Shown here one piece after another: positions 1-64,000 of a stretch of DNA of 64,000 bases. The notes beneath the pieces are model-generated. The model worked only from the letters and a program-made list of their open reading frames with translations. It had not been told where the DNA came from and made no database searches. Positions within the stretch are counted from its first letter, which is position 1, and every line of letters starts with the position of its first letter. The DNA lies in contig NZ_CP064782.1 of NCBI RefSeq assembly GCF_018905915.1, positions 1,798,001 through 1,862,000 of the forward strand, in the 5' to 3' direction. The position numbers were made by a program, and so were the translations under genes. Source of the stretch: Azospira inquinata (GTDB lineage Bacteria > Pseudomonadota > Gammaproteobacteria > Burkholderiales > Rhodocyclaceae).

Positions 1-562
1 CGTCCACCGTGGCGCTGTCGGGGTCGCTCTGGTTGGCGTCCGCCAGGATATTGGTCAGCTTGCGGCACAGGTGTTCCTTGCGCCCCGGCTCCAAGTCCCG
101 CACATCCCCCTGTTGCAGTAGCCGGTCCAAATCCAGATGGCGGGTGGTGTCCAGATGGCGGGCCAGGCTGGCCCGGTCCACCACCACGCCGAAGAGGTCA
201 AAGTCCGGGGAGGTGAGCAGATCGAATTCCGCCCCCCCGTCCCGGATACAGACGGCCCGGGCGGAAAGCTGTTTGCCCCCCATGGCCATGAGCCCGTCCC
301 CCATGTCCGGGATGCCAAACCACACCGAGTTGGGCCAGGCGGCGCAGGTCTGGCGCAGTTGCTGATTGGCCCGCTCGACGAACACCTGGGTTTTGGGCAG
401 CCACAACTCCGTGACTTCGCCGCTGAACCGGCCCGCCGAAAGCTGGTCGTAGCGCTGATCCCATTGGGACAGGTTGCGGGCGTGTTCGTCCGCGTCATGG
501 GCCCGGGTTTCCCGGCGCAGGGGTCGGGCGTAGTCCGGGGGAAGGGGAGAGCGTGGGCTCAT
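1..562 (-). CDS. eutR: EutR-like AraC-family regulator of ethanolamine use (partial, C-terminus off the window)
   Basis: Only the N-terminal 187 codons are present; the gene runs off the left edge, so the C-terminal AraC DNA-binding helix-turn-helix pair is not visible. The visible part resembles the sensor domain of enterobacterial EutR: strings such as WDQRYDQLSAGRFSGE, ELWLPKTQVF and RQTCAAWPNSVWFGIP line up with what I remember of that family. EutR activates ethanolamine genes when ethanolamine and adenosylcobalamin are both present. It is divergent from the permease-eutBC operon, the expected place for its regulator. I chose the ATG at 562 because the reading frame and family similarity begin there; no clear Shine-Dalgarno precedes it. 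Confidence 0.82.
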   Translation of the reverse strand, partial: MSPRSPLPPDYARPLRRETRAHDADEHARNLSQWDQRYDQLSAGRFSGEVTELWLPKTQVFVERANQQLRQTCAAWPNSVWFGIPDMGDGLMAMGGKQLSARAVCIRDGGAEFDLLTSPDFDLFGVVVDRASLARHLDTTRHLDLDRLLQQGDVRDLEPGRKEHLCRKLTNILADANQSDPDSATVD

Positions 563-886
563 GGTGGTTTTTCAGGAGGGGGATAGCCCCCCGGGGAGCA
601 AGGGACGTACCACACCGCCCCGAAAACGGGCCCGGAGGGCCAGGAGCGTTAGCCCATGGGCCCCCCAATTTTCAGGCCATGACGGGTAAATGGGGCGGGG
701 CCAGGGAAAAAGGAGCCGGGATGGTGCATGGGGGCCTTGGGGCGGCACTGCCCCGGTGCGCCCCGGGAAAATCCCCCGGCGGCAGGGGAAAACGTGCCGA
801 TTTTTGATATTCGGGTGCTGATTTCTGATACGTGCTGCTGCTGGCCCCGGGCCATGATGGCCACACCAACATTTTTGGAGTGAATC
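563..886. promoter_or_regulatory. Divergent eutR / ethanolamine operon control region
   Basis: This 324-base non-coding gap separates the divergent regulator and permease. It must hold both promoters and, by analogy, EutR sites. It is GC-rich with several short inverted repeats, for example GGGGC/GCCCC arms near 740-755. I do not see a convincing -35/-10 pair. A sigma-54-like GGCAC...GTGC near 745-760 has the wrong spacing. No cobalamin riboswitch features are present. The permease start has a plausible ribosome site (TTGGAG) at about 875-880. Confidence 0.4.
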
Positions 887-2275
887 ATGTCGACCTCTTC
901 CCCTGCCGGGTCTCAACTTTCGGCAAGCCTGGGCACCTGGCAACTGTGGGGCATTGCCGTGGGCCTGGTAATTTCCGGTGAATACTTTGGCTGGAGCTTC
1001 GGCTGGGCCACCGCCGGTACCCTGGGCTTTCTGGTGACCACCCTCATGGTGGCCGTGATGTACGGCACCTTCATTTTCAGCTTCACCGAACTGACCACCA
1101 GCATTCCCCACGCCGGTGGCCCCTTTGCCTACAGCTACCACGCCTTTGGCCCCACCGGCGGCTATCTGGCCGGTATGGCAACCCTGATCGAATTCATTTT
1201 TGCGCCTCCGGCCATTGCCCTGGCCATCGGCGCTTACCTGAATGTGCAGTTCCCGGGCCTGGACCCGAAAATCGCGGCCACGGGGGCCTACGTGGTATTC
1301 ATGGGCCTGAATATGGTGGGGGTCACCATCGCCGCCACCTTTGAACTCTTCGTCACCATTCTGGCGATTTTTGAACTGCTGGTGTTCATGGGCGTGGTGG
1401 CGCCGGGCTTTTCCTTCGCCCACTTTGTGGCGGGCGGCTGGAGCGGGGTGGATCATTTCTCCCTGGGTTCCCTGACCGGGATTTTTGCCGCCATTCCCTT
1501 CGCCATCTGGTTCTTCCTCGCCATCGAAGGGGTGGCCATGGCCGCCGAAGAGGCGCGGGACCCCAAGCGTTCCATCCCCATCGCCTACACCACGGGCATT
1601 CTTACCCTGGTGGTGCTGGCCATCGGCGTCATGGTCTTTGCTGGCGGCGCCGGTGACTGGACCAAGCTGGCCAACATCAACGATCCCCTGCCCCAGGCCA
1701 TGAAGACTGTGGTGGGGGCTTCCAGCGGCTGGCTGCACATGCTGGTGTGGCTGGGTCTGTTTGGCCTGATCGCCTCCTTCCACGGCATTATCCTGGGCTA
1801 TTCCCGGCAGATTTTTGCCCAGGCCCGGGCCGGGTTCCTGCCGGGCTGGCTGGGCAAAATCCACCCCCGCTTCAAGACCCCCCACCGGGCCATCCTGGCC
1901 GGGGGCGTGATCGGCATCGCCGCCATTTTCAGCGACGAACTGCTCTCCTTCGGGGGCCAGAGCCTGACCGCCAACATCGTCACCATGTCTGTCTTCGGCG
2001 CCCTGCTCATGTACGCCTTGAGCATGGCGGCCCTGTTCAAGCTGCGCCTCAGCAAGCCCGATCTGGCCCGTTCCTACAAGGTGCCCTTCTACCCTGTATT
2101 CCCCATCATTGCCCTGGTGGGTTCCCTGGTCTGCCTGGGCACGGTGGCCTGGTTTAACCGGATGCTGGCGGGCCTCTTTGTGCTGATTCTGGTGGCGGGC
2201 TATGGCTACTTCCGCCTGACCCATGCCCAGCGGGCGGCGCAGCCGGTGGCTGAACTGGCCCCCGAGGCTGAGTAG
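887..2275 (+). CDS. eat: Ethanolamine permease (APC superfamily)
   Basis: A 462-residue inner-membrane carrier that probably imports ethanolamine as substrate for the downstream ammonia-lyase. The sequence is hydrophobic throughout, with about 12 membrane segments. It carries an amino acid-polyamine-organocation (APC) type N-terminus (GLVISGEYFGWSFGWATAG, about residues 20-38) and the loop AIEGVAMAAEEARDPKRSIP (about 213-232), typical of the ethanolamine permease subfamily. The ATG at 887 follows a TTGGAG ribosome site. The next gene, eutB, starts 20 bases after the stop, so the two are probably co-transcribed. The family can also carry amino acids, but the context makes ethanolamine the likely substrate. 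Confidence 0.9.
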   Translation: MSTSSPAGSQLSASLGTWQLWGIAVGLVISGEYFGWSFGWATAGTLGFLVTTLMVAVMYGTFIFSFTELTTSIPHAGGPFAYSYHAFGPTGGYLAGMATLIEFIFAPPAIALAIGAYLNVQFPGLDPKIAATGAYVVFMGLNMVGVTIAATFELFVTILAIFELLVFMGVVAPGFSFAHFVAGGWSGVDHFSLGSLTGIFAAIPFAIWFFLAIEGVAMAAEEARDPKRSIPIAYTTGILTLVVLAIGVMVFAGGAGDWTKLANINDPLPQAMKTVVGASSGWLHMLVWLGLFGLIASFHGIILGYSRQIFAQARAGFLPGWLGKIHPRFKTPHRAILAGGVIGIAAIFSDELLSFGGQSLTANIVTMSVFGALLMYALSMAALFKLRLSKPDLARSYKVPFYPVFPIIALVGSLVCLGTVAWFNRMLAGLFVLILVAGYGYFRLTHAQRAAQPVAELAPEAE

Positions 2276-2295
2276 ATCGGGCGAGGGAGAGCGCC

Positions 2296-3693
2296 ATGAT
2301 CTACGCCAGCACCCTGGGCCAGCAGCGTTACGTTTTCCCCGACCTTAAGGCGGTGCTGGCGAAAGCCAGCCCGGCCCGGTCTGGGGACATGCTGGCCGGC
2401 GTGGCCGCCGCCAGCGAGGCGGAACGGATGGCGGCGCGCCTGGTGCTCGCCGACATTCCCCTGGCCCACTTTCTGAACGAAGCCCTGATTCCCTACGAGG
2501 CAGATGAGGTCACCCGCCTCATTATCGACAGCCATGACGCCGCCGCCTTTCAGCCGGTGGCCGGGCTCACGGTGGGGGAGCTGCGGGACTGGCTTCTTTC
2601 CGACGCTGCCACGACGGCCAGCCTGGCGGCCCTGGCCCCCGGCCTGACGCCGGAAATGGTGGCGGCGGTAAGCAAGCTCATGCGCAATCAGGATCTGATT
2701 CTGGTAGCCGCCAAATGCTCCGTGGTTACCCGTTTCCGCAACACCCTGGGCCTGCCCGGGCGGCTGGCGGTGCGCCTGCAACCCAACCACCCCACGGACG
2801 ATCCCCGGGGCATTACCGCCTCCATGCTGGACGGCCTGCTCTATGGCGCCGGGGATGCGGTGATCGGCATTAATCCGGCCACGGACAGTCTGGCGGCCAT
2901 CGTCACTCTGCTGCGCCTCATGGACGATTTTCGCACCCAGTACGCCGTGCCCACCCAGAGCTGCGTTCTCACCCATGTGACCAATTCCCTCCGGGCCATG
3001 GACCAGGGGGCACCCCTGGATCTGGTATTCCAGTCCATTGGCGGCAGCGAGGGCGTCAATCGCAGTTTCGGCGTGTCCGCCGCCCTGTTGGACGAGGCCA
3101 ATACGGCGGCCCGGGCCCTGAATCGGGGCACCGTGGGCAACAACGTGATGTATTTCGAAACGGGACAGGGCAGCGCCCTCTCCGCCAATGCCCACCATGG
3201 GGTTGATCAGCAGACCCTGGAAGCCCGGGCCTATGGTCTGGCCCGGCGCTATCAGCCCCTGCTGGTCAATACGGTGGTGGGTTTCATCGGTCCGGAATAC
3301 CTCTACGACGGCAAGCAGATTATCCGGGCCGGTCTGGAAGACCATTTCTGCGGCAAGCTTCTGGGCCTGCCCATGGGCTGCGACATTTGCTACACCAACC
3401 ATGCGGAAGCGGACCAGGATGACATGGACACCCTGCTCACCCTGCTGGGGGTGGCGGGGATCAATTTCATCATTGGCGTGCCCGGGGCCGACGACATCAT
3501 GCTCAATTACCAGAGCACCTCTTTCCACGACGCCCTTTATCTGCGCCGGGTGCTGGACCGCCGCCGGGCCCCGGAATTCGAGGAATGGCTGGAAACCATG
3601 GGCATTACGGACTACCGGGGTGAGCTGCTGCCCCAGGGCAGCGACCAGTATCCCCTGCTGGGGCTGGCCGAAAGCCTTCAGGAGGCCCCATGA
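2296..3693 (+). CDS. eutB: Ethanolamine ammonia-lyase heavy chain EutB
   Basis: Large, catalytic subunit (465 residues, close to the roughly 453 of enteric EutB) of the adenosylcobalamin-dependent lyase that converts ethanolamine to acetaldehyde and ammonia. The TIM-barrel signature is clear: RLQPNHPTDDPRGITASMLD, GAGDAVIGINPATDS, ALNRGTVGNNVMYFETGQGS and GLPMGCDICYTNHAEADQDD. The start at 2296 follows GGGAGAG. The 3' end overlaps eutC by four bases (ATGA), which suggests coupled translation of the two subunits. No microcompartment shell genes sit nearby, so this is the free cytosolic version of the pathway rather than the long enteric eut operon. Confidence 0.97.
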   Translation: MIYASTLGQQRYVFPDLKAVLAKASPARSGDMLAGVAAASEAERMAARLVLADIPLAHFLNEALIPYEADEVTRLIIDSHDAAAFQPVAGLTVGELRDWLLSDAATTASLAALAPGLTPEMVAAVSKLMRNQDLILVAAKCSVVTRFRNTLGLPGRLAVRLQPNHPTDDPRGITASMLDGLLYGAGDAVIGINPATDSLAAIVTLLRLMDDFRTQYAVPTQSCVLTHVTNSLRAMDQGAPLDLVFQSIGGSEGVNRSFGVSAALLDEANTAARALNRGTVGNNVMYFETGQGSALSANAHHGVDQQTLEARAYGLARRYQPLLVNTVVGFIGPEYLYDGKQIIRAGLEDHFCGKLLGLPMGCDICYTNHAEADQDDMDTLLTLLGVAGINFIIGVPGADDIMLNYQSTSFHDALYLRRVLDRRRAPEFEEWLETMGITDYRGELLPQGSDQYPLLGLAESLQEAP

Positions 3694-4526
3694 GCCAGAA
3701 ACCGGCCATTCTTACTCCCGATCCCTGGCAGTCCCTGCAAGGCCTGACCCAGGCCCGGGTGGCCCTGGGCCGGGCCGGGGTCAGCCTGCCCACCCGGGAA
3801 GTGCTGGGCTTTAGCACCGCCCATGCCCAGGCCCGGGATGCGGTGCATCTAGCCCTGGACGTGAACGGCCTGGCGGAGGAATTGCAGGAGGACGGCTTCC
3901 AGACCCTGGCGGTACGCAGCCAGGCGCCGGATCGGGCCACCTATCTGCGCCGCCCGGATTACGGCCGCCGCCTGGACCCGGCCTGTAGCGCCCAGCTCGC
4001 TGACCCCGGCCAGAACCGGTGGCCCCAGCCCCGCCGTCTGGCCCTGGTGGTGGCGGACGGCCTTTCCGCCTTGGCTACTCGCCGCCACACCCGAGCTTTT
4101 CTCGCTGCCCTCAAGGCCTACCTGCCCGATTTACCCAGCCAGCCCCTGGTGATCGCCACCCAGGCCCGGGTGGCCCTGGGGGACGAAATCGGCCACTGGC
4201 TCGGTGCCGAGCAGGTGGTGGTGCTGATCGGCGAACGTCCGGGCCTGTCTTCCCCGGACAGCCTGGGCCTGTATTTGACCGCCGGGCCCCGTCCCGGGCT
4301 CACGGACGCCCAGCGCAACTGCATTTCCAACGTGCGCCCGGAAGGGCTGCCCTATGCCGCCGCCGCCCGCAAGCTGGCCTTTCTCATTGAGGGGGCCCGC
4401 CGCCTTGGACGTACCGGCGTGGATCTCAAGGACGACAGCGATGCTCCGGCCCTGGTCGCTCCTGAGGCAGCACCGGCCCTGGCCGCCCCCCTTTCTCCCC
4501 CTTCTTTTTCAACCTTGAACCTTTAG
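3690..4526 (+). CDS. eutC: Ethanolamine ammonia-lyase light chain EutC
   Basis: Small subunit (278 residues) of ethanolamine ammonia-lyase. Together with EutB it forms the site that holds adenosylcobalamin. Family motifs are present: FSTAHAQARDAVH (about residue 34), TQARVALGDEIG, GERPGLSSPDSLGLYLT and RNCISNVRPEGLPYAAAARK. It is translationally coupled to eutB by an ATGA overlap. The last 30 or so residues are a low-complexity Ala/Pro-rich tail outside the conserved fold. The next gene begins only 11 bases downstream, so the operon continues. Confidence 0.96.
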   Translation: MSQKPAILTPDPWQSLQGLTQARVALGRAGVSLPTREVLGFSTAHAQARDAVHLALDVNGLAEELQEDGFQTLAVRSQAPDRATYLRRPDYGRRLDPACSAQLADPGQNRWPQPRRLALVVADGLSALATRRHTRAFLAALKAYLPDLPSQPLVIATQARVALGDEIGHWLGAEQVVVLIGERPGLSSPDSLGLYLTAGPRPGLTDAQRNCISNVRPEGLPYAAAARKLAFLIEGARRLGRTGVDLKDDSDAPALVAPEAAPALAAPLSPPSFSTLNL

Positions 4527-4537
4527 GAGATCACAGC

Positions 4538-5389
4538 ATGAGCTTCAATTTTTATGGACCGGGCGCCGCCGCCCTGCTCGCCAGCGCCTGCCTCGGTGGG
4601 GCGGCCACTCCCGCCCTGGCGGAGGGGGACAGCGCCTGGACCTTTCCGATCAATGTGAGTCTGGTCAGCGATTACATCTTTCGCGGCCAGTCCCAGACCT
4701 GGGGCAAACCCGCCCTCCAGATCAGTGCGGAAGCGGACCACGCCTCCGGCGCCTATGTGGGCACTGCCGTCTCCAACGTGTCCGATCACTGGCTGCCCGG
4801 CGCCACCACGGAACTGGACCTCTACGGGGGCTACCGCAACAAGCTCACCGAAGACATTGGCTATGACGTGGGCCTGATCTACTACACCTACCCGGGGGCC
4901 AACTGGAGCGACTCCGTGTTTAACGGCTTCAATGCTTCCAAGAGCCTCAATACCCAGGAAGCTTCCCTGGCCCTGAACTACAAGTGGTTGACCTTCAAGA
5001 CCGGTACCACCCTGACCGATTATTTCGGCTGGAGCACCAACAATTCCCCGGTCCATGGGGGCTTCAACGGGGATTCGGGGGCTGGGGTCACGGGCAGCAC
5101 CCGCTATTCCTCCTTTGTGGAATTCAATGCCGCTTATGAAGTGGTACCCGGGTGGACCTTGAATGGACAGATTGGCCGGCAAATGATCCGCAACTCCACT
5201 GGCCTGGATATCTCCTACTACAAGGCCGGCGTCACCCGGGCCTTGGCCGACGGCTGGACGGTGAGCGCGTCCTACTCGGCCACCAACGAACCGGCGGCTT
5301 ACAAGAACTTCCTGAGCCTGTCCAACGGCACCTCCTCCTCCGACATCGCCCAGAACCGGTTCTTTGTCAGCGTCAATAAGGCTTTCTGA
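4538..5389 (+). CDS. TorF-family putative outer-membrane porin
   Basis: A 283-residue exported protein. Residues 1-28 form a signal peptide ending in ALA, odd in having no Lys or Arg in its n-region. The mature part is rich in alternating aromatic and polar strands, contains the family-typical VSLVSDYIFRGQSQTWGKPA near its start, and ends in Phe (VNKAF), as expected of beta-barrel outer-membrane proteins. The family (TIGR02001-type) has no firmly assigned substrate. It starts 11 bases after eutC behind a good ribosome site (TAGGAG) and is followed by a strong terminator, so it is the last gene of the ethanolamine operon. A role in outer-membrane passage of ethanolamine is inference. Confidence 0.82.
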   Translation: MSFNFYGPGAAALLASACLGGAATPALAEGDSAWTFPINVSLVSDYIFRGQSQTWGKPALQISAEADHASGAYVGTAVSNVSDHWLPGATTELDLYGGYRNKLTEDIGYDVGLIYYTYPGANWSDSVFNGFNASKSLNTQEASLALNYKWLTFKTGTTLTDYFGWSTNNSPVHGGFNGDSGAGVTGSTRYSSFVEFNAAYEVVPGWTLNGQIGRQMIRNSTGLDISYYKAGVTRALADGWTVSASYSATNEPAAYKNFLSLSNGTSSSDIAQNRFFVSVNKAF

Positions 5390-5416
5390 ACGACCTGCTG
5401 TTTCACTTGCGAAAAA

Positions 5417-5447
5417 GGGCCGGGAAACACTTCCCGGCCCTTTTTTT
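5417..5447 (+). terminator. Rho-independent terminator of the ethanolamine operon
   Basis: A perfect 10-bp stem (GGGCCGGGAA / TTCCCGGCCC) with the four-base loop ACAC is followed directly by seven T. It lies 27 bases after the TorF-like stop codon and closes the permease-eutB-eutC-porin unit. This is the clearest intrinsic terminator in the window. Confidence 0.95.
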
Positions 5448-5624
5448 GTGGGCCTCCCCGGGTGATGCGCTGTGAGGCTCAGGCCCACTGCCGGGGGGCC
5501 ACCCAGGTGGCCGTCAAACCCTGGGTTAGGGGCGGCCATGGGGCGGCAGGCCGGGATGGGGCTGCCCTAGCCCGGCGCTCAAGCGGACTCCCGGCAGCCG
5601 GCACTCCTCAGCCTCTCAGTCCCC

Positions 5625-6869
5625 TTATTCCCAGTTCAGCGCCCCTCCAGTCTGGTATTCCGTCACCCGGGTTTCAAAGAAGTTTTTCTCCTTGCGCAGA
5701 TTCACCTGTTCGTCCAGCCAGGGCACCACGTTGGCGGCGCCGGGAAAGGGCTCTTCCAGGCCCAGCTGGCGGGCCCGGCGGTTGGCGATGAAGCGGAACT
5801 GCTCCCGGTGCAGGTCGGCGCTGTAGCCCAGCATGGGTTCCTGGAACAGGTAGCCCGCGTAAGCGGATTCGGCCGCCTCCGCCTCGTCCCAAAGCAGGCG
5901 CAGGGCGGCGGGGTCGAGCTGGAGGTCTTCCTCCTGGATGAGCTGGCGCACCACCCGGATGCCGAAGCCGCAGTGCAGCACCTCGTCTCGCATGATGTAC
6001 TGGAGCTGTTCCGCCGTGCCCTTCATGAGGCCCCGCCGTTGCAGGGCGAAAATGGGGGTGAAGCCGTTGTAGAACCAGCAGCCCTCGAAAATGCCCGCGA
6101 AAAACAGGTAGGACAGGGCGAATTCGTGGAGGGTGTCCCGGTTGCCCATGTCCAGGCCGGAGCGCAGCACGGCATTGAGGCGCCGGTTGGAGAGGGCGAT
6201 TTTGCCGTGGATTTCCGGCACCACCCGGTAGCGGTTGTAAATCTCCCGCTGGTCCAGGTTCAGGGTTTCGATGCAGTGCTGGTAGGTCCAGGTGTGGAGA
6301 GATTCTTCGTAGACCTGGCGGGCCTGGTAGATCTGCAATTCCGGGGCGGTCATTTTTTCCATCACCGCCAGGCCGATATTGCGCATGGCCAGAATGTCGG
6401 AGGTGGTCAGGTAGGCCAGCACATTTTCAAAAACGTGGCGTTCCGCTGGGGTGAGCCGGTGGTGGTAATCCTGCACGTCCTGGGCCATGTTGATTTCCAG
6501 GGGCGTCCAGTGGTTGCGGTTGGCCTTGAGGAAATATTCCCAGGCCCAGGGGTACTTGAAGGGGGCCAGTTGGTTAATGTCGGCCCGGCCCCCCACCACC
6601 CGCTTGTCCTGGGGATCGATGGGGGCCAGGGCCGCCGGGTCTTCCCCCAAGGGGGGGAGGGCGTTGGCGGCGGGAATGGGGGGTGTCCGGGGGGCGGTGG
6701 CCTTGCCTGAGTCCGTTACCGGGCGTGCCGGAGCCTCTGTTTCCGGCGCCATGGCCCGGGGAGCACCGTGGACAGGGGTGGAAGCGACGGGGGCCGGGCT
6801 CTGGTCCCAATCCGCGAATAGGGTGTCGGGCCGGGCAGCGCCGGTCCGGGTGGGGGCGTTGGCGCTCAT
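5625..6869 (-). CDS. nrdB: Class Ia ribonucleotide reductase small subunit NrdB
   Basis: Beta subunit (414 residues) carrying the diiron centre and tyrosyl radical for aerobic deoxynucleotide synthesis. The metal and radical residues are visible: TTSD, then ESLHTWTYQH, where the Tyr four residues after the His is the radical Tyr, then GIFEGCWFY and MRDEVLH. The N-terminal 70 or so residues are a Pro/Ala-rich extension. I place the start at 6869 because this ATG overlaps the nrdA stop (ATGA); an ATG at 6884 is in frame but lies inside nrdA. Downstream of nrdA, it should share its cobalamin-riboswitch control by translational coupling. Confidence 0.96.
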   Translation of the reverse strand: MSANAPTRTGAARPDTLFADWDQSPAPVASTPVHGAPRAMAPETEAPARPVTDSGKATAPRTPPIPAANALPPLGEDPAALAPIDPQDKRVVGGRADINQLAPFKYPWAWEYFLKANRNHWTPLEINMAQDVQDYHHRLTPAERHVFENVLAYLTTSDILAMRNIGLAVMEKMTAPELQIYQARQVYEESLHTWTYQHCIETLNLDQREIYNRYRVVPEIHGKIALSNRRLNAVLRSGLDMGNRDTLHEFALSYLFFAGIFEGCWFYNGFTPIFALQRRGLMKGTAEQLQYIMRDEVLHCGFGIRVVRQLIQEEDLQLDPAALRLLWDEAEAAESAYAGYLFQEPMLGYSADLHREQFRFIANRRARQLGLEEPFPGAANVVPWLDEQVNLRKEKNFFETRVTEYQTGGALNWE

Positions 6870-9790
6870 TGGCAGGCCTCGCAATCCGGGTTGTCGATGG
6901 AACAGAATTTGGGGGCGGCCGGGGCCTCGGTTTCCCTTTCCTGCTCCCGGCGGCCGTCCGTGGTTTTTTCCGCCTGACTGGCCCCCAGGGTGCGCAGGTA
7001 ATAGGTGGTCTTCAGGCCCCGCAGCCAGGCCAGCTTGTAGAGTTCATCCAGCTTGCGACCGGACGGTGTGGCCAGATAGAGATTGAGGGACTGGGCCTGA
7101 TCGATCCATTTCTGGCGCCGGGAGGCCGCTTCCACCAGCCACACCGGGTCCATTTCAAAGGCCGTGGCGTAGCGGGCCTTGAGGTCTTCCGGCACCCGGT
7201 CGATGGGGGCCAGGGAACCGTCGAAATATTTCAGGTCCGCCACCATCATTTCGTCCCACAGGTCCAGGGCCTTCAAGTCCCGCACCAGGGCCGGATTGAC
7301 TACGGTAAATTCCCCGGAGAGGTTGGATTTGACGTAAAGGTTCTGGTAGTCCGGCTCTATGCCCTGGGAGACCCCCACAATGTTGGAAATGGTGGCGGTG
7401 GGGGCGATGGCCACGCAGTTGGAATTGCGCATGCCCTTGTCCAGCACCCGGCGGCGCAGGGCATCCCAATCCAGGGTCTGGTGCCGATCCACTTCCAGGA
7501 AATTCCGGGCCGGGTCGTCACTCAGATGGCTGCGGGCTTCCGCCAGCCGGTCCAGGGTGTCCGGAGGCAGAATGCCCTGGCTCCACAGGCTGCCCTGGTA
7601 GCTGGGATAGGTGCCCCGTTCTTCCGCCAGTTCGGTGGAGGTCCAGTAGGCGTGGTAGCACACCGCTTCCATGGATCGGTCGGCAAAGGCCACGGCCTCC
7701 GGGGAGGCGTAGGCCAGGCCCAGGGCGTGGAGGCAGTCGGCAAAGCCCATGATGCCCATGCCCACGGGGCGATGGCGCAGATTGGCGTTGCGCGCCTTGG
7801 GGGTGGCGTAATAGTTGAGGTCGATGACGTTGTCCAGCATGCGCAGGGCGGTGCGCACCGTGCGTTGCAGCTTTTCCTGGTCCAGGCCGCCCCGGGCTAC
7901 GTCCAGGTGGGCGGCCAGATTGATGGAGCCCAGATTGCAGACGGCGGTTTCCGTGGCCGAGGTGTTGAGGGTGATTTCGGTGCACAGGTTGGAACTGTGC
8001 ACTATCCCCTTGTGCTGCTGGGGCGAACGCAGATTGCAAGGGTCCTTGAAGGTGACCCAGGGATGGCCGGTTTCAAAGAGCATGGTGAGCATGCGGCGCC
8101 ACAGCTGGACGGCGGACACCTTCTTGAAATGCTTCAGCTCCCCCCGGGCGGCCCGGTCTTCGTAGGCCTGGTAGGCGGTGTCGAAATCCCAGCCGTATTT
8201 GTCGTGGAGGTCCGGGGTCTCGTCCGGGGAAAAGAGGGTCCATTCCCCCCCGGCCATGACCCGCTCCATGAACAGGTCCGGAATCCAGTGGGCGGTGTTC
8301 ATGTCGTGGGTGCGGCGCCGTTCGTCCCCGGTGTTTTTGCGCAGTTCCAGGAATTCCTCGATGTCCAGGTGCCAGGTTTCCAGGTAGGCACACACCGCCC
8401 CCTTGCGCTTGCCCCCCTGGTTCACCGCCACGGCGGTGTCATTGACCACCTTGAGGAAGGGAATCACCCCCTGGCTCTTGCCGTTGGTGCCCTTGATGCG
8501 GGCCCCCAGGGCCCGTACCGGGGTCCAGTCGTTGCCCAGGCCGCCGGCGTATTTTTGCAGCAGGGCGTTTTCCTTGACGGCCTGGTAAATGCCCTCCAGG
8601 TCGTCACTGGTGGTGGTCAGGTAGCAGGAGGAAAGCTGGGGATGGCGGGTGCCCGCGTTGAACAGGGTGGGGGTGGAGCACATGAAATCGAAGCGGGAGA
8701 GCAGGTGGTAAAACTCCACCGCCCGGGCCTCCCGATCCACCTCGTTCAAGGCCAGGCCCATGGCCACCCGCATGAAAAAGACCTGGGGCAGTTCAATGCG
8801 CCGTTCCTCGATGTGGAGGAAGTAGCGGTCATAAAGGGTTTGCAGCCCCAGGTAGGTGAATTGGAGATCCCGCTCCCCCTCCAGGGCGCAGGCCAGCTGG
8901 GTCAGGTCGAATTCCAGCAGGCGGGGGTCCAGGAGTTCCGCTGCCACCCCCAGGCGGATGAATTCGGGGAAATAGTCCCCGTAGCGCTGGGCCATGTCGG
9001 CCTGGAATACCTCTTCCCCCAGCACCTCCCGGCGCAGGGCGTGGAGTTGTAGGCGGGCCGTGGCCTGGTCATAGGCCGGGTCCCGCTCGATGAGGCTGCG
9101 GGCGGCCAGCACCAGGGCTTGATGCACCTCCGCCAGCTTCACCCCGTCATAGAGATTGCGCAGGGCCTGTTCCCAGATCAGGGCCGGGTCCGCGTCTGGC
9201 AATCCCTGGCAAGCGGCCTGGCAGAGGGCCAGCAGGGCCTGCCGGTCCAGGGGGCGGCGCACCGGGCCGTCCACCACGTGGAGCACCGGGGCTTCCTCTT
9301 CCCGGGGCTGGGCCTGGGCCGCCTGGGCGGCCCGTTCGGCGGCCCGCCGTTCCCGGTAGAGCACGTAGGCCCGGGCCACATCGTGTTCCCCGGCCCGCAT
9401 TAGGGCCAGTTCCACCTGATCCTGGATGTCTTCGATATGCACCGTGCCCCCGTCCGGGAGGCGGCGAGTGAGGGCCTGAATGGCGTCTCCGGTGAGGCGC
9501 AGCACCCGGTCCCGGATGCGGGCCGAGGCGGCCCCCTGGGCGCCGCTCACGGCGAGGAAGGCCTTGGTCATGGCCAGGGCGATTTTGTCCGGGTTAAAGG
9601 CCACCACGGCGCCGTTGCGGCGGATGACCTGGAGCCCCAGTACGGTCTGGCGACAGGACTCGGAGAGGGCCTGGAAGGCCAGGCCGAAGGGGCTGGTGGC
9701 GTTGGCCTCGGTCTCAGGGGCTGGGCCGGCGGTAATGCTGGAAGGTGGTAGAGATGGGCCCCGTTGGGCGGTGGAACTGGCTTGCTGCAT
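6866..9790 (-). CDS. nrdA: Class Ia ribonucleotide reductase large subunit NrdA
   Basis: Catalytic alpha subunit (974 residues) that reduces ribonucleoside diphosphates. An N-terminal ATP-cone is present (VIRRNGAVVAFNPDKIALAM onward), followed by the R1 domains. Active-site pieces are visible: HPQLSSCYLTT (first redox Cys), SSNLCTEI (radical Cys and Glu), TAVCNLGSIN (second redox Cys) and PTATISNIVG. The tail ends in CEAC, the shuttle cysteine pair. The start at 9790 is supported by GGGGAG six bases upstream; the open frame extends further upstream only through the leader. Expression is predicted to be repressed by cobalamin through the upstream riboswitch. Confidence 0.97.
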   Translation of the reverse strand: MQQASSTAQRGPSLPPSSITAGPAPETEANATSPFGLAFQALSESCRQTVLGLQVIRRNGAVVAFNPDKIALAMTKAFLAVSGAQGAASARIRDRVLRLTGDAIQALTRRLPDGGTVHIEDIQDQVELALMRAGEHDVARAYVLYRERRAAERAAQAAQAQPREEEAPVLHVVDGPVRRPLDRQALLALCQAACQGLPDADPALIWEQALRNLYDGVKLAEVHQALVLAARSLIERDPAYDQATARLQLHALRREVLGEEVFQADMAQRYGDYFPEFIRLGVAAELLDPRLLEFDLTQLACALEGERDLQFTYLGLQTLYDRYFLHIEERRIELPQVFFMRVAMGLALNEVDREARAVEFYHLLSRFDFMCSTPTLFNAGTRHPQLSSCYLTTTSDDLEGIYQAVKENALLQKYAGGLGNDWTPVRALGARIKGTNGKSQGVIPFLKVVNDTAVAVNQGGKRKGAVCAYLETWHLDIEEFLELRKNTGDERRRTHDMNTAHWIPDLFMERVMAGGEWTLFSPDETPDLHDKYGWDFDTAYQAYEDRAARGELKHFKKVSAVQLWRRMLTMLFETGHPWVTFKDPCNLRSPQQHKGIVHSSNLCTEITLNTSATETAVCNLGSINLAAHLDVARGGLDQEKLQRTVRTALRMLDNVIDLNYYATPKARNANLRHRPVGMGIMGFADCLHALGLAYASPEAVAFADRSMEAVCYHAYWTSTELAEERGTYPSYQGSLWSQGILPPDTLDRLAEARSHLSDDPARNFLEVDRHQTLDWDALRRRVLDKGMRNSNCVAIAPTATISNIVGVSQGIEPDYQNLYVKSNLSGEFTVVNPALVRDLKALDLWDEMMVADLKYFDGSLAPIDRVPEDLKARYATAFEMDPVWLVEAASRRQKWIDQAQSLNLYLATPSGRKLDELYKLAWLRGLKTTYYLRTLGASQAEKTTDGRREQERETEAPAAPKFCSIDNPDCEACQ

Positions 9791-9793
9791 GAA

Positions 9794-9823
9794 GACTCCC
9801 CGTATGCGAGCGGAACGGGGGTC
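9794..9823 (-). promoter_or_regulatory. Shine-Dalgarno-sequestering hairpin of nrdA
   Basis: On the minus strand GACCCCCG (9823-9816) can pair with CGGGGAGTC (9802-9794), giving eight base pairs with one bulged A across a 13-base loop. The 3' arm contains the GGGGAG ribosome site of nrdA. This is the expected expression platform for a riboswitch that works by blocking translation. There is no strong U-tract terminator between the riboswitch and nrdA. The pairing is seen in the sequence; its use as the switch is inference. Confidence 0.6.
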
Positions 9824-9942
9824 GGAGAAGGTCTGGAGCGGGCCGGAATGGGGCAGATAGCCCCGGGCACGGTTCCCGGGCGGACGGGCCGACCGGGCCA
9901 GCCTTCCGGGAGACACCCCGCTCCTGGTAAGCAAATGAACGT

Positions 9943-10148
9943 GGCGAGGGCAGGTCTCCTGGCTTGCGGGTCAATGTCGCCCGGCCTTGTTGCCACGAAC
10001 CTTCCCGGAAGAGGCTTCCAGTGGTTCGGGTCCGGCCGGGGACTCACCGCCTACAGTTGCGGGGGCAGCTCCGGAATGGGGCCCACCGGGGTGGGCGCCG
10101 CACCGGATTCCCTTTTACTTCCCCTTGGGGGGAACCGTCGCGTGGGGC
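9943..10148 (-). promoter_or_regulatory. Cobalamin (AdoCbl) riboswitch upstream of nrdA
   Basis: On the minus strand the leader carries the hallmarks of the cobalamin aptamer in order: AGGGAATCCGGTGC (about 10112-10099), GAGCTGCCCCCGCAACTGTA (about 10073-10054), TTCCGGGAAGGTTCGTGGCA, GGCCGGGCGACATTGACCCG, and the B12-box end AAGCCAGGAGACCTGCC (about 9965-9949). Binding of adenosylcobalamin should lower nrdAB expression. This class of riboswitch is known to control B12-independent isozymes, including ribonucleotide reductases, in other bacteria. Boundaries are approximate. Confidence 0.96.
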
Positions 10149-10150
10149 CT

Positions 10151-10179
10151 ATGTTGCCCCGGCCCCAGGATGACGTCAA
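10151..10179 (-). promoter_or_regulatory. Candidate nrdA promoter
   Basis: On the minus strand TTGACG (10179-10174) is followed after exactly 17 bases by CAACAT (10156-10151). The -35 is near consensus and the -10 is weak. Transcription would start at about 10144, just where the riboswitch begins, and the element lies between the gntR stop and the aptamer. The position fits well; the match alone is moderate. Confidence 0.5.
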
Positions 10180-10189
10180 GATTGAAATA

Positions 10190-10945
10190 CTAAATGTAGT
10201 GTGCTATCGGCGTATCGCCACTATAGGTAGTGGTTGTGGGCCGCTCTCCCCGGGGTGGGGGCGTGTTCCCCGTATCCCCACGGGATGGGACCGCCTGGGG
10301 CGTGGCGGGGCGAAAGCGGGGGGCATCCGCCCCCGCCAGATTGCCCAGGGCGGCGGCCCGTTCCCGGGCCAGACGCCGGGTCAGGCGGGTGGCCCCTTCC
10401 ACATCCCCCCGGGCCAGGCAGGGGCAGAGTTCCTCCTGGGCCGCGGTGAAAATGCTCTGATTGAGGCGTCGGAATTCCGGTCCCCAGCCCAGGAGCAGCT
10501 TGTCCCCCAGGGCCCGGATTACGTCTTCCAGATACAGATTGCCCGCCGATTCCATGAGCCGGTCGTAGAAGTTTTCCTCCGGCGCCTGGGGCCGGTCCTG
10601 ATGCAGGCCCAGGCCAAAGCCCCGGCGTCGGGCAGCCTGCTGGACGGTGAAGGTTTCCACTAGGGTGAGCACGGTGAGCAGCTCGTCCAGGTCCCGGGGG
10701 GAGAGGCGGGCCACGGTGCATTCCTGACGCACCCCGTTGCGCAGATGGATGCAGAGCAGGCCTTCGTGGGCCAGCACCTTCACTGCTTCCCGCACCGGGG
10801 TGCGGCTCACCCCGTATTCCCGGGCGATGGCCCCCTCGTCCAGGGGCGTGCCCGGCGCCAGCTGGTGCTTGAAAATGCGCTCCCGCAGGGAATCCGCAAT
10901 GCCTTCGTAGAGGGCGCGGGGGTGATCGTGGCGGTCCGTGTGCAT
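10190..10945 (-). CDS. GntR-family transcriptional regulator (FCD-like)
   Basis: A 251-residue regulator. The N-terminal winged helix (about residues 8-75) contains LDEGAIAREYGVSRTPVREA and VLAHEGLL, diagnostic of GntR. The central part is helical, as in the FadR/FCD effector domain, and the last 40 residues are low-complexity and probably disordered. The ATG at 10945 follows AGGAGA; a longer frame upstream lacks such a site. It is divergent from the ScfR-type regulator and lies directly upstream of the nrdA leader on the same strand. The effector is unknown. FCD members usually sense small organic acids or amino acids. Confidence 0.85.
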   Translation of the reverse strand: MHTDRHDHPRALYEGIADSLRERIFKHQLAPGTPLDEGAIAREYGVSRTPVREAVKVLAHEGLLCIHLRNGVRQECTVARLSPRDLDELLTVLTLVETFTVQQAARRRGFGLGLHQDRPQAPEENFYDRLMESAGNLYLEDVIRALGDKLLLGWGPEFRRLNQSIFTAAQEELCPCLARGDVEGATRLTRRLARERAAALGNLAGADAPRFRPATPQAVPSRGDTGNTPPPRGERPTTTTYSGDTPIAHYI

Positions 10946-11211
10946 GGGGGTCTCCTGAAAATTCGGTATTCCCGACGCCGGTGGATCCCAAGGGCCCGTG
11001 GCGGGGGGCACCGTGCCCCCGGATCCGGCTTGCCAAGCGCCGGGAATGTTTGCAATATACGCATCCCAAAAATGGCGTAAATAACTGAAATGGCGAAGAT
11101 AATCGAAGGTTTTTCCGGAGTTTTGCGAATTTTGCGAATGGGGCCGGTCCCCGGCTCCCAGGGACGGGGCTTCCGGGGCCGGGGGCTGTCTTTTGCCGGG
11201 GCGGGGCGGCC
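10946..11211. promoter_or_regulatory. Divergent control region with two sets of direct repeats
   Basis: Between the two regulators lie (a) two adjacent 18-base copies at 11070-11087 and 11088-11105, 14 of 18 identical, each beginning AAATGGCG, and (b) two adjacent perfect 9-base copies of TTTTGCGAA at 11121-11138. A further TTTGCAA lies at 11049-11055. RamB/ScfR-type regulators are known to bind TTTGC-containing sites, so set (b) may be an autoregulatory operator for the plus-strand gene. Set (a) could serve the GntR protein. Both assignments are inference. Confidence 0.5.
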
Positions 11212-12654
11212 ATGAAAAAATCCTTCATGGGGGTGCGCTTGAAACGCCTGCGGGAGGAGCGTCAGCTCACCCAGGTGGCCCTGGCCCGGGCCCTGGGCCT
11301 GTCTCCCAGCTACCTCAATCAGCTGGAACAGAACCAGCGCCCCCTCACGGTGTCCGTGCTGCTCAAGCTCAACGGGGTGTTCGGGGTGGATGTGCAGCGC
11401 TTTGCCGAGGACGACGAGGCCCGGCTGGTGACCGAATTGCAGGATGTGCTGGCCGAGGCCCCCGGCGGGGAAGGGGTGTCCCAGGCGGAAATCCGGGAAT
11501 TGGCCAGCGCCATGCCCGCCCTGGCCCGGGCCTTTCTTGGCCTGCATCGCCGTTATCGCCAGGGGGCGGAGCAGGTGGCTGCCCTGTCCGCCCGGCTCGG
11601 GGGCACGGGGGAGGGGACGGTGGCCGCCCCCGCGCCCTTTGAGGAGGTGCGGGATTTGTTTTACGCCCGCCATAACCACGTGGCGGAGCTGGATGCTCTG
11701 GCGGAACAGTGCTGGGCCCAATGGGGCCTGACCCCAGGGGATACGGCCCCGGCCCTGGCGGACATCCTGGCCCGGCGCCATGGGGTAAAGGTGGTTCTGG
11801 GGGACAGCCGGGAGACGGGGGCGGCAAGGCCGGAGGCCCCCGGGGAAGCCCTGCGTCGTTACGATGCCCGCCAGCGCCTGCTCACCCTGGCGCCCCACCT
11901 CAATCCGGGTCAGCGGGCCTTTCAGTTGGCTACCCAGTTAGCCTTCCTCGAAGGGAGGGAGGTGATCCAGCGCCTGGCGGCGGAGGCGGACCTGTCCGGG
12001 GAGGAAGCCCGGCGCCTGGCCCGCATCGGCCTGGCCAACTATTTTGCCGGGGCCCTGCTGCTGCCCTACGCCCCCTTCCTGGCTGCCGCCGAAAGTCTGG
12101 GCTACGACATCGAACGCCTGGGGCGCCGCTTCGGCGTGGGCTTTGAAAGCGTCTGCCACCGCCTCTCCACCCTGCAACGGCCCGACGCCCGGGGAGTGCC
12201 CTTTTTCTTTGTGCGGGTGGATCGGGCGGGCAATATTTCCAAACGCCAGTCCGCCACGGATTTCCACTTCTCCCGGGTGGGGGGCAGTTGCCCCCTGTGG
12301 AATGTGTACGAGGCCTTTGCCCAGCCCGGCCGCATCCTCACCCAGCTGGCTGCCATGCCCGACGGCCGGGCCTATTTCTGGCTGGCCCGCACTGTGCGTC
12401 GGGGCTACCAGGGCTGGGGCGCCCCGGGCAAAACCTTTGCCGTGGGCCTGGGCTGCGATCTGGCCTACGCCCACCGGCTGGTCTATTCCCATGGCCTGGA
12501 TTTGCAGGACCCGGCGGCCCGTACCCCCATCGGTGCGGGCTGCAAGGTCTGCGAACGGGCAGACTGTCCCCAGCGGGCCTTCCCTCCCCTGGGCCGCCCC
12601 CTGGCGGTGGACGAAGACCGAACCAGCTTTGTGCCCTATCCGGTGGGGGGCTGA
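11212..12654 (+). CDS. ScfR/RamB-type short-chain fatty acid regulator (XRE + IrrE-like domains)
   Basis: A 480-residue regulator. Residues 7-60 are an XRE helix-turn-helix (RLKRLREERQLTQVALARAL, SPSYLNQLEQNQRPLT). The middle resembles the ImmA/IrrE peptidase-like domain, but the HExxH position reads TQLAFLEGRE, so catalysis is probably lost. The C-terminus holds a DUF2083-like region with a Cys cluster, CKVCERADC (about 444-452). Relatives control acetate, propionate and glyoxylate genes according to acyl-CoA state. The ATG at 11212 is the first in frame with the HTH. Acetaldehyde and acetyl-CoA from ethanolamine could be relevant, but no target gene is adjacent. Confidence 0.82.
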   Translation: MKKSFMGVRLKRLREERQLTQVALARALGLSPSYLNQLEQNQRPLTVSVLLKLNGVFGVDVQRFAEDDEARLVTELQDVLAEAPGGEGVSQAEIRELASAMPALARAFLGLHRRYRQGAEQVAALSARLGGTGEGTVAAPAPFEEVRDLFYARHNHVAELDALAEQCWAQWGLTPGDTAPALADILARRHGVKVVLGDSRETGAARPEAPGEALRRYDARQRLLTLAPHLNPGQRAFQLATQLAFLEGREVIQRLAAEADLSGEEARRLARIGLANYFAGALLLPYAPFLAAAESLGYDIERLGRRFGVGFESVCHRLSTLQRPDARGVPFFFVRVDRAGNISKRQSATDFHFSRVGGSCPLWNVYEAFAQPGRILTQLAAMPDGRAYFWLARTVRRGYQGWGAPGKTFAVGLGCDLAYAHRLVYSHGLDLQDPAARTPIGAGCKVCERADCPQRAFPPLGRPLAVDEDRTSFVPYPVGG

Positions 12655-12672
12655 GGGGGGAGGCCTAGGCGC

Positions 12673-14394
12673 CTAAAACAAGAAGTAGCGTTGGGACAGG
12701 GGCAGGGTCTGGGCGGGCTGGCAGGTGATGGGAACCCCGTCAATGCTGACTTCGTAGCTCACCGGGTCCACTTCCACGTGTGGCGTCAGGTCGTTGAGGC
12801 GCATGTCCTTTTTGCCCACGGTGCGGCAGTTTTTCACCGGCGCCACCAAGCGGTTCAGCCCCAGTTTTTCCCGGATGCCCCCTTCGTAGGCGGCGCCGGA
12901 GACGAAGGTGAAACAGCTGCGGGGGGCGGCCAGGCCGTAAGCGCCGAACATGGGCCGCATGATGACTGGCTGGGGCGTGGGGATGGAGGCGTTGGGGTCC
13001 CCCATTTTGGCGGCGGCAATGACCCCGCCTTTCAGCACGTAATCCGGTTTGACGCCGAACAGGGCCGGATTCCAGATCACCAGATCCGCCAGTTTCCCAG
13101 GCTCCAGGGAACCCACGTAGGTGGAGATGCCGTGGGTGATGGCTGGGTTGATGGTGTATTTGGCCACATAGCGCTTGGCGCGGAAGTTGTCGTTATCCTC
13201 CCCGGCGGCTTCCGGCAGCTGGCCCCGTTGTTTCTTCATTTTGTCGGCAGTCTGCCAGGCTCGGATGATGACTTCCCCCGGCCGTCCCATGGCCTGGGAA
13301 TCGGAGTTCAGGATAGATATGGCGCCCATGTCATGGAGCACATCTTCCGCCGCCAGGGTACCAAAGCGGATTCGGGACCGGGCGAAGGCCACGTCTTCCG
13401 GCAAGTGGGGGTCCAGGTGATGGCAGACCATGATCATGTCCAGATGCTCGTCGATCACGTTCTTGGTGAAAGGCATGGTAGGACTGGTGGAGGACGGCAT
13501 CACATTAGGGAATCCGGCGGCCTTGATAATGTCCGGCGCATGGCCACCGCCCGCCCCTTCCGTGTGATAGGTATGGATGGCCCTTCCGGCGATGGCGTTC
13601 ATGGTGCTTTCGAAATATCCGGCCTCGTTCAGGGTATCGGTGTGGATGCAGACCTGAACATCGTAGGCATCCGCCACCTGGAGACAGGTATGGATGGCGG
13701 CAGGAGTGCTGCCCCAGTCCTCATGCAGCTTCATACCGATGGCTCCGGCCCGGATTTGTTCTTCCAGGGGGGCGGGGGAAGCGCAGTTGCCCTTGCCGAG
13801 AAAGCCGAAATTCATGGGAAAGGCTTCCACCGCCTCCAGCATTTTTTGCAGATTGAATTCCCCGGGGGAGCAGGTGGTGGCATAGGTGCCCACGGCGGGG
13901 CCGACGCCGCCGCCGATCATGGTGGTCATTCCGGCGTAAAGGGAGGTTTCCACCTGTTGGGGGCAGATGTAATGGACATGGGTATCCACTCCGCCAGCGG
14001 TGACGATTTTGCCTTCCGCCGATACCACTTCCGTTCCGGCGCCCACTACCAGGGCCGGGTGTACCCCATCCATGATGTCTGGATTGCCCGACTTGCCGAT
14101 GGCGACGATCTTGCCTTCCTTGATGCCGATATCGGCCTTGACGATGCCCCAGTAGTCCAGAATCAGGGCATTGGTGAGCACCATGTCCAAAGCCCCGTTT
14201 TTGTTGGTCATGGCGGTGTTTTGCCCCATCCCGTCCCGGATGGTTTTACCGCCGCCGAATTTCATTTCGTCCCCGTAGGTGGTGTAGTCCCGCTCCACTG
14301 CGATGAACAGATCGGTATCGCCAAGGCGCACCTTGTCGCCCGTGCTGGGGCCGTACATGGCCGCATATTCCTGACTTGAAAGTTCCACGCTCAT
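12673..14394 (-). CDS. ureC: Urease alpha subunit UreC
   Basis: Catalytic subunit (573 residues) of nickel urease, which splits urea to ammonia and carbamate. Nickel and active-site segments are present: the HVHYICPQQ metal site, [12 protein letters not shown] with the Lys that becomes carbamylated, [26 protein letters not shown], and the flap [15 protein letters not shown] with its Cys and His. Length and both ends match the family. The start overlaps the ureB stop by four bases. It is the last gene of a ureA-ureB-ureC operon and converges with the ScfR-type gene 18 bases away. Confidence 0.98.
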
Positions 14395-14765
14395 GCTGAT
14401 TGCTCCTCTAGAAAGCCAGCGCTCCGGGCTTTATCCAGCGCCCGGGGCAGGGAATCGGGATGGGTCTGACCGTCAGTTAGCCGGTTTAAACCGAACACCG
14501 CACCCTTGCCCCCGATCCGCACCAGGTGAACCTCTTTGCGTTCCCCTGGCTCGAAACGAATGGCGGCGCCGGAGGGAAGGTCAGGGCGAAAACCAAAGGC
14601 TGCTTGACGGTCGAAGGCGAGGAAGCGGTTGGCTTCAAAAAAATGGAAGTGGGAACCCACCTGGATGGGGCGGCTGCCCCGGTTTTCCACGGACAGGCAT
14701 CGAGTTTCCTGCCCCTGATTCAAGATGCGTGGGGTGTTTCCACAAATGACTTCGCCGGGTTTCAT
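14391..14765 (-). CDS. ureB: Urease beta subunit UreB
   Basis: A 124-residue structural subunit. The conserved N-terminus [16 protein letters not shown] and central [18 protein letters not shown] are typical, as is [19 protein letters not shown]. It has no catalytic residues of its own and packs with UreA and UreC. It ends inside the ureC start (ATGA overlap) and begins 17 bases after ureA. The C-terminal 20 residues extend a little beyond the usual 100-105 residue length. Confidence 0.97.
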
Positions 14766-14782
14766 GATGATTTCCTTCTGAT

Positions 14783-15085
14783 TCAGCGGATGGGGTGGTG
14801 GACGGTGACTAGCTTGGTGCCATCATCAAAGGTGGCCTCCACCTGGACTTGACGGAGCATTTCCGCCACCCCGTCCATGACCTGCTCCCGGCTTACCAGG
14901 GTGGCGCCTAGGCTGACCGCTTCCTTGACGGTCTTGCCTTCCCTGGCCATTTCCATGACCTCTGAGGCAATCAGGGCGATGGCTTCCACGTAGTTCAGTT
15001 TCAGCCCCTTCTCTCGACGCTCCTTGGCCAGATTGCCAGCCGTGTGCAACATCAGTTTTTCCAATTCCCTGGGGGTGAGATGCAT
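14783..15085 (-). CDS. ureA: Urease gamma subunit UreA
   Basis: A 100-residue structural subunit, exactly the family length when started at [13 protein letters not shown]. The open frame continues upstream to 15259, but the ATG at 15085 has GGGAG about nine bases upstream and matches the family start. [20 protein letters not shown] and [14 protein letters not shown] are characteristic. First gene of ureABC. No ureD, ureE, ureF or ureG lies next to it in this window, so nickel insertion must rely on genes elsewhere. Confidence 0.97.
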
Positions 15086-15204
15086 GTCTGTGGCTCCCTG
15101 CTTGACTGAAGATGAAGCAGAGTATGAAGAAAATAAAAAACGTATTACATACGCGAGATGGCGTAGATGGGGCGAGATAAAAGGGGGCGGAGGCTCAATG
15201 GAAA
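15086..15204. promoter_or_regulatory. ureABC promoter region
   Basis: An AT-rich stretch between ureA and the metE terminator. It contains a perfect 5-bp inverted repeat CGTAT-TAC-ATACG (15141-15153) and the motif ATGGCGTAGAT (15158-15168), closely matching ATGGCGTAAAT between the gntR and scfR genes (11072-11082). I could not identify a confident -35/-10 pair on the minus strand. Confidence 0.4.
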
Positions 15205-15205
15205 T

Positions 15206-15238
15206 AAAAAAAGCCGCCCCTTCGCTAAAAGGCGCGGC
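15206..15238 (-). terminator. Terminator after metE
   Basis: On the minus strand GCCGCGCC pairs with GGGGCGGC (seven of eight) around a ten-base loop, followed by seven T. It lies about 50 bases downstream of the metE stop and upstream of the ureA promoter region, separating the two units. Confidence 0.85.
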
Positions 15239-15286
15239 GGAAAAGGGGGGAAGCCGCAAGCACCCCCCCGAGGGTTGGGGAAGAAG

Positions 15287-17593
15287 CTAGCTAGCCTGGG
15301 GCGGGCAGGTGTTGGCCTGTTCCCGGAGTTCCCGAGCGGCGGCCACCATGTTGACCAGGGCGGGCAGGACTTCCTGCCATTGGCGGGTTTTCAGGCCGCA
15401 GTCCGGATTTACCCAGAGCCGCTCCCGGGGAATTCGCTGGGCGGCCCGGTTTATCAAGTCCTCCATGGCCTCCCGGGTAGGGATGCGGGGGGAGTGGATG
15501 TCATAGACTCCTGGACCGATGGCGTTGGGGTAGCGGAAGTTCTCGAAAGCCTCCAGCAATTCCATGTGGGAGCGGGAGGTTTCGATGGTGATCACATCCG
15601 CGTCCATCCGGGCGATGGCGGCGATGATGTCGTTGAATTCCGAGTAGCACATGTGGGTGTGGATCTGGGTCCGGTCTTCTACCCCGTTGGCCGCCAGCCG
15701 GTAGGCGTCCACGGCCCAGTCCAGGTAGCCTTGCCAGGCGCTGCGCCGCAGGGGCAGGCCTTCCCGCAGGGCCGCTTCGTCAATCTGGATAATGGGAATT
15801 CCTGCCCCCTCCAGGTCTTGCACTTCTTCCCGGATGGCCAGGGCAATCTGGCGGCAGGTGACGGCCCGGGGCTGGTCGTCCCGCACAAAGGACCAGTTGA
15901 GGATGGTCACCGGTCCGGTGAGCATGCCTTTCATGGGCTTTTCCGTGAGGGAGGCGGCGTAGGTGATCCACTCCACGGTCATGGGCCGGGGCCGGTACAC
16001 GTCGCCAAACAGGATCGGCGGTTTGACGCAGCGGGAACCGTAGGACTGAACCCAGCCGTTGCCGCTGAAGGCGAAACCTTCCAACTGCTCGCCGAAATAT
16101 TCCACCATGTCATTGCGTTCCCCTTCCCCGTGTACCAGCACGTCCAGGCCCAGGGCTTCCTGGGTGCGCACGGTGTAGGCGATTTCCTGGCGGATGCCTT
16201 CCCGGTAAGCGCTTTCCCCCAGATGTCCGGCCCGGAATTCCCGCCGCAGATGGCGGATTTCCTTGGTTTGGGGGAAGGAGCCGATGGTGGTGGTGGGGAA
16301 CAGGGGCAGGGCCAGCCGTGAGGCCTGCAAAGCCGCCCGCTGGGGGTAGGGACTCTGTCTTTCCCCCATGGCCGGGGTGATCCGGGCCAGGGTTTCCCCC
16401 ATCCAGGGTTGATGCACCCGGGAAGACGCCTGGCGGGACGCCCAGGCGGCCCGGGCAGCCGCCAGCCCCGGGGCCACGGCCCCTTCCCCTTGGTTCATGG
16501 CGGTAGCCAGGAGGCTAAGCTCCTCCAGCTTTTGCTGGGCGAAGGCCAGCCAGGATTTCACTTCCCCATCCAGGGCCGTTTCCGGTGTCACGTCCAGGGG
16601 CACATGGAGGAGAGAACAAGACGGGGCCAGCCACAGGCTGCGCCGGGGGCCGGCCTGGAGGCGACCCAGGGTTTCCAGCACTCCGTCCGGATTGCAGCGC
16701 CAGATATTGCGCCCGTCGATCAGTCCCAGGGAAAGCACCTTGTGGGCGGGCAGCCAGTCCGCCACCGTCGCCACTTCCTCCGGCGCCCGCACAGCGTCGA
16801 TGTGCAGCCCTTGGACCGGCAGGCGGCAGGCCAGATTGAGCTGATCCTGTAAGGGGGAAAAGTAGGTGGCAAGCAACAGCTGGGGGCCACCCGTCAGGCG
16901 GGCATAGGCGGGCTCGAAGGCCTGGCGCCATTCCGGGGGCAATTCCAGGCCCAAGATGGGCTCATCCAGCTGGACCCAGGTCACCCCCATGGCTTTTAGC
17001 CGGGCCAGGATTTGGCCGTAGACCGGCAGCAGCCGTTCCAGCAGGGAGAGGCGGTGGAAATGGGGCCCCCGGACTTTGCCTAGCCAGAGGAAGGTGAGGG
17101 GCCCGAGCAGGGCCACTTTAACCGGATGGCCCAGGGCCTGGGCCTCTGCTACCTCCTCAAACAGGCGTTGGCTGCCCAGCTGGAAGCAGGTGTCCGGTGT
17201 CCACTCCGGGACTAGGTAGTGGTAGTTGGTGTCGAACCACTTGGTCATTTCCAGGGCCGCCGCCCCCGGTTCCGTTCCCCGAGCGGCCCGGCCCCGGGCC
17301 AAAGTGAAATAGCGGTCCAGTTCCTCCGTTTCCGGGCGGAAGGCAAAACGGGCAGGTTCGCAGCCCAGGAGCTGGATATGGTTGGCCACGTGGTCGTAGA
17401 AGGCAAAGTCCCCCACGGTCACCCAGTCCAGCCCGGCTTCCCGTTGCAGAGCCCAGTGCCGGGCACGGAGTTCCCGCCCCACCCGTTCCAGGTCGGAGGG
17501 CTGGGTCTCTCCCCGCCAGTAGGCTTCCAGGGCGAATTTCAATTCCCGTTGGGCGCCCATACGGGGAAAGCCCAGGATATGGGTGGCGATCAT
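15287..17593 (-). CDS. metE: Cobalamin-independent methionine synthase MetE
   Basis: A 768-residue zinc enzyme that transfers methyl from 5-methyltetrahydropteroyltri-glutamate to homocysteine without B12. The N-terminus [18 protein letters not shown] is canonical. Zinc ligands lie in [10 protein letters not shown] (His and Cys) and NPDCGLKTR (Cys), and [19 protein letters not shown] and GPVTIL are family blocks. Length is normal. It is divergent from metR, its expected activator, and closed by a terminator. Unlike nrdAB here it has no cobalamin riboswitch: only 93 bases separate it from metR. Confidence 0.98.
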
Positions 17594-17686
17594 GGCGGTA
17601 CCTCGGTGTGGAAAAGCCTTGGATGATGCCGGGGGAAGATTTATGATTCAAACGATAATTTTTATGCTTTCGTATGAATATTTCTC
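17594..17686. promoter_or_regulatory. metE-metR divergent promoter with a possible MetR site
   Basis: This AT-rich gap carries both promoters. The best match to the MetR consensus TGAA-N5-TTCA is TGAA-N5-CTCA at 17675-17687, seven of eight, touching the metR start codon. A related TGATTCA lies at 17644-17650. Such an arrangement would let MetR activate metE while limiting its own gene, as in enterics, but the site is a weak match and unproven. Confidence 0.45.
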
Positions 17687-18613
17687 ATGATTCAGAGTCC
17701 CCTTGAACTGCGCCACCTGCGTACCCTGGCCGCGCTGCGGGATACGGGCAGCCTGTCCCGGGCGGCGGAATTGCTCAATCTCACCCAGTCGGCCCTGTCC
17801 CACCAGTTGAAACTGCTGGAAGGGGCTTATGGGGCGCCCCTCTTTGAGCGCAAATCCGTGCCGCCCCGGTTCACTGCCCTGGGGGGCAAGTTACTGGAAC
17901 TGGCGGACGCCTTTCTGCCCCGGGTGGCGGAGACGGAGCGGGACATTGCCCGGCTAGCAGCGGGGGCGGCGGGCCAATTGCGCATTGCCGTGGAATGCCA
18001 TACCTGCTTCGACTGGCTGATGCCAGCTATGGATGCCTTTCGGGAACGCTGGCCCGAGGTGGAGCTGGATATCGTCTCCGGCTTTCATCCGGACCCGGTG
18101 GGACTGGTACACCAGGATCGGGCCGATTTCGCCCTGGTGTCGGAGGTGGACGGAGAAGAGCGGGGCATCCATTTCTATCCCCTGTTCACCTTTGAAATTG
18201 TGGCCGTCCTGGCCGCCAACCATCCCCTGCTGGCCAAGCCCTGGCTGGCAGCGGAAGATTTCCGGGAGCAGACTCTGATCACCTATCCCATTCCTGACGA
18301 CATGCTGGATTTGGTACGCCAGGTTTTGGCCCCTGCGGGGATTCAGCCCCAGCGCCGCACCACGGAACTGACCATTGCCATGCTCCAGCTGGTGGCCAGC
18401 GGTCGGGGGGTGGCCGCTGTGCCTTTCTGGGCGGTGCAAAATTACTTGCAGCGGGGCTACGTGCAAAGCCGCCCGGTGGGCCCCCGGGGGCTCTACGGCC
18501 GTCTTTTTGGCGCCTGTACCGACTCCCGGGCCGGACTGCCTTATATGACCGATTTTGTCCGGCTGCTGAGGGAAAAGTGCTTTCTGACTCTGCCGGGTAT
18601 TCGCCTGCTATAA
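17687..18613 (+). CDS. metR: MetR, LysR-family activator of methionine genes
   Basis: A 308-residue LysR regulator. The N-terminal winged helix is very close to MetR: LRHLRTLAALRDTGSLSRAA, LTQSALSHQLKLLEGAYG, LFERKSVPPRFTALG. The C-terminal two-lobed domain senses homocysteine in known MetR proteins. Divergent placement from metE supports the assignment strongly. The ATG at 17687 gives the compact N-terminus expected of the family. The stop is 102 bases before the MarC start. Confidence 0.95.
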   Translation: MIQSPLELRHLRTLAALRDTGSLSRAAELLNLTQSALSHQLKLLEGAYGAPLFERKSVPPRFTALGGKLLELADAFLPRVAETERDIARLAAGAAGQLRIAVECHTCFDWLMPAMDAFRERWPEVELDIVSGFHPDPVGLVHQDRADFALVSEVDGEERGIHFYPLFTFEIVAVLAANHPLLAKPWLAAEDFREQTLITYPIPDDMLDLVRQVLAPAGIQPQRRTTELTIAMLQLVASGRGVAAVPFWAVQNYLQRGYVQSRPVGPRGLYGRLFGACTDSRAGLPYMTDFVRLLREKCFLTLPGIRLL

Positions 18614-18715
18614 GCTTGCCCCGGGCTGGGGCGGTCATCAGGGCTGAGGTTGCCCCTTTCCTCTCTCCGCCTTCCGCTACAATGGCTGCCGGTTTCCTTT
18701 CCCTGCGGGCCTTCC

Positions 18716-19345
18716 ATGGAATTTCACGCCTGGCTGGACATGCTGGTGGGGCTGACGGTGATCGTCAATCCCCTGCTCGGCGCCACGGCCTACACCACCC
18801 TGACTAGCGGCAGCGACCGGGCGTCCCGGCAGCATACGGCTCGGCTCTGCGCCCTGACCGTGGGGGCGGTGCTGAGCGTGGCGGCCCTGGGAGGGGAAGC
18901 CCTGCTGCGGCTCTTCAACATCGGCCTGCCCGAATTCCAGGTGGGGGGCGGCATTCTCCTGCTGCTCATCGCCATCTCCATGCTCCACGCCCGTCTCAGC
19001 CCGGCCCGGGCCAATGAGGAAGAAGCCTCCGAGGCCCTGCAAAAGGACCAGCTGGGGGTGGTGCCCATCGGCATTCCCATTCTCTCCGGCCCGGGGGCCA
19101 TCAGTACGGTCATCATCTACGCCCATCAGGAGGCGGGCTGGGCCCATCTGGCCCAGCTCATCGGGGAAATCTGGGTGGTGGCCGGGGGCGTCTGGCTAGC
19201 TCTCACCGTTTCGGACCGGCTCCTGGCGGCCCTGGGCAAAACCGGCATCAATATCGCCACCCGGATCATGGGCCTGTTGCTGGCGGCCATTGCGGTGGGC
19301 TTTGTCACCAAGGGCTTAAAGCTGCTCCTACCCGGCCTGGGTTAG
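18716..19345 (+). CDS. MarC-family integral membrane protein
   Basis: A 209-residue inner-membrane protein with about six membrane segments. NPLLGATAYTTLTSGSDRA, GGILLLLIAISMLHA, IGIPILSGPGAISTVI and RIMGLLLAAIAVGFVTKGL are MarC/YchE family blocks. The function of the family is unknown; the old link to multiple antibiotic resistance has not held. I use the ATG at 18716 (MEFHAWLDMLVG), as family members start just before the first helix. A TACAAT at 18679-18684 could be its -10 but lacks a good -35. Confidence 0.88.
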   Translation: MEFHAWLDMLVGLTVIVNPLLGATAYTTLTSGSDRASRQHTARLCALTVGAVLSVAALGGEALLRLFNIGLPEFQVGGGILLLLIAISMLHARLSPARANEEEASEALQKDQLGVVPIGIPILSGPGAISTVIIYAHQEAGWAHLAQLIGEIWVVAGGVWLALTVSDRLLAALGKTGINIATRIMGLLLAAIAVGFVTKGLKLLLPGLG

Positions 19346-19546
19346 GGAGTGGTGGCTGGGGGGAGCCGGGGACGGGCTCCGCCCGGCTACGGGAAAGCCC
19401 CCTTTCCGCCCGCCGCCGGATTCCGGGATAATGGCCCCCGTGTGGCCCCCGCGCCCCGGTGGCGCCTCCCTACTTCCGGCCATTCCGGCCCGAGCCATCG
19501 GGCCCGCCGTGGGCCGTGCCGCCCCTCCCTTCTTTCAGGATTCCCC

Positions 19547-21292
19547 ATGTCAGTGACCCAGATTCCGGGCAAGGATGCCCCCCTCGAAACTTCCATTGCC
19601 CGTATGCAGGCCACCCTGGCGGCGGCGGGCTTTCAGGTGGAGGAGAGCGCCTGGCTGAATCCGGTGGAAGGGGTGTGGTCCGTGCATTTGCGGGATCGGG
19701 ATTGCCCCCTCATTTACGTCAATGGCAAGGGGGGCTCCCAGTTGGCGGCCCGGGCCAGCGCCCTGGGGGAATTTTTCGAGCGCCTGTGCTGCAATTATTT
19801 CTGGAGCCATTACTACTGGGGCGTCCGGGCCGGGGCGGCGGGGTTTGTCCATTATCCCCAGGAACGCTGGTTTCCCCTGGGGGACGGGGAGGCTTGGCCC
19901 GCCGATCTGCTGGATGAGACCCTGCAAGCCTTCTACAACCCCCGGGGCAATATTCCCGCTCGGGCCCTGGTGGATTTCAATTCTGGCAACGCTGACCGAG
20001 GCATCTGCGCCTTGCCCTTCCAGCGCCAGGGGGACGGGGCCACCCTCTATTTCCCCATCAATGTCATCGCCAATCTCTATGTGAGCAACGGCATGTCCGC
20101 CGGCAACAGCCCGGCGGAAGCCCAGACCCAGGCCCTTTCTGAGATTTTCGAGCGCTATGTGAAATTCAAGGTGATTGCCGAGGGCCTGTGCCTGCCCGAG
20201 GTGCCGGAAGAAGTTATCGCCCGCTATCCCCGCATCGCTGCCGGGATCGCCGGACTGCGGGCCGCTGGGTTCGGCATTCTGGTGAAAGACGCCTCCTTGG
20301 GGGGCCAATTCCCGGTGATGAACGTGACCCTGCTCCACCCCGGGGATCGGGGCTGCTACGCCAGCTTTGGCGCCCATCCCCGCTTTGAGGTGGCCCTGGA
20401 ACGGGCCCTCACCGAGCTGCTCCAGGGCCGGGCTCTGGACGGCCTGTTCGGCTTCCCCGAACCGGGCTTTGATTTGGAAGAAGCGGCCAGCGCCCCCAAT
20501 CTGGAAATTCACTTTGTGGATTCCAGCGGCGTACTGCACTGGAATTTCCTCCGCCGGGAGGCGGATTTCCCCTTCTGCGATTGGAATTTCGGTGGTGCTT
20601 CCAGCACCGGGGAGCGGGACTGGCTGGTTAATCGGGTCCAGGAACTGGGCCACGACGTTTATCTGGCCGAATTCGGCCACCTGGGCGTCTATGTCTGCCG
20701 CATCCTGGTCCCCGGCCTGTCCGAGATTTATCCCGTGGATGACCTGGAATGGGAAAACACCAGCGTCATCACCGACCTGCGCGCTCCCATCCTCGCCCTG
20801 GATGGCTTGGACGACGAGGATTGCGGCGACCTGCTGGACGCCCTTATCGATCGGGGCATTGCCGACGACCGACCGGTGGCGGCCCTCCTCGGTCTGGCCC
20901 CGGACGAGGGCTACTGGAAAAGCCTGCGGGTGGGGGAACTGAAGACCCAGCTGGCCCTGGCCTGCGGCGACCGGGAGGCCATTCTGGAAGGCTGTCAGTG
21001 GGCCCGCTATTTCGAGGAAAACGACCCGGAACGGCGTCGCCTCTACGCCTGCGTGGAAAGCCTGGTGAAGCTGGAAGACCTGGGGGATGGGGCGGACGTG
21101 GCGGAAGATTTCGGCCAGCCCCTGGCCCAGCTTTACGGCCCGGCCGTCCTGGCCCAGGCCCAGGCTCTGCTGGAAGGGGAACAGCGTTTCCCCGGTTTCC
21201 TTCCCCTGGGGGCCGATCTGGAAGCCAGTGATCTGCACCGGCGGCTCATGGCCGGCTACGCCCGGCTCCAGGCCAGCCGGACGGAACGATGA
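19547..21292 (+). CDS. ycaO: YcaO-domain protein (E. coli YcaO type)
   Basis: A 581-residue protein, nearly the same length as E. coli YcaO (about 586). YcaO domains use ATP to activate peptide backbone amides. The ATP-binding Glu-rich helices are visible: SALGEFFERLCCNYF, AQTQALSEIFERYVK and RALTELLQG. The C-terminus lacks the PxPxP tail of azoline-forming YcaO enzymes, and no precursor peptide or dehydrogenase lies nearby. E. coli YcaO has been linked to ribosomal protein S12 methylthiolation by RimO. The ATG at 19547 follows CAGGA; the long upstream extension of the frame is low-complexity and unlikely to be coding. The gene overlaps the kinase that follows by four bases. Confidence 0.92.
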   Translation: MSVTQIPGKDAPLETSIARMQATLAAAGFQVEESAWLNPVEGVWSVHLRDRDCPLIYVNGKGGSQLAARASALGEFFERLCCNYFWSHYYWGVRAGAAGFVHYPQERWFPLGDGEAWPADLLDETLQAFYNPRGNIPARALVDFNSGNADRGICALPFQRQGDGATLYFPINVIANLYVSNGMSAGNSPAEAQTQALSEIFERYVKFKVIAEGLCLPEVPEEVIARYPRIAAGIAGLRAAGFGILVKDASLGGQFPVMNVTLLHPGDRGCYASFGAHPRFEVALERALTELLQGRALDGLFGFPEPGFDLEEAASAPNLEIHFVDSSGVLHWNFLRREADFPFCDWNFGGASSTGERDWLVNRVQELGHDVYLAEFGHLGVYVCRILVPGLSEIYPVDDLEWENTSVITDLRAPILALDGLDDEDCGDLLDALIDRGIADDRPVAALLGLAPDEGYWKSLRVGELKTQLALACGDREAILEGCQWARYFEENDPERRRLYACVESLVKLEDLGDGADVAEDFGQPLAQLYGPAVLAQAQALLEGEQRFPGFLPLGADLEASDLHRRLMAGYARLQASRTER

Positions 21293-22173
21293 AAACCCCA
21301 GCCCGCCTGGAACCCCTGGTCACGGATGGCCTGGTGGACGAAGTGCTGGGCCAGCTCATGAGCGGTAAAGAGGCCATGGTCTTTGTCGTCCGCTGCGGGG
21401 ACGAGGTGCGTTGCGCCAAGGTCTACAAGGAAGCCCATAAGCGCAGTTTCCGTCAGGCCGTGGCCTACACGGAAGGGCGCAAGGTGAAGAACAGCCGCCA
21501 GGCCCGGGCCATGGAAAAGGGCTCCCGTTATGGCCGTCAGGAGCAGGAAGCGGCCTGGCAGCACGCCGAGGTGGATGCCCTCTACCGGCTGGCGGGGGCC
21601 GGGGTGCGGGTGCCCACCCCCTTCAATTTCCATGAGGGGGTGCTGCTTATGGAACTGGTGGCGGACGCCGAGGGCAATCCGGCGCCCCGGCTCAATGACC
21701 TGAAACTGAGTCCGGAGACCGCCCGGCTGTACCACGACTTTCTGCTCCGCCAGGTGGTGCTCATGCTCTGTGCCGGGGTGGTGCACGGGGATTTATCCGA
21801 ATACAACATTCTGGTGGATGACCAGGGGCCGGTGATTATCGACCTACCCCAGGCCATCGACGCGGCGGCCAACAATAACGCCCAGGCCCTGCTGGAGCGG
21901 GATGTGGCCAATCTGGCTGCCTATTTCAGCCAGTTTGCCCCGGAGTTGGCCGGGACCCGTTACGGCCCGGAAATCTGGGCCCTCTTTGAAAGCGGCAAGT
22001 TGCTGCCGGATAGCCCGCTAACGGGCCATTACTGTCCGGACCAAACCCCGGCGGACGTGGCGGAAATTCTCCAGGTCATCGACGCCGCCGAGGCTGAAGA
22101 GGTCCAGCGCCGGGCCCGCAAAGCCGCCGCCGAAGCGGCGGGCCAGTGGCCCCAGCCGGATAGGGGAGTCTAA
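21289..22173 (+). CDS. RIO1-like serine protein kinase (PA4780 type)
   Basis: A 294-residue atypical kinase. Visible motifs: CAKVYK with Lys44 for ATP binding, HGDLSEYN with catalytic Asp168 and Asn173, and IDLPQA with metal-binding Asp185. This HGD...IDLPQ pattern is the RIO hallmark, and the protein has the usual bacterial length. In archaea and eukaryotes RIO kinases act in ribosome maturation; the bacterial targets are largely unknown. The start overlaps the ycaO stop (ATGA), so the two proteins are made together. A shared ribosomal role is an attractive inference. Confidence 0.9.
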   Translation: MKTPARLEPLVTDGLVDEVLGQLMSGKEAMVFVVRCGDEVRCAKVYKEAHKRSFRQAVAYTEGRKVKNSRQARAMEKGSRYGRQEQEAAWQHAEVDALYRLAGAGVRVPTPFNFHEGVLLMELVADAEGNPAPRLNDLKLSPETARLYHDFLLRQVVLMLCAGVVHGDLSEYNILVDDQGPVIIDLPQAIDAAANNNAQALLERDVANLAAYFSQFAPELAGTRYGPEIWALFESGKLLPDSPLTGHYCPDQTPADVAEILQVIDAAEAEEVQRRARKAAAEAAGQWPQPDRGV

Positions 22174-22300
22174 GCGCCTTTCCGGGGAAGCCCGCCCATC
22201 GGCGGCCCGGGGGCCTAGGTGCCCGGGCCCATCACTTGACGGGGGCGGCCCGGTGTCGGCCCCCTGCCTTAAATTTTCTGAAGCTTTTGAAAGCGTTGTC

Positions 22301-23974
22301 ATGATCCAGTTAAAAAACATCACCCTGCGCCGGGGCGCCAAGGTGGTTCTCAACCAGGCTTCCGTGAGCCTTAATCCCCAGGAAAAGGTGGGGCTGGTGG
22401 GGCGCAACGGGGCGGGCAAATCCTCCCTCTTCGCCATGCTCAACGGCAGTCTTCACGAAGACAGCGGCGACTGTTCCATCCCCCCCCAGTGGCGCATGGC
22501 CCAGGTGGCCCAGGACATGCCGGAAACGGATGAGAGCGCCACGGCCTTCGTGATCGCGGGGGATCAGGTGCTGGCCGCCGCCCAGGCCGAGGTGACCGCC
22601 GCCGAAGCCACCGATGACGGCATGCGCATGGCCCACGCCTACATGGCCTTGCAGGACGCCGGGGCCCACGACGCGGAAGCCCGGGCCCAGGCCCTGATCC
22701 TGGGCTTGGGGTTTCAGGTTCATGAATTGGATCGGCCGGTGAACAGCTTTTCCGGGGGCTGGCGCATGCGTCTCCAACTGGCCCGGGCGCTTATGTGCCC
22801 CTCGGACCTGCTGCTCCTGGACGAACCCACCAACCACTTGGACTTGGATGCCCTGGTGTGGCTGGAAGCCTGGCTCAAGCGCTATGACGGCACTCTGATC
22901 GTAATCAGCCACGACCGGGAATTCCTGGACGGGGTGACCAATGTGACCCTGCACATCGATAACGCCAAGCTGGTCCGCTACGGCGGCAACTACAGCACCT
23001 TTGAAGCCATGCGGGCGGAGCAGATGGCCTTGCAGCAGGCGGCCCTGGCCAAGCAGGAAGAGCGCATCGCCCACCTGAAAAAGTTTATCGACCGCTTCAA
23101 GGCCAAGGCCAGCAAGGCCAAGCAGGCCCAGAGCCGGGTCAAGGCCCTGGAACGGATGGAAAAGCTTTCCCCTGTGCTGGCGGAGGCGGACTTTACCTTC
23201 GACTTCCAGGAGCCCCTTAACCTGCCCAATCCCATGCTGTCTCTGGTGGATGTGGCCATCGGCTACCCGGCTCCGGAGGAGTCCCCAGATCAGGGCCCGG
23301 CGGTGATTGTGCGGGACATTCGCCGCTCCGTGCATGGGGGCCAGCGCATCGGCATTCTGGGGGCCAACGGCCAGGGCAAATCCACCCTGGTGAAGACCAT
23401 CGCCCGGGAACTGGCGCCCCTGGCCGGGGAAGTCACCGAGGGCAAGGGCCTCAACATCGGCTATTTCGCCCAGCAGGAACTGGACGTGCTGCGCCCCGAG
23501 GAAAATCCCCTGGAACACATGAAGCGTCTGGCCAAGGCGGTCATCGCCGCCGGTCGCAGCGGCCACGTGGCGGGGCGGGAGCAGGATTTACGGAACTTCC
23601 TCGGCACCTTCAACTTCAGCGGTGACATGGTGAAGCAGGCCGTGGGCACCATGAGCGGCGGGGAAAAAGCCCGTCTGGTACTCTGTATGCTGGTCTGGCA
23701 GCGGCCCAATCTGCTGCTTCTGGATGAGCCCACCAATCACCTGGATTTGGCGACCCGGGAAGCCCTGGGGGTGGCCCTGAACGGCTTTGAAGGCACGGTC
23801 ATGCTGGTGAGCCACGACCGTTCCCTGCTGCGCTCCGTGTGCGACGAATTTTGGCTGGTCTCCCGGGGCGGCATCGCCCCCTTCGACGGGGACATGGACG
23901 ACTACCAGCGCTATCTGCTGGAAGAAGCCAAGCGCGCCCGTCAGGCCGCGGCGGAGGAGCGGCGGGTGGCCTGA
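22301..23974 (+). CDS. yheS: ABC-F ATPase, YheS type
   Basis: A 557-residue protein with two ABC ATPase domains and no membrane segments. Walker A motifs are GRNGAGKSS and GANGQGKST; signatures FSGGWRMRL and MSGGEKARL; both Walker B motifs read LLLDEPTNHLD. Between them is the basic linker KFIDRFKAKASKAKQAQSR, which in ABC-F proteins reaches the ribosomal P/tRNA region. The sequence and linker follow E. coli YheS, though the C-terminal tail is shorter. I choose the ATG at 22301 (MIQLKNITLRRG), the family start. Confidence 0.92.
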   Translation: MIQLKNITLRRGAKVVLNQASVSLNPQEKVGLVGRNGAGKSSLFAMLNGSLHEDSGDCSIPPQWRMAQVAQDMPETDESATAFVIAGDQVLAAAQAEVTAAEATDDGMRMAHAYMALQDAGAHDAEARAQALILGLGFQVHELDRPVNSFSGGWRMRLQLARALMCPSDLLLLDEPTNHLDLDALVWLEAWLKRYDGTLIVISHDREFLDGVTNVTLHIDNAKLVRYGGNYSTFEAMRAEQMALQQAALAKQEERIAHLKKFIDRFKAKASKAKQAQSRVKALERMEKLSPVLAEADFTFDFQEPLNLPNPMLSLVDVAIGYPAPEESPDQGPAVIVRDIRRSVHGGQRIGILGANGQGKSTLVKTIARELAPLAGEVTEGKGLNIGYFAQQELDVLRPEENPLEHMKRLAKAVIAAGRSGHVAGREQDLRNFLGTFNFSGDMVKQAVGTMSGGEKARLVLCMLVWQRPNLLLLDEPTNHLDLATREALGVALNGFEGTVMLVSHDRSLLRSVCDEFWLVSRGGIAPFDGDMDDYQRYLLEEAKRARQAAAEERRVA

Positions 23975-24071
23975 GCCTGGGCTAGCTGGTGCCCTGCAGA
24001 AAGGAAGCCGCCGGTGTTTCTTTCCGCCAGGAGATAAGGGAGAGTCTGGTTTTCTGGAAGAAAAGGGACTT

Positions 24072-24089
24072 TGAGCGAAATTTTGCTCG
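24072..24089. promoter_or_regulatory. Putative HipB operator 1
   Basis: TGAGC-N8-GCTC(G): two inverted half-sites separated by eight bases. E. coli HipB binds TATCC-N8-GGATA, the same five-eight-five layout with different letters. It sits 42 bp (four helical turns), centre to centre, from the second copy, the spacing expected for cooperative binding on one DNA face. Confidence 0.65.
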
Positions 24090-24103
24090 AAATTTCCTCA
24101 AAT

Positions 24104-24141
24104 GGCTTATGGTTGAGCAACTCTCTGCTCAGCTATAAGCC
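24104..24141. promoter_or_regulatory. Putative HipB operator 2 inside a long inverted repeat abutting the hipA start
   Basis: The core TGAGC-N8-GCTCA (24114-24131) is a perfect inverted repeat. It is embedded in a larger one: arms 24104-24119 and 24126-24141 match at 14 of 16 positions around six bases, and the right arm ends at the base before the hipA ATG (24142). As RNA this would form a strong hairpin directly before the start codon, so operator and translation control may both use it. No Shine-Dalgarno is visible. Confidence 0.7.
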
Positions 24142-25488
24142 ATGGACCTTACCTTACAGATTTATGTGGCAGGTGATTGGCATGATGCCGTACTCCTATC
24201 TCTCCCTGACCCGGCTATGGGGCGGCGGGGGAAAATACGCCTAGATTATGAGCAAGACTACGCGCTGCAGTGGTTGTTCCAGGATGATGAGCATGCCTGC
24301 TGCATGGGCTTCCCCGTAGAGATTTTTTGTTCCTACGGGGGAGATAGTTGGCCCGCGTTTATTGACGATATTTTGCCCTCGGGGGCCTCCCGGCGTTACT
24401 GGGTCAATCATTTGGGCCTCCAGAACCTGTCACCCATGGAACAGGATGGGGTGCTCTTGCACCAGGGGGTTATTGCGCCCATCGGCAATCTGCGTATCAA
24501 AGAATCCCTGCCTGTTATGGTCCCTGGCAGCCAGCTGGCTGGTCGTCGTTTCTCCCTCGCCCAGGTACGGGATCGGGACACGGATTTTCTCGAGTATGCC
24601 CAGCAGATGGGAGCCGCTAGCGGTGGTGCAATGGGGGCAGGGGGAGAGGCTCCCAAGTTGGTTCTGCGTTGTTCTGCAGAGGAACAGGTATGGATTGATA
24701 CCTACCAGGATGACCAGGCCTGTCCGGACCGCCACTACCTAGTTAAATTCCCACGGGGCCAACGCACTCCCATCGACTGCGATATTTTGCGTGCCGAATA
24801 CCACTACTATCAGGAACTCGCTGCCCTCGGGATTCCGACTATTGATACGGCGGCGATGCGTTTGGAGGAAGGGGCCCGCTATCCCTCTCTATGGTTGCCC
24901 CGTTTCGACGTGGCATTTAAGGCAGGGCAGCTCCAGCGCTATGGCTTGGAGTCCGTGTATTCCCTCCTGAATAAGCCGCCCGGGGACTATTTGTCCCATC
25001 TGGATGTTCTGGCGGCTTTGATCGATCTGCTCAGCCATCAATATCTCGTTCGGGAAGGACGCCGGCAGTTTGATCCGGCGGAATTTGCCATCGAATGGGT
25101 AAAGCGGGATATGTTGAATGTGGTGTTTGGCAATAGTGACAACCACGGGCGTAATGTAGCTTTACTGAAAACCCCGGAGGGGATTGGACTTTCACCCGTC
25201 TTTGATTTCGCCCCCATGAAAGCGGATCCGGAGGGTGTTGTCCGGACCATAAAGTGGCCATCGCCTCTGGAGGAAGGAGGCAATTTCAACTGGTGGTTGA
25301 TTGCTGACCGGCTGAAGCCCTGGGTTGCCCCTGACCGATTGTTACCAGCGCTGGGCGAATTGGCTAACCGATTGTTGGGCTTGAGAGAGCGACTTCATTC
25401 CCGTGGCGTTCCCCCCAGTATTCTGGATTTCCCCTCCCTCGGCTTCCCTTTTCTCGATGAGAAAATACTTAGTTGGAAATTGCCATGA
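24142..25488 (+). CDS. hipA: HipA-family Ser/Thr kinase toxin
   Basis: A 448-residue kinase toxin, similar in length to E. coli HipA (440). Key parts are present: a Gly-rich loop AASGGAMGAGGEAPK (about 158-172) with Ser160 as the possible autophosphorylation site, YLVKFPRG (ATP-contact Lys202), the catalytic loop FGNSDNHGRN (Asp333, Asn338) and the metal-binding DFA (Asp355). HipA phosphorylates an aminoacyl-tRNA synthetase in E. coli; the target here is unknown. Codon use is more AT-rich than in the neighbours, suggesting transfer. It precedes hipB with an ATGA overlap, the reverse of the E. coli hipB-hipA order. Confidence 0.9.
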   Translation: MDLTLQIYVAGDWHDAVLLSLPDPAMGRRGKIRLDYEQDYALQWLFQDDEHACCMGFPVEIFCSYGGDSWPAFIDDILPSGASRRYWVNHLGLQNLSPMEQDGVLLHQGVIAPIGNLRIKESLPVMVPGSQLAGRRFSLAQVRDRDTDFLEYAQQMGAASGGAMGAGGEAPKLVLRCSAEEQVWIDTYQDDQACPDRHYLVKFPRGQRTPIDCDILRAEYHYYQELAALGIPTIDTAAMRLEEGARYPSLWLPRFDVAFKAGQLQRYGLESVYSLLNKPPGDYLSHLDVLAALIDLLSHQYLVREGRRQFDPAEFAIEWVKRDMLNVVFGNSDNHGRNVALLKTPEGIGLSPVFDFAPMKADPEGVVRTIKWPSPLEEGGNFNWWLIADRLKPWVAPDRLLPALGELANRLLGLRERLHSRGVPPSILDFPSLGFPFLDEKILSWKLP

Positions 25489-25829
25489 AGAAGAATCTGA
25501 GTCCTCGGGAGCGGGATAGCCTGTTATTGGACCTGTTGCACCAGCTGATGACTGAAAAAATAACGGAAGGCCAACTCCTGCGGCATTTGCGCAAGAAAGT
25601 GCTCGGCCTGTCCCAGGATCAGTACGCCAAACTGACGGGGATCAGTCGTCGCACCCTTTCTGACCTGGAACTTGGCAAAGGCGCTTCCTCGCTAAAATTA
25701 TTAAACGGGGTGTTTAAGCCCCTGGGGCTACAGGTCGGATTGCTGCCGCGCAGTTCCCTTTTACGTCGCCAATTGTTTGAAACGCTGGAACAGCCCGATC
25801 CTTCTCCTTCCGGGTCGCTAACTTCGTAA
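25485..25829 (+). CDS. hipB: HipB-like antitoxin and repressor (XRE family)
   Basis: A 114-residue helix-turn-helix protein. The motif LGLSQDQYAKLTGISRRTLSDLELG, shown here in parts as LSQDQYAKLTGISRRTL and SDLELGKG (about 49-73), is a classic XRE domain. The N-terminal 40 residues form a basic helical extension. It should bind HipA to neutralise it and repress the pair at the two TGAGC-N8-GCTC sites upstream of hipA. I take the ATG at 25485, which overlaps the hipA stop; an in-frame ATG at 25473 lies inside hipA. Confidence 0.87.
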   Translation: MKKNLSPRERDSLLLDLLHQLMTEKITEGQLLRHLRKKVLGLSQDQYAKLTGISRRTLSDLELGKGASSLKLLNGVFKPLGLQVGLLPRSSLLRRQLFETLEQPDPSPSGSLTS

Positions 25830-25871
25830 CTCGGGTATTGCCTCGGTTGCCACTTTTACGGCCATAAGGGC

Positions 25872-27323
<1,452 letters not shown>

Positions 27324-27518
27324 GGCGGTCTTTCAAGGAGGGAGGGGCGGGGAAGGGGGCGAGGCAAGCCTGGGCCCGGAGGAGGGAACGTGGGGGCTAG
27401 AGCTCGTGAGGGGGAGGCAAAGTGTGCGCCAAAACGGGAGGGGAAGTGGGCGCTACCGGGCCGGTGGCCGGGAGCGTTCCAGATCAGCCCCCTGTGCCTG
27501 CCCCCGGCCCCCGATTCC

Positions 27519-28019
27519 CTAGCCCTTGGGGCGACGGCCGGGCAGGGGCTTGCGCCGGTGTTGTCCGGGCCGCTGCTGGCTTTTTTCTGGGGTGGCGGGC
27601 TTGGGCATGAGCAGATTTTTGCTGCGCTCGTCTCCTCCCGCCCGGGGGGCGTTCAGGGCAGCCTGCCAGATGGCCTGGGTATCCGGGGCGGCTTCAGGTG
27701 CGGCATCTTCGGCGGGGGGGGCATAGGCGGCCAGCTTGTCCTTGAGCCGGGCCAGCCGGTCCGCCAGTTCCCCCTTGCGGCTCAGATGATCCAGGGCGGC
27801 CTGGGCCGCCGGGGTGAGGGCCAGGGCTTCGTCTTGCCAGTCCAGCAGGCCCTGGGCTGTCAGCCGGGTCAGGGCTTCGCTCAGTTTTTCCGCCTCCGGT
27901 AGCCCGCCCCCCAGCACCTCGGTGGCGGCCACGATCTCCTCCGGGCTGGCCGGTCGGCGCTTGGTGGCCAGCAGGGCCGCCAGCAGAAGGAGAGCATCGA
28001 CATCGGGGATTTTGACCAT
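27519..28019 (-). CDS. Hypothetical protein with helical N-terminus and basic tail
   Basis: A 166-residue protein I do not recognise. Residues 1-85 (MVKIPDVDALLLLAALLATK onward) look like a helical, possibly winged-helix fold with LTRLTAQGLLDWQDEALALT. Residues 85-115 may form a short coiled coil (RKGELADRLARLKDKLAAY). The tail is rich in Pro, Lys and Arg (QRRPGQHRRKPLPGRRPKG). I choose the ATG at 28019 because the frame above it shifts to a different composition. It lies upstream of dbpA on the same strand with a 195-base gap. Nucleic-acid contact is possible from the basic tail only. Confidence 0.6.
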   Translation of the reverse strand: MVKIPDVDALLLLAALLATKRRPASPEEIVAATEVLGGGLPEAEKLSEALTRLTAQGLLDWQDEALALTPAAQAALDHLSRKGELADRLARLKDKLAAYAPPAEDAAPEAAPDTQAIWQAALNAPRAGGDERSKNLLMPKPATPEKSQQRPGQHRRKPLPGRRPKG

Positions 28020-28506
28020 GGGAAACCTTTGCAAATAGGGAAAAGACAGGGGGCTCAGTCTGGACTGATCCTGAAAAAAAGTCTTCAAGGCAGGCGGGGC
28101 CCGGTAAGGCTTGGGAAAAGTGAAAGTGTACGGGGTTTTCTGCTGAAACCAAACATTGGGGAACGATTATGTCTAAAAAGTCACGTTTTTATGGGGGTAA
28201 TGTACCCATAAGATATGTGTTTGTCCTGAATTTAATGGGCGACTTATGCCTAGCCCTCGTTCAGGCGGTAGAGAAAAATAAGGTTGAATGTGATCAACGT
28301 AAGTCATTAAAATACAAGGAAATGGAGCGGCTTGGCTTGGTGGGGCTGAAGGCTTTAGCCCTATGAATCGGCAGGGGTAATGATTTCGGCGGTTGATGGT
28401 CGTGGCGCTGGACTTCTGATTTCTTGCGTTTTTGCAGGTAAATGAAGTTTTAGCGAAAGACGGGATTTGGTTTGTTAAGCAATGAGATTTCTTTGATTCG
28501 AAAAAA
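28020..28506. other. AT-richer intergenic region upstream of the orphan pilin
   Basis: About 490 bases with clearly lower GC than the surroundings. They contain one possible small frame (28169-28366) and a short hairpin near 28346-28363 (GGGCTGAAG / TTTAGCCC). They presumably hold the pilin promoter. I looked for a cyclic-di-GMP or other known riboswitch and saw none I could defend. The drop in GC suggests acquired DNA. Confidence 0.45.
28169..28366 (+). CDS. Possible small protein (65 residues), doubtful
   Basis: An open frame beginning MSKKSRFYGG after GGGGAACGATT, which can act as a ribosome site. It has one hydrophobic stretch (RYVFVLNLMGDLCLALV, about residues 15-31) and then a charged part. 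I recognise no family. It lies in AT-richer DNA where chance frames are shorter than in the GC-rich parts, which is the only argument for it. It could equally be non-coding leader. Confidence 0.2.
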   Translation: MSKKSRFYGGNVPIRYVFVLNLMGDLCLALVQAVEKNKVECDQRKSLKYKEMERLGLVGLKALAL

Positions 28507-28992
28507 ATGAAGACTTTTGATAAAAGCCGGGGTTTTACTTTAATTGAATTGGTGATGGTGATCGTTATCCTGGGGGTACTGGCCGCCGTTGCTTTGCCCA
28601 AGTTTTTGGATTTTGGTACGGATGCGCGGGTTGCCGTATTAAAGCAAACCGCCGGAGCCATGACCACTGCGGCAAATTTTGGCGGCGCTCGATGCCAGAT
28701 GACCCCGGGCTGCGCCAATTCGGGCTGGTCGAATAACCCGGTTCAGTCCCCGGATGGCACCTCGGGCGATATGTACAATGGATTTCCCACGGCCAATGCG
28801 GATGCGGCGGATTCCCACATCAGCCATTGGTTTTCCATTTCAGACGATTTTGTCCTGAGCTCCAGCAATATCGAATATAGCGACTTTTCGTTGAAAGGCG
28901 CGCCGGAGCCCTCCGCCTGCGCCGTTCGCTACCAATATGCCGCCAATTATGGGGAGGTGCCGGTGGTGACTATTACCAGCAGTGGTTGCTAG
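28507..28992 (+). CDS. Type IV pilin-like protein, MSHA-type, without pilus genes nearby
   Basis: A 161-residue prepilin. A nine-residue basic leader (MKTFDKSRG) is followed by FTLIELVMVIVILGVLAAVA, the cleavage site for prepilin peptidase with Glu at mature position 5 and the N-terminal assembly helix. The globular part has a Cys pair near GARCQMTPGCAN and a C-terminal pair (SACAVRY ... SSGC) able to form the D-loop disulphide. The sequence resembles MshA-class pilins. No assembly ATPase, platform or prepilin peptidase gene lies in the window, so it would depend on a machine encoded elsewhere. Base composition is lower in GC than its neighbours. Confidence 0.85.
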   Translation: MKTFDKSRGFTLIELVMVIVILGVLAAVALPKFLDFGTDARVAVLKQTAGAMTTAANFGGARCQMTPGCANSGWSNNPVQSPDGTSGDMYNGFPTANADAADSHISHWFSISDDFVLSSSNIEYSDFSLKGAPEPSACAVRYQYAANYGEVPVVTITSSGC

Positions 28993-29030
28993 CCAAGGGG
29001 GCCGTTAGGTTGCCCCTGGCCCTTTAGCTT

Positions 29031-30203
29031 TTACTTCCCCTCCGCTGCGTTTCTGGCCCCCGCCGCAATGGCCAGGGCAAACAGGGCCAGCAGGCCCAAG
29101 GCCAGGGGCAGGCCGGTGTGGTGGGCGGTAAAGCCCACGATCACCGGCCCCACCAGAATGCCCAGATAGCCCAGGCGGCCCACCAGGGCGATGGCTTCCG
29201 AAGAGGAAACCCCTTCCACCTTGACGCTGGCGGCAAAGAGCACGGGAACGCAGTTGGCGCAGCCCAGGCCCACCAGGGTGAAACCGGCCACGGCGCTGGC
29301 GGTGAAGGGCAGGCCTAGGGCCAGCAGCAGCCCCAGGGCGGCCAGACTACCCGAAACCATGAGGGTGCGCCGGGCGCCGAGCCAGGCCCGCAGCCGATCT
29401 CCGCCGAAACGGCCACTGGCCATGCCCAGGGAAAAGCCCCCATATCCAGCCCCGATCCAGAAGGCCGGGGCCCCCACCTCGTCCCGCAGATAGACCGAGG
29501 TCCAGTCATACATGGCCCCCTCTACCACCAGCCCGAGAAAGGCCAGCACCCCCAGGGCCAGCAGGCGGCGCCGGGCCCCCGGAGGCGCTCCCCGGCGGGA
29601 AGCGGCGGCATCGCTGTGGGGGTCCGGGAGCAGATGGGGGCTGCCCAGCAGCACCAATCCGGCCACCAGCAGGGCGGTGACCACAAACAGGGCAGCGGCG
29701 GACCCGCCCGCCCCCAGCCAGACACTGCCCGCCAGGGCCCCCACCAGCCCCCCGGTACTGAACAGGCCGTGAAAGCTGGACATGATGGGGCGGCTGGCCT
29801 TCAGCTCCAAGGTGGCGGCCTGGGCGTTGATGGCCACATCCAGTACCGCATTGGTGGCGCCGAACAAGAGCAGCCAGGCCAGTAGCAGGCCGAAGTGGGG
29901 AATCAACAAAATGGGCGCCACGGACAGGGCGAACACCAGCCCCCCTTGGCGACAGGCCGTTGGACTGCCCCGCCGGGCGATCCAGGGACCGATGACGGAC
30001 ATGGATAGCAGGGCCCCCAAGGCCACGGCAAACATGGCTAGGGATAGGTGGGCGTCATTCAGGGCGAACTGGCTTTTGATTTGGGGCAGACTGACGCCCC
30101 ACACCGCATAGGTGAAGCCGCTGGCAAAAAACAGGGCGGAGTTTGCCAGCCGGGCGGCGGTCAAGGGATCAGAGAAGGGTGAGGGACGGGAGGTCTGGCG
30201 CAT
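29031..30203 (-). CDS. MFS transporter, substrate unknown
   Basis: About 390 residues with 12 predicted membrane segments. The N-terminal half carries the first helix FASGFTYAVWGVSLPQIKSQ and MFS loop features (GPWIARRGS); the second half has LRDEVGAPAFWIGAGYGGFS and GASWLGARRTLM-like spacing. The family of small exporters includes YfcJ-like proteins, but no substrate can be assigned. The ATG at 30203 is used; a TTG at 30242 in the same frame is possible, and neither has a good ribosome site. It converges with the pilin gene. Confidence 0.75.
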   Translation of the reverse strand: MRQTSRPSPFSDPLTAARLANSALFFASGFTYAVWGVSLPQIKSQFALNDAHLSLAMFAVALGALLSMSVIGPWIARRGSPTACRQGGLVFALSVAPILLIPHFGLLLAWLLLFGATNAVLDVAINAQAATLELKASRPIMSSFHGLFSTGGLVGALAGSVWLGAGGSAAALFVVTALLVAGLVLLGSPHLLPDPHSDAAASRRGAPPGARRRLLALGVLAFLGLVVEGAMYDWTSVYLRDEVGAPAFWIGAGYGGFSLGMASGRFGGDRLRAWLGARRTLMVSGSLAALGLLLALGLPFTASAVAGFTLVGLGCANCVPVLFAASVKVEGVSSSEAIALVGRLGYLGILVGPVIVGFTAHHTGLPLALGLLALFALAIAAGARNAAEGK

Positions 30204-30324
30204 CGGCGGATTATGGCCGATGGGCCGGGTAGCGGGGTGCAAAGGAGGGAAATATTTTGCTGCTAAATAAATATGGCGGCTAATTAATTTGCGCAGATAT
30301 TTTATATAAAAAATTACAACGTTT

Positions 30325-31074
30325 TTATTTCATATACTTTTTTTTGATTTCGGCGAAAGGCTCTTCTGAAAGTAACTGAAGAGTTTTACTACGGTCGTCC
30401 TCTTTTTTTTGATTGACTAGTAGACGTACCTTTTCCATATCTGCGAGCGCAAAAGATGATAGGCCCATCTGGTCGTAAGCAAGAGCACGGTAAGCATATG
30501 CCCACAGATAATTAGATTGATAACTCATTCCTTCAGATAGTGCTTCAGCAGCATCTGGCCATCGCTTTAAGGAGATTAGTGTTACCCCAAGGTGATAGTA
30601 ACTAGGCATACCAGGTGAGGTCCCTTTTCCTGTCATCCCAATATTGTCCTGAAGCATTTTTTGCAGCATTTTCAGTGCCTGTTCTGGTTGCCCATTCTCA
30701 CGATAAAGAGCGGCGAGCCCAATAATCGCCCAGGCGGATCGGGCGGGGGCTAGAAGTAAAGCCTCTTCTCTATCTTTTATGGCGTGGCCGTATTCTCTTC
30801 TTTGGGCATAGGCAATGGACCGCAAAGTCAGTGCGGCAGCCTTTGTATTTGCCGGTGCGTTGGGTATAACAGCTAGACATTCAGATAGCTTTTGGATTAC
30901 CCCGCTCGGGTTTTGAACTTCAGATCCATCCTGAGAGTACCTAATATATTTAATTTGCTCGCAAGGCCCCAGCTCTTTTGTATTAGTGAGGTCCGTGATA
31001 TCCGCATCTTTCGCTTGGCAGCTGAAAGAACATACGGCGAGAAACAGCGCCGCTCGGTAGGGGAGCGGGCTCAT
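30325..31074 (-). CDS. Exported TPR-repeat protein in an AT-rich islet
   Basis: A 249-residue protein with an N-terminal signal sequence (MSPLPYRAALFLAVCSFSCQ). It is predicted to be exported, perhaps a lipoprotein at the second Cys, although the lipobox is poor. The rest is built of tetratricopeptide-like helices: AALTLRSIAYAQRREYGHAI, SAWAIIGLAALYRENGQPEQ, YYHLGVTLISLKRWPDAAEA and WAYAYRALAYDQMGLSSFAL. Such repeats usually scaffold protein contacts in the periplasm. Codon use is far more AT-rich than in flanking genes. The start overlaps the stop of the gene upstream by four bases. Confidence 0.7.
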   Translation of the reverse strand: MSPLPYRAALFLAVCSFSCQAKDADITDLTNTKELGPCEQIKYIRYSQDGSEVQNPSGVIQKLSECLAVIPNAPANTKAAALTLRSIAYAQRREYGHAIKDREEALLLAPARSAWAIIGLAALYRENGQPEQALKMLQKMLQDNIGMTGKGTSPGMPSYYHLGVTLISLKRWPDAAEALSEGMSYQSNYLWAYAYRALAYDQMGLSSFALADMEKVRLLVNQKKEDDRSKTLQLLSEEPFAEIKKKYMK

Positions 31075-31736
31075 TGAGGATACTCGGCAGTAGTCAGGTC
31101 GGGGCGCATGAGCTGAATCAACGGTGGTGTGAGAGACCCCTGTAAGCTGCAGAATATGCTCGTTTGGCCTGGGGCTTCACTTTCAAGCAAGAGCACGCGC
31201 TCTACGCTTCCCTTGGGAGTGGGAATACCTGCGGAAGCCCTATTAGGCCGCCAAGAGCCGAGTGGGTCGCCGATTACATGGATTTCTGCGCGTGCCCAGG
31301 TATCACCGGTTTTTTCCAATTTTTGGGGTGTTGTGAGAATGGCGTTTAGCTTTTCCGCTATGGTTTGCGGAGTTCCATTTGCCTTAAATCCCCAAAACAG
31401 GAAGCCACCGAGATGTTCCTCATAAAGTACTTCGTTGTGCCATGAAATTAGTTGTATCCCATTTATTTCCAAGGGATTTGTGAATAGCTGTTCTTGACCA
31501 TTTTCGGCTAACGGATTGGCCACTTTGATCGTTGCCGCAGTCCCTTGGTTTTGTACGATTACGGACGGTCCGAGAAGAGTTTTGTTTTCCTTAAGAGCCT
31601 TAAACAGAGAGGCATCACATTGGGTAAAAAGACGGAGTGCGTCGCTTGCCCCAGTTGCTTGGGAGTCTGTTGCTAGAGCAGAACCGATTCCTAGAAATAG
31701 GGCAGAGGCAAGAAAGATCATCGGGAATTTTGACAT
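31071..31736 (-). CDS. Secreted hypothetical protein, AT-rich
   Basis: A 221-residue protein with a clear signal peptide (MSKFPMIFLASALFLGIGSA, cleavage after ALA at about residue 22). I recognise no family. The mature part has short beta-like stretches (GPSVIVQNQGTAATIKVANP, INGIQLISWHNEVLYEEHLG) and two Cys that could pair. It overlaps the TPR gene by four bases, so the two are likely made together and may act together. It starts 63 bases after the DUF799 lipoprotein on the same strand. Base composition marks both genes as probable imports. Confidence 0.6.
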   Translation of the reverse strand: MSKFPMIFLASALFLGIGSALATDSQATGASDALRLFTQCDASLFKALKENKTLLGPSVIVQNQGTAATIKVANPLAENGQEQLFTNPLEINGIQLISWHNEVLYEEHLGGFLFWGFKANGTPQTIAEKLNAILTTPQKLEKTGDTWARAEIHVIGDPLGSWRPNRASAGIPTPKGSVERVLLLESEAPGQTSIFCSLQGSLTPPLIQLMRPDLTTAEYPQ

Positions 31737-31799
31737 TTTGTATCCCAGGAAAAGAAATAAGACTCTCGTACGTAAAGGCCGTTTTTTTCCGATTGAGCT

Positions 31800-32486
31800 T
31801 TAATGATCCGGCCCCCCCTCCTTCAAATACTTAGGCGACCGGGGCCCATACAGCAGTCCTCCGGCGGTGCTTGCTGCCAGGAGGCGGAAGCTGGTGACGC
31901 CGGCTATGGTGTGGCCTTTGTCGTTGATGGAGTCGGCGATCTGGTTGATCAGGGCTTTCACCAGCATGCCCACCAGGCCGTTGTTATTGTTGTTGTCCCC
32001 TTCAGCGCTGGAGGCGGTGGCGTGGCCTTTCCATAGGGAGCGGCCGTTGCGCAGGTCGATCAGTTCCCCGTCGGCGGTGACCCGGGTTTCGCTGGAAATG
32101 ATCTTGTAGGAGGTGCCGTACTGGGTGACGTTGATGTAGAGAGCCGCGTCGGCGCCGAAGATTTTGCGCAGCTTGTCGATGGGCAGCTGGTGGATGTCGT
32201 CCGGGGTGGTCAGGCCGTTCTGGCGGAAGGTTTCGTTGGCCAGGGTGACGGGCACCACGTAATAGCCGGATTCGGCCAGGGGGTAGGTGACCTGGGACAA
32301 CATGCTGAGGGAGGCATCCACGTCCGGGGAGGTGTTCAGGGGCGGCAGCACCAGGATGGAGGCGGGGCGGCTTTCCTTGAAGGCGGAGTAATCGGGGCCG
32401 GCGTAGTGGCTGGTGGAGGCGCAGCCGCTCAGGAGGGCGAGGCCCAGCAGCAGGCTGGCCCCGGGAAAAATAGCGTGGCGGGTCAT
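31800..32486 (-). CDS. DUF799 lipoprotein (GNA1162 family)
   Basis: A 228-residue lipoprotein. The lipobox LLSGC places the lipid on Cys22. RPASILVLPPLNTSPDVDAS and LPIDKLRKIFGADAALYINV are typical of the neisserial GNA1162/DUF799 family, whose fold resembles the periplasmic part of TolB. It lies after DUF4810 and CsgG-like lipoproteins in one operon with a five-base gap, a set seen widely in proteobacteria. An outer-membrane secretion role is suspected for the trio but not shown. Confidence 0.9.
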   Translation of the reverse strand: MTRHAIFPGASLLLGLALLSGCASTSHYAGPDYSAFKESRPASILVLPPLNTSPDVDASLSMLSQVTYPLAESGYYVVPVTLANETFRQNGLTTPDDIHQLPIDKLRKIFGADAALYINVTQYGTSYKIISSETRVTADGELIDLRNGRSLWKGHATASSAEGDNNNNNGLVGMLVKALINQIADSINDKGHTIAGVTSFRLLAASTAGGLLYGPRSPKYLKEGGPDH

Positions 32487-32491
32487 GGGGT

Positions 32492-32881
32492 TCAGCCTTT
32501 CGTGGCGGTGGGGGCGGGAGTGGCTTGGGCTTTTTTCAGGAGAAAGTCCATGAAGGTGGCGCTTTCCGGGTACTGGCGCTTTTCCGCCTCCAGGTTTTCC
32601 ACCATTTGGTCGGTGCGGCCGATTTCCCCGTAGAGAATGCCCAGGTGGGCGCGGAAGCCCGGGGGCACGGCCTCGCCCTTGGCCAGGGCCAGTTCCTTAT
32701 CCTTTTCCATGGCCTGGATTTCCGCTTCCGGCCCCTTGTCCCCCTTGAGGTGGCTGTAGATGGTGGATTGGTAGCTGCCCCAGTAGTAGAGGGGCTTGGG
32801 CTGGCTGGCGCAGGCGGCGCAGAGCAGGGCCGCCGCAACGGGCAGGCCCCAGGTTTGGCTGAGGTAACGCAGGCGGGTCAT
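32492..32881 (-). CDS. DUF4810 lipoprotein
   Basis: A 129-residue envelope protein. The signal peptide ends in LLCAACAS, so lipidation is at Cys24, though a Cys at -3 is unusual. The mature N-terminus PKPLYYWGSYQSTIY is the DUF4810 hallmark, and the rest is helical with AHLGILYGEIGRTDQMVENL, resembling one TPR unit. The ATG at 32881 follows GAGGAGA; the longer frame upstream overlaps the CsgG-like gene. It is the middle member of the CsgG/DUF4810/DUF799 cassette. Confidence 0.88.
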   Translation of the reverse strand: MTRLRYLSQTWGLPVAAALLCAACASQPKPLYYWGSYQSTIYSHLKGDKGPEAEIQAMEKDKELALAKGEAVPPGFRAHLGILYGEIGRTDQMVENLEAEKRQYPESATFMDFLLKKAQATPAPTATKG

Positions 32882-32892
32882 GGGGCGTCTCC

Positions 32893-33567
32893 TCAGGAAG
32901 ATTTCTTCAGCCAAGCGCCACCGTCCACCCCGGCCACCAGGGCGTCCACGGCCTGGCGAATGGCCAGATCCAGCACCTTGCCGTTGAGGGTGGAGTCGTA
33001 GCTGGCGGTGCCGCCGAAGCCGATTACTTCCCGGTTGGAGAGGGCGTATTCCCCGGCGCCTTGGGCGGAGTAAATAACTTCCGAGGTCTGCACATCCACC
33101 ACATTGAGGGACACCTTGGCGTAGGCGATCTGCTGCTTGCCCCGGCCCAGGATGCCGAAGAGCTGGTGGTCCCCCACTTCCTTGCGGCCAAACTCGGTCA
33201 CGTCCCCGGTAATGACGTAATTGGCGCCCTTCAGGTTCTGCCGGGCCTTGGTGAGGGAGGCTTCCTGCTTGATCTCGGTCATGTTGTCCCGGTCCAGCAC
33301 GTTGAACCGGTTGGTTTGTTGCAGGTGGGTGACCAGAATGGTCTTGGCCTGACTACCGAGCCGGTCCACCCCGTCGGAGAAAATGCCCCGCAGGAAGGTG
33401 GAGCGGTTGTCGAACTTGCCCACGGATATGGGATAGCGCACCCCGTTATAGGCGACGGAGGCGGAGGCCGACTGGGCGACGGGCAAGCTTTGGGAGGTTT
33501 CCGTGGCGCATCCGGCCAAGCCCCCCAGGGCGATCAGGCCCATGGCCATTAGTGTGACTTTTTTCAT
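32893..33567 (-). CDS. CsgG/HfaB-family lipoprotein
   Basis: A 224-residue outer-membrane lipoprotein with lipobox LGGLAGC (Cys20). CsgG features include SVGKFDNRSTF, LVTHLQQTNRFNVLDRDNM, GANYVITGDVTEF and YAKVSLNVVDVQTSEVIYSA. In curli systems CsgG forms the secretion pore. Here there are no curli genes, and the protein is shorter and pairs with DUF4810 and DUF799 proteins. I use the ATG at 33567; the 18-residue upstream extension is AT-rich leader. Its promoter should lie in the AT-rich gap upstream. Confidence 0.9.
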   Translation of the reverse strand: MKKVTLMAMGLIALGGLAGCATETSQSLPVAQSASASVAYNGVRYPISVGKFDNRSTFLRGIFSDGVDRLGSQAKTILVTHLQQTNRFNVLDRDNMTEIKQEASLTKARQNLKGANYVITGDVTEFGRKEVGDHQLFGILGRGKQQIAYAKVSLNVVDVQTSEVIYSAQGAGEYALSNREVIGFGGTASYDSTLNGKVLDLAIRQAVDALVAGVDGGAWLKKSS

Positions 33568-33912
33568 GTTTTTTGCGATTAGAATAAAGAAGGAGAGAGC
33601 GGTAATTCCGAAATTAATCAATTGGTTAATTAAATAACTCCGGGGATTTTAAGATTTATGATTTTTAAAATTCTCCTGCCGGTCATATTTCAATGGCAAT
33701 AATCCAAAAGTAATAAAATAGGTTAAGTTCTCTGAATATAAAGCAATATTTTTTGATTGACGGCATTAATCCTGGAAAATCTGGCCACGGCGAGAAGTCC
33801 CCTTTTCCGGGATTTCTGGCCTTTCTTACTGCCTATTTTCTGGGCGCTAAGGCGTTCCGCTCCGGGCTCGCCGGTGTATCCTTCCCCTCTCCCTATTTGT
33901 CTCCCCGTTCCC
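33568..33912. promoter_or_regulatory. AT-rich divergent region between the CsgG-like and LysE-like genes
   Basis: The half next to the CsgG-like gene is strongly AT-rich. It holds a near-perfect palindrome at 33612-33631 (AATTAATC-AATT-GGTTAATT, seven of eight arm positions), a possible regulator site 45 bases above the CsgG-like start. The half next to the LysE gene (33770-33912) is GC-richer. It is open in one frame with the transporter, but codes for nothing family-like, so I treat it as leader. Confidence 0.4.
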
Positions 33913-34566
33913 ATGTTTTTCGGCATCGATCACCTGGCCACCTTTGTGCTGGGCACCATTTTTATCGTCCTATTGCCCGGGCCCAATTCCATGTATGTGA
34001 TGAGCGTGGCTTCCCGCCGGGGAGTGGGTGCAGGCTATGGGAGCGCCTGCGGGGTGTTTCTCGGGGACACCATTCTCATGGTGCTGGCGGCCACCGGGGT
34101 GGCTTCCCTGATCGAGGCCAATCCCCTGCTCTTTACCCTGCTGAAATACGGTGGTGCCGCCTATCTGGCCTATCTGGGGATCAATCTGCTGCGGGCGGCG
34201 GTGGCCCGCTGGCGGGGTCAGGAAAGCGCCGGGGATGGGGCGGCGACGGGGGAAGACAACGGTGCCGGACCCTTCCGCCGTGCCCTGGTGATCAGCCTGC
34301 TCAACCCCAAGGCCATCCTCTTTTACCTGTCCTTCTTCATCCAGTTTGTGTCCCCGGGCTACGCCCATCCGGGGCTTTCCTTCCTGGTGCTGGGGGCCAT
34401 CGTCCAGCTGTGCAGCGCCCTTTACCTTTCAGCCCTGATCTTTGGTGGTTCCTATCTGGCGGAGGCTTTCCGCCGTCGGCGGCGCATGGCGGCAGGGGCC
34501 ACGGGCAGCGTGGGGGGCCTGTTCATCGGCTTTGCCCTAAAGCTGGCGGAAGCTTCCCTGAGCTAG
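33913..34566 (+). CDS. LysE/RhtB-family amino acid exporter
   Basis: A 217-residue inner-membrane exporter, the normal family length, with about six membrane segments. The hallmarks are near the N-terminus: FVLGTIFIVLLPGPNSMYVM and GAGYGSACGVFLGDTILMVL, then LKYGGAAYLAYLGINLLR and SLLNPKAILFYLSFFIQF. It resembles the LeuE branch. The ATG at 33913 puts the first helix in the usual place. A terminator follows directly. Confidence 0.9.
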   Translation: MFFGIDHLATFVLGTIFIVLLPGPNSMYVMSVASRRGVGAGYGSACGVFLGDTILMVLAATGVASLIEANPLLFTLLKYGGAAYLAYLGINLLRAAVARWRGQESAGDGAATGEDNGAGPFRRALVISLLNPKAILFYLSFFIQFVSPGYAHPGLSFLVLGAIVQLCSALYLSALIFGGSYLAEAFRRRRRMAAGATGSVGGLFIGFALKLAEASLS

Positions 34567-34575
34567 GTAGGGCCC

Positions 34576-34595
34576 GGGGCTTAGGCCCCTTTTTT
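34576..34595 (+). terminator. Terminator after the LysE-family exporter
   Basis: GGGGC-TTAG-GCCCC followed by six T, nine bases after the exporter stop. The T-tract overlaps the last bases of the converging AraC-family gene. Confidence 0.8.
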
Positions 34596-35493
34596 AATCT
34601 GCCCGATTCGGGGTCGGAGGCTGGATGTCCCCGGCGGCCCGCTCCTGTTCCGTCTCCGTCTCTCCTTCCCCTTCTGCGGTCCCGCCCTCCAGGTGGGTTG
34701 CCCCGCCTTGCCGTCGGCGGCGCCATTCCGTGGGGGAGCAGCCCAGGGCCTGGCGGAACATGTAGGTGAAGGCCGCCGGATTGGCATAGCCCAGATCCAG
34801 GGCGATGCCCGTAATGGGGCGCCCGGCGCAGAGCCATTCCAGGGCGAGAAAGAGGCGCAGCCGGTGGCGCCATTCCCGCAGGCTGATGCCCACTTCCCGG
34901 GCGAAGCGGCGGGCCAGGGTGCGAGCCGAAGCCCCCAGTTCCCGACCCCAGTCTTCGGCGCTTCGGTTATCCGCCGGTTGGGCGTAGAGGGCTTCACAGA
35001 GCCGTTGCAGCAGGGGGCTGGCGGGCCAGGGCAGGTGAAAGTGCTGCACCGGCTGGCGTTCCAGCTGGGCGAAAATCAGGGCGGTGAGCTGGTCCAGGTA
35101 GGTGTCGTCTTCCTGGCGATTCACGGCTTCCAATTCCACGATCAGGGCCCGCAGCAGGGGGGTGACCGCCAGCACCGTGCATTGCCGGGGCATGGCCAGA
35201 TCGGGCCGGTCGGCCACGTAGAGATTGCGGAATTCGGCGCCGCTCAAGGCTCCCGTGGTGTGCTCCACCCCGGTGGGCAGCCAGATGCCCTGTTCCGGGG
35301 TAATCACGTGCCAGGTGTCGGCGGCGGTGACCATCAGGGTGCCCGCCGTGGCATAGACGAACTGGTTCCAGGGATGGCTGTGCAAGGGAAAAATCTGCCG
35401 CGCCGCCAGATTCTGGGAGCGGGGCACGATGGGCCGGGGCAGAGAGGGAAAGTCGGGAACCGGGATGGTTTCCCAGGTGTGCCAGTCCAGCAT
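34594..35493 (-). CDS. AraC-family regulator with N-terminal cupin
   Basis: A 299-residue regulator. The N-terminal cupin contains IFPLHSHPWNQFVYATAGTL and PTGVEHTTGA; the C-terminal AraC domain has WGRELGASARTLARRFAREV and ITGIALDLGYANPAAFTYMF. The last 30 residues are a Glu/Arg-rich tail. It is divergent from a YbfB-type MFS transporter with a 95-base gap, a common regulator-exporter pairing, so it probably controls that gene in response to the exported compound. Confidence 0.9.
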   Translation of the reverse strand: MLDWHTWETIPVPDFPSLPRPIVPRSQNLAARQIFPLHSHPWNQFVYATAGTLMVTAADTWHVITPEQGIWLPTGVEHTTGALSGAEFRNLYVADRPDLAMPRQCTVLAVTPLLRALIVELEAVNRQEDDTYLDQLTALIFAQLERQPVQHFHLPWPASPLLQRLCEALYAQPADNRSAEDWGRELGASARTLARRFAREVGISLREWRHRLRLFLALEWLCAGRPITGIALDLGYANPAAFTYMFRQALGCSPTEWRRRRQGGATHLEGGTAEGEGETETEQERAAGDIQPPTPNRAD

Positions 35494-35588
35494 GGGCTGT
35501 CATCTCATCAATGGATATCGTCATTCTATCGAAAGGTGGCGGTAGGAAAAGGGCCTAGCATGGGGCCATTGTTTGCCGGAGTCCGCCC

Positions 35589-36866
35589 ATGACTGCCTCT
35601 TCCTCCGCCCCTTCCTCCTCCGCCTCTCCATACCCGGCCCCGGCTCCTGACGCCGGGGTGGTTAGCCCCCTTTCCGCCGTGCCCCTGGCCGTCGCGCCGT
35701 CCCAGGCGGCCGCCCCGGCACCCCACCGGCTGCGGGTGATCTTTGCCGGGGTCTGCGCCCTCATCCTCACCGTGGGCCTAGCCCGTTTTGCCTACACCCC
35801 CATGCTGCCCATCATGCGGGCCCAGGCCGGGCTCTCCTATCTGGCCGGGGGCTGGCTGGCCACCTTCAATTACGCCGGTTACATCGCCGGAGCTCTCCTG
35901 GCCGCCTCCCTCAGCGATCTGCAACGCAAGTACCGGCTGTACCGCATCGGCCTGGTGGTGGCGGTGGCCAGCACCGCGGCCATGGGGCTCACGGACGATC
36001 TGGTGCTGTGGGCTGTGCTGCGCTTTCTCTCTGGATTTTCCAGCACCGCCGGGCTGCTCATTGCCTCCGGTCTGGTGCTCAACTGGCTCATGGGCCAGGG
36101 CCACCGGCCCGAGCTGGGGCTCCATTTCACCGGTCTGGGCCTGGGCATCGTGGTGTCCGGGCTGGCGGTGGCGGCCATGGTGGGGCGCCTGTCCTGGGAA
36201 CATCAATGGCTGGGCCTGGGGCTCCTGGGCCTGCTCTTTTTTCTGCCCGCCTGGGGCTGGCTGCCCGCCCCCGCGCCCCTGGGCAGTGGCCGGGCCGTGG
36301 CGGCCCCTGCGCCCCCTTCCCGGCGCTGGATGGGCCTGCTGATTGGGGCCTATTTCTGCGCCGGTTTTGGCTACGTGGTGAGTGCCACCTTCATTGTGGC
36401 CATTCTGGAAAAGCTGCCCCTGCTGGCGGGCAAGGGGGGCTGGGTGTGGGTGGTGGTGGGCCTGGCGGCGGCCCCCTCCTGCTTTGTCTGGGACCGGCTG
36501 GCGGCGCGCCTGGGCCAGATTCCGGCCCTGCTCCTGGGCTACGGTCTCCAAGTGCTGTCCATCCTATTGCCCGTGGTGAGCGCCGACCCCACCCTGAATC
36601 TCCTGAGCGCCATGCTTTACGGGGGCACCTTCGTGGGCATTGTGAGCCTGACCCTGTCCCTAATCGGCCGCTGTTTTCCCCAGAATCCGGCCAAGGCCAT
36701 GGCCCGCCTCACCTTGAGTTACGGGGTGGCCCAGATCGTGGCCCCGGCCATGGCCGGTTATATCGCCGCTGCCACGGGCAGTTATCAGGGGGCATTGCTG
36801 GTGGCCGCCGGGGTCATGGGGGTGGGTATGGTCCTGCTCCGGCGCCTGGGCCGGGAGCCCCACTGA
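35589..36866 (+). CDS. YbfB/YjiJ-family MFS transporter
   Basis: A 425-residue carrier with 12 membrane segments after a 45-residue Ser/Pro/Ala-rich N-terminal tail. The first helix GLARFAYTPMLPIMRAQAGL and the following AGGWLATFNYAGYIAGALLA and RFLSGFSSTAGLLIASGLVL are characteristic of the YbfB/YjiJ group. Substrate unknown. A later start is possible given the tail, but no better ribosome site is seen. It is probably regulated by the divergent AraC-family protein. Confidence 0.88.
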   Translation: MTASSSAPSSSASPYPAPAPDAGVVSPLSAVPLAVAPSQAAAPAPHRLRVIFAGVCALILTVGLARFAYTPMLPIMRAQAGLSYLAGGWLATFNYAGYIAGALLAASLSDLQRKYRLYRIGLVVAVASTAAMGLTDDLVLWAVLRFLSGFSSTAGLLIASGLVLNWLMGQGHRPELGLHFTGLGLGIVVSGLAVAAMVGRLSWEHQWLGLGLLGLLFFLPAWGWLPAPAPLGSGRAVAAPAPPSRRWMGLLIGAYFCAGFGYVVSATFIVAILEKLPLLAGKGGWVWVVVGLAAAPSCFVWDRLAARLGQIPALLLGYGLQVLSILLPVVSADPTLNLLSAMLYGGTFVGIVSLTLSLIGRCFPQNPAKAMARLTLSYGVAQIVAPAMAGYIAAATGSYQGALLVAAGVMGVGMVLLRRLGREPH

Positions 36867-36888
36867 GTCTGGTGCCGGGGGGACCCGC

Positions 36889-37425
36889 CTATTTCATCCG
36901 GGAGGGTAGGCGGATCAGCTTGCCGTCAATGCGGAAGGCGCCCCAGCCCTGGTGATGCAGGGTGCGGGGTCGTTTCCGGCCAGGGGCCACCCAGGCGGCC
37001 ACCACTTCCAGGACAAAAAAGTTGTAATCCGTGTTCAGACGTTCGTCCCGCAGACGGCATTCCAGGCTGGCGTAGCACTCCTCAATGAGGGGGGCTTTGA
37101 CCTGGGAGGCGGCTACCGGGGTGAGGCCGAAACGACGGAATTTGTCCATGCGCCGCCCGCTGCAATTGCCTACCCCCACCACCTTTTCCGCCAGATCCTC
37201 CGTGGGAATGTTGATGACGCATTCCCGATTGCGGGTGAGGAGTTCGTAGCTGTAATTCCGGTTGCTCACCACACAGCCCACCAGGGGCGGCTCGAATTCC
37301 ATCATCAGATGCCAGCTCTGGGTCATCACATTGGGCCGCTTGGGTCCGGCGGTGGTGAGGAGAATGACCGGGCCCGGTTCCAGCAGGGTATAGGCCTGGT
37401 CCAGGGGCAGGGGACGCTTTTCCAT
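36889..37425 (-). CDS. Flavin reductase-like domain protein
   Basis: A 178-residue FMN-binding split-barrel protein of the flavin reductase/DIM6 family. GPVILLTTAGPKRPNVMTQS, CVVSNRNYSYELLTRNRECV, INIPTEDLAEKVVGVGN and LECRLRDERLNTDYNFFVLE are family blocks. It may supply reduced flavin or act as a small oxidoreductase; the substrate is not known. The ATG at 37425 (MEKRPLPLDQAYTLLEPGP) fits the family start. It converges with the MFS gene, 22 bases away. Confidence 0.86.
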   Translation of the reverse strand: MEKRPLPLDQAYTLLEPGPVILLTTAGPKRPNVMTQSWHLMMEFEPPLVGCVVSNRNYSYELLTRNRECVINIPTEDLAEKVVGVGNCSGRRMDKFRRFGLTPVAASQVKAPLIEECYASLECRLRDERLNTDYNFFVLEVVAAWVAPGRKRPRTLHHQGWGAFRIDGKLIRLPSRMK

Positions 37426-37555
37426 AAGGGGGGAAGACCGGCGGGCCGGTGGGGGAAAAGGCCCCATCCTACCCCCGTGACATGGCAAGGGGGGAGGCGG
37501 GCATGGCCCCCGGGGGACCGGCGGGCCCTTCCCGGGGAGGAACGGTGGCGGGGGC

Positions 37556-38476
37556 CTAGTGGGCGGGGCGGCGCTGGCGGGCGGTTTCCAGGTCGGCGCA
37601 GAGCCGGGCAGCCCCTTCCAGCAGACGGGGGGTGTGGCGCTGGATCAGGTCCGGGGGCACGAAAAACAGATTGCCCCGGGCCACCGCCGTCACCTTGTCC
37701 CAGCGCTTCCAGTCATCCAGCCATTCGGGCCGGGAATCCCCCATGCCGCTGGCGGCGATGACTTCCGGATTGGTGGCCAGCACCGCTTCCACCGTCACCT
37801 TGGGGGCCAGCTGTTGCAGGTTAGCGAAGACGTTTTCCCCGCCACAGAGGTGGATCACATCGGAAATAATCTGGCCGCCCCCCACGGTCATCAGGGGCTG
37901 CTGCCAGATTTCATAGAAGGTGCGCACCCGGGGCAGGGTGCTGTAGCGGTGGCGCAGTTCCCCCAGCCGTTGCCGGTAGCGGGCCGCGGCGGCATTCGCT
38001 ACCCGTTCCGTACCCGCCAGATGGCCCAGGGCTTCCAGGGTGCGGGCCACGTCGTCGATGCGGTTGGGCTGGGAAAGATAGACGGGAATGCCCAGGGCCC
38101 GCAGTTTGGCGATGTGGCCACCGGCGTTGCCGCTTTCCCAGGCCACCACCAGATCGGGCTTGAGGGCGGCGATGGCTTCCAGGTTGAGCTTGGAGTAGCC
38201 CCCCACCCGGGGCAGCTTTTTCGCCGCCTCCGGATAGTCGCTGTAATCCACCGTGCCCACCAGTTTGTCCCCGGCCCCGGCGGCGTAGAGGTTTTCCGTC
38301 AAATGGGGGGCCAGGCTGACGATGCGCTTGGCGGGGGCGGCCAGGCGCACGGTCTGGCCGGCGTCGTCCTTGAGTACCACGGGGGCGGCCTGGACGGTCT
38401 GGATGGCGGTGAGGGCGGCCAGGGCCAGGGTCAGGCAAAGACGGGGGAGAAGACAGGGCTTAGAGATCCAGTTCAT
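37556..38476 (-). CDS. btuF: Cobalamin-binding periplasmic protein BtuF-like
   Basis: A 306-residue periplasmic binding protein with a signal peptide cleaved after VQA (about residue 30). The helical-backbone fold is indicated by KRIVSLAPHLTENLYAAGAG, LVGTVDYSDYPEAAKKLPRV, IAALKPDLVVAWESGN and VFANLQQLAPKVTVEAVLAT. It should deliver corrinoid to a BtuCD importer, which is not in the window. A haem or siderophore ligand is possible for this fold, but the position at the end of a cobalamin synthesis operon argues for B12. It overlaps the decarboxylase gene by 17 bases. Confidence 0.88.
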   Translation of the reverse strand: MNWISKPCLLPRLCLTLALAALTAIQTVQAAPVVLKDDAGQTVRLAAPAKRIVSLAPHLTENLYAAGAGDKLVGTVDYSDYPEAAKKLPRVGGYSKLNLEAIAALKPDLVVAWESGNAGGHIAKLRALGIPVYLSQPNRIDDVARTLEALGHLAGTERVANAAAARYRQRLGELRHRYSTLPRVRTFYEIWQQPLMTVGGGQIISDVIHLCGGENVFANLQQLAPKVTVEAVLATNPEVIAASGMGDSRPEWLDDWKRWDKVTAVARGNLFFVPPDLIQRHTPRLLEGAARLCADLETARQRRPAH

Positions 38477-39461
38477 GGGCGATTTCGGTGAGGGCGGTGG
38501 TGAGGCGCTGCCAGTGGGCTTCCCGGGCGGGGAGACCGATGCGCAGGCCGCTGGGGTCGGTGATGAGGCGGGTGAGGATACCCCGTTGGGCCAGTTTTTC
38601 GTGGAGGGTGGGGGCCCAGGGGTGGGGCAGCCAGCGGAACAGGGCGGTGCCGTCGTTGCGCCCCAGGATGTCCTGGAGCAGGCGTTCCAGGCGGGTGGAG
38701 GCGGCCATCAGTTCTTCCAGGGTTTCCTCTTGCCAGGGTCGATTTTCCAGGGCGGCCTTGGCCACGGCCCGGGAGGGGCCGCTCAAGGCCCAGGGGCCCA
38801 GGGTTTCCCCCAGGGCGGTGAGCAGTTCCGGCCGGGCCAGGGCAAAGCCCACCCGGGCGCCAGCCAGACCGAAAAATTTTCCCAGGGAGCGGAGCACCAC
38901 CAGGTTCCTGGCCCGGGGGGTGCCCGCCAGATCGGCCAGGGAATTCCGGTTGTCCGCGTCGCCAAAGGCTTCGTCCACCACCAGCAGGCCCCCGTGCTTG
39001 GCTAGTTCCCGGGCCACGGCCCGCAGCCGGCGGGCGGTGAAGGCGTCTCCCGTGGGATTGTTGGGATTGCACAGCACCACCGCATTGGCCTGGGTGGCGG
39101 CCTGTTCCAGCTGTTCCGGGGTGAAGGGCAGCACCTCCCAACCCGCCCGCTGCCAAGCGGCGGCGTGTTCCCGGTAGGAGGGGGCGAGGACGGCGGCCCG
39201 GCCCGGGGGCAGGAGCCGGGGCAGGGCCTGGATGGCAGCCTGGGAGCCGGGCAGGGGCAGAATATTGGTATTGCCGTAGTACTCCACCGCCGCCTCCAGC
39301 AGCCCATCCTCGTCCTCCGGCAGGCGCTGCCAGGCGGCCGCCGCCAGGGTGGGCACCGGGTAACCCCAGGGATTGATGCCGGTGGACAGATCGAGCCAGG
39401 TTTCCAGGGGAATTCCCCAGTGGGCTGCGGCTTGGCGCAGTCGTCCGCCGTGTTCAAGCAT
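38460..39461 (-). CDS. cobD: L-threonine-O-3-phosphate decarboxylase
   Basis: A 333-residue PLP enzyme that makes aminopropanol phosphate for the nucleotide loop of cobalamin. [53 protein letters not shown] and [17 protein letters not shown] (PLP Lys in SLGK) are as expected; this is an aminotransferase-fold protein of the CobC/CobD group. It sits between cbiB and btuF with overlapping ends, a textbook pairing because CbiB attaches its product. Confidence 0.92.
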
Positions 39462-40425
39462 GGGTCGCTTTCCTCAGGAGAAATAGGGCCAGGGCTGTGA
39501 GGGGGGGAAGGGCTACCAGCAGGGTGAGCCACAGGCCCAGCCCCCCTTCCACCAGCCGGGTGGCCCGGAGTATGTCCGGGGCGGCCGGGGGACGGCCCCG
39601 GCCCAGGGGCGGGCGCATTTCTTCCCGGCCTTCGTAAGTGGCGGCGCCTCCCAGGGTGAGGCCCAGGGCTCCGGCTCCGGCGGCCATGACCGGCCCCGCA
39701 TTGGGGCTGTCCCAGGCGGGGGCCTGGGCGCGCCAGCAGGCCAGGGCCTGACGGGCCTGGCCCTGGGCGGCGTAGGTGAGGGCGGTGAGCCGGGCGGGCA
39801 GCCAGTTGAGCAGGTCATCCAGGCGGGCGGCGGCCCAACCGAAATAGCGGAAGCGGTCGTTGCGGTAGCCCCACATGGCGTCCAGGGTGTTGGCCAGACG
39901 GAAGAGCAGGGCCCCCGGGCCCCCCAGCACGGCAAACCAGAAGAGGGCGCCGAACACCCCGTCATTGCCGTTTTCCAGCACGGATTCCACGCAGGCCTTG
40001 GCTACTCCGGTAGCGTCCAGGGCCCCGGTTTCCCGGGAGACGATGTAGCCCACCCGGGTGCGGGCGGCGGCCAGATCCCCAGCGGCCAGGGGAACGGCCA
40101 CGGCCCGGGCGTGTTCCCCCAGGCTGCGGGCCCCCAGGGCGAAATAGAGGAGCAGCCCGTCGCTCACCACGCCCAGCCAGGGGGTGGCGTGGAGCCAGGC
40201 GGCCAGGAGCACCCAGGGCAGGACGGCGGCGCACCAAGCAATGGCGCCGAAGAGGCGCAGGGCCCGGGGCGGCACCAGGCCCGGTGCCGGGCGCAGGGCT
40301 TTTTCCAGTAGCCCGGCCAGCCGGCCGAAGCCCACCAGGGGGTGGTAACGGCGCGGTTCCCCCAGCCAGCGGTCAAGGCCGTAGCCGATCAGGGCGGCGA
40401 GGGGCAAGGCGAGCCAGTGGGGCAT
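39454..40425 (-). CDS. cbiB: Adenosylcobinamide-phosphate synthase CbiB
   Basis: A 323-residue membrane enzyme that joins aminopropanol or its phosphate to adenosylcobyric acid. Family blocks: [73 protein letters not shown] and [14 protein letters not shown]. It has about four to five membrane segments. The ATG at 40425 fits; a longer open frame upstream runs into the cobQ promoter region. First gene of the minus-strand cbiB-cobD-btuF unit, divergent from cobQ. Confidence 0.95.
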
Positions 40426-40559
40426 GGGATAATCGGGTCCTTTCCGGCGCTTCGGCTCAAGCCGTGGCGCCGCCAATGGGGCCGGTGATCCCGAGGGGGC
40501 CGGCGGGCTGCTGCGAATTTGTTGATGGGTTGGGCAGGTTGCCAATCCCGGGATTTTAA
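40426..40559. promoter_or_regulatory. Divergent cbiB/cobQ promoter region
   Basis: 134 bases. Short GC-rich inverted repeats are present, for example GGCGC...GCGCC arms near 40446-40484. I searched for the cobalamin aptamer and do not see its conserved segments, so these cob genes are not under a riboswitch located here. Confidence 0.35.
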
Positions 40560-42287
40560 ATGAACAAACCCACTTTGATGGTTCAGGGCTGCACTTCCGA
40601 TGCGGGAAAAAGCACCCTGGTGGCTGCATTTTGCCGCCTTTTGCACCGCCGAGGGGTGGCGGTGGCCCCCTTTAAGCCCCAGAACATGGCCCTGAACTCG
40701 GCGGTGACGGTGGATGGGGGGGAAATCGGCCGGGCCCAGGCCTTGCAGGCCCTGGCCGCTGGCTTGGCGCCCCATACGGATTTCAACCCGGTGCTTTTGA
40801 AGCCCAACAGCGACACCGGGGCCCAGGTGATTATCCACGGCAAGGTGGTGACGGACCTGGACGCCCGGGCCTACCACGCCTACAAGCCCCGGGCCATGGC
40901 CGCCGTGCTGGCCTCCTACGGGCGCCTTTGCGCACGCTACCAGGCGGTGCTGGTGGAGGGGGCGGGCAGCCCGGCGGAAATCAATCTGCGGGACCGGGAT
41001 ATCGCCAACATGGGCTTTGCGGAGGCGGTGGATTGCCCGGTGATTCTGGTGGGGGACATCGACCGGGGCGGGGTGTTCGCCCATCTGGTGGGCACCTTGG
41101 ACCTCCTTTCCCCCAGCGAACGGGCCCGGGTGCGGGGCTTTGTCATCAACCGCTTTCGCGGTGACCTGTCCCTGCTCCAGCCCGGCCTGGACTGGCTGGA
41201 AGCCCGCACCGGCAAGCCCGTGCTGGCGGTGCTGCCCTATCTCCACGGCCTCTACCTGGATGCGGAGGACGCCATTGCCCGGGAATCCCTGACCCGGGGG
41301 GAAACCCGGCTCCGGGTGGTGGCCCCCGCCTATCCCCGTACCTCCAACCACAACGACCTGGACCCCCTGCGCCTCCATCCGGCGGTGGATTTCCGCTTTA
41401 TCGGCCCGGGGGAGGCCCCGCCCCGGGAGGTGGATCTGATGGTGCTGCCCGGTTCCAAAAATGTGCGGGACGATCTGGCCTGGCTTCGGGCCCAGGGCTG
41501 GGAAGGGGCCATCCGCCGCCATCTGCGCTACGGCGGCAAGGTGCTGGGCATTTGCGGTGGCTTCCAGATGCTGGGCCGCTGGATACACGATCCGGAGGGC
41601 CTGGAAGGGGCGCCGGGCAGCGCCCCGGGCCTGGGGCTCCTAGACATGGAAACCACCCTGGCCCGGGACAAGCGCCTGGCCAATGTGGCGGGCTGGCTCA
41701 ATCTGCCGGGCCAGCCCCCCCTGGAAGGCTACGAAATTCACCTGGGGGTGAGCCAGGGCCCCGCCCTGGAACGGCCCGCCTGCTGGTTGGCGGATCAGGG
41801 GGAAGAAGGCGCCGGGGGGGCGGCAGTGGGTGAAAAAACAAGGGCGGGGGGCGGTGCAGAGATAGGTGCAAAGGCCGTTGCAGAGGCAAGTGCAGAGGCA
41901 AGTGCAGAGGCCGCCGGGGCCTGGCTCGGGAGCGGCCAGCCGGGAAGGGGGCGCCCAGAAGGCGGCGTCGTGGCCTTCTCTGGCGCCGATTCGGCCCTCG
42001 GTCCCACTCCGCCCCGGCCCGGGTTGCGGCCGGATGGGGCCCGCTCCCCGGACGATCAGATCCTGGCTACCTACTGTCACGGCCTTCTGGACCGGGCCGA
42101 AGCTCTGTCCGCCCTGCTGGACTGGGCGGGCCTGGGGCAGGAGGGGGACGGTGCGGCGCTCCCTCAGGTCGATCCCCAGGCCCGGCGGGAGGCGGATTTG
42201 GAGCGTCTGGCGGACAGTCTGGAGCAGGCCCTGGATTGGCCCAAACTGGCCCGGGCCGTGCCCGAACTATGGGGGCCGGAGGCGTAA
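40560..42287 (+). CDS. cobQ: Cobyric acid synthase CobQ with an unusual repeat-built insertion
   Basis: A 575-residue glutamine-dependent amidase that amidates four side chains of adenosylcobyrinic acid a,c-diamide. The N-terminal P-loop domain begins [20 protein letters not shown] and contains NMALNSAVT and [12 protein letters not shown]. The C-terminal amidotransferase has [12 protein letters not shown] (nucleophile Cys332) and the catalytic His507 in TYCHGLL. Family members are about 480-500 residues. Here roughly 75-80 extra residues lie between Cys332 and His507 (about 415-497), Ala/Gly-rich and partly made of 12-base DNA repeats. Both catalytic residues are kept, so the enzyme is probably active, with the insert as a surface loop. 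Confidence 0.93.
41856..41915 (+). repeat. Five 12-base tandem repeats within cobQ
   Basis: Five successive in-frame 12-base units: GCAGAGATAGGT, GCAAAGGCCGTT, then GCAGAGGCAAGT twice, then GCAGAGGCCGCC. They encode Ala-x-x-x units ([20 protein letters not shown]) at residues 433-452. Two copies are identical and the outer ones decayed, which indicates growth by slippage. Unit length is a multiple of three, so copy change would keep the frame. Confidence 0.92.
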
Positions 42288-42460
42288 CCCTGGGTTTTTT
42301 GCGGCGGAGGGCTAGGGCGGAGGGTTTCGGCACGGGTCCCTGAGTTCAGGGGCCTGGTGCTGAGGTCTTAGCCTTTAATTCTGGGGCTGGCCGATAGGTC
42401 GGTAGTGCCCAGCATGGCGGCAAGCCCTTGCCTATAAAGCGCCCAGGGGCTTAGCTCTTG

Positions 42461-42515
42461 CCGACCCGACCCGACCCGACCCGACCCGACCCGACCCGAC
42501 CCGACCCGACCCGAC
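42461..42515. repeat. Eleven perfect copies of CCGAC (GGGTC on the minus strand)
   Basis: Eleven uninterrupted pentamers. The minus strand reads GGGTC repeated, giving eleven runs of three G with two-base loops, a strong G-quadruplex pattern. The tract lies between convergent genes about 170 bases after cobQ. A pentamer array of this purity is prone to slippage, so length should vary between strains. It is not within a gene I accept. Confidence 0.97.
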
Positions 42516-42524
42516 CCGCACCCA

Positions 42525-42553
42525 AGCCAGAGCCAGAGCCAGAGCCAGAGCCG
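42525..42553. repeat. Hexamer repeat AGCCAG, four and a half copies
   Basis: Four perfect AGCCAG units plus a partial fifth, only nine bases after the pentamer tract. The two microsatellites together span about 93 bases. Confidence 0.9.
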
Positions 42554-42593
42554 CAATCCGACCCCCGCCCCGAGCCGCAGCCCAACCGATACC

Positions 42594-42636
42594 AAAAAAG
42601 GAAGCCGGGCCCCGAAGTGCCCGCCCCGCGCCGGCC
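42594..42636 (-). terminator. Possible cobU terminator
   Basis: On the minus strand, directly after the cobU stop, a GC-rich imperfect hairpin with outer arms GCCGG / CCGGC and an inner GGGC / GCCC is followed by TTCC and six T. The stem is interrupted, so efficiency is uncertain. Confidence 0.4.
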
Positions 42637-43209
42637 TTACTTCAAGGCCAAAGGCAGGCCCGCCGCCACCAGGGTGACTTGGGTGCAGACGGCGGCGACC
42701 CGCTGGTTGAGGCGTCCCTGTTCGTCGCCAAAGAGGCGGGAGACCGGGTGCATGGGCACAATGCCCCAGCCCACTTCGTTGGAGACCAGGATGATTTCCC
42801 CGGGCAGGGTGGGCAGGCAGTCCAGCAGGGCGCCGGTTTCCTCCGCCAGCAGGGGACATTGGATGGGCAGATGGGCTTCCGCCTGCCGGGCGGCGTCCCC
42901 GGCGAACAGCAGGTTGGTGAGCCAGAGGGTGAGGCAATCCACCAGCACGCAGCGGTTCGGGGCGGCGTTTTCCGCCAGGGCCAGGGCCAGATGGAGAGGT
43001 TCTTCCACCAGGCCCCACTCAGCCGGGCGGCGGGCCCGGTGGTGGGCCAGGCGCTGGGCCATTTCCGGGTCTTCCGCGCTGGGGCGGACCTGGGCCGTGG
43101 CCAGATAGATCACCTCCCGGTCCGGGGCCGCCCCGGCCCAATCCTTGGCCCGCTGTTCCGCCAGGGAGCTTTTGCCGCTGCGGGCGCCGCCGATGATGAG
43201 TTGTGCCAT
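42637..43209 (-). CDS. cobU: Adenosylcobinamide kinase / guanylyltransferase CobU
   Basis: A 190-residue bifunctional enzyme of the nucleotide-loop pathway: it phosphorylates adenosylcobinamide and adds GMP. The P-loop GGARSGKSSLAE, IYLATAQVRPSAEDPEMAQR, LVDCLTLWLTNLL and LVSNEVGWGIVPMHPVSRLF are diagnostic, and the length is normal. It stands alone on the minus strand between cobQ and cobT, so the cob genes here are not a single operon. Confidence 0.96.
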   Translation of the reverse strand: MAQLIIGGARSGKSSLAEQRAKDWAGAAPDREVIYLATAQVRPSAEDPEMAQRLAHHRARRPAEWGLVEEPLHLALALAENAAPNRCVLVDCLTLWLTNLLFAGDAARQAEAHLPIQCPLLAEETGALLDCLPTLPGEIILVSNEVGWGIVPMHPVSRLFGDEQGRLNQRVAAVCTQVTLVAAGLPLALK

Positions 43210-43302
43210 GGGCCGACTTTAGCACAGGGCCGGGGCCCCTTTGGACCGGCGGGCGGGCTTTCCCGGGAGCGGGTGGGGCGGGGGAAAGGCGGGGCCTGAG
43301 GG

Positions 43303-43308
43303 TATAAT
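43303..43308 (+). promoter_or_regulatory. Candidate -10 element upstream of cobT
   Basis: A perfect TATAAT in otherwise GC-rich DNA, 62 bases before the cobT ATG. No good -35 is seen 16-18 bases upstream, so the promoter may need an activator or use another -10. Confidence 0.4.
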
Positions 43309-43369
43309 CTCGGGTTTCCTTTCTTGCTGCCTGGGGCCTGTTGCCGTGGAACGGCCCACCTATCTTTCC

Positions 43370-44425
43370 ATGTCCTTCACCATTACCGCTCCCGCCCTTT
43401 CCGCCCAGGACCCGTTCTGCCAGGCCCTGCAACACAAGATCGACAGCAAGACCAAGCCCCTGGGCGCCCTGGGGCTGCTGGAAAAAGTGGCGTTCCAGGT
43501 GGGCTGGATGCAGCAGACCCTGACCCCCAGCCTGTCCCGGCCCCAGCTCTTCGTCTTTGCCGGGGACCACGGGGCCGCCAAAGCCGGGGTGTCCGCCTAT
43601 CCCCAGGATGTGACCTGGCAGATGGTGGAAAACTTCCTGGCCGGCGGGGCGGCGGTGAATGTGTTTGCCCGCCAGAGCGGTTTTGATCTGGCGGTGGTGG
43701 ATGTGGGGGTGGCCCACGATTTCGCCCCCCGGGAAGGCCTGATCCAGGCCAAGGTGGCTCCGGGCACCCGGAATTTCATTACCGAAGCGGCCATGAGCGC
43801 CGAGGAGCGGGACCGGGCCCTGGAAACCGGGGCGCAACTGGTGCGCCAGGCGGCGGCCCGGGGCTGCCGGGCCGTGGCCTTCGGGGAAATGGGCATCGGC
43901 AATACGGCCTCCGCCTCCCTCATTACCCACGTCCTCACCGATACCCTGCTGCCCCAGTGCGTGGGACGGGGCACGGGTCTGGATGACGCGGGCCTGTCCC
44001 GCAAGCGCAATCTGCTGGCCCAGGCGGCCACCCGTTATCGGGTCGCCGGGGGGGATGGGGATCCCTTGGGGGTGCTGGCGGAATTCGGCGGCCTTGAAGT
44101 GGCGGCCATGGTGGGGGGCTTCCTGGCGGCGGCGGAAGCCAAAATGCTGATTCTGGTGGATGGCTTCATTGTCACCTCCGCCTTGCTGGTGGCCGCCCGC
44201 CTCCATCCGGAAGTGCTGGCCTACTGCGTCTTCTGCCATGCCTCCGCCGAACCCGGCCATCAGGCCCTGCTCGACGCCCTGGGCGGGAAAGCCCTGCTGG
44301 ACCTGGGCCTGCGCCTGGGGGAAGGCACCGGCGCCGCCCTGGCCTGGCCCCTGGTCCAGTCTGCCGTGGCCTTCCTCAATGACATGGCCAGTTTTGAATC
44401 CGCCGGTGTGAGCAACAAGGACTAA
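43370..44425 (+). CDS. cobT: Nicotinate-nucleotide-dimethylbenzimidazole phosphoribosyltransferase CobT
   Basis: A 351-residue enzyme that makes alpha-ribazole phosphate, the lower ligand of cobalamin. Family blocks: [55 protein letters not shown] and [15 protein letters not shown] with the catalytic Glu in GEGTGAA. I use the ATG at 43370 ([16 protein letters not shown]); the frame is open upstream but without family similarity. It is followed six bases later by cobS. Confidence 0.97.
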
Positions 44426-44431
44426 CCCCCC

Positions 44432-45217
44432 ATGGTCCGCCGCGAGCTGGAATATTTTTTCGGCGCCCTGCGCTTTTTCACCCGCCTGCCGGTGCCGGCC
44501 TGGGTCGGTCATTCCACGGAAGGGCTGAACCGGGCGTCCCGCTATTTCTCCGCGGTGGGGCTGGTGGTGGGGGCCGTGGCGGCCCTGGTGTTCTGGCTCG
44601 CCAGCCTGGGCTGGCCCACGGAGCTGGCGGTGCTGGCATCCATGGGGGCCACCCTGTGGGCCACCGGGGCCTTCCACGAAGATGGCCTGTCGGACATGAC
44701 CGACGGTTTTGGCGGCGGCTGGACCAAGGAAAAAGTGCTCACCATCATGAAGGATTCCCGGGTGGGCAATTACGGGGTGGTGGTGCTCTGGTGCGTGCTC
44801 ACCGGCAAATTCCTGGCCCTGCTGCTCCTCGCCCAGCGGGCCCCCGTGGCCTGGCTGGTGCCCGCCGTGTTGGTGGCGGGCCACAGCCTGTCCCGTTTCT
44901 GCTCCACCGTCCTCTTGCGCCTGATGGACTATGTGCGGGAGGATGCCTTATCCAAGGCCAAGCCCTTGGCGACCCGCATGGGGAATGGGGAAATGGCCCT
45001 GGCCGCCCTCTTCGCCCTGCTTGGCCTGGCGCCCTTGCTGTTCCTGCTGCCCCCAGCCCCCGCCCTGCGCGGCTGCCTGCTCGCGGCCCTTGGCACCTTC
45101 TGGGTGGCCCGGCTGATGCGCCGCCGCCTGGGAGGCTATACGGGCGACTGTCTGGGGGCGACCCAGCAGATCGCCGAACTGTGCTTCTATTTGGGGATGT
45201 TATGGACCTCTATCTGA
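44432..45217 (+). CDS. cobS: Cobalamin-5'-phosphate synthase CobS
   Basis: A 261-residue inner-membrane enzyme that joins adenosyl-GDP-cobinamide to alpha-ribazole phosphate. FFGALRFFTRLPVPAWV, GAFHEDGLSDMTDGFGGGWT and MKDSRVGNYGVVVLWCVL are the CobS signatures, including the Asp-rich metal-binding loop. There are about six to seven membrane segments. It lies six bases after cobT and overlaps cobC by 16 bases. Confidence 0.97.
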   Translation: MVRRELEYFFGALRFFTRLPVPAWVGHSTEGLNRASRYFSAVGLVVGAVAALVFWLASLGWPTELAVLASMGATLWATGAFHEDGLSDMTDGFGGGWTKEKVLTIMKDSRVGNYGVVVLWCVLTGKFLALLLLAQRAPVAWLVPAVLVAGHSLSRFCSTVLLRLMDYVREDALSKAKPLATRMGNGEMALAALFALLGLAPLLFLLPPAPALRGCLLAALGTFWVARLMRRRLGGYTGDCLGATQQIAELCFYLGMLWTSI

Positions 45218-45756
45218 TTCGCCACCCCTGGCCGGCGGTGGCTCCTGGTGTCTGCTACGGCGCCGCCGATCTGCCGTTGGCCGAAGCCGTGGCCCCGGTG
45301 GCCGAGCGCTTAAAGCCCCTGCTGCCGCAAGGCGCCCGGGTGCTTTCCAGCCCCCTGCAACGCTGCCGCCAGCTGGCCGAGGCCCTGCATCCCAGCCCGG
45401 TGCTGGACCCCCGGCTCCAGGAAATCAATTTTGGCCGTTGGGAAGGCAAGACCTGGGACGATATTTACCGGGATGACCGGACCAGCCTGGATGCCTGGGC
45501 TAAGGATGTGCTCCATTTCACCCCCCCGGGAGGCGAATCCGCGGCCCAGATGCAGGCCCGAGCCCTGGCCTGCGTGGGGGAACTGGCCCATGAGGACACG
45601 GTGATCGTCACCCACGGGGGCGTCATCCGGGCTCTGCTGGTCTATTGGCTGGGTATTCCGGCGGAACGCTGGCGCCAGGTGCAGCTGGATTTCGGCCACC
45701 TCACCAAGGTGCGGGTGGATAACCAGGGCGGCCGCCTGCTCTGCCTTAACCGCTAA
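45202..45756 (+). CDS. cobC: Alpha-ribazole phosphatase CobC-like (histidine phosphatase family)
   Basis: A 184-residue phosphatase. MDLYLIRHPWP holds the catalytic His8 (RH motif), and VIVTHGGVIRALL the second His, at 138. LSSPLQRCRQLAEAL and LQEINFGRWEGKTWDDI are typical of CobC. It removes the 5'-phosphate from ribazole or cobalamin phosphate after CobS acts. It overlaps the cobS 3' end by 16 bases in another frame, and its stop lies just before the first heptosyltransferase gene, so the cob and LPS units may share read-through transcription. Confidence 0.93.
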   Translation: MDLYLIRHPWPAVAPGVCYGAADLPLAEAVAPVAERLKPLLPQGARVLSSPLQRCRQLAEALHPSPVLDPRLQEINFGRWEGKTWDDIYRDDRTSLDAWAKDVLHFTPPGGESAAQMQARALACVGELAHEDTVIVTHGGVIRALLVYWLGIPAERWRQVQLDFGHLTKVRVDNQGGRLLCLNR

Positions 45757-45766
45757 GGTCTTGCCT

Positions 45767-46861
45767 ATGGTCAGCGATCCCGTTCCCCTGTCCGACCTGC
45801 ACCGGGTGCTGGTGGTGAAGTTGCGCCACCACGGCGATGTGCTGCTGACCTCCCCGGTCTTTTCCGCCCTCCAGGCCGCTGCGCCCCAGGTGGAGATTGA
45901 CGCCCTGGTGTATCGGGACACGGCGGAAATGCTGACCCTGCACCCGGCTATCCGCCAGGTCCACACCATTGACCGGCATTGGAAGGCCCTGGGCCCCCTA
46001 GGCCAGATCCGGGCCGAATGGGGTCTGTTGCAGAGCCTCCGGGCCCGCCATTACGACCTCATCCTGCACCTCACCGAGCATCGCCGGGGGGCCTGGCTGG
46101 CCCGCCTGACCGGCGCCCCCTGGGCGGTGGCTCCCAAGGTGAAGGGCCGGGGCCGGTTCTGGCAGAACAGTTTTACCCATTTCGTGGAAGCTCCCCGCAA
46201 CGCCCTGCGCCATACGGTGGAGCGCAATCTGGACGCCCTGCGCCGCATCGGGGTGTATCCGGAAGAGGATGCCCGGCGGCTGGTGCTGGTCCCCGGGGAA
46301 GGGGCGGAAGCCCGGGTGGCGGGGTTGCTGGCGGAGCGGCAGCTGGGGGCGGGGGGCTTTCTCCACGTCCATCCCGGTTCCCGCTGGCTCTTTAAGTGCT
46401 GGCCGGCGGAAAAGATGGCCCAGACCCTGGCCCGTCTCCAGTCCCAGGGCTGGCCGGTGCTCCTCACCGCCGCCCCCGATCCCCGGGAATTAGCCATGGT
46501 GGATGCTATCCAGGCCCGGCTGGTCACCCTGGGGGGGCGCCCCGCCGTCTCCCTGGCGGGCCAGTTAAGCCTCAAGGAACTGGCCGCCGTGGCGGGCCGG
46601 GCCAAGGTTTTTCTTGGGGTGGATTCCGCCCCCATGCACATTGCCGCCGCCATGGGCACCCCCGCCGTGGCCCTCTTCGGCCCTTCCGGCGACAAGGAGT
46701 GGGGCCCCTGGGGCGTACCCGCCCGGGTGATCACCAGCGACCGCCACCCCTGCCGGCCCTGCGGCATCGACGGCTGCGGCGGGGGCAAGGTAAGCGACTG
46801 CCTGGTGAGCCTGGAAGTGGAGCGGGTGGTGGCGGCGGTCCAGTCCCTGGGGGCGCCGTGA
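45767..46861 (+). CDS. waaQ: LPS heptosyltransferase, WaaQ-like (GT9)
   Basis: A 364-residue GT-B enzyme that transfers heptose to the inner core. RVLVVKLRHHGDVLLTSPVF is the GT9 start, FLHVHPGSRWLFKCWPAEKM and FLGVDSAPMHIAAAMGTPAV are the nucleotide-sugar site. The pattern KLRHHGDVLL with GSRWLFKCW is closest to WaaQ (heptosyltransferase III). The ATG at 45767 follows AAGG; a TTG at 45761 is in frame but less likely. First gene of a long same-strand glycan run, ten bases after cobC. Confidence 0.88.
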   Translation: MVSDPVPLSDLHRVLVVKLRHHGDVLLTSPVFSALQAAAPQVEIDALVYRDTAEMLTLHPAIRQVHTIDRHWKALGPLGQIRAEWGLLQSLRARHYDLILHLTEHRRGAWLARLTGAPWAVAPKVKGRGRFWQNSFTHFVEAPRNALRHTVERNLDALRRIGVYPEEDARRLVLVPGEGAEARVAGLLAERQLGAGGFLHVHPGSRWLFKCWPAEKMAQTLARLQSQGWPVLLTAAPDPRELAMVDAIQARLVTLGGRPAVSLAGQLSLKELAAVAGRAKVFLGVDSAPMHIAAAMGTPAVALFGPSGDKEWGPWGVPARVITSDRHPCRPCGIDGCGGGKVSDCLVSLEVERVVAAVQSLGAP

Positions 46862-48018
46862 GGATTGCCATTGCCCGCCAGCGCTACAACCCCTTCGGTG
46901 GGGCGGAGCGCTTCGTGGACCGGGCCCTGGCCGCCCTGGCCCGGGAAGGGGCGGAAGTGACCTTGATCGCCCGCCAGTGGGCGGGCAGCGTGGAAGCCTG
47001 TGGCGGTTACCAGCTGCTCACCTGCGCCCCCTCCTACCGGACCCGGGTGGGCCGGGATCGGGGCTTCGCCGCCTGTGTCCAGGCCGCCATGGGGGAAGGG
47101 CATTTCGATCTGGTTCAGTCCCATGAACGTATTCCCGGTTGCACCCTGTACCGGGCCGGGGATGGGGTCCATGCGGCCTGGCTGGAACACCGGGCCCGCA
47201 TCCTCCCCGCCTGGAAGCGCTGGGCCCAGTACGCCGACCCCTATCACCGTTATCTGCTGCGGGCGGAGCGGGAAATGTTCGAGCATCCGGACCTGCGGGC
47301 GGTGATCTGTAATTCCCGGCTGGTTCAGGACGAAATCGTGGAACGCTTCGGCCTGCCTCGGGAAAAGCTGCCCATTATTCGCAACGGGGTGGATCTCCAG
47401 GCTTTCCACCCCAGCCTGGCCGAGCGCTATCGCCAGCCCCAGCGGGCCGCCCACGGCATTGGCCCGGAAGAGACGGTTTTCCTGTACGTGGGCAGTGGTT
47501 TTGAACGCAAAGGGGTGCCCCAGTTGCTGCGGGCCTTCGCCGCCCTGAAAGCCCCTGCCCGCCTGGTGGTGGTGGGCGCCGACCGGCACCTGGAAGGGGC
47601 CAAGCGTCTGGCTCGGGACCTGGGCATTGCCTCCCGCACCCTGTTCACCGGTCCCGTCACCGATGTTAAACCCTGGTACGGCGCCGCCGACGTCTTCGTC
47701 CTCCCCACCCTCTACGACCCCTTCCCCAACGCCGCTCTGGAAGCCATGGCCTGCGGGCTGCCGGTGGTGACGTCTCGGGCCTGTGGAATCTCCGAGCTGA
47801 TTGAGCCCGGCCGGAATGGCTTTATTCTGGATGCCCTGGATGTTTCGGCCTGGAGTGAAGTCCTGGAGCGGCTGGCCGACCCCTCAAACCATCATGTGCT
47901 GATGGGGGATGAGGCTCGGGCTGCTGTGGCCGACCTTTCCCTGGAGAGTCTGGCCGAGGAACTGCTGACCTTGTATCGGCAATTGCTGATACCCCTGAAC
48001 GGCGGTGGCCGGGCTTAA
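46858..48018 (+). CDS. waaG: LPS core glucosyltransferase, WaaG-like (GT4)
   Basis: A 386-residue GT-B enzyme. MRIAIARQRYNPFGGAERFV and the retaining-GT4 site PLYDPFPNAALEAMACGLP (here LPTLYDPFPNAALEAMACGL) with Glu-x7-Glu are clear. FLYVGSGFERKGVPQLLRAF and VICNSRLVQDEI match WaaG. The start is GTG at 46858, overlapping the upstream stop as GTGA; no ATG is available at the family N-terminus. It probably adds the first glucose to the heptose region. Confidence 0.88.
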   Translation: MRIAIARQRYNPFGGAERFVDRALAALAREGAEVTLIARQWAGSVEACGGYQLLTCAPSYRTRVGRDRGFAACVQAAMGEGHFDLVQSHERIPGCTLYRAGDGVHAAWLEHRARILPAWKRWAQYADPYHRYLLRAEREMFEHPDLRAVICNSRLVQDEIVERFGLPREKLPIIRNGVDLQAFHPSLAERYRQPQRAAHGIGPEETVFLYVGSGFERKGVPQLLRAFAALKAPARLVVVGADRHLEGAKRLARDLGIASRTLFTGPVTDVKPWYGAADVFVLPTLYDPFPNAALEAMACGLPVVTSRACGISELIEPGRNGFILDALDVSAWSEVLERLADPSNHHVLMGDEARAAVADLSLESLAEELLTLYRQLLIPLNGGGRA

Positions 48019-48040
48019 CGGGCCTGGTTTGCCGCTCCGG

Positions 48041-48046
48041 TATAAT
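48041..48046 (+). promoter_or_regulatory. Candidate -10 element upstream of msbA
   Basis: Perfect TATAAT 24 bases before the msbA ATG, just after the waaG-like stop. No good -35 at standard spacing. It may give msbA its own supply of transcript inside the operon. Confidence 0.4.
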
Positions 48047-48070
48047 TCACGATTTTCCCTTGGCCTTGCC

Positions 48071-49846
48071 ATGACCGCTCCCCAAATCCCCGCAACCATG
48101 ACCTCCAGCCGCGAGTTGTATGTTCGCCTCCTGGGCTACGTGCGTCCCTATTGGCGCGCTTTTGTGCTGGCGATTGGGGCGATGGCCTTGTCCGCGGTGA
48201 GTGAGCCCCTGCTCCCGGCTTTGATGAAGCCCTTGTTGGACGGGAGCTTTGGGGAAAAAGCCCACCACTTCAACTATTGGCTGGTGCCTTTCATTATCGT
48301 GGGGATTTTTTTGTTGCGGGGGGTTTTGGGATTCCTCGGCGACTACGCCATGGTTTGGGTGTCCAACAAAGTGGTGGTGGATTTACGCAACGCCATGTTT
48401 TCCCGGCTGGTCCATCTCCCAACCCGGTTTTTTGACAATCAATCCTCCGGGGTGTTGATGTCCAAGGTGGCCTATGACGTGGGGGGGGTCATGGCAGCGG
48501 CCAGCGGGGTTCTGACTTCCCTGGTCAAGGATTCCCTTTCCGTTATTGGTTTGTTCGGCTGGTTGCTGTATTTGAACTGGGCCTTGACCCTGGTGGCCAT
48601 GGCCATGGTGCCGTTGATTGCCTTGTCTGTGCGTATTTTTAGCAAACGCCTCCGGCAGATGAGCCGGGGAGGGCAGTTTGCTATGGGGGACATTACCCAT
48701 GTGCTGGAAGAGTCCATTGAGGCTCACAAGGTCGTCAAAATCTTTGGTGGACAGGAATACGAGCGGCGCCGCTTTTTGGCGGCTAATGAACGGCAGCGGG
48801 GCTTCAATATCCGGGCGACGGTGGCGGCTGCCGCCCTGGGACCCATTGTGCAATTTCTGGCATCCATCGCCCTGGCGGTGATTGTGGTGGTGGCTTTGTC
48901 CCAAACTGGAGACAAGACCACGGTGGGGGGCTTTGTTTCCTTCATTACCGCCATGCTCATGCTGCTGGCCCCCATGAAGCGGCTGACCGACATGAATTCC
49001 CAGTTGCAGCGCGGCCTGGCGGCGGCGGAAAGCGTTTTCTCCCTGGTGGATGAAGCCCCGGAAGAAGACCGGGGCACTGTGGAGCTGGATCGGGCCAAGG
49101 GGGAAATCCGGGTGGAAGAGGTGGTGCTGCGCTATCCGGATACGTCCCGCAATGCCCTGGATGGGGTCAGCTTTGCCATTGAACCGGGACAGACCGTGGC
49201 CCTGGTGGGGGCTTCCGGCAGCGGCAAAACCTCCATGGCCAATCTCATGCCCCGCTTCTACAAGCCCACCGCCGGGCGCATTCTGCTGGATGGTCATGAT
49301 CTCCAGGATTTGCGCCTGGATAGTCTGCGGGCCAATGTGGCCCTGGTGTCCCAGGATGTGGTGCTGTTCAACGATACGGTGGCGGCCAACATTGCCTACG
49401 GCACCCTGGAGCAGGTTTCCCGGGAGCAGATTGAGGCGGCGGCGGAAGCGGCCTACGCCATGGAATTTATCCAGGCCCTGCCCCACGGCCTGGATACGGA
49501 AATCGGAGAAAACGGGGTGAAGCTCTCCGGCGGCCAGCGGCAACGGCTAGCCATTGCCCGAGCCCTGCTCAAAAACGCTCCGGTGCTGATCCTGGATGAG
49601 GCCACTTCGGCCCTGGATACGGAATCCGAGCGGGCGGTCCAGGCGGCCCTGGAACAGCTGATGCGCAACCGCACCACCCTGGTGATTGCCCACCGCCTGT
49701 CCACCATCGAAAACGCCGACCGGATCATTGTCATGGAACGGGGCCGTATTGTGGAAACGGGGACCCATGCTGAACTCTTGGCCCGGGACGGGGTATATGC
49801 CCGGCTTCAGCGCCTCCAATCCGCCGGGGATGAGGCCACCGCCTGA
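48071..49846 (+). CDS. msbA: Lipid A-core flippase MsbA
   Basis: A 591-residue ABC exporter half that moves lipid A-core across the inner membrane. Six membrane helices fill residues 25-330. The ATPase domain has Walker A GASGSGKTS, signature LSGGQRQRLA, Walker B VLILDEATSALD and switch IAHRLS. The ATG at 48071 is chosen; the open frame above it overlaps the waaG-like gene. Placement among LPS genes supports MsbA over a drug exporter. Its stop overlaps the next start by one base (TGATG). Confidence 0.94.
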   Translation: MTAPQIPATMTSSRELYVRLLGYVRPYWRAFVLAIGAMALSAVSEPLLPALMKPLLDGSFGEKAHHFNYWLVPFIIVGIFLLRGVLGFLGDYAMVWVSNKVVVDLRNAMFSRLVHLPTRFFDNQSSGVLMSKVAYDVGGVMAAASGVLTSLVKDSLSVIGLFGWLLYLNWALTLVAMAMVPLIALSVRIFSKRLRQMSRGGQFAMGDITHVLEESIEAHKVVKIFGGQEYERRRFLAANERQRGFNIRATVAAAALGPIVQFLASIALAVIVVVALSQTGDKTTVGGFVSFITAMLMLLAPMKRLTDMNSQLQRGLAAAESVFSLVDEAPEEDRGTVELDRAKGEIRVEEVVLRYPDTSRNALDGVSFAIEPGQTVALVGASGSGKTSMANLMPRFYKPTAGRILLDGHDLQDLRLDSLRANVALVSQDVVLFNDTVAANIAYGTLEQVSREQIEAAAEAAYAMEFIQALPHGLDTEIGENGVKLSGGQRQRLAIARALLKNAPVLILDEATSALDTESERAVQAALEQLMRNRTTLVIAHRLSTIENADRIIVMERGRIVETGTHAELLARDGVYARLQRLQSAGDEATA

Positions 49847-50871
49847 TGGAGCGTATTCTCGCCATCAACGTCAGCCGTATCGGCGATACCCTGCTGGCCA
49901 CCCCGGCCCTCCGGGCCCTGGGCCAGCGGCAAGGGGTGATCCTGGATGTGCTGGCCCATCCTAAGCGCCGGGAGGTGCTGGAGGGCCTGCCCTTCATCCA
50001 TCGGCTGGGAAGCATTACCCCCACCCGGGCCAAATGGTGGCTGTTGTTTCGTTGGTTACTGGGAAGAAAACCGGATTACGACTTGGCGGTGGTTTGGGGA
50101 CAGGATGAGCCCCTGGTGCGCTATGCCCTGGCCCGAGCCCGCCGGGTGGTGGCCTATTGCCAGGAGGATGATGGGCTTAACCGGCAGTTGACGCCGGCGG
50201 TTCCTGTGCCCGATCGCACCCTTCATGCGGTACGGCAGCGTCTAGCCCTGGTGACTCCATTGCAACTCCCCCTTCAGGGCAAGTGGCTCAGCTATCAGGT
50301 GAAGCCGGAAGAAAAGGCCTGGGCTCAGGCGCTACTGGCTGAAAAAGGTGCCTGTGGTCCTTGGGTAGGGCTACAGCTCAAGAGCTTTCATACCAAGAGC
50401 CATCGGGATTGGCCCTTGGACTCCTTTTGCCAATTGGTGGAACGCCTGTTGAAGGCTTATCCCCAGGCGGGCATTTTGATCCTGGGTGGGCCGGAATCCC
50501 GGGGGGAGGCCGCAGAAATGGCGGCCCGCTTCCCCGGTAAGGTGTTGCCCTTGTCTGGAAGGCTCTCCCTGCGTCAGGCGGGGGCGGTGATGTCCTGTCT
50601 GGACCTCTATGTGGGGGTGGATACGGGCCCCTCCCATTTGGCCGGTGCATTAGGCATTCCCATGGTAGTGCTCTACCACTGTGCCTATCCGGCCTCCGTT
50701 TATGGCCCCCTGGAGCGGCCTCTGGCCCAAACCATTGACCATCCCGCCCTGGCCCAGGGCGATCAGGCGGTGACCCATTCCATGGCGGACATCGGGGTGG
50801 ATCAGGTCTGGGCGGCCGTGGCGGAGCGTTTGGCGTCCGTGGCTTCCCGGAAAGAAGCAAAACCATCATGA
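49846..50871 (+). CDS. GT9 glycosyltransferase (heptosyltransferase-like)
   Basis: A 341-residue GT9 enzyme. RILAINVSRIGDTLLATPAL is the family start; LYVGVDTGPSHLAGALGIPM is the nucleotide-binding block. The acceptor-binding half differs from the WaaQ-like protein upstream, so the linkage formed is probably different. Its sugar is not certain: ADP-heptose is usual for GT9. It overlaps msbA by one base and the next gene by four. Confidence 0.85.
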   Translation: MERILAINVSRIGDTLLATPALRALGQRQGVILDVLAHPKRREVLEGLPFIHRLGSITPTRAKWWLLFRWLLGRKPDYDLAVVWGQDEPLVRYALARARRVVAYCQEDDGLNRQLTPAVPVPDRTLHAVRQRLALVTPLQLPLQGKWLSYQVKPEEKAWAQALLAEKGACGPWVGLQLKSFHTKSHRDWPLDSFCQLVERLLKAYPQAGILILGGPESRGEAAEMAARFPGKVLPLSGRLSLRQAGAVMSCLDLYVGVDTGPSHLAGALGIPMVVLYHCAYPASVYGPLERPLAQTIDHPALAQGDQAVTHSMADIGVDQVWAAVAERLASVASRKEAKPS

Positions 50872-51956
50872 ATATATTGCACACCGAATGGTCCGACGGC
50901 TGGGGCGGACAGGAACACCGCATTGTGACGGAAATGGTCGGTATGGCCGGGCGGGGCCACCGGGTAACCCTGGCGACTCGGCCCCAGGCCATTATCGGAA
51001 AAAAAGCCCGGGCGGCAGGTATTCCCGTCCTTGAGTTGCCGTTCCGGCATAAATTGGATTTGCGTTCTATCCGCGCCCTGGTCCGGTTTATCCGTCAGGA
51101 AGGGGTGCAGGTGGTCAACACCCATAGCGGGGTGGATAGCTGGGTGGGAGGGCTGGCTGCCCGTTGGGCCCGGGTTGGTCTGGTGCGTACCCGCCACCTG
51201 AACCTACCGCTGCATCCCAGTTGGCATAACTTCATCCACTATCTTCCCCAGCGTATTGTGGCCTGTGGGGAGGTGATGCGCCGGGATTTGATTGCCCGTG
51301 ACGGCTTTCCCCCGGAAAAGGTAGTGAGCATTCCCACCGGAGTGGATTTCGGAAAATTTGTTCCTTCTCGCCCCCGGCAGGAAATGCGCCAGACCTTGCA
51401 GGTGCCGGAACGGGCCTTCCTCGTCCTGATGGTGGGGGTGGTACGACGGATCAAACGCCATGAAGTGGCCTTGGAGGCCTTTGCTAAATTCCATCGTTCC
51501 CATCCCAATAGCCTGTTCCTTATTGTGGGGGACGGTCCCCGGCTCGACGATATCAAGGCTCTGGCTAGGGCCTCCGGGCTGGCCTCCCAAGTGCGTTTCC
51601 TGGGATATCGGGCGGATATTCCGGACTTGATGGGGGCGGCCGATTGCCTTCTGCTGACCTCTGCCTCCGAGGGGGTTCCCCAGGCCGTTACTCAAGCCTT
51701 GGGCTGTGGCCTCCCCGTGGTGGCCACGGCGGTAGGTGGTGTTCCCGAATTGGTTCGGGATGGGGAAACAGGGTTGCTGGTAGCCCCGGAAAACAGCGAA
51801 GCAACCGCCGCAGCCCTGGGGCGTATTGCAGACGATCCCTCCCTGGCCCAGCATCTGGCTGTTGGTGGAAAACGCCATGCCCATGGCTATTTCAGCCTGG
51901 AGGCTATGCTGGATGGGACGGAAGCCATGTATTGCGGTTTAACGGATCAACCTTAG
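50868..51956 (+). CDS. GT4 glycosyltransferase
   Basis: A 362-residue GT-B enzyme. The N-terminal half begins MNILHTEWSDGWGGQEHRIV, with the Gly-rich acceptor loop. The C-terminal half has LVLMVGVVRRIKRHEVALEA, LFLIVGDGPRLDDIKALA and TSASEGVPQAVTQALGCGLP, where Glu-x7-Gln replaces the usual Glu-x7-Glu pair. It is linked to the upstream gene by an ATGA overlap. Donor and acceptor are unknown; core or outer-core LPS extension is the reasonable inference. Confidence 0.87.
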   Translation: MNILHTEWSDGWGGQEHRIVTEMVGMAGRGHRVTLATRPQAIIGKKARAAGIPVLELPFRHKLDLRSIRALVRFIRQEGVQVVNTHSGVDSWVGGLAARWARVGLVRTRHLNLPLHPSWHNFIHYLPQRIVACGEVMRRDLIARDGFPPEKVVSIPTGVDFGKFVPSRPRQEMRQTLQVPERAFLVLMVGVVRRIKRHEVALEAFAKFHRSHPNSLFLIVGDGPRLDDIKALARASGLASQVRFLGYRADIPDLMGAADCLLLTSASEGVPQAVTQALGCGLPVVATAVGGVPELVRDGETGLLVAPENSEATAAALGRIADDPSLAQHLAVGGKRHAHGYFSLEAMLDGTEAMYCGLTDQP

Positions 51957-51990
51957 AGGGTGGCCTTATGTGCCAGGAACCTACCTGCGA

Positions 51991-53169
51991 ATGTCGGATT
52001 CGGACAAAGTAATGAATGCCTCCCTGCACGCCAGTCCTCCTTTGCCTGCCGATGCCACGAGCGGGTTGGTAGCTTCACCCAAGGTTCTGGTCAGTTTTCC
52101 CTTTCATGAGCGCCAGCAGGAATGGCATATCCCCTTGGGTGACGGCTGTGCCGAGGCCCTTGCAGATATGGGCTTTGCGGTCTGCCGATTCAATCCCATT
52201 CAAGAGGAAATTCGTTTTGTCGGGAAAAAGCCCCTGGAAAAGCTGGTGCTGTCCTTGGGCAAAATGATTGGCTTCGATAAACGGCAGATTCAGGAAAGCC
52301 TGCCTTGGGGGGATGATCAGGTTCGCTTCAAGGCGCTGCTGCGGGCGGTGGAGGATTTTCGGCCGGATTGGCTGCTGGTGATCTCCACGTTCACCTACCC
52401 CGCATGGCTGCTGGAAAAAATTCGGGCCTGTGGGGCTAAGAAAATAATCGGCTGGTGTGTGGAGGGGCCAACCTGGATTCGCTCACCCATTGAGGAATCC
52501 CATCTCTACGACCACTATTTCTGTATTCACCGGCATGGCATAGGGGCGGAGGAAAATATCGGCTTTCTGCCCGCTGTTTCCTTCGACAAGGATAGCTATT
52601 ACCCGATTACCCCGCGTCCGGATAAATGCCGGGATGTGGTATTTGTGGGGCGAGCCAAGGAACGGCGGGTCGACTATGTAAAAAATATCACCGATTTTGA
52701 CCTGCATATCTATGGTCCGGCTTGGGAACGTTGCGACCCCTCAGTTCTTGCCTGTCTGAAGGGGAAGGCCATTGGTGGCGACGCCTTGAATTTGCTCTAT
52801 AACCAGGCAAAGATCGTTTTGAATGTCACCGCCTGGGCCAATGAAGGGCAGGATTGTCCCAATTTACGGGTTGTGGACGTACCTGCTACTGGTAGTTTTT
52901 TGTTGAGTGATTACTCGGATTTTGCGGCGGAATTGTTTGTGCCGGGAAAAGAAATTGAGTTCTTTTCTTCGGTAGAAGAACTGCGGGACAAGCTGAAGTT
53001 CTATCTAGCCAACGATGGGCTGCGGGAAAAAATTGCGCGAGCAGGTTATGAGAAGGCCATCAGTCTTGAGACCTATCGGGACAAGATTTTGACCATATTG
53101 CAGCGCAGTCGGATTGCCCTGCCCGAGGGCTCCATTTCCCGCACGCAATGTCAGCAAGGGGTAGGGTAG
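51991..53169 (+). CDS. CgeB-like glycosyltransferase
   Basis: About 392 residues. The C-terminal third carries the PF13524-type block LRVVDVPATGSFLLSDYSDF with AAELFVPGKEIEFFSSVEEL, typical of CgeB/spore-maturation-like glycosyltransferases. VLVSFPFHERQQEWHIPLGD and LLVISTFTYPAWLLEKIRAC fit the N-terminal Rossmann lobe. The start is uncertain: ATG at 51991 or 52012, or a GTG at 51970. Codon use is a little more AT-rich from here on, as is common in surface-glycan genes. Confidence 0.75.
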   Translation: MSDSDKVMNASLHASPPLPADATSGLVASPKVLVSFPFHERQQEWHIPLGDGCAEALADMGFAVCRFNPIQEEIRFVGKKPLEKLVLSLGKMIGFDKRQIQESLPWGDDQVRFKALLRAVEDFRPDWLLVISTFTYPAWLLEKIRACGAKKIIGWCVEGPTWIRSPIEESHLYDHYFCIHRHGIGAEENIGFLPAVSFDKDSYYPITPRPDKCRDVVFVGRAKERRVDYVKNITDFDLHIYGPAWERCDPSVLACLKGKAIGGDALNLLYNQAKIVLNVTAWANEGQDCPNLRVVDVPATGSFLLSDYSDFAAELFVPGKEIEFFSSVEELRDKLKFYLANDGLREKIARAGYEKAISLETYRDKILTILQRSRIALPEGSISRTQCQQGVG

Positions 53170-53173
53170 AAAT

Positions 53174-53986
53174 ATGCAGGCAGTGCCTATTCTGATGTAT
53201 CACCATGTCAGTCCCAACCCGGGATTGGTCACGATTTCCCCCGCCTTGTTTAAAAGCCATATGGAATGGCTGCATGACCATGGCTATACAACGGTGGGTG
53301 CCCATGACTTGGCGGCATTTCTTGCGGGCAAGCCTTTGGCGCCCAAGAGCGTTGTGGTCAGTTTCGATGATGGGTATCTGGACAACTGGGTCTATGCCTA
53401 TCCCACCCTTAAGGCTCTGGGCCAGAAAGCCGTTTTGTTCCTGGTGACAGGGTGGGTGGGGGACGGTCCTCTGCGTGCCTGCTGGAGCACGGATGGGGCT
53501 ATTCCCCCCTGTCCGGATCATCGCCAATGCAAGGCCCTGATTGAACAGGGCGCCTCGGACGAGGTGATTGTGCGGTGGTCTGAGGTGGAACAGATGGTGG
53601 CCTCAGGGGTGTTTGAAGTGCACTCCCATACCCATACCCATACCCGCTGGGATAAGTCTTTGCCTGCGGGGGGGGCGCGGGAAAAGGCACTAGCTGAGGA
53701 TTTGGGCCAATCTCGGGAAACACTGAGCCAACGTCTAGGACAGGTCAGTTCCCACTTATGCTGGCCCCAAGGCTACTACGACGAGGGCTATGTGCGAGTT
53801 GCCCAAGCCGCTGGATTTCAGTACCTCTATACCACCGAGAAGCGGGTAAATACGGCCCAGGCGGACCCCCTGCATTTGGGGCGGGTGGTCGCCAAGGACC
53901 GTTCTGCCAGTTGGTTGGGGAATCGGGTCTTTATCTGGCGCCACGGCACTCTGGCCCACTTTTACGCGGGGCTGCGGGGAAAGTGA
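53174..53986 (+). CDS. Polysaccharide deacetylase (CE4)
   Basis: A 270-residue NodB-homology protein. VPILMYHHVSPNPG starts the domain, SFDDGYLDNW gives the catalytic and metal Asp65-Asp66, and FEVHSHTHTHTRW supplies the metal His pair. CWPQGYYDEGYVRVAQAAGF is motif 3. No signal peptide is seen, so it probably acts in the cytoplasm on a lipid-linked or nucleotide sugar, or at the inner membrane. In an LPS cluster it may remove acetyl from a core or O-chain amino sugar. Confidence 0.88.
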   Translation: MQAVPILMYHHVSPNPGLVTISPALFKSHMEWLHDHGYTTVGAHDLAAFLAGKPLAPKSVVVSFDDGYLDNWVYAYPTLKALGQKAVLFLVTGWVGDGPLRACWSTDGAIPPCPDHRQCKALIEQGASDEVIVRWSEVEQMVASGVFEVHSHTHTHTRWDKSLPAGGAREKALAEDLGQSRETLSQRLGQVSSHLCWPQGYYDEGYVRVAQAAGFQYLYTTEKRVNTAQADPLHLGRVVAKDRSASWLGNRVFIWRHGTLAHFYAGLRGK

Positions 53987-53993
53987 GCCGACG

Positions 53994-55004
53994 GTGATCC
54001 AAGAAGATAAGGAATGTTGGCTGTCAGTTGTTGTGACGGCTTATAACGTGGAAGCGTGGATTCCCCGTTGCCTGGATTCTCTGCTCCAGGGATGGCTGCC
54101 TGGGGTGGAGATTATCGTGGTGGATGATGGCTCCACGGACGGCACCGCTGCCCAGGTGCGGCAGTATGAGCACCAAGCCCTCAGGCCCTACTTGCTGCCC
54201 CGCAATGGAGGGGTTTCTGCGGCCAGAAATTTCGCCATTCAACAGGCCCGGGGAACGTACCTAGCCTTTGTGGATGGGGACGATACGGTTGCTCCCTCCT
54301 ATTACGAGGCGATTCAGGCAGCCTTGCAAGCAACCCCTGCCCAGTTCTATTCATTTGAAGCTTTCAACTTCTTCCCGGATGGCAGAGAAGCCACTCCGGT
54401 CGTGGGCTTGGATAGAAGCTTCCAAGGCAAGGGCGCCGAGCTGCTGGAGTTAATGCATCGCTGCCATGTCCACTCTTTCCACTGCTGGCGGGTGGTGGTG
54501 GAGAGAGAGGTTCTGTTGGCAAAAGGGTGGTTATTCCCTGAAGAACTGAGTGTCTTTGAAGATATGGCTTGGTTCCTGATGACCTGTCTGGGCGCGGTGT
54601 CGGCCTGTCATGTGCCCGCTCCGATTTATCGGTATTGGCATCGGAGTAACTCGGTCATCAATCAGAGTACGGAGCAAAGCCGCTTGGGGCGGGTCCATGC
54701 GGTGGCGGGGTGTATACAGCGATTGAAACTGATGCAATCCGAAGTGACGGAAAAACGCGTGAAGCAAATCCTTGGCAACCTGGGTTGCCATCTCTGCTTT
54801 TCGGCTTTCCACCAGATGAAGCGGATTGCTTCGATAGAAATGAAAACCCGGGCCCGTTGCGCTTTGTGGAAAAGCGGCGCTGCCGGTTTTCTGCTGCACA
54901 ACGGAGGCTATCTGAAATTGCGGGAACAGGTTCGCGCCTATAAACGTGCGCTTCAGTTATGTCTGGCGGTTGTTACCAGTTGCCGCTCCATGCGGGAGAA
55001 ATGA
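53994..55004 (+). CDS. Family 2 glycosyltransferase (GT-A fold)
   Basis: A 336-residue inverting GT2. LSVVVTAYNVEAWIPRCLDS, EIIVVDDGSTDGTAAQVRQY, GVSAARNFAIQQARGTYLAF and the DxD motif VDGDDT are all present. The C-terminal 120 residues are variable and determine the acceptor. The start is GTG at 53994; no ATG is available before the conserved first strand. Seven bases separate it from the deacetylase gene. Confidence 0.88.
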   Translation: MIQEDKECWLSVVVTAYNVEAWIPRCLDSLLQGWLPGVEIIVVDDGSTDGTAAQVRQYEHQALRPYLLPRNGGVSAARNFAIQQARGTYLAFVDGDDTVAPSYYEAIQAALQATPAQFYSFEAFNFFPDGREATPVVGLDRSFQGKGAELLELMHRCHVHSFHCWRVVVEREVLLAKGWLFPEELSVFEDMAWFLMTCLGAVSACHVPAPIYRYWHRSNSVINQSTEQSRLGRVHAVAGCIQRLKLMQSEVTEKRVKQILGNLGCHLCFSAFHQMKRIASIEMKTRARCALWKSGAAGFLLHNGGYLKLREQVRAYKRALQLCLAVVTSCRSMREK

Positions 55005-55005
55005 A

Positions 55006-56184
55006 ATGGCGGTGTTGTGGGTCCATTCCGGAGGCTGGCTGAGCCGGGCGGCAATCTCCTATATCGGTGTTCACAACGGCGCCTCTTTTGCCGCAGCGGG
55101 GCAAGACAGTCACCTGTTGATGCCTGCCGCCGCAGAGGATGGGGCGGCGGAAGCCCATTTGCAGGAATATTACGGGGTTCAGGCTCAGGCCAAGCTTCAT
55201 TTGCAGCTCTTTTCCGAAAAACGACGCTGGTGGCAGATTCATCATCCCTACTATGGCTATGGGGAGCGCTATGCCTTGCGTTTGCGTAAGGCACTGCCTG
55301 CCGATGAAAAGCTGGTGATTCTTACCCGGGAGCCCCGTTTCCTCCCCTACCTAGCCAAGCTCTCCCGAGTCCCCGGGATCGTCGGGCTCTATGAGTCCCA
55401 TTATTTTTATTACGATCTTGGCTGGCGTGAAGGCCCTGTTTCCAAGGGGGACAGGATGCGGGGCAATCTGGAACGCCGTTATTTGCCCCAGATCAGCGGC
55501 ATTGTGGCCATTGCTTCAGAACAGGCCAAGCTTTTCGCCCAGGCCATGCCCCATGTCCCGGTCCTTTTTTCCCCTTTGGGGGCAAAGCACTTACCCGAGT
55601 CGCTGATTTCCCGGAAGCGGGAAGAGCAATGGCGACAACGCCGTACCGTGGCCTATATCGGCCATCTCTTCGCCTATAAGGGGGTGGATGCCCTGGTGGC
55701 CTACGGTACCCGGCTGAAACAGAAAAATATAAATGCTGTGTTCTTTGGCGGTACTCCGGAGGAAGTGGCCCGGTACGAGAAAATCTGTGCGGAACAAGGA
55801 GCGGATAATCTGCGCTGGCATCCCTTCCTGCCTCCTGCGGCAATGTTCCAGGCCCTCGCCGGCTGTGCCAGCGTTGGTTTAGTGGCTCTGGAAGATAATT
55901 ACTACAACCGGCATTTGACCTGTCCGGTCAAAGCCCTGGATTTCCTGTCCTTGGGAATCCCGGTAGTGGCGTCTGACCTGCCTTGTACCCGGGATGTACT
56001 GGGAGAGGCGGGTGTTTATTTCCCGCCTGGGGATACGGAGGCCATGCTCGAGCGAATTTGCGCTTTGCTGGACGACGGGGATAGTTATGCTCATCGTGCC
56101 CGGTCCGGACTGGACCGGGCAGAACAGTTGTCCTGGAAAAATCGGGCGGCCCAGATTCTCGCCTTTGCCAACCAACTGAAGTAG
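55006..56184 (+). CDS. GT-B glycosyltransferase (GT4-like)
   Basis: A 392-residue protein. The C-terminal lobe has RTVAYIGHLFAYKGVDALVA, AVFFGGTPEEVARYEKI and CPVKALDFLSLGIPVVASDL, which follow GT4 layout. LYESHYFYYDLGWREG lies in the N-terminal lobe. The ATG at 55006 has GGGAG ten bases upstream and follows the previous stop by one base. Substrates unknown. Confidence 0.8.
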   Translation: MAVLWVHSGGWLSRAAISYIGVHNGASFAAAGQDSHLLMPAAAEDGAAEAHLQEYYGVQAQAKLHLQLFSEKRRWWQIHHPYYGYGERYALRLRKALPADEKLVILTREPRFLPYLAKLSRVPGIVGLYESHYFYYDLGWREGPVSKGDRMRGNLERRYLPQISGIVAIASEQAKLFAQAMPHVPVLFSPLGAKHLPESLISRKREEQWRQRRTVAYIGHLFAYKGVDALVAYGTRLKQKNINAVFFGGTPEEVARYEKICAEQGADNLRWHPFLPPAAMFQALAGCASVGLVALEDNYYNRHLTCPVKALDFLSLGIPVVASDLPCTRDVLGEAGVYFPPGDTEAMLERICALLDDGDSYAHRARSGLDRAEQLSWKNRAAQILAFANQLK

Positions 56185-56213
56185 GCGTTTAACCGGTATT
56201 CAGGGAGTTTTTT

Positions 56214-57365
56214 TTGAAAGTCGTTACCTATATCCCCCACGGCGGTATCCCCGACCGTCGGGGGTTTGCTCCGGCCATTGCCGCTCAGTATCTGGCCCGT
56301 GGATTCAGCTTTTTTCAGAACATCCATGTATGCCGTCAGGAAGCGGATCTGCCCCAGCATGAATTGAATGATGCCTACGGGGAAGTGCTGCGGCTGAAGG
56401 TGGGGAGGGCCTACCGCCTTTTGTTCCAGAAGTGGACCCGTTGGGACCCCTTTCCCTTGCATGCCCGACTGGCTAAATTTATGGCGGCATGGGGGGGGGA
56501 TGTGGTTCATGCCCACCAGCTGGAATTTCCGGTAGATGATTTCAGAAAGCGCCTGGGACGAGCGATTCCCGTGGTTATCCACGCCCACGCCCAGCGCACC
56601 TTTGATCCCCGCTGGGGGGCTGCCGATGCCTATGTGGCGGTTTCGGATTACACCAAGCAGGCTTTGGAGGAAAAAGGCTTTCCTGCGGAGCGCATTCACG
56701 TCATCCATAACGGGGCGGATACCCAGCGTTTTGCCCCGGCCTCGGAAGCAGAGGTGGCCCGTTATAAGGGGCTATTGGGATTCCAAGGCAAAAAGATTGT
56801 TGCCTACGTCGGGCGCAAGCAAGAAAACAAAGGGTATTTCTCTTTCCTGGAAGCCCTGGAATTGCTGGCCCATGAAAATAGTAACGTGCGGGGGGTAGCG
56901 GCGGGGGCCCTGCCTTCCCATGTGGAGCGTCGCCCCGAATATGCCGAGCCCCTGGCCCGGGCGCGCCGTCTTGTGGAGCAGGGCATTTTGCTGGATCTCC
57001 CTGCTTTACCCCATGGCGTACTGCCCCATGTGTTTCAGATGGCGGATGTGTTGCTATTTCCCACCCGCTTCTCGGGGGAACAACATCCCATGGTACTGGT
57101 GGAGGCCATGTCCTGCGGTGGAGTGGTAATTAGCGCTCCCATTGCCGGCATTCGGGAGACCGTGGGTGAGGAAGGCGCCATTCTTTTGGATGACGTGGAA
57201 AATCCTGCTGCCTTGGCTGACGCGGCGGGGAAAGTCCTGCGCAACCCGGAAGATTACCGGGGCATGCGGGAAAAAGCTCGGGAATTGGCCGTGTCTCGGT
57301 TCGATTGGCGTTTGCAGGCGGCCCAATTGGAACGTCTTTATTTTTCTTGTTTGGGGTATCGATAA
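56214..57365 (+). CDS. GT4 glycosyltransferase with a TTG start
   Basis: A 383-residue GT-B enzyme. MKVVTYIPHGGIPDRRGFAP, VHAHQLEFPVDDF, VIHNGADTQRFAP, IVAYVGRKQENKGYFSFLEA and TRFSGEQHPMVLVEAMSCGG (with the Glu-x7-Glu catalytic pair) identify the family. I accept TTG at 56214 because AGGGAG lies eight bases upstream, separated by a run of eight T, and the protein then begins at the family-typical first strand. Its stop overlaps the ligase start by one base. Confidence 0.83.
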   Translation: MKVVTYIPHGGIPDRRGFAPAIAAQYLARGFSFFQNIHVCRQEADLPQHELNDAYGEVLRLKVGRAYRLLFQKWTRWDPFPLHARLAKFMAAWGGDVVHAHQLEFPVDDFRKRLGRAIPVVIHAHAQRTFDPRWGAADAYVAVSDYTKQALEEKGFPAERIHVIHNGADTQRFAPASEAEVARYKGLLGFQGKKIVAYVGRKQENKGYFSFLEALELLAHENSNVRGVAAGALPSHVERRPEYAEPLARARRLVEQGILLDLPALPHGVLPHVFQMADVLLFPTRFSGEQHPMVLVEAMSCGGVVISAPIAGIRETVGEEGAILLDDVENPAALADAAGKVLRNPEDYRGMREKARELAVSRFDWRLQAAQLERLYFSCLGYR

Positions 57366-58741
57366 TGTGGGCCAGCCAGATGCAAGGTATTCGCCGCTAT
57401 TGGTTGTTTGTACTGTTGGCAACGCTGCTGTTTGTATGGTCCATCGGCAATACGGTGGCACTACGTAACCTGTTGATCGGCCTCATCCTTCTGGGATTGC
57501 TCCCCCTGGCCAAGGCTAGTCTAGGCTATTTCAGAGAAATCAAAGCAGGGGCCCCCTGGGGATGGTTTCTGGCCGTCACCGCCTGGTTGGTGTTGCAAGC
57601 CCTGTTCATTTCTCCGGAAACAAACTGGGCCTTGACCAATATCCGGGGCCAATGGATTAAAGCCGCCCTTTGCCTGTTTCTGGGCTACGGGGTGGTCTTT
57701 TGGGGAAAGGAAAAAGGTTTCAGTCGGGGCACCCTTTGCCTGGTGGTGGCCGGAGCCTTGGGGGTGGAATGCCTGGCCCACGCCCTGGATTCTCTATGGC
57801 TGTGGTGGCAACAAGGCGTACCGCCCTTGTCCGTTTCCCGGGTGACCGGTTCCAAGGAACGGATCAGCTACGTCAATAATCTGTTCTTTTCCATTCTGGC
57901 GGCTGAGGTGGTGGCCCGTCTGAATGGCACACCGCGCCTGCTGCCCGTGAGCCGCAAATGGGTGGTATTCGGGTTGGTGGTGGTCTATTTCAATTCCTGG
58001 GTGATCGGCGCCAGAAATGGGGAAATCGGGGCCCTTGCCCTGACTGTTTCCGCCGCTTTTTTGGTTTTGATTGCCCAACGGCATCGTCTGGGAACGAAGC
58101 GTCTGGGGGCGGTACTGGCGGGATTGCTGGTCTTTCTTTCGGCTCTCGGTTACCTGGGTTACAAGAGCGATGGGCGGTGGAATACCTTGTGGGAGCAAGC
58201 CCAGATCGGTTGGCAGACCGATACCTACCGGTTTTGGCTGAATGCCCAAAAATATCCCCGGCCTTTGGATAGCGAGGGTCGGGAAGTCAGCCTGTCTAAC
58301 TACCTGCGCATTGCCTGGATTAAGGAAGGGGTAAAAATCATCGCCGATACCCCCTGGGGGGTTGGCTACGGCCGTACCGCTTTTGGTCACGCTCTGGCCA
58401 AGCGTTACCCTGAGGACAATCCCCGTCTGGGTGCCCATTCCCATAGCGGCATTATCGACTGGACCATTGGCACCGGCTGGCTTGGCCTGATTTTGTGGCT
58501 GGGGTTTGTCGGGGTAGGGATGAAACAGGGGGTGAAGAAATATGTGGCCTGGTCCGATCCGGCGGCCTTGATGCTGCTGTTTGTGGTGACCGGGTATTTC
58601 TCCCGTTCCCTGGTGGATAGCAATATTCGGGACCACATGCTGGAGCAGTTCATGTTCCTCTATGGGTTCTTCTATGCCCTGTGTTGTTGGGGGCTGGAGG
58701 CTCCCCTGGCTGTGACAGGGGCGAAGGACACCCATGAGTGA
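57365..58741 (+). CDS. waaL: O-antigen ligase / polymerase family protein (WaaL-like)
   Basis: A 458-residue inner-membrane protein with ten or more membrane segments and the large periplasmic loop of the Wzy_C family (about residues 245-380). It contains the region-specific RISYVNNLFFSILAAEVVA, WVIGARNGEIGALALTV and GAHSHSGIIDWTIGTGWLGL, where the His is the residue seen in ligases. It should join O-chain from undecaprenyl diphosphate to lipid A-core. A Wzy polymerase role cannot be ruled out by sequence, but placement among core genes favours the ligase. Confidence 0.85.
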   Translation: MWASQMQGIRRYWLFVLLATLLFVWSIGNTVALRNLLIGLILLGLLPLAKASLGYFREIKAGAPWGWFLAVTAWLVLQALFISPETNWALTNIRGQWIKAALCLFLGYGVVFWGKEKGFSRGTLCLVVAGALGVECLAHALDSLWLWWQQGVPPLSVSRVTGSKERISYVNNLFFSILAAEVVARLNGTPRLLPVSRKWVVFGLVVVYFNSWVIGARNGEIGALALTVSAAFLVLIAQRHRLGTKRLGAVLAGLLVFLSALGYLGYKSDGRWNTLWEQAQIGWQTDTYRFWLNAQKYPRPLDSEGREVSLSNYLRIAWIKEGVKIIADTPWGVGYGRTAFGHALAKRYPEDNPRLGAHSHSGIIDWTIGTGWLGLILWLGFVGVGMKQGVKKYVAWSDPAALMLLFVVTGYFSRSLVDSNIRDHMLEQFMFLYGFFYALCCWGLEAPLAVTGAKDTHE

Positions 58742-59819
58742 GCCGATTGCCGCAAGCGTAATGGCCTCCTTATTGCCCCACGCCAAAGTTCTGGTCATCC
58801 GTAAAGACAATATCGGGGACCTGGTGTGTACCACCCCCATGATTCGCGCCCTGCGCCAGCATTTTCCCCACATTCATCTGGCAGCTTTAGTGAACAGCTA
58901 TAACGGGCCGGTGCTGCGAGGGAATCCGGATCTGGATGCGGTGCATGTCTACACCAAGGCCAAGCATCGCCAGGCCGATGAGTCTCTATTGGGGGTTTAT
59001 TGGCGGCGTTTGGCCTTGATGGGGCGCTTACGCTGGCTGGACTATGACTTGGCCATCCTGGCCAACTGTTCCTTCGTTGCCTCCTCCCTGGGGCTGGCGC
59101 GACAGATGGGCCCTAAACGTATCCTGGGGTTTTCCAACGGCAGCAATCCCCGTCTGGAAGCTCGGCTCACGGACCCGGTGCCCTACCATCCCGATCCCCA
59201 GGAACACGAAGTAGAACGTTTGGCAAAGCTCCTGGTGCCTCTGGGCATTCCCGAGCCCATGCCCGCAGCCCGGGTGTATGCGGATGAAGCCCTCTTGTTG
59301 CGGCAGCGGGAACGCCTGAACGAAGCCTGGGGCTCGTTTCCCCGACCGCCGATAGCCATCCATATCAGCGCCCGCAAGGTTCCCCAGCGTTGGCCGGCGG
59401 AACGCTTCGTCGCACTGATGCGGGCTCTGTACCAGGAGCGGGGGGAGCGTTTCATGCTCTTCTGGTCCCCGGGGGAGGAAAACAACCCTTTGCATCCGGG
59501 GGATGACGGCAAGGCCCGGGAAATACTGGCGGCCTTGTCGGACGTTCCGGTGCAGCCCTGTCCCACGGCCCGTTTGGAAGAATTGATTGCTGGCCTGGCC
59601 TGCTGCGGCGCCATGGTCTGCTCCGATGGCGGAGCCATGCACCTGGGGGCCGGGTTGGGCCTGCCCATCGTCTGCTTTTTTGGCAATTCGGATGCCCGCA
59701 AATGGCATCCCTGGGGCGTACCCTACGAGTTACTCCAGGCGGATAGCCAGGACGTCAATGACATTTCCGTGGCCCAGGCCCTGGAGGCCTATAGTCGGTT
59801 GCAGGGACGCCTGGCTTAA
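58734..59819 (+). CDS. GT9 glycosyltransferase (heptosyltransferase-like)
   Basis: A 361-residue GT9 enzyme, the third in this cluster. VLVIRKDNIGDLVCTTPMIR is the canonical start, IAIHISARKVPQRWPAERFV and VCSDGGAMHLGAGLGLPIVC the nucleotide-sugar site. It overlaps waaL by eight bases. The acceptor is probably a core heptose. Its stop overlaps the convergent PAP2-like gene by four bases. Confidence 0.87.
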   Translation: MSEPIAASVMASLLPHAKVLVIRKDNIGDLVCTTPMIRALRQHFPHIHLAALVNSYNGPVLRGNPDLDAVHVYTKAKHRQADESLLGVYWRRLALMGRLRWLDYDLAILANCSFVASSLGLARQMGPKRILGFSNGSNPRLEARLTDPVPYHPDPQEHEVERLAKLLVPLGIPEPMPAARVYADEALLLRQRERLNEAWGSFPRPPIAIHISARKVPQRWPAERFVALMRALYQERGERFMLFWSPGEENNPLHPGDDGKAREILAALSDVPVQPCPTARLEELIAGLACCGAMVCSDGGAMHLGAGLGLPIVCFFGNSDARKWHPWGVPYELLQADSQDVNDISVAQALEAYSRLQGRLA

Positions 59820-60217
59820 AACAGGCGCTGCATCACCCAGGCCACCCCTACTCCCACCAGGATGCCCGCGCCGATTTCTACCCGGCTGTGCCCCATCCGT
59901 TCCCGTAGGGGGGTGTCGCTCTCCGGGGTGAGCCGGTTGATGGCGGCGGCTTGTTTGCCCACCTGACGGCGCAGGCTGTTGGCGTCCAGCATGACGATGA
60001 AGGCCAGGGTCAGTGCAACGCCAAAGGCGGGGTGCTGGATGCCTTCCTTGAAGGCGATGAGGGCGGCGGTGCTACTCACGATGGCGCTGTGATTGCTGGG
60101 CAGGCCGCCGTAACCGATCAGGCCGAAGGCAAGCCGTCCGGACTTGATGCTGTTGATGCAGAATTTCAGGCCGCCGGCGATAAGCCAGGCAAGGAAGGGC
60201 GTCAGGGCATAGGCCAC
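59816..60217 (-). CDS. Divergent PAP2-family membrane protein (DUF212)
   Basis: A 133-residue protein, about four membrane segments. GGLPSNHSAIVSSTAALIAF and FIVMLDANSLRRQVGKQAAA match the divergent PAP2/YuiD family, with the phosphatase-like SNH and AxxLRR elements. A lipid-phosphate phosphatase role, for example on undecaprenyl diphosphate, is suggested by the fold and by its place next to glycan genes, but is not established. It ends in a four-base convergent overlap with the GT9 gene. Confidence 0.87.
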   Translation of the reverse strand: MAYALTPFLAWLIAGGLKFCINSIKSGRLAFGLIGYGGLPSNHSAIVSSTAALIAFKEGIQHPAFGVALTLAFIVMLDANSLRRQVGKQAAAINRLTPESDTPLRERMGHSRVEIGAGILVGVGVAWVMQRLF

Positions 60218-60248
60218 GGCAGGGTTCCTCTTTTTTGGGGGCGGGGGA

Positions 60249-62159
60249 CTATTCGTCCCGGGGGGAATATTCTTCGACGGCCGCCTTCAGGGCTGCCTTC
60301 AGGGGGGCCGGGGTGTGGCCATTGCAGGCGCCGTCCACCCGTTCCAGCAGGGGGACCAGTTGTTGCCAGGACAGCATGTGTTCTTGCAGGCGCAGGATGC
60401 GGGGATGACGGGTAGGCTGTACATCGCCGCCGATCAGCAACTCTTCGTAGAGCTTTTCCCCGGGGCGCAGGCCGGTAATGCGGATTTCGATGTCCCCGTC
60501 CGGGCATTGGGCGTCCCGTACCGCCAGACCGGAGAGGTGCACCATGCGCCGGGCCAGATCCAGAATGCGCACCGGGTCTCCCATATCTAGCACAAACACC
60601 TCGCCACCTGCCGCCAGGGCGCTGGCTTGGATGACCAGCTGGGCGGCTTCCGGGATGGTCATGAAAAAGCGGGTAATGTCCGGGTGGGTCAGGGTAATGG
60701 GGCCACCGGCCTTGATCTGGCGCCGGAACAGGGGCACCACGGAGCCGGAGGAGCCGAGGACGTTGCCGAAACGCACCATGGTGAAACAGGTCTGGCCGCC
60801 TTCCGCCGCCAGGGCTTGAAGCACCAGTTCCGCGAGGCGCTTGCTGGCCCCCATCACATTGGTGGGGCGCACCGCCTTGTCCGTAGAAATGAGCACAAAG
60901 GTTTCCACCCTGGCGCTCTGGGCGGCCCGGGCCATACGCAGGGTGCCCTGGACGTTGTTGCGCACCCCGGCGGCCGGATTGTGTTCCACGATGGGCACAT
61001 GCTTGTAGGCTGCCGCGTGATAGACCGTGGCCACCTCGTACTGGCGCAGCAGGTCAGTCATGCGCTCCTGATCCAGGGCCGAGCCCAGCACCGGTACCAG
61101 TTCCAGGGCGGAGTTGCCCGTTTTGGCCCGCCAGGCTTGCAGTTCCTGATCGATGGCATAGAGGGCGTATTCACTCAATTCCAACAGCACCAGACGGCGG
61201 GGCGCCAGGGCGGCGATCTGGCGGCAGAGCTCGCTGCCGATGGAGCCGCCGGCCCCGGTCACCAGCACCGACTTGCCCGTTACCCGGCGGGTCAGCAAGC
61301 CTTGGTCCGGCACGATGGGTTCCCGCCCCAGTAGATCTTCGATATCCACCTCCCGCAGCATGGACACATCCACCTTGCCGCTGGCTAGTTCAGCCAGACT
61401 GGGCATGGTTTTCAGGGTGATTCCCAGGGGTTCCAGGCGTTGCAGAATGGTGCTGATGGTGGCCCGGGGGGCAGACGGCATGGCCAGTAGAATCTGGCCA
61501 ATATCCTTGTCCGCCACCACTTTGGCGATGTCCTCTGGGCTATACACCTTGGCCCCCGCGATTCGGGCGCCTTGAATGTCCTTTTTGTCGTCAAAAAAGG
61601 CAATCACCTGATATTCGTTGCCAGAAGCAAAGGCCAGGGCCAGTTGGGCTCCCGCATTGCCCGCTCCGTAGATGGCTACTTTGCGCCGGTCCCGCCGGTG
61701 CCGGTCCAGGCGCAGCAAATAGCTACGGGCCAGGAAACGGCTGGCGCCTACATAGAGAATGGCAAGGCACCAGTAAATGCCGAAGACGCCACGGGAAAGC
61801 CCCTGGGTGTGGGTCAGGGCGGCCAGGGACATGAGCATGAGGACCGAGGCGGTGACTCCGGAAACCACGGTAAGTAGCGCCTTGTCCCCCATGAAGCGCA
61901 CCACCGCATGGTAGAGCCCCAAAACCACGAATACGGGCACGGCGAAGAGGGGCGCGGCCAGGGTCAGCATGCCGTACCCGGCCACGTCGGCATGAAATGA
62001 ATCGAAGCGGAGTACCTCGGCGCTCCAGAAGGCCAGGGGGAGCAGAATGAGATCCGCCACCACCACCGCGCCCCGCTTCCAGAAACGGGGCCAGGAAAGG
62101 ATACGGTCGTGGAGTTGCTGCAGGAGTTGGGGGACCAGGGTAGTCAACGGAAAAGGCAC
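60249..62159 (-). CDS. Membrane NDP-sugar 4,6-dehydratase (CapD/PglF/WbpM family)
   Basis: A 636-residue protein. About four membrane helices (residues 20-130) precede a Rossmann domain (KVAIYGAGNAGAQLALAFAS) and a second catalytic one (VLVTGAGGSIGSELCRQIAA). LISTDKAVRPTNVMGASKRL is the active-site block with the Met-x3-Lys variant seen in this family. Such enzymes turn UDP-GlcNAc into the 4-keto-6-deoxy sugar, the first step to bacillosamine or QuiNAc. The next genes encode an aminotransferase and a phosphoglycosyl transferase, which supports a PglF-type pathway. Confidence 0.92.
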   Translation of the reverse strand: MPFPLTTLVPQLLQQLHDRILSWPRFWKRGAVVVADLILLPLAFWSAEVLRFDSFHADVAGYGMLTLAAPLFAVPVFVVLGLYHAVVRFMGDKALLTVVSGVTASVLMLMSLAALTHTQGLSRGVFGIYWCLAILYVGASRFLARSYLLRLDRHRRDRRKVAIYGAGNAGAQLALAFASGNEYQVIAFFDDKKDIQGARIAGAKVYSPEDIAKVVADKDIGQILLAMPSAPRATISTILQRLEPLGITLKTMPSLAELASGKVDVSMLREVDIEDLLGREPIVPDQGLLTRRVTGKSVLVTGAGGSIGSELCRQIAALAPRRLVLLELSEYALYAIDQELQAWRAKTGNSALELVPVLGSALDQERMTDLLRQYEVATVYHAAAYKHVPIVEHNPAAGVRNNVQGTLRMARAAQSARVETFVLISTDKAVRPTNVMGASKRLAELVLQALAAEGGQTCFTMVRFGNVLGSSGSVVPLFRRQIKAGGPITLTHPDITRFFMTIPEAAQLVIQASALAAGGEVFVLDMGDPVRILDLARRMVHLSGLAVRDAQCPDGDIEIRITGLRPGEKLYEELLIGGDVQPTRHPRILRLQEHMLSWQQLVPLLERVDGACNGHTPAPLKAALKAAVEEYSPRDE

Positions 62160-62740
62160 AGCTTGATGGTTTTGAGGATGATGGCGATATCGCCCCAGAA
62201 GCTTCGCTCCGCCACATAGCGGCGGTAGTGGGCCAATTTCACGGGGAGAATGTCTTCCACATAGGCTTTTTCCGGATCGGCGGCCCCGGAAAGGAGGCCA
62301 TTTTCGTCTCGGAATTCAATGGAGGCAAGGTCGGTGATGCCGGGCCTGACGGATAAAACGATGCGCCGATCCTCTTCCGAATAGCATTGGACGTAACGGG
62401 GCACCTCGGGGCGAGGCCCTACCAGACTCATGGTCCCGACCAGCACGTCTAGGAGCTGGGGTAATTCGTCCAGCTTGTAACGCCGAATGAAGGCCCCACT
62501 ATGGGTAATGCGGGGGTCCGCGCCCACGGTAATTTGCAGTCCCCGGGCTTCCGCGTCCGGTCCCATGCTGCGGAATTTATGGATGGCGAAGGGGACGCCC
62601 TGGCGTCCGACCCGGGTCTGGCGAAAAAACACCGGCCCGGGGGAATCCCATTTGATCCACAGCGCCAAAACGAGAAACAGGGGGCTAAGCAGCAATAACC
62701 CCAGGGCGGCGCAGACAAGGTCAAAAAGGCGTTTGCTCAT
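62144..62740 (-). CDS. Monotopic phosphoglycosyl transferase (PglC/WcaJ-like)
   Basis: A 198-residue enzyme that moves a sugar phosphate from UDP-sugar to undecaprenyl phosphate. It has a single N-terminal re-entrant helix ([20 protein letters not shown]), [13 protein letters not shown], the catalytic Asp-Glu pair in [15 protein letters not shown] and [13 protein letters not shown]. This short form without extra domains matches PglC. It overlaps the dehydratase gene by 16 bases and the aminotransferase by four, so the three form one unit. Confidence 0.93.
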
Positions 62741-63897
62741 GGGGCCAGCAGACTGCGGACAGCATCCACCACCCGTTCCACGTCCCCATCCCCCATGCGG
62801 GTGTAGATGGGCAGGCTGACCTCCCCTTCATAGAGCCGTTGGGTGTGGGGAAAATCCTCCGGTCGCAGCTGGTAGGTGTCCCGCCAGTAAGGATGCTGGT
62901 GCAGGGGAATGTAATGGACGCTGCACCCGATACACCGGTCAGCCATCCCCTGGATAAAGGCATCCCGCCCCAGGGGCGCTTCCGGCTTAAGACACAGGGC
63001 ATAGAGGTGCCAGGCGTGGCGATCCCCGGTGGCGGCGTCCGGCGGCAGGATCACGGGCAGGTCGGCAAAGGCCTGGTGGTAATGCTGGGCAATGGCCTGG
63101 CGGCGTGCCTGAAAGGTCTCCACCTTGCGCAATTGGTGGATGCCCAGGGCGGCCGCCATGTCGGTCATGTTGTATTTGAACCCGGGGGCGATGACCTGAT
63201 AGTGCCAGGCGGGTTTGCTGGAGCGGTAACGGTCAAAAGCATCCCGGTCGATACCGTGCAGGCGCATCACCCGGGCCCGCTTGGCAATTTCCGGATGACG
63301 GGTGACCAGCATGCCCCCCTCCCCGGTGGCCAGGGTTTTGGTGGCATAAAAGCTGAATACCGTGGCGTCACTGCCCAGGGTGCCAATCAATTGCCCACCA
63401 CAGGTGGTGGGCAGGGCGTGTGCGGCGTCTTCCACCACTTTCAGCCCGTGCTTGCGGGCAATTTCCAGAATAGGGCCCATGTGGGTGCTGCGACCGGCGT
63501 AATGGACCGGAATAATGGCCTTGGTGGCCGGGGTGATGGCCGCTTCCAATAACCGGGGGTCCAGGCAATAGGTGGCCGGATCAATATCCACAAACCGGGG
63601 ATGGGCCCCCATGTAGCGGATTACCTCCGCTGTGGCGGTAAAGGTGTGGGAGACGGTAATAACCTCGTCCCCTGGGCCGATCCCCAGGGCTTCCAATGCT
63701 AGATGCAGCCCAGCGGTTGCCGAGTTGACCGCAATTGCCTCCACATTGCCACCCAGATAGGCGGCGAAATCAGTTTCGAAACGCTTGGTCTTAGGCCCGG
63801 TGGTAATCCAGCCAGAGCGTAGGGAATCCACCACTTCATTGATTTCTTCGTCCCCGATATCCGGTACGGCGAAGGGGAGAAAAGCAGGAGTCGTCAT
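62737..63897 (-). CDS. DegT/DnrJ/EryC1 sugar aminotransferase
   Basis: A 386-residue PLP aminotransferase that probably adds the amino group to the 4-keto sugar made by the dehydratase. [74 protein letters not shown] (PLP Lys in ATKT) and [19 protein letters not shown] are standard. The ATG at 63897 is used; a TTG at 63909 is possible, and neither has a clear ribosome site. PglE-type function is inferred from its partners. Confidence 0.92.
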
Positions 63898-63930
63898 AGG
63901 AAAATTCAATCAACCGCCCGAAGGCGAAAC

Positions 63931-64000
63931 TAGCGGGAAAGCCCAATGTTAACCGCCCCGGCCTGGCGGTGCTTGCGCCGAATGGCAAAATCCACAATAC
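63931..64000 (-). CDS. C-terminal fragment of an unidentified gene cut by the window edge
   Basis: On the minus strand one frame reads IVDFAIRRKHRQAGAVNIGL and ends SR then TAG at 63931-63933. It fits a gene running into the window from the right, upstream of the aminotransferase on the same strand with a 33-base gap. Too little is visible to name it. A PglD-like acetyltransferase or another glycan gene would fit the context, but that is a guess. Confidence 0.45.

Follow-up and report, generated by a model that had tools for sequence, protein, structure and literature searches.

The nrdA gene of Azospira inquinata is found, in the 64,000-nucleotide stretch of DNA analysed here (the window), behind a minus-strand leader that carries a cobalamin aptamer. 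The question raised by this locus is by what route that aptamer might reach the ribosome site of the gene. We consider it probable that the leader is a riboswitch that shuts off nrdAB translation when adenosylcobalamin is plentiful, with the P13/L13 hairpin as the antisequestor on that route, and that NrdJ, the B12-dependent reductase, is what the cell would then depend on.

The aptamer, the promoter region and the reductase genes

A covariance-model search of the window places a match to RF00174 immediately 5' of nrdA, at 9932–10154 on the minus strand. It covers the full model (1–189) at 105.8 bits (E 1.8e-25; cut-off 31.5 bits), so the cobalamin aptamer proposed in the initial annotation is borne out. 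A match to RF02514, also in the window, was attributed to conservation of the urease coding sequence and set aside. The L5 motif CCCCGC (10059–10064, minus strand) is present at the corresponding place in all 28 riboswitch leaders compared, as is GCGGGG 3' of the B12 box. In the window leader, L5, L13 and the B12 box (AGCCAGGAGACCTGCC, 9949–9964, minus strand, recognized from the sequence and the RF00174 match) are all intact, and CCCCGC in L5 is complementary to its kissing partner GCGGGG in L13, as a kissing loop needs. The initial annotation regarded the distance from aptamer to start as longer than in compact switches, but the window leader, with 158 nt between its B12 box and the ATG, is ordinary against a median of 170.5 nt (range 126–490) in the 28 leaders.

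At the 5' edge of the aptamer, the initial annotation had pointed to a promoter candidate, TTGACG-17-CAACAT (10151–10179, minus strand). It has a weak -10 and fails a consensus promoter scan. The same arrangement recurs at the aptamer edge in 20 of the 28 leaders, including that of the window, compared with a shuffled mean of 3.3 and maximum of 10, which speaks for the candidate. Farther 5', and overlooked in that account of the leader together with the P13/L13 hairpin described below, are two NrdR-like boxes on the minus strand, at 10218–10233 (12/16) and 10187–10202 (13/16), the latter overlapping the end of a GntR-type reading frame. They were scored against a consensus that we assume to be the right one, and they are the only sites within the 64 kb to reach at least 12/16 by it. 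The genome encodes NrdR (189.3 bits), and with the palindromic box pair at the promoter, both sequence marks of the NrdR regulon are present. NrdR box pairs are described as about three helical turns apart (in passages of PMC9110341), and the 31 bp spacing here is consistent with that. The boxes suggest a second, transcriptional layer, and nrdAB is probably under dual control by the riboswitch and by NrdR-like boxes with a positionally conserved promoter.

The large subunit gene nrdA occupies 6866–9790 on the minus strand, with its ATG at 9790–9788 (class I ribonucleotide reductase, PRK07207, 1652.8 bits), and overlaps the small subunit gene nrdB (5625–6869, minus strand; PRK07209, 339.7 bits) by ATGA at 6869–6866. 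NrdA has an ATP-cone (72.7 bits), and NrdB has a Tyr in the column where 1syy has Phe, which we take to be the position of the radical tyrosine; by these two sequence features, the pair is assigned to class Ia. The account in the initial annotation depended on a B12-dependent reductase in the same genome, and a profile search finds NrdJ elsewhere in it (NrdJ_Z, 599.1 bits; cut-off 399.95 bits). The presence of NrdJ was rejected as a predictor of the riboswitch because matches above that cut-off occur in 57 of the 61 genomes of the family.

From the aptamer to the ribosome site

Directly before nrdA is a hairpin at 9794–9823 (minus strand) with nine pairs, one bulged A and a folding energy of -13.2 kcal/mol. 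The initial annotation was right to place the ribosome site in its 3' arm (GGGGAG, 9801–9796), although it counted eight pairs. When excised alone, the hairpin folds better than most of its shuffles (z -2.20; 6/200 equally good), but in a 60 nt context it does not (z -0.41; 59/200), and when the upstream part of the leader is shuffled, 27 of 40 versions still attain pairing of the Shine-Dalgarno sequence. For these two reasons, the hairpin, which does exist in this C-rich leader, is not by itself beyond chance. Across the 28 riboswitch leaders, it does exceed chance relative to 71 riboswitch-free nrdA leaders (p 0.008, after subtraction of each leader's own shuffles).

Between the aptamer and the ribosome site is a second hairpin, P13, at 9906–9927 (minus strand), with GCGGGG of L13 in its loop (9921–9916). 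The proposed antisequestor strand is 9924–9915. In the Shine-Dalgarno hairpin, the 5' arm is able to pair with L13 and the P13 5' arm. In predicted foldings, the anti-Shine-Dalgarno segment ACCCCCGUUCC (9812–9822, minus strand) pairs alternatively with L13/P13 or, through its 5' part, with the Shine-Dalgarno sequence. When L13 is masked, as a kissing contact with L5 would do, pairing between this C-rich segment and the Shine-Dalgarno sequence rises from 0.03–0.64 to 0.81–0.83 in 12 of 12 length variants; in two variants that include the aptamer, starting values of 0.67 and 0.16 both rise to 0.83. P13/L13 is likely to connect the aptamer with the ribosome site. The folding energy of P13 alone is not beyond chance (107/200 shuffles equally good). 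Masking L13 across the 28 leaders lowers predicted exposure of the Shine-Dalgarno sequence by more than 0.1 in nine and raises it by that much in none. The window leader in that test goes opposite to expectation (0.12 free, 0.20 masked), and in a separate folding with 45 nt of nrdA, the two values are nearly equal (0.19 free, 0.17 masked) because other pairings occupy the Shine-Dalgarno sequence.

A near-complement of GGCGGGG within 35 nt of the Shine-Dalgarno sequence is found in 24 of the 28 riboswitch leaders, many of the compared leaders being related to one another, versus 12 of the 71 riboswitch-free ones. Shuffled leaders have a mean of 14.8 and a maximum of 21 of 28 (500 shuffles), and the riboswitch leaders are richer in C than the comparison set (0.39 vs 0.26). 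A swapping test for covariation between P13 and the anti-Shine-Dalgarno segment was not significant (514/5000 permutations equally good; 925/5000 on 24 representatives). The P13 duplex beats all but 5% of its own dinucleotide shuffles in only 6 of the 28 leaders, and the best duplex of the window with a 15-nt probe falls farther upstream than the anti-Shine-Dalgarno segment. A pairing of the Shine-Dalgarno sequence with the P13 3' arm had been judged by eye only and was dropped; it is not common to the relatives.

Published precedents support the antisequestor. In Mycobacterium tuberculosis metE, L13 overlaps the anti-anti-initiation sequence, that is, the strand holding the anti-initiation strand in the free state, to which we liken the window; control is translational with L5–L13 kissing, as proposed here, and aptamer and platform are distinct, as in the window (passages of PMC11260477). 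The strands are ~60 nt apart there and ~90 nt apart here, the gene is a different one, and that switch was probed experimentally, whereas the platform in the window comes from predicted folding. In Priestia megaterium metE, the P13 strand competes in the platform (passages of PMC10653944). Taking these precedents together with covariation that is not significant, P13/L13 as the antisequestor is plausible. L5–L13 kissing also represses translation in env8 (PMC10907184, in part) and E. coli btuB (PMC10653944, in part), although env8 has its ribosome site inside the P13 loop, unlike the window, where P13 stands apart from the Shine-Dalgarno hairpin.

Proposed mechanism and competing readings

We infer a response to ligand, in the OFF direction, at the level of translation and coupled to nrdB. 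With ligand bound, L5 would kiss L13 and so occupy P13/L13; the C-rich segment (9822–9812) would then pair with the Shine-Dalgarno sequence in the hairpin 9823–9794, and nrdA would be silent. The ATGA overlap may carry nrdB into silence along with it. In the absence of ligand, the P13 5' arm and L13 would pair with the C-rich segment and free the Shine-Dalgarno sequence. If B12 represses nrdAB in this way, the cell would therefore depend on NrdJ.

The same B12 OFF switch could instead have the Shine-Dalgarno hairpin as its only downstream part, with P13/L13 merely clamping the bound aptamer and coupling passing through other linker helices or steric effects. The non-significant covariation and the unconstrained full leader with 20 nt of nrdA, which prefers the Shine-Dalgarno hairpin already (0.67), fit this arrangement. 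Two observations count against it: the complement of L13 beside the Shine-Dalgarno sequence, which 24 of 28 leaders have and no more than 21 of 28 reach in 500 shuffles, and the shift in predicted folding on masking L13. We consider it unlikely. More doubtful still is an action of B12 mainly on transcript level, where the bound leader would promote Rho-dependent termination in the linker and the hairpin would be secondary. The linker from P13 to the hairpin is indeed ~85 nt and C-rich, passages of PMC11260477 couple Rho to translational switches in general terms, and the cobalamin riboswitch of Streptomyces nrdABS (Borovok et al. 2006, as cited in part of PMC5962746) is titled as transcription control. 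However, the conserved C-rich element is located at the Shine-Dalgarno sequence, and no intrinsic terminator is predicted within 9700–10400. It is very improbable that the aptamer is a relic or has a negligible response, with NrdR mainly setting nrdAB. The genome does have both NrdR and the NrdR-like boxes, and the hairpin of the window is not beyond shuffles in context; yet the aptamer is full-length and high-scoring, keeps L5, the B12 box and L13, and persists across a diverged NrdA clade.

Relatives, known switches and meaning

The riboswitch tracks one NrdA clade, with 27 riboswitch members plus L014, counted with them though its riboswitch is farther upstream, versus 73 without, and the aptamer is retained throughout this diverged clade. 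At loci other than nrdA, a complement is found near the Shine-Dalgarno sequence in 9 of 22 (22 of 26 riboswitch loci, no start having been found for the other four), with a shuffled mean of 5.7; since 34 of 500 shuffle sets reach that count, the feature has at best a weak generality beyond nrdA. By eye, L093, L100, L105, L107 and L113 are among the non-nrdA leaders that have GCGGGGAC beside the Shine-Dalgarno sequence instead. We entertain, at somewhat less than even chances, that one beta-/gammaproteobacterial NrdA clade carries a fixed module of NrdR boxes, edge promoter, B12 aptamer and a split platform, with P13/L13 as the movable antisequestor and the Shine-Dalgarno hairpin ~90 nt away, passed between lineages with nrdAB. 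A search of the main texts of open-licence papers found no description of this clade; PMC3766115 treats isozymes of B12 enzymes as a regulon class, reductases being unnamed in its main text.

The Streptomyces case likewise joins a B12 riboswitch to an nrdAB operon of class Ia (PMC5962746, in part), and Streptomyces reductase operons also bear NrdR boxes, as the window does NrdR-like ones (PMC9110341, in part). It is actinobacterial and titled transcriptional, whereas the switch here is proteobacterial and looks translational. In delta-proteobacteria, B12 elements precede NrdDG, again a B12-independent reductase with NrdJ in the same genomes and the same proposed logic, but of class III rather than class Ia (PMC545781, in part). 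B12-riboswitch control of B12-independent reductases is already known, as the initial annotation said of such isozymes, and what is added here is the possible wiring to the ribosome site. That step is called unknown for corrinoid riboswitches in PMC10653944 (in part), and the window offers a route from aptamer to ribosome site that can be tested by mutation. With it, the rule that the choice of ribonucleotide reductase follows B12 supply gains a proteobacterial class Ia nrdAB case, and the restriction of the riboswitch to one enzyme clade helps to ask whether a switch moves together with its gene.

The nrdAB operon and its cobalamin aptamer

As the initial annotation had proposed, the nrdA leader, on the minus strand, carries a cobalamin aptamer, which RF00174 matches over its full length at 9932-10154 (105.8 bits, cut-off 31.5, E 1.8e-25); it is one of three RF00174 matches in the whole genome (108.7, 105.8 and 83.3 bits). 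Downstream on the same strand are nrdA (9790-6866; PRK07207, 1652.8 bits) and nrdB (6869-5625; PRK07209, 339.7 bits), and the nrdA stop and nrdB start do share the ATGA at 6869-6866. NrdA has one ATP-cone match, and its closest solved relative is 5im3 (1294.2 bits). NrdB has a tyrosine where chain 1syy has phenylalanine, a column that bears on the class assignment. The class Ia label is reasonable for this nrdAB. The element in front of this class Ia nrdAB is a genuine cobalamin riboswitch, known in kind and an additional member.

The search for nrdJ suggested by the annotation found NrdJ (599.1 bits, cut-off 399.95), and the genome also encodes NrdR (189.3 bits) and MetH (1699.7 bits). Since both NrdJ and nrdAB are found, two reductases of opposite B12 need are present in one genome. 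For a class III reductase, the single model NF006732 gave as its sole match the ATP-cone of the window nrdA, below cut-off. B12 elements on NrdDG are described in the same two-reductase setting (excerpt of PMC545781), and Streptomyces nrdABS has a B12 element in such a setting, judging by a title cited in PMC5962746. The window also encodes metE, the B12-independent methionine synthase (15287-17593, minus strand, 1140.4 bits), with metH elsewhere in the genome; since the sole RF00174 match in the window precedes nrdA, metE has none in front of it. A match to RF02514 (5'ureB sRNA, 13944-14237, plus strand, 115.3 bits) lies antisense within a urease alpha-subunit-like frame (12673-14394, minus strand) and is probably coding conservation, not an RNA gene.

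Distribution, descent and upstream control

Window-type nrdA occurs at E 1e-200 or better in 26 of 61 family genomes; in 15 of them, by coordinates matched by eye, RF00174 lies no more than about 500 nt upstream of the gene. NrdJ is above cut-off in all 15 of these genomes and in 9 of the 11 without the riboswitch (the exceptions being G002, with two NrdJ pieces below cut-off, and G040, with none), so NrdJ is no predictor of the riboswitch. Among 80 nrdA loci from named genomes, 16 have aptamer motifs at most 500 nt upstream of the nrdA match. A cmscan of six loci (L004, L007, L019 and L026 from these 16, and L129 and L141 from outside the 80) found RF00174 in every one; the remaining 12 of the 16 aptamer-bearing loci were assigned by motifs. 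At a further locus, L014, the motifs are about 870 nt upstream, and a 190-aa frame (4320-4892) separates them from nrdA. L141 has a back-to-back pair of cobalamin aptamers, one on each strand (4398-4589, minus; 4651-4861, plus), and L004, from Azospira oryzae, has a second one at 9072-9325 (plus strand, 90.4 bits), some 1.3 kb downstream of its nrdA match. Removal of duplicates left 29 riboswitch loci, the window counted. The leader analyses used 28 riboswitch leaders (excluding L134) and 71 of 74 riboswitch-free controls (excluding L046, L053 and L070), the excluded loci having no start with a Shine-Dalgarno (SD) sequence found; L014 is in neither set.

In a quick maximum-likelihood NrdA tree of 101 sequences (27 of them riboswitch rows; unrooted, without bootstrap, and leaving out L010 and L025, read with a short frame), one branch with SH-aLRT 99 parts the 27 riboswitch rows plus L014 from the 73 others. 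L014 groups there despite its inserted frame. Riboswitch presence requires two changes on the tree versus 23.8 in shuffles, and the clade spans Rhodocyclaceae, Zoogloeaceae, Azonexaceae, Methylophilaceae and Methylococcaceae. The riboswitch and the nrdAB genes may have been transferred jointly. The MAG WQYQ01 has two nrdA on two contigs (L015 and L027); they fall in different NrdA clades, and only one of the two has the riboswitch.

The promoter that the annotation placed at the aptamer's edge has a weak -10, but a comparable arrangement occurs there in 20 of 28 leaders (shuffles: mean 3.3, maximum 10), and 18 of the 28 have TTGAC followed after 17 or 18 nt by a YAnnnT box (mean 0.2 in shuffles). 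Two NrdR-like boxes lie 31 bp apart at 10233-10187, matching 12 and 13 of 16 positions of an NrdR consensus; they are the only sites scoring at least 12 in the 64 kb. Both are overlapped by the 3' end of a GntR-type regulator frame (10190-10945, minus strand, Pfam GntR 58.8 bits). Upstream pairs scoring at least 24 of 32 occur in 9 of 28 riboswitch leaders versus 44 of 71 controls, so such boxes are not special to the clade with the riboswitch, most of which has lower-scoring ones. NrdR occupies two boxes about three turns apart (excerpt of PMC9110341).

The ribosome site and the P13/L13 hairpin

The annotation's SD-hiding hairpin does fold (9823-9794, nine pairs, one bulged A, -13.2 kcal/mol). 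Cut out, it gives z -2.20, with 6 of 200 shuffles as good, but within its 60 nt context it does not exceed shuffles (z -0.41, 59 of 200 as good), and the window's SD pairing of 0.80 is equalled by 27 of 40 leaders with a shuffled upstream part. Taken singly, it is an outcome often expected from C-rich sequence. Over the group the pairing goes beyond chance: mean SD pairing is 0.85 in the 28 riboswitch leaders versus 0.57 in the 71 controls (p 0.008 with each leader's own shuffles subtracted).

All 28 leaders have GCGGGG 3' of the B12 box, at a median distance of 26 nt (range 23-83), and CCCCGC at the position of aptamer loop L5, the kissing partner of loop L13. The window's GCGGGG lies at 9921-9916 (minus strand), inside P13, the hairpin between aptamer and ribosome site. 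The C-rich segment adjoining the SD (9822-9812 in the window, CUCCGCCCC in several relatives) can pair alternatively with the SD or with the P13 5' arm plus L13, the latter pairing being a putative antisequestor. In the window, GGAGCGGGGU is pairable by eye with ACCCCCGUUCC, with one bulged C and one G-U pair, and computed folds contain a similar helix. Blocking L13 in folding, in imitation of kissing, brought C-rich segment-SD pairing up to 0.81-0.83 in all 12 length variants of the window, which gave 0.03-0.64 unblocked, and lowered predicted SD exposure from 0.21-0.50 to 0.16-0.17; with the aptamer included, pairing rose from 0.67 and 0.16 to 0.83 in two variants. Across the set, blocking L13 reduced exposure by over 0.1 in nine of the 28 leaders and increased it by that much in none, and random linker masks had a smaller effect. 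A near-complement of GGCGGGG lies at most 35 nt from the SD in 24 of 28 riboswitch leaders versus 12 of 71 controls; shuffled leaders give a mean of 14.8 and a maximum of 21 of 28.

Other results weigh against a proven element. Masking barely alters window exposure with 45 nt of nrdA (0.19 to 0.17), and one setting shifted it the opposite way (0.12 to 0.20). The folding of P13 by itself is matched by 107 of 200 shuffles, a P13 duplex exceeds 95% of the leader's own dinucleotide shuffles in only 6 of 28 leaders, and the window's top duplex with a 15-nt probe lies farther upstream than the anti-SD segment. When P13 and anti-SD segments were swapped between leaders, the true pairs did not come out significantly ahead: 514 of 5000 permutations were as good, and 925 of 5000 on 24 representatives. 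The controls are poorer in C than the riboswitch leaders (0.26 vs 0.39), and many leaders are related to one another. Beyond nrdA the complement of GGCGGGG appears only partly general: 9 of 22 further cobalamin riboswitches in the family have it, against a mean of 5.7 in shuffles, and 34 of 500 shuffle sets reach that count. We regard the P13/L13 antisequestor as a good hypothesis rather than a proven element.

Distance and known platforms

The distance from aptamer to start, which the annotation had thought longer than in compact switches, is ordinary for the group, since the B12-box end lies 126-490 nt from the start codon in the 28 leaders (median 170.5) and 158 nt in the window. The nearest precedent for the platform is the M. 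tuberculosis metE switch (excerpt of PMC11260477): its L13 and anti-anti-initiation strand overlap, and the partner of that strand is about 60 nt away. Excerpts of two other papers describe an antiterminator formed by the P13 strand in P. megaterium metE (PMC10653944) and a ribosome site inside the P13 loop in env8 (PMC10907184). Five leaders of other genes (L093, L100, L105, L107 and L113) have, by eye, a GCGGGGAC element directly 5' of the SD, which suggests that the family also has another type of platform, with an L13-like loop at the ribosome site. The split platform of the window riboswitch is plausible and open to experimental test, and the nrdAB riboswitch is most likely an OFF switch at the level of translation.
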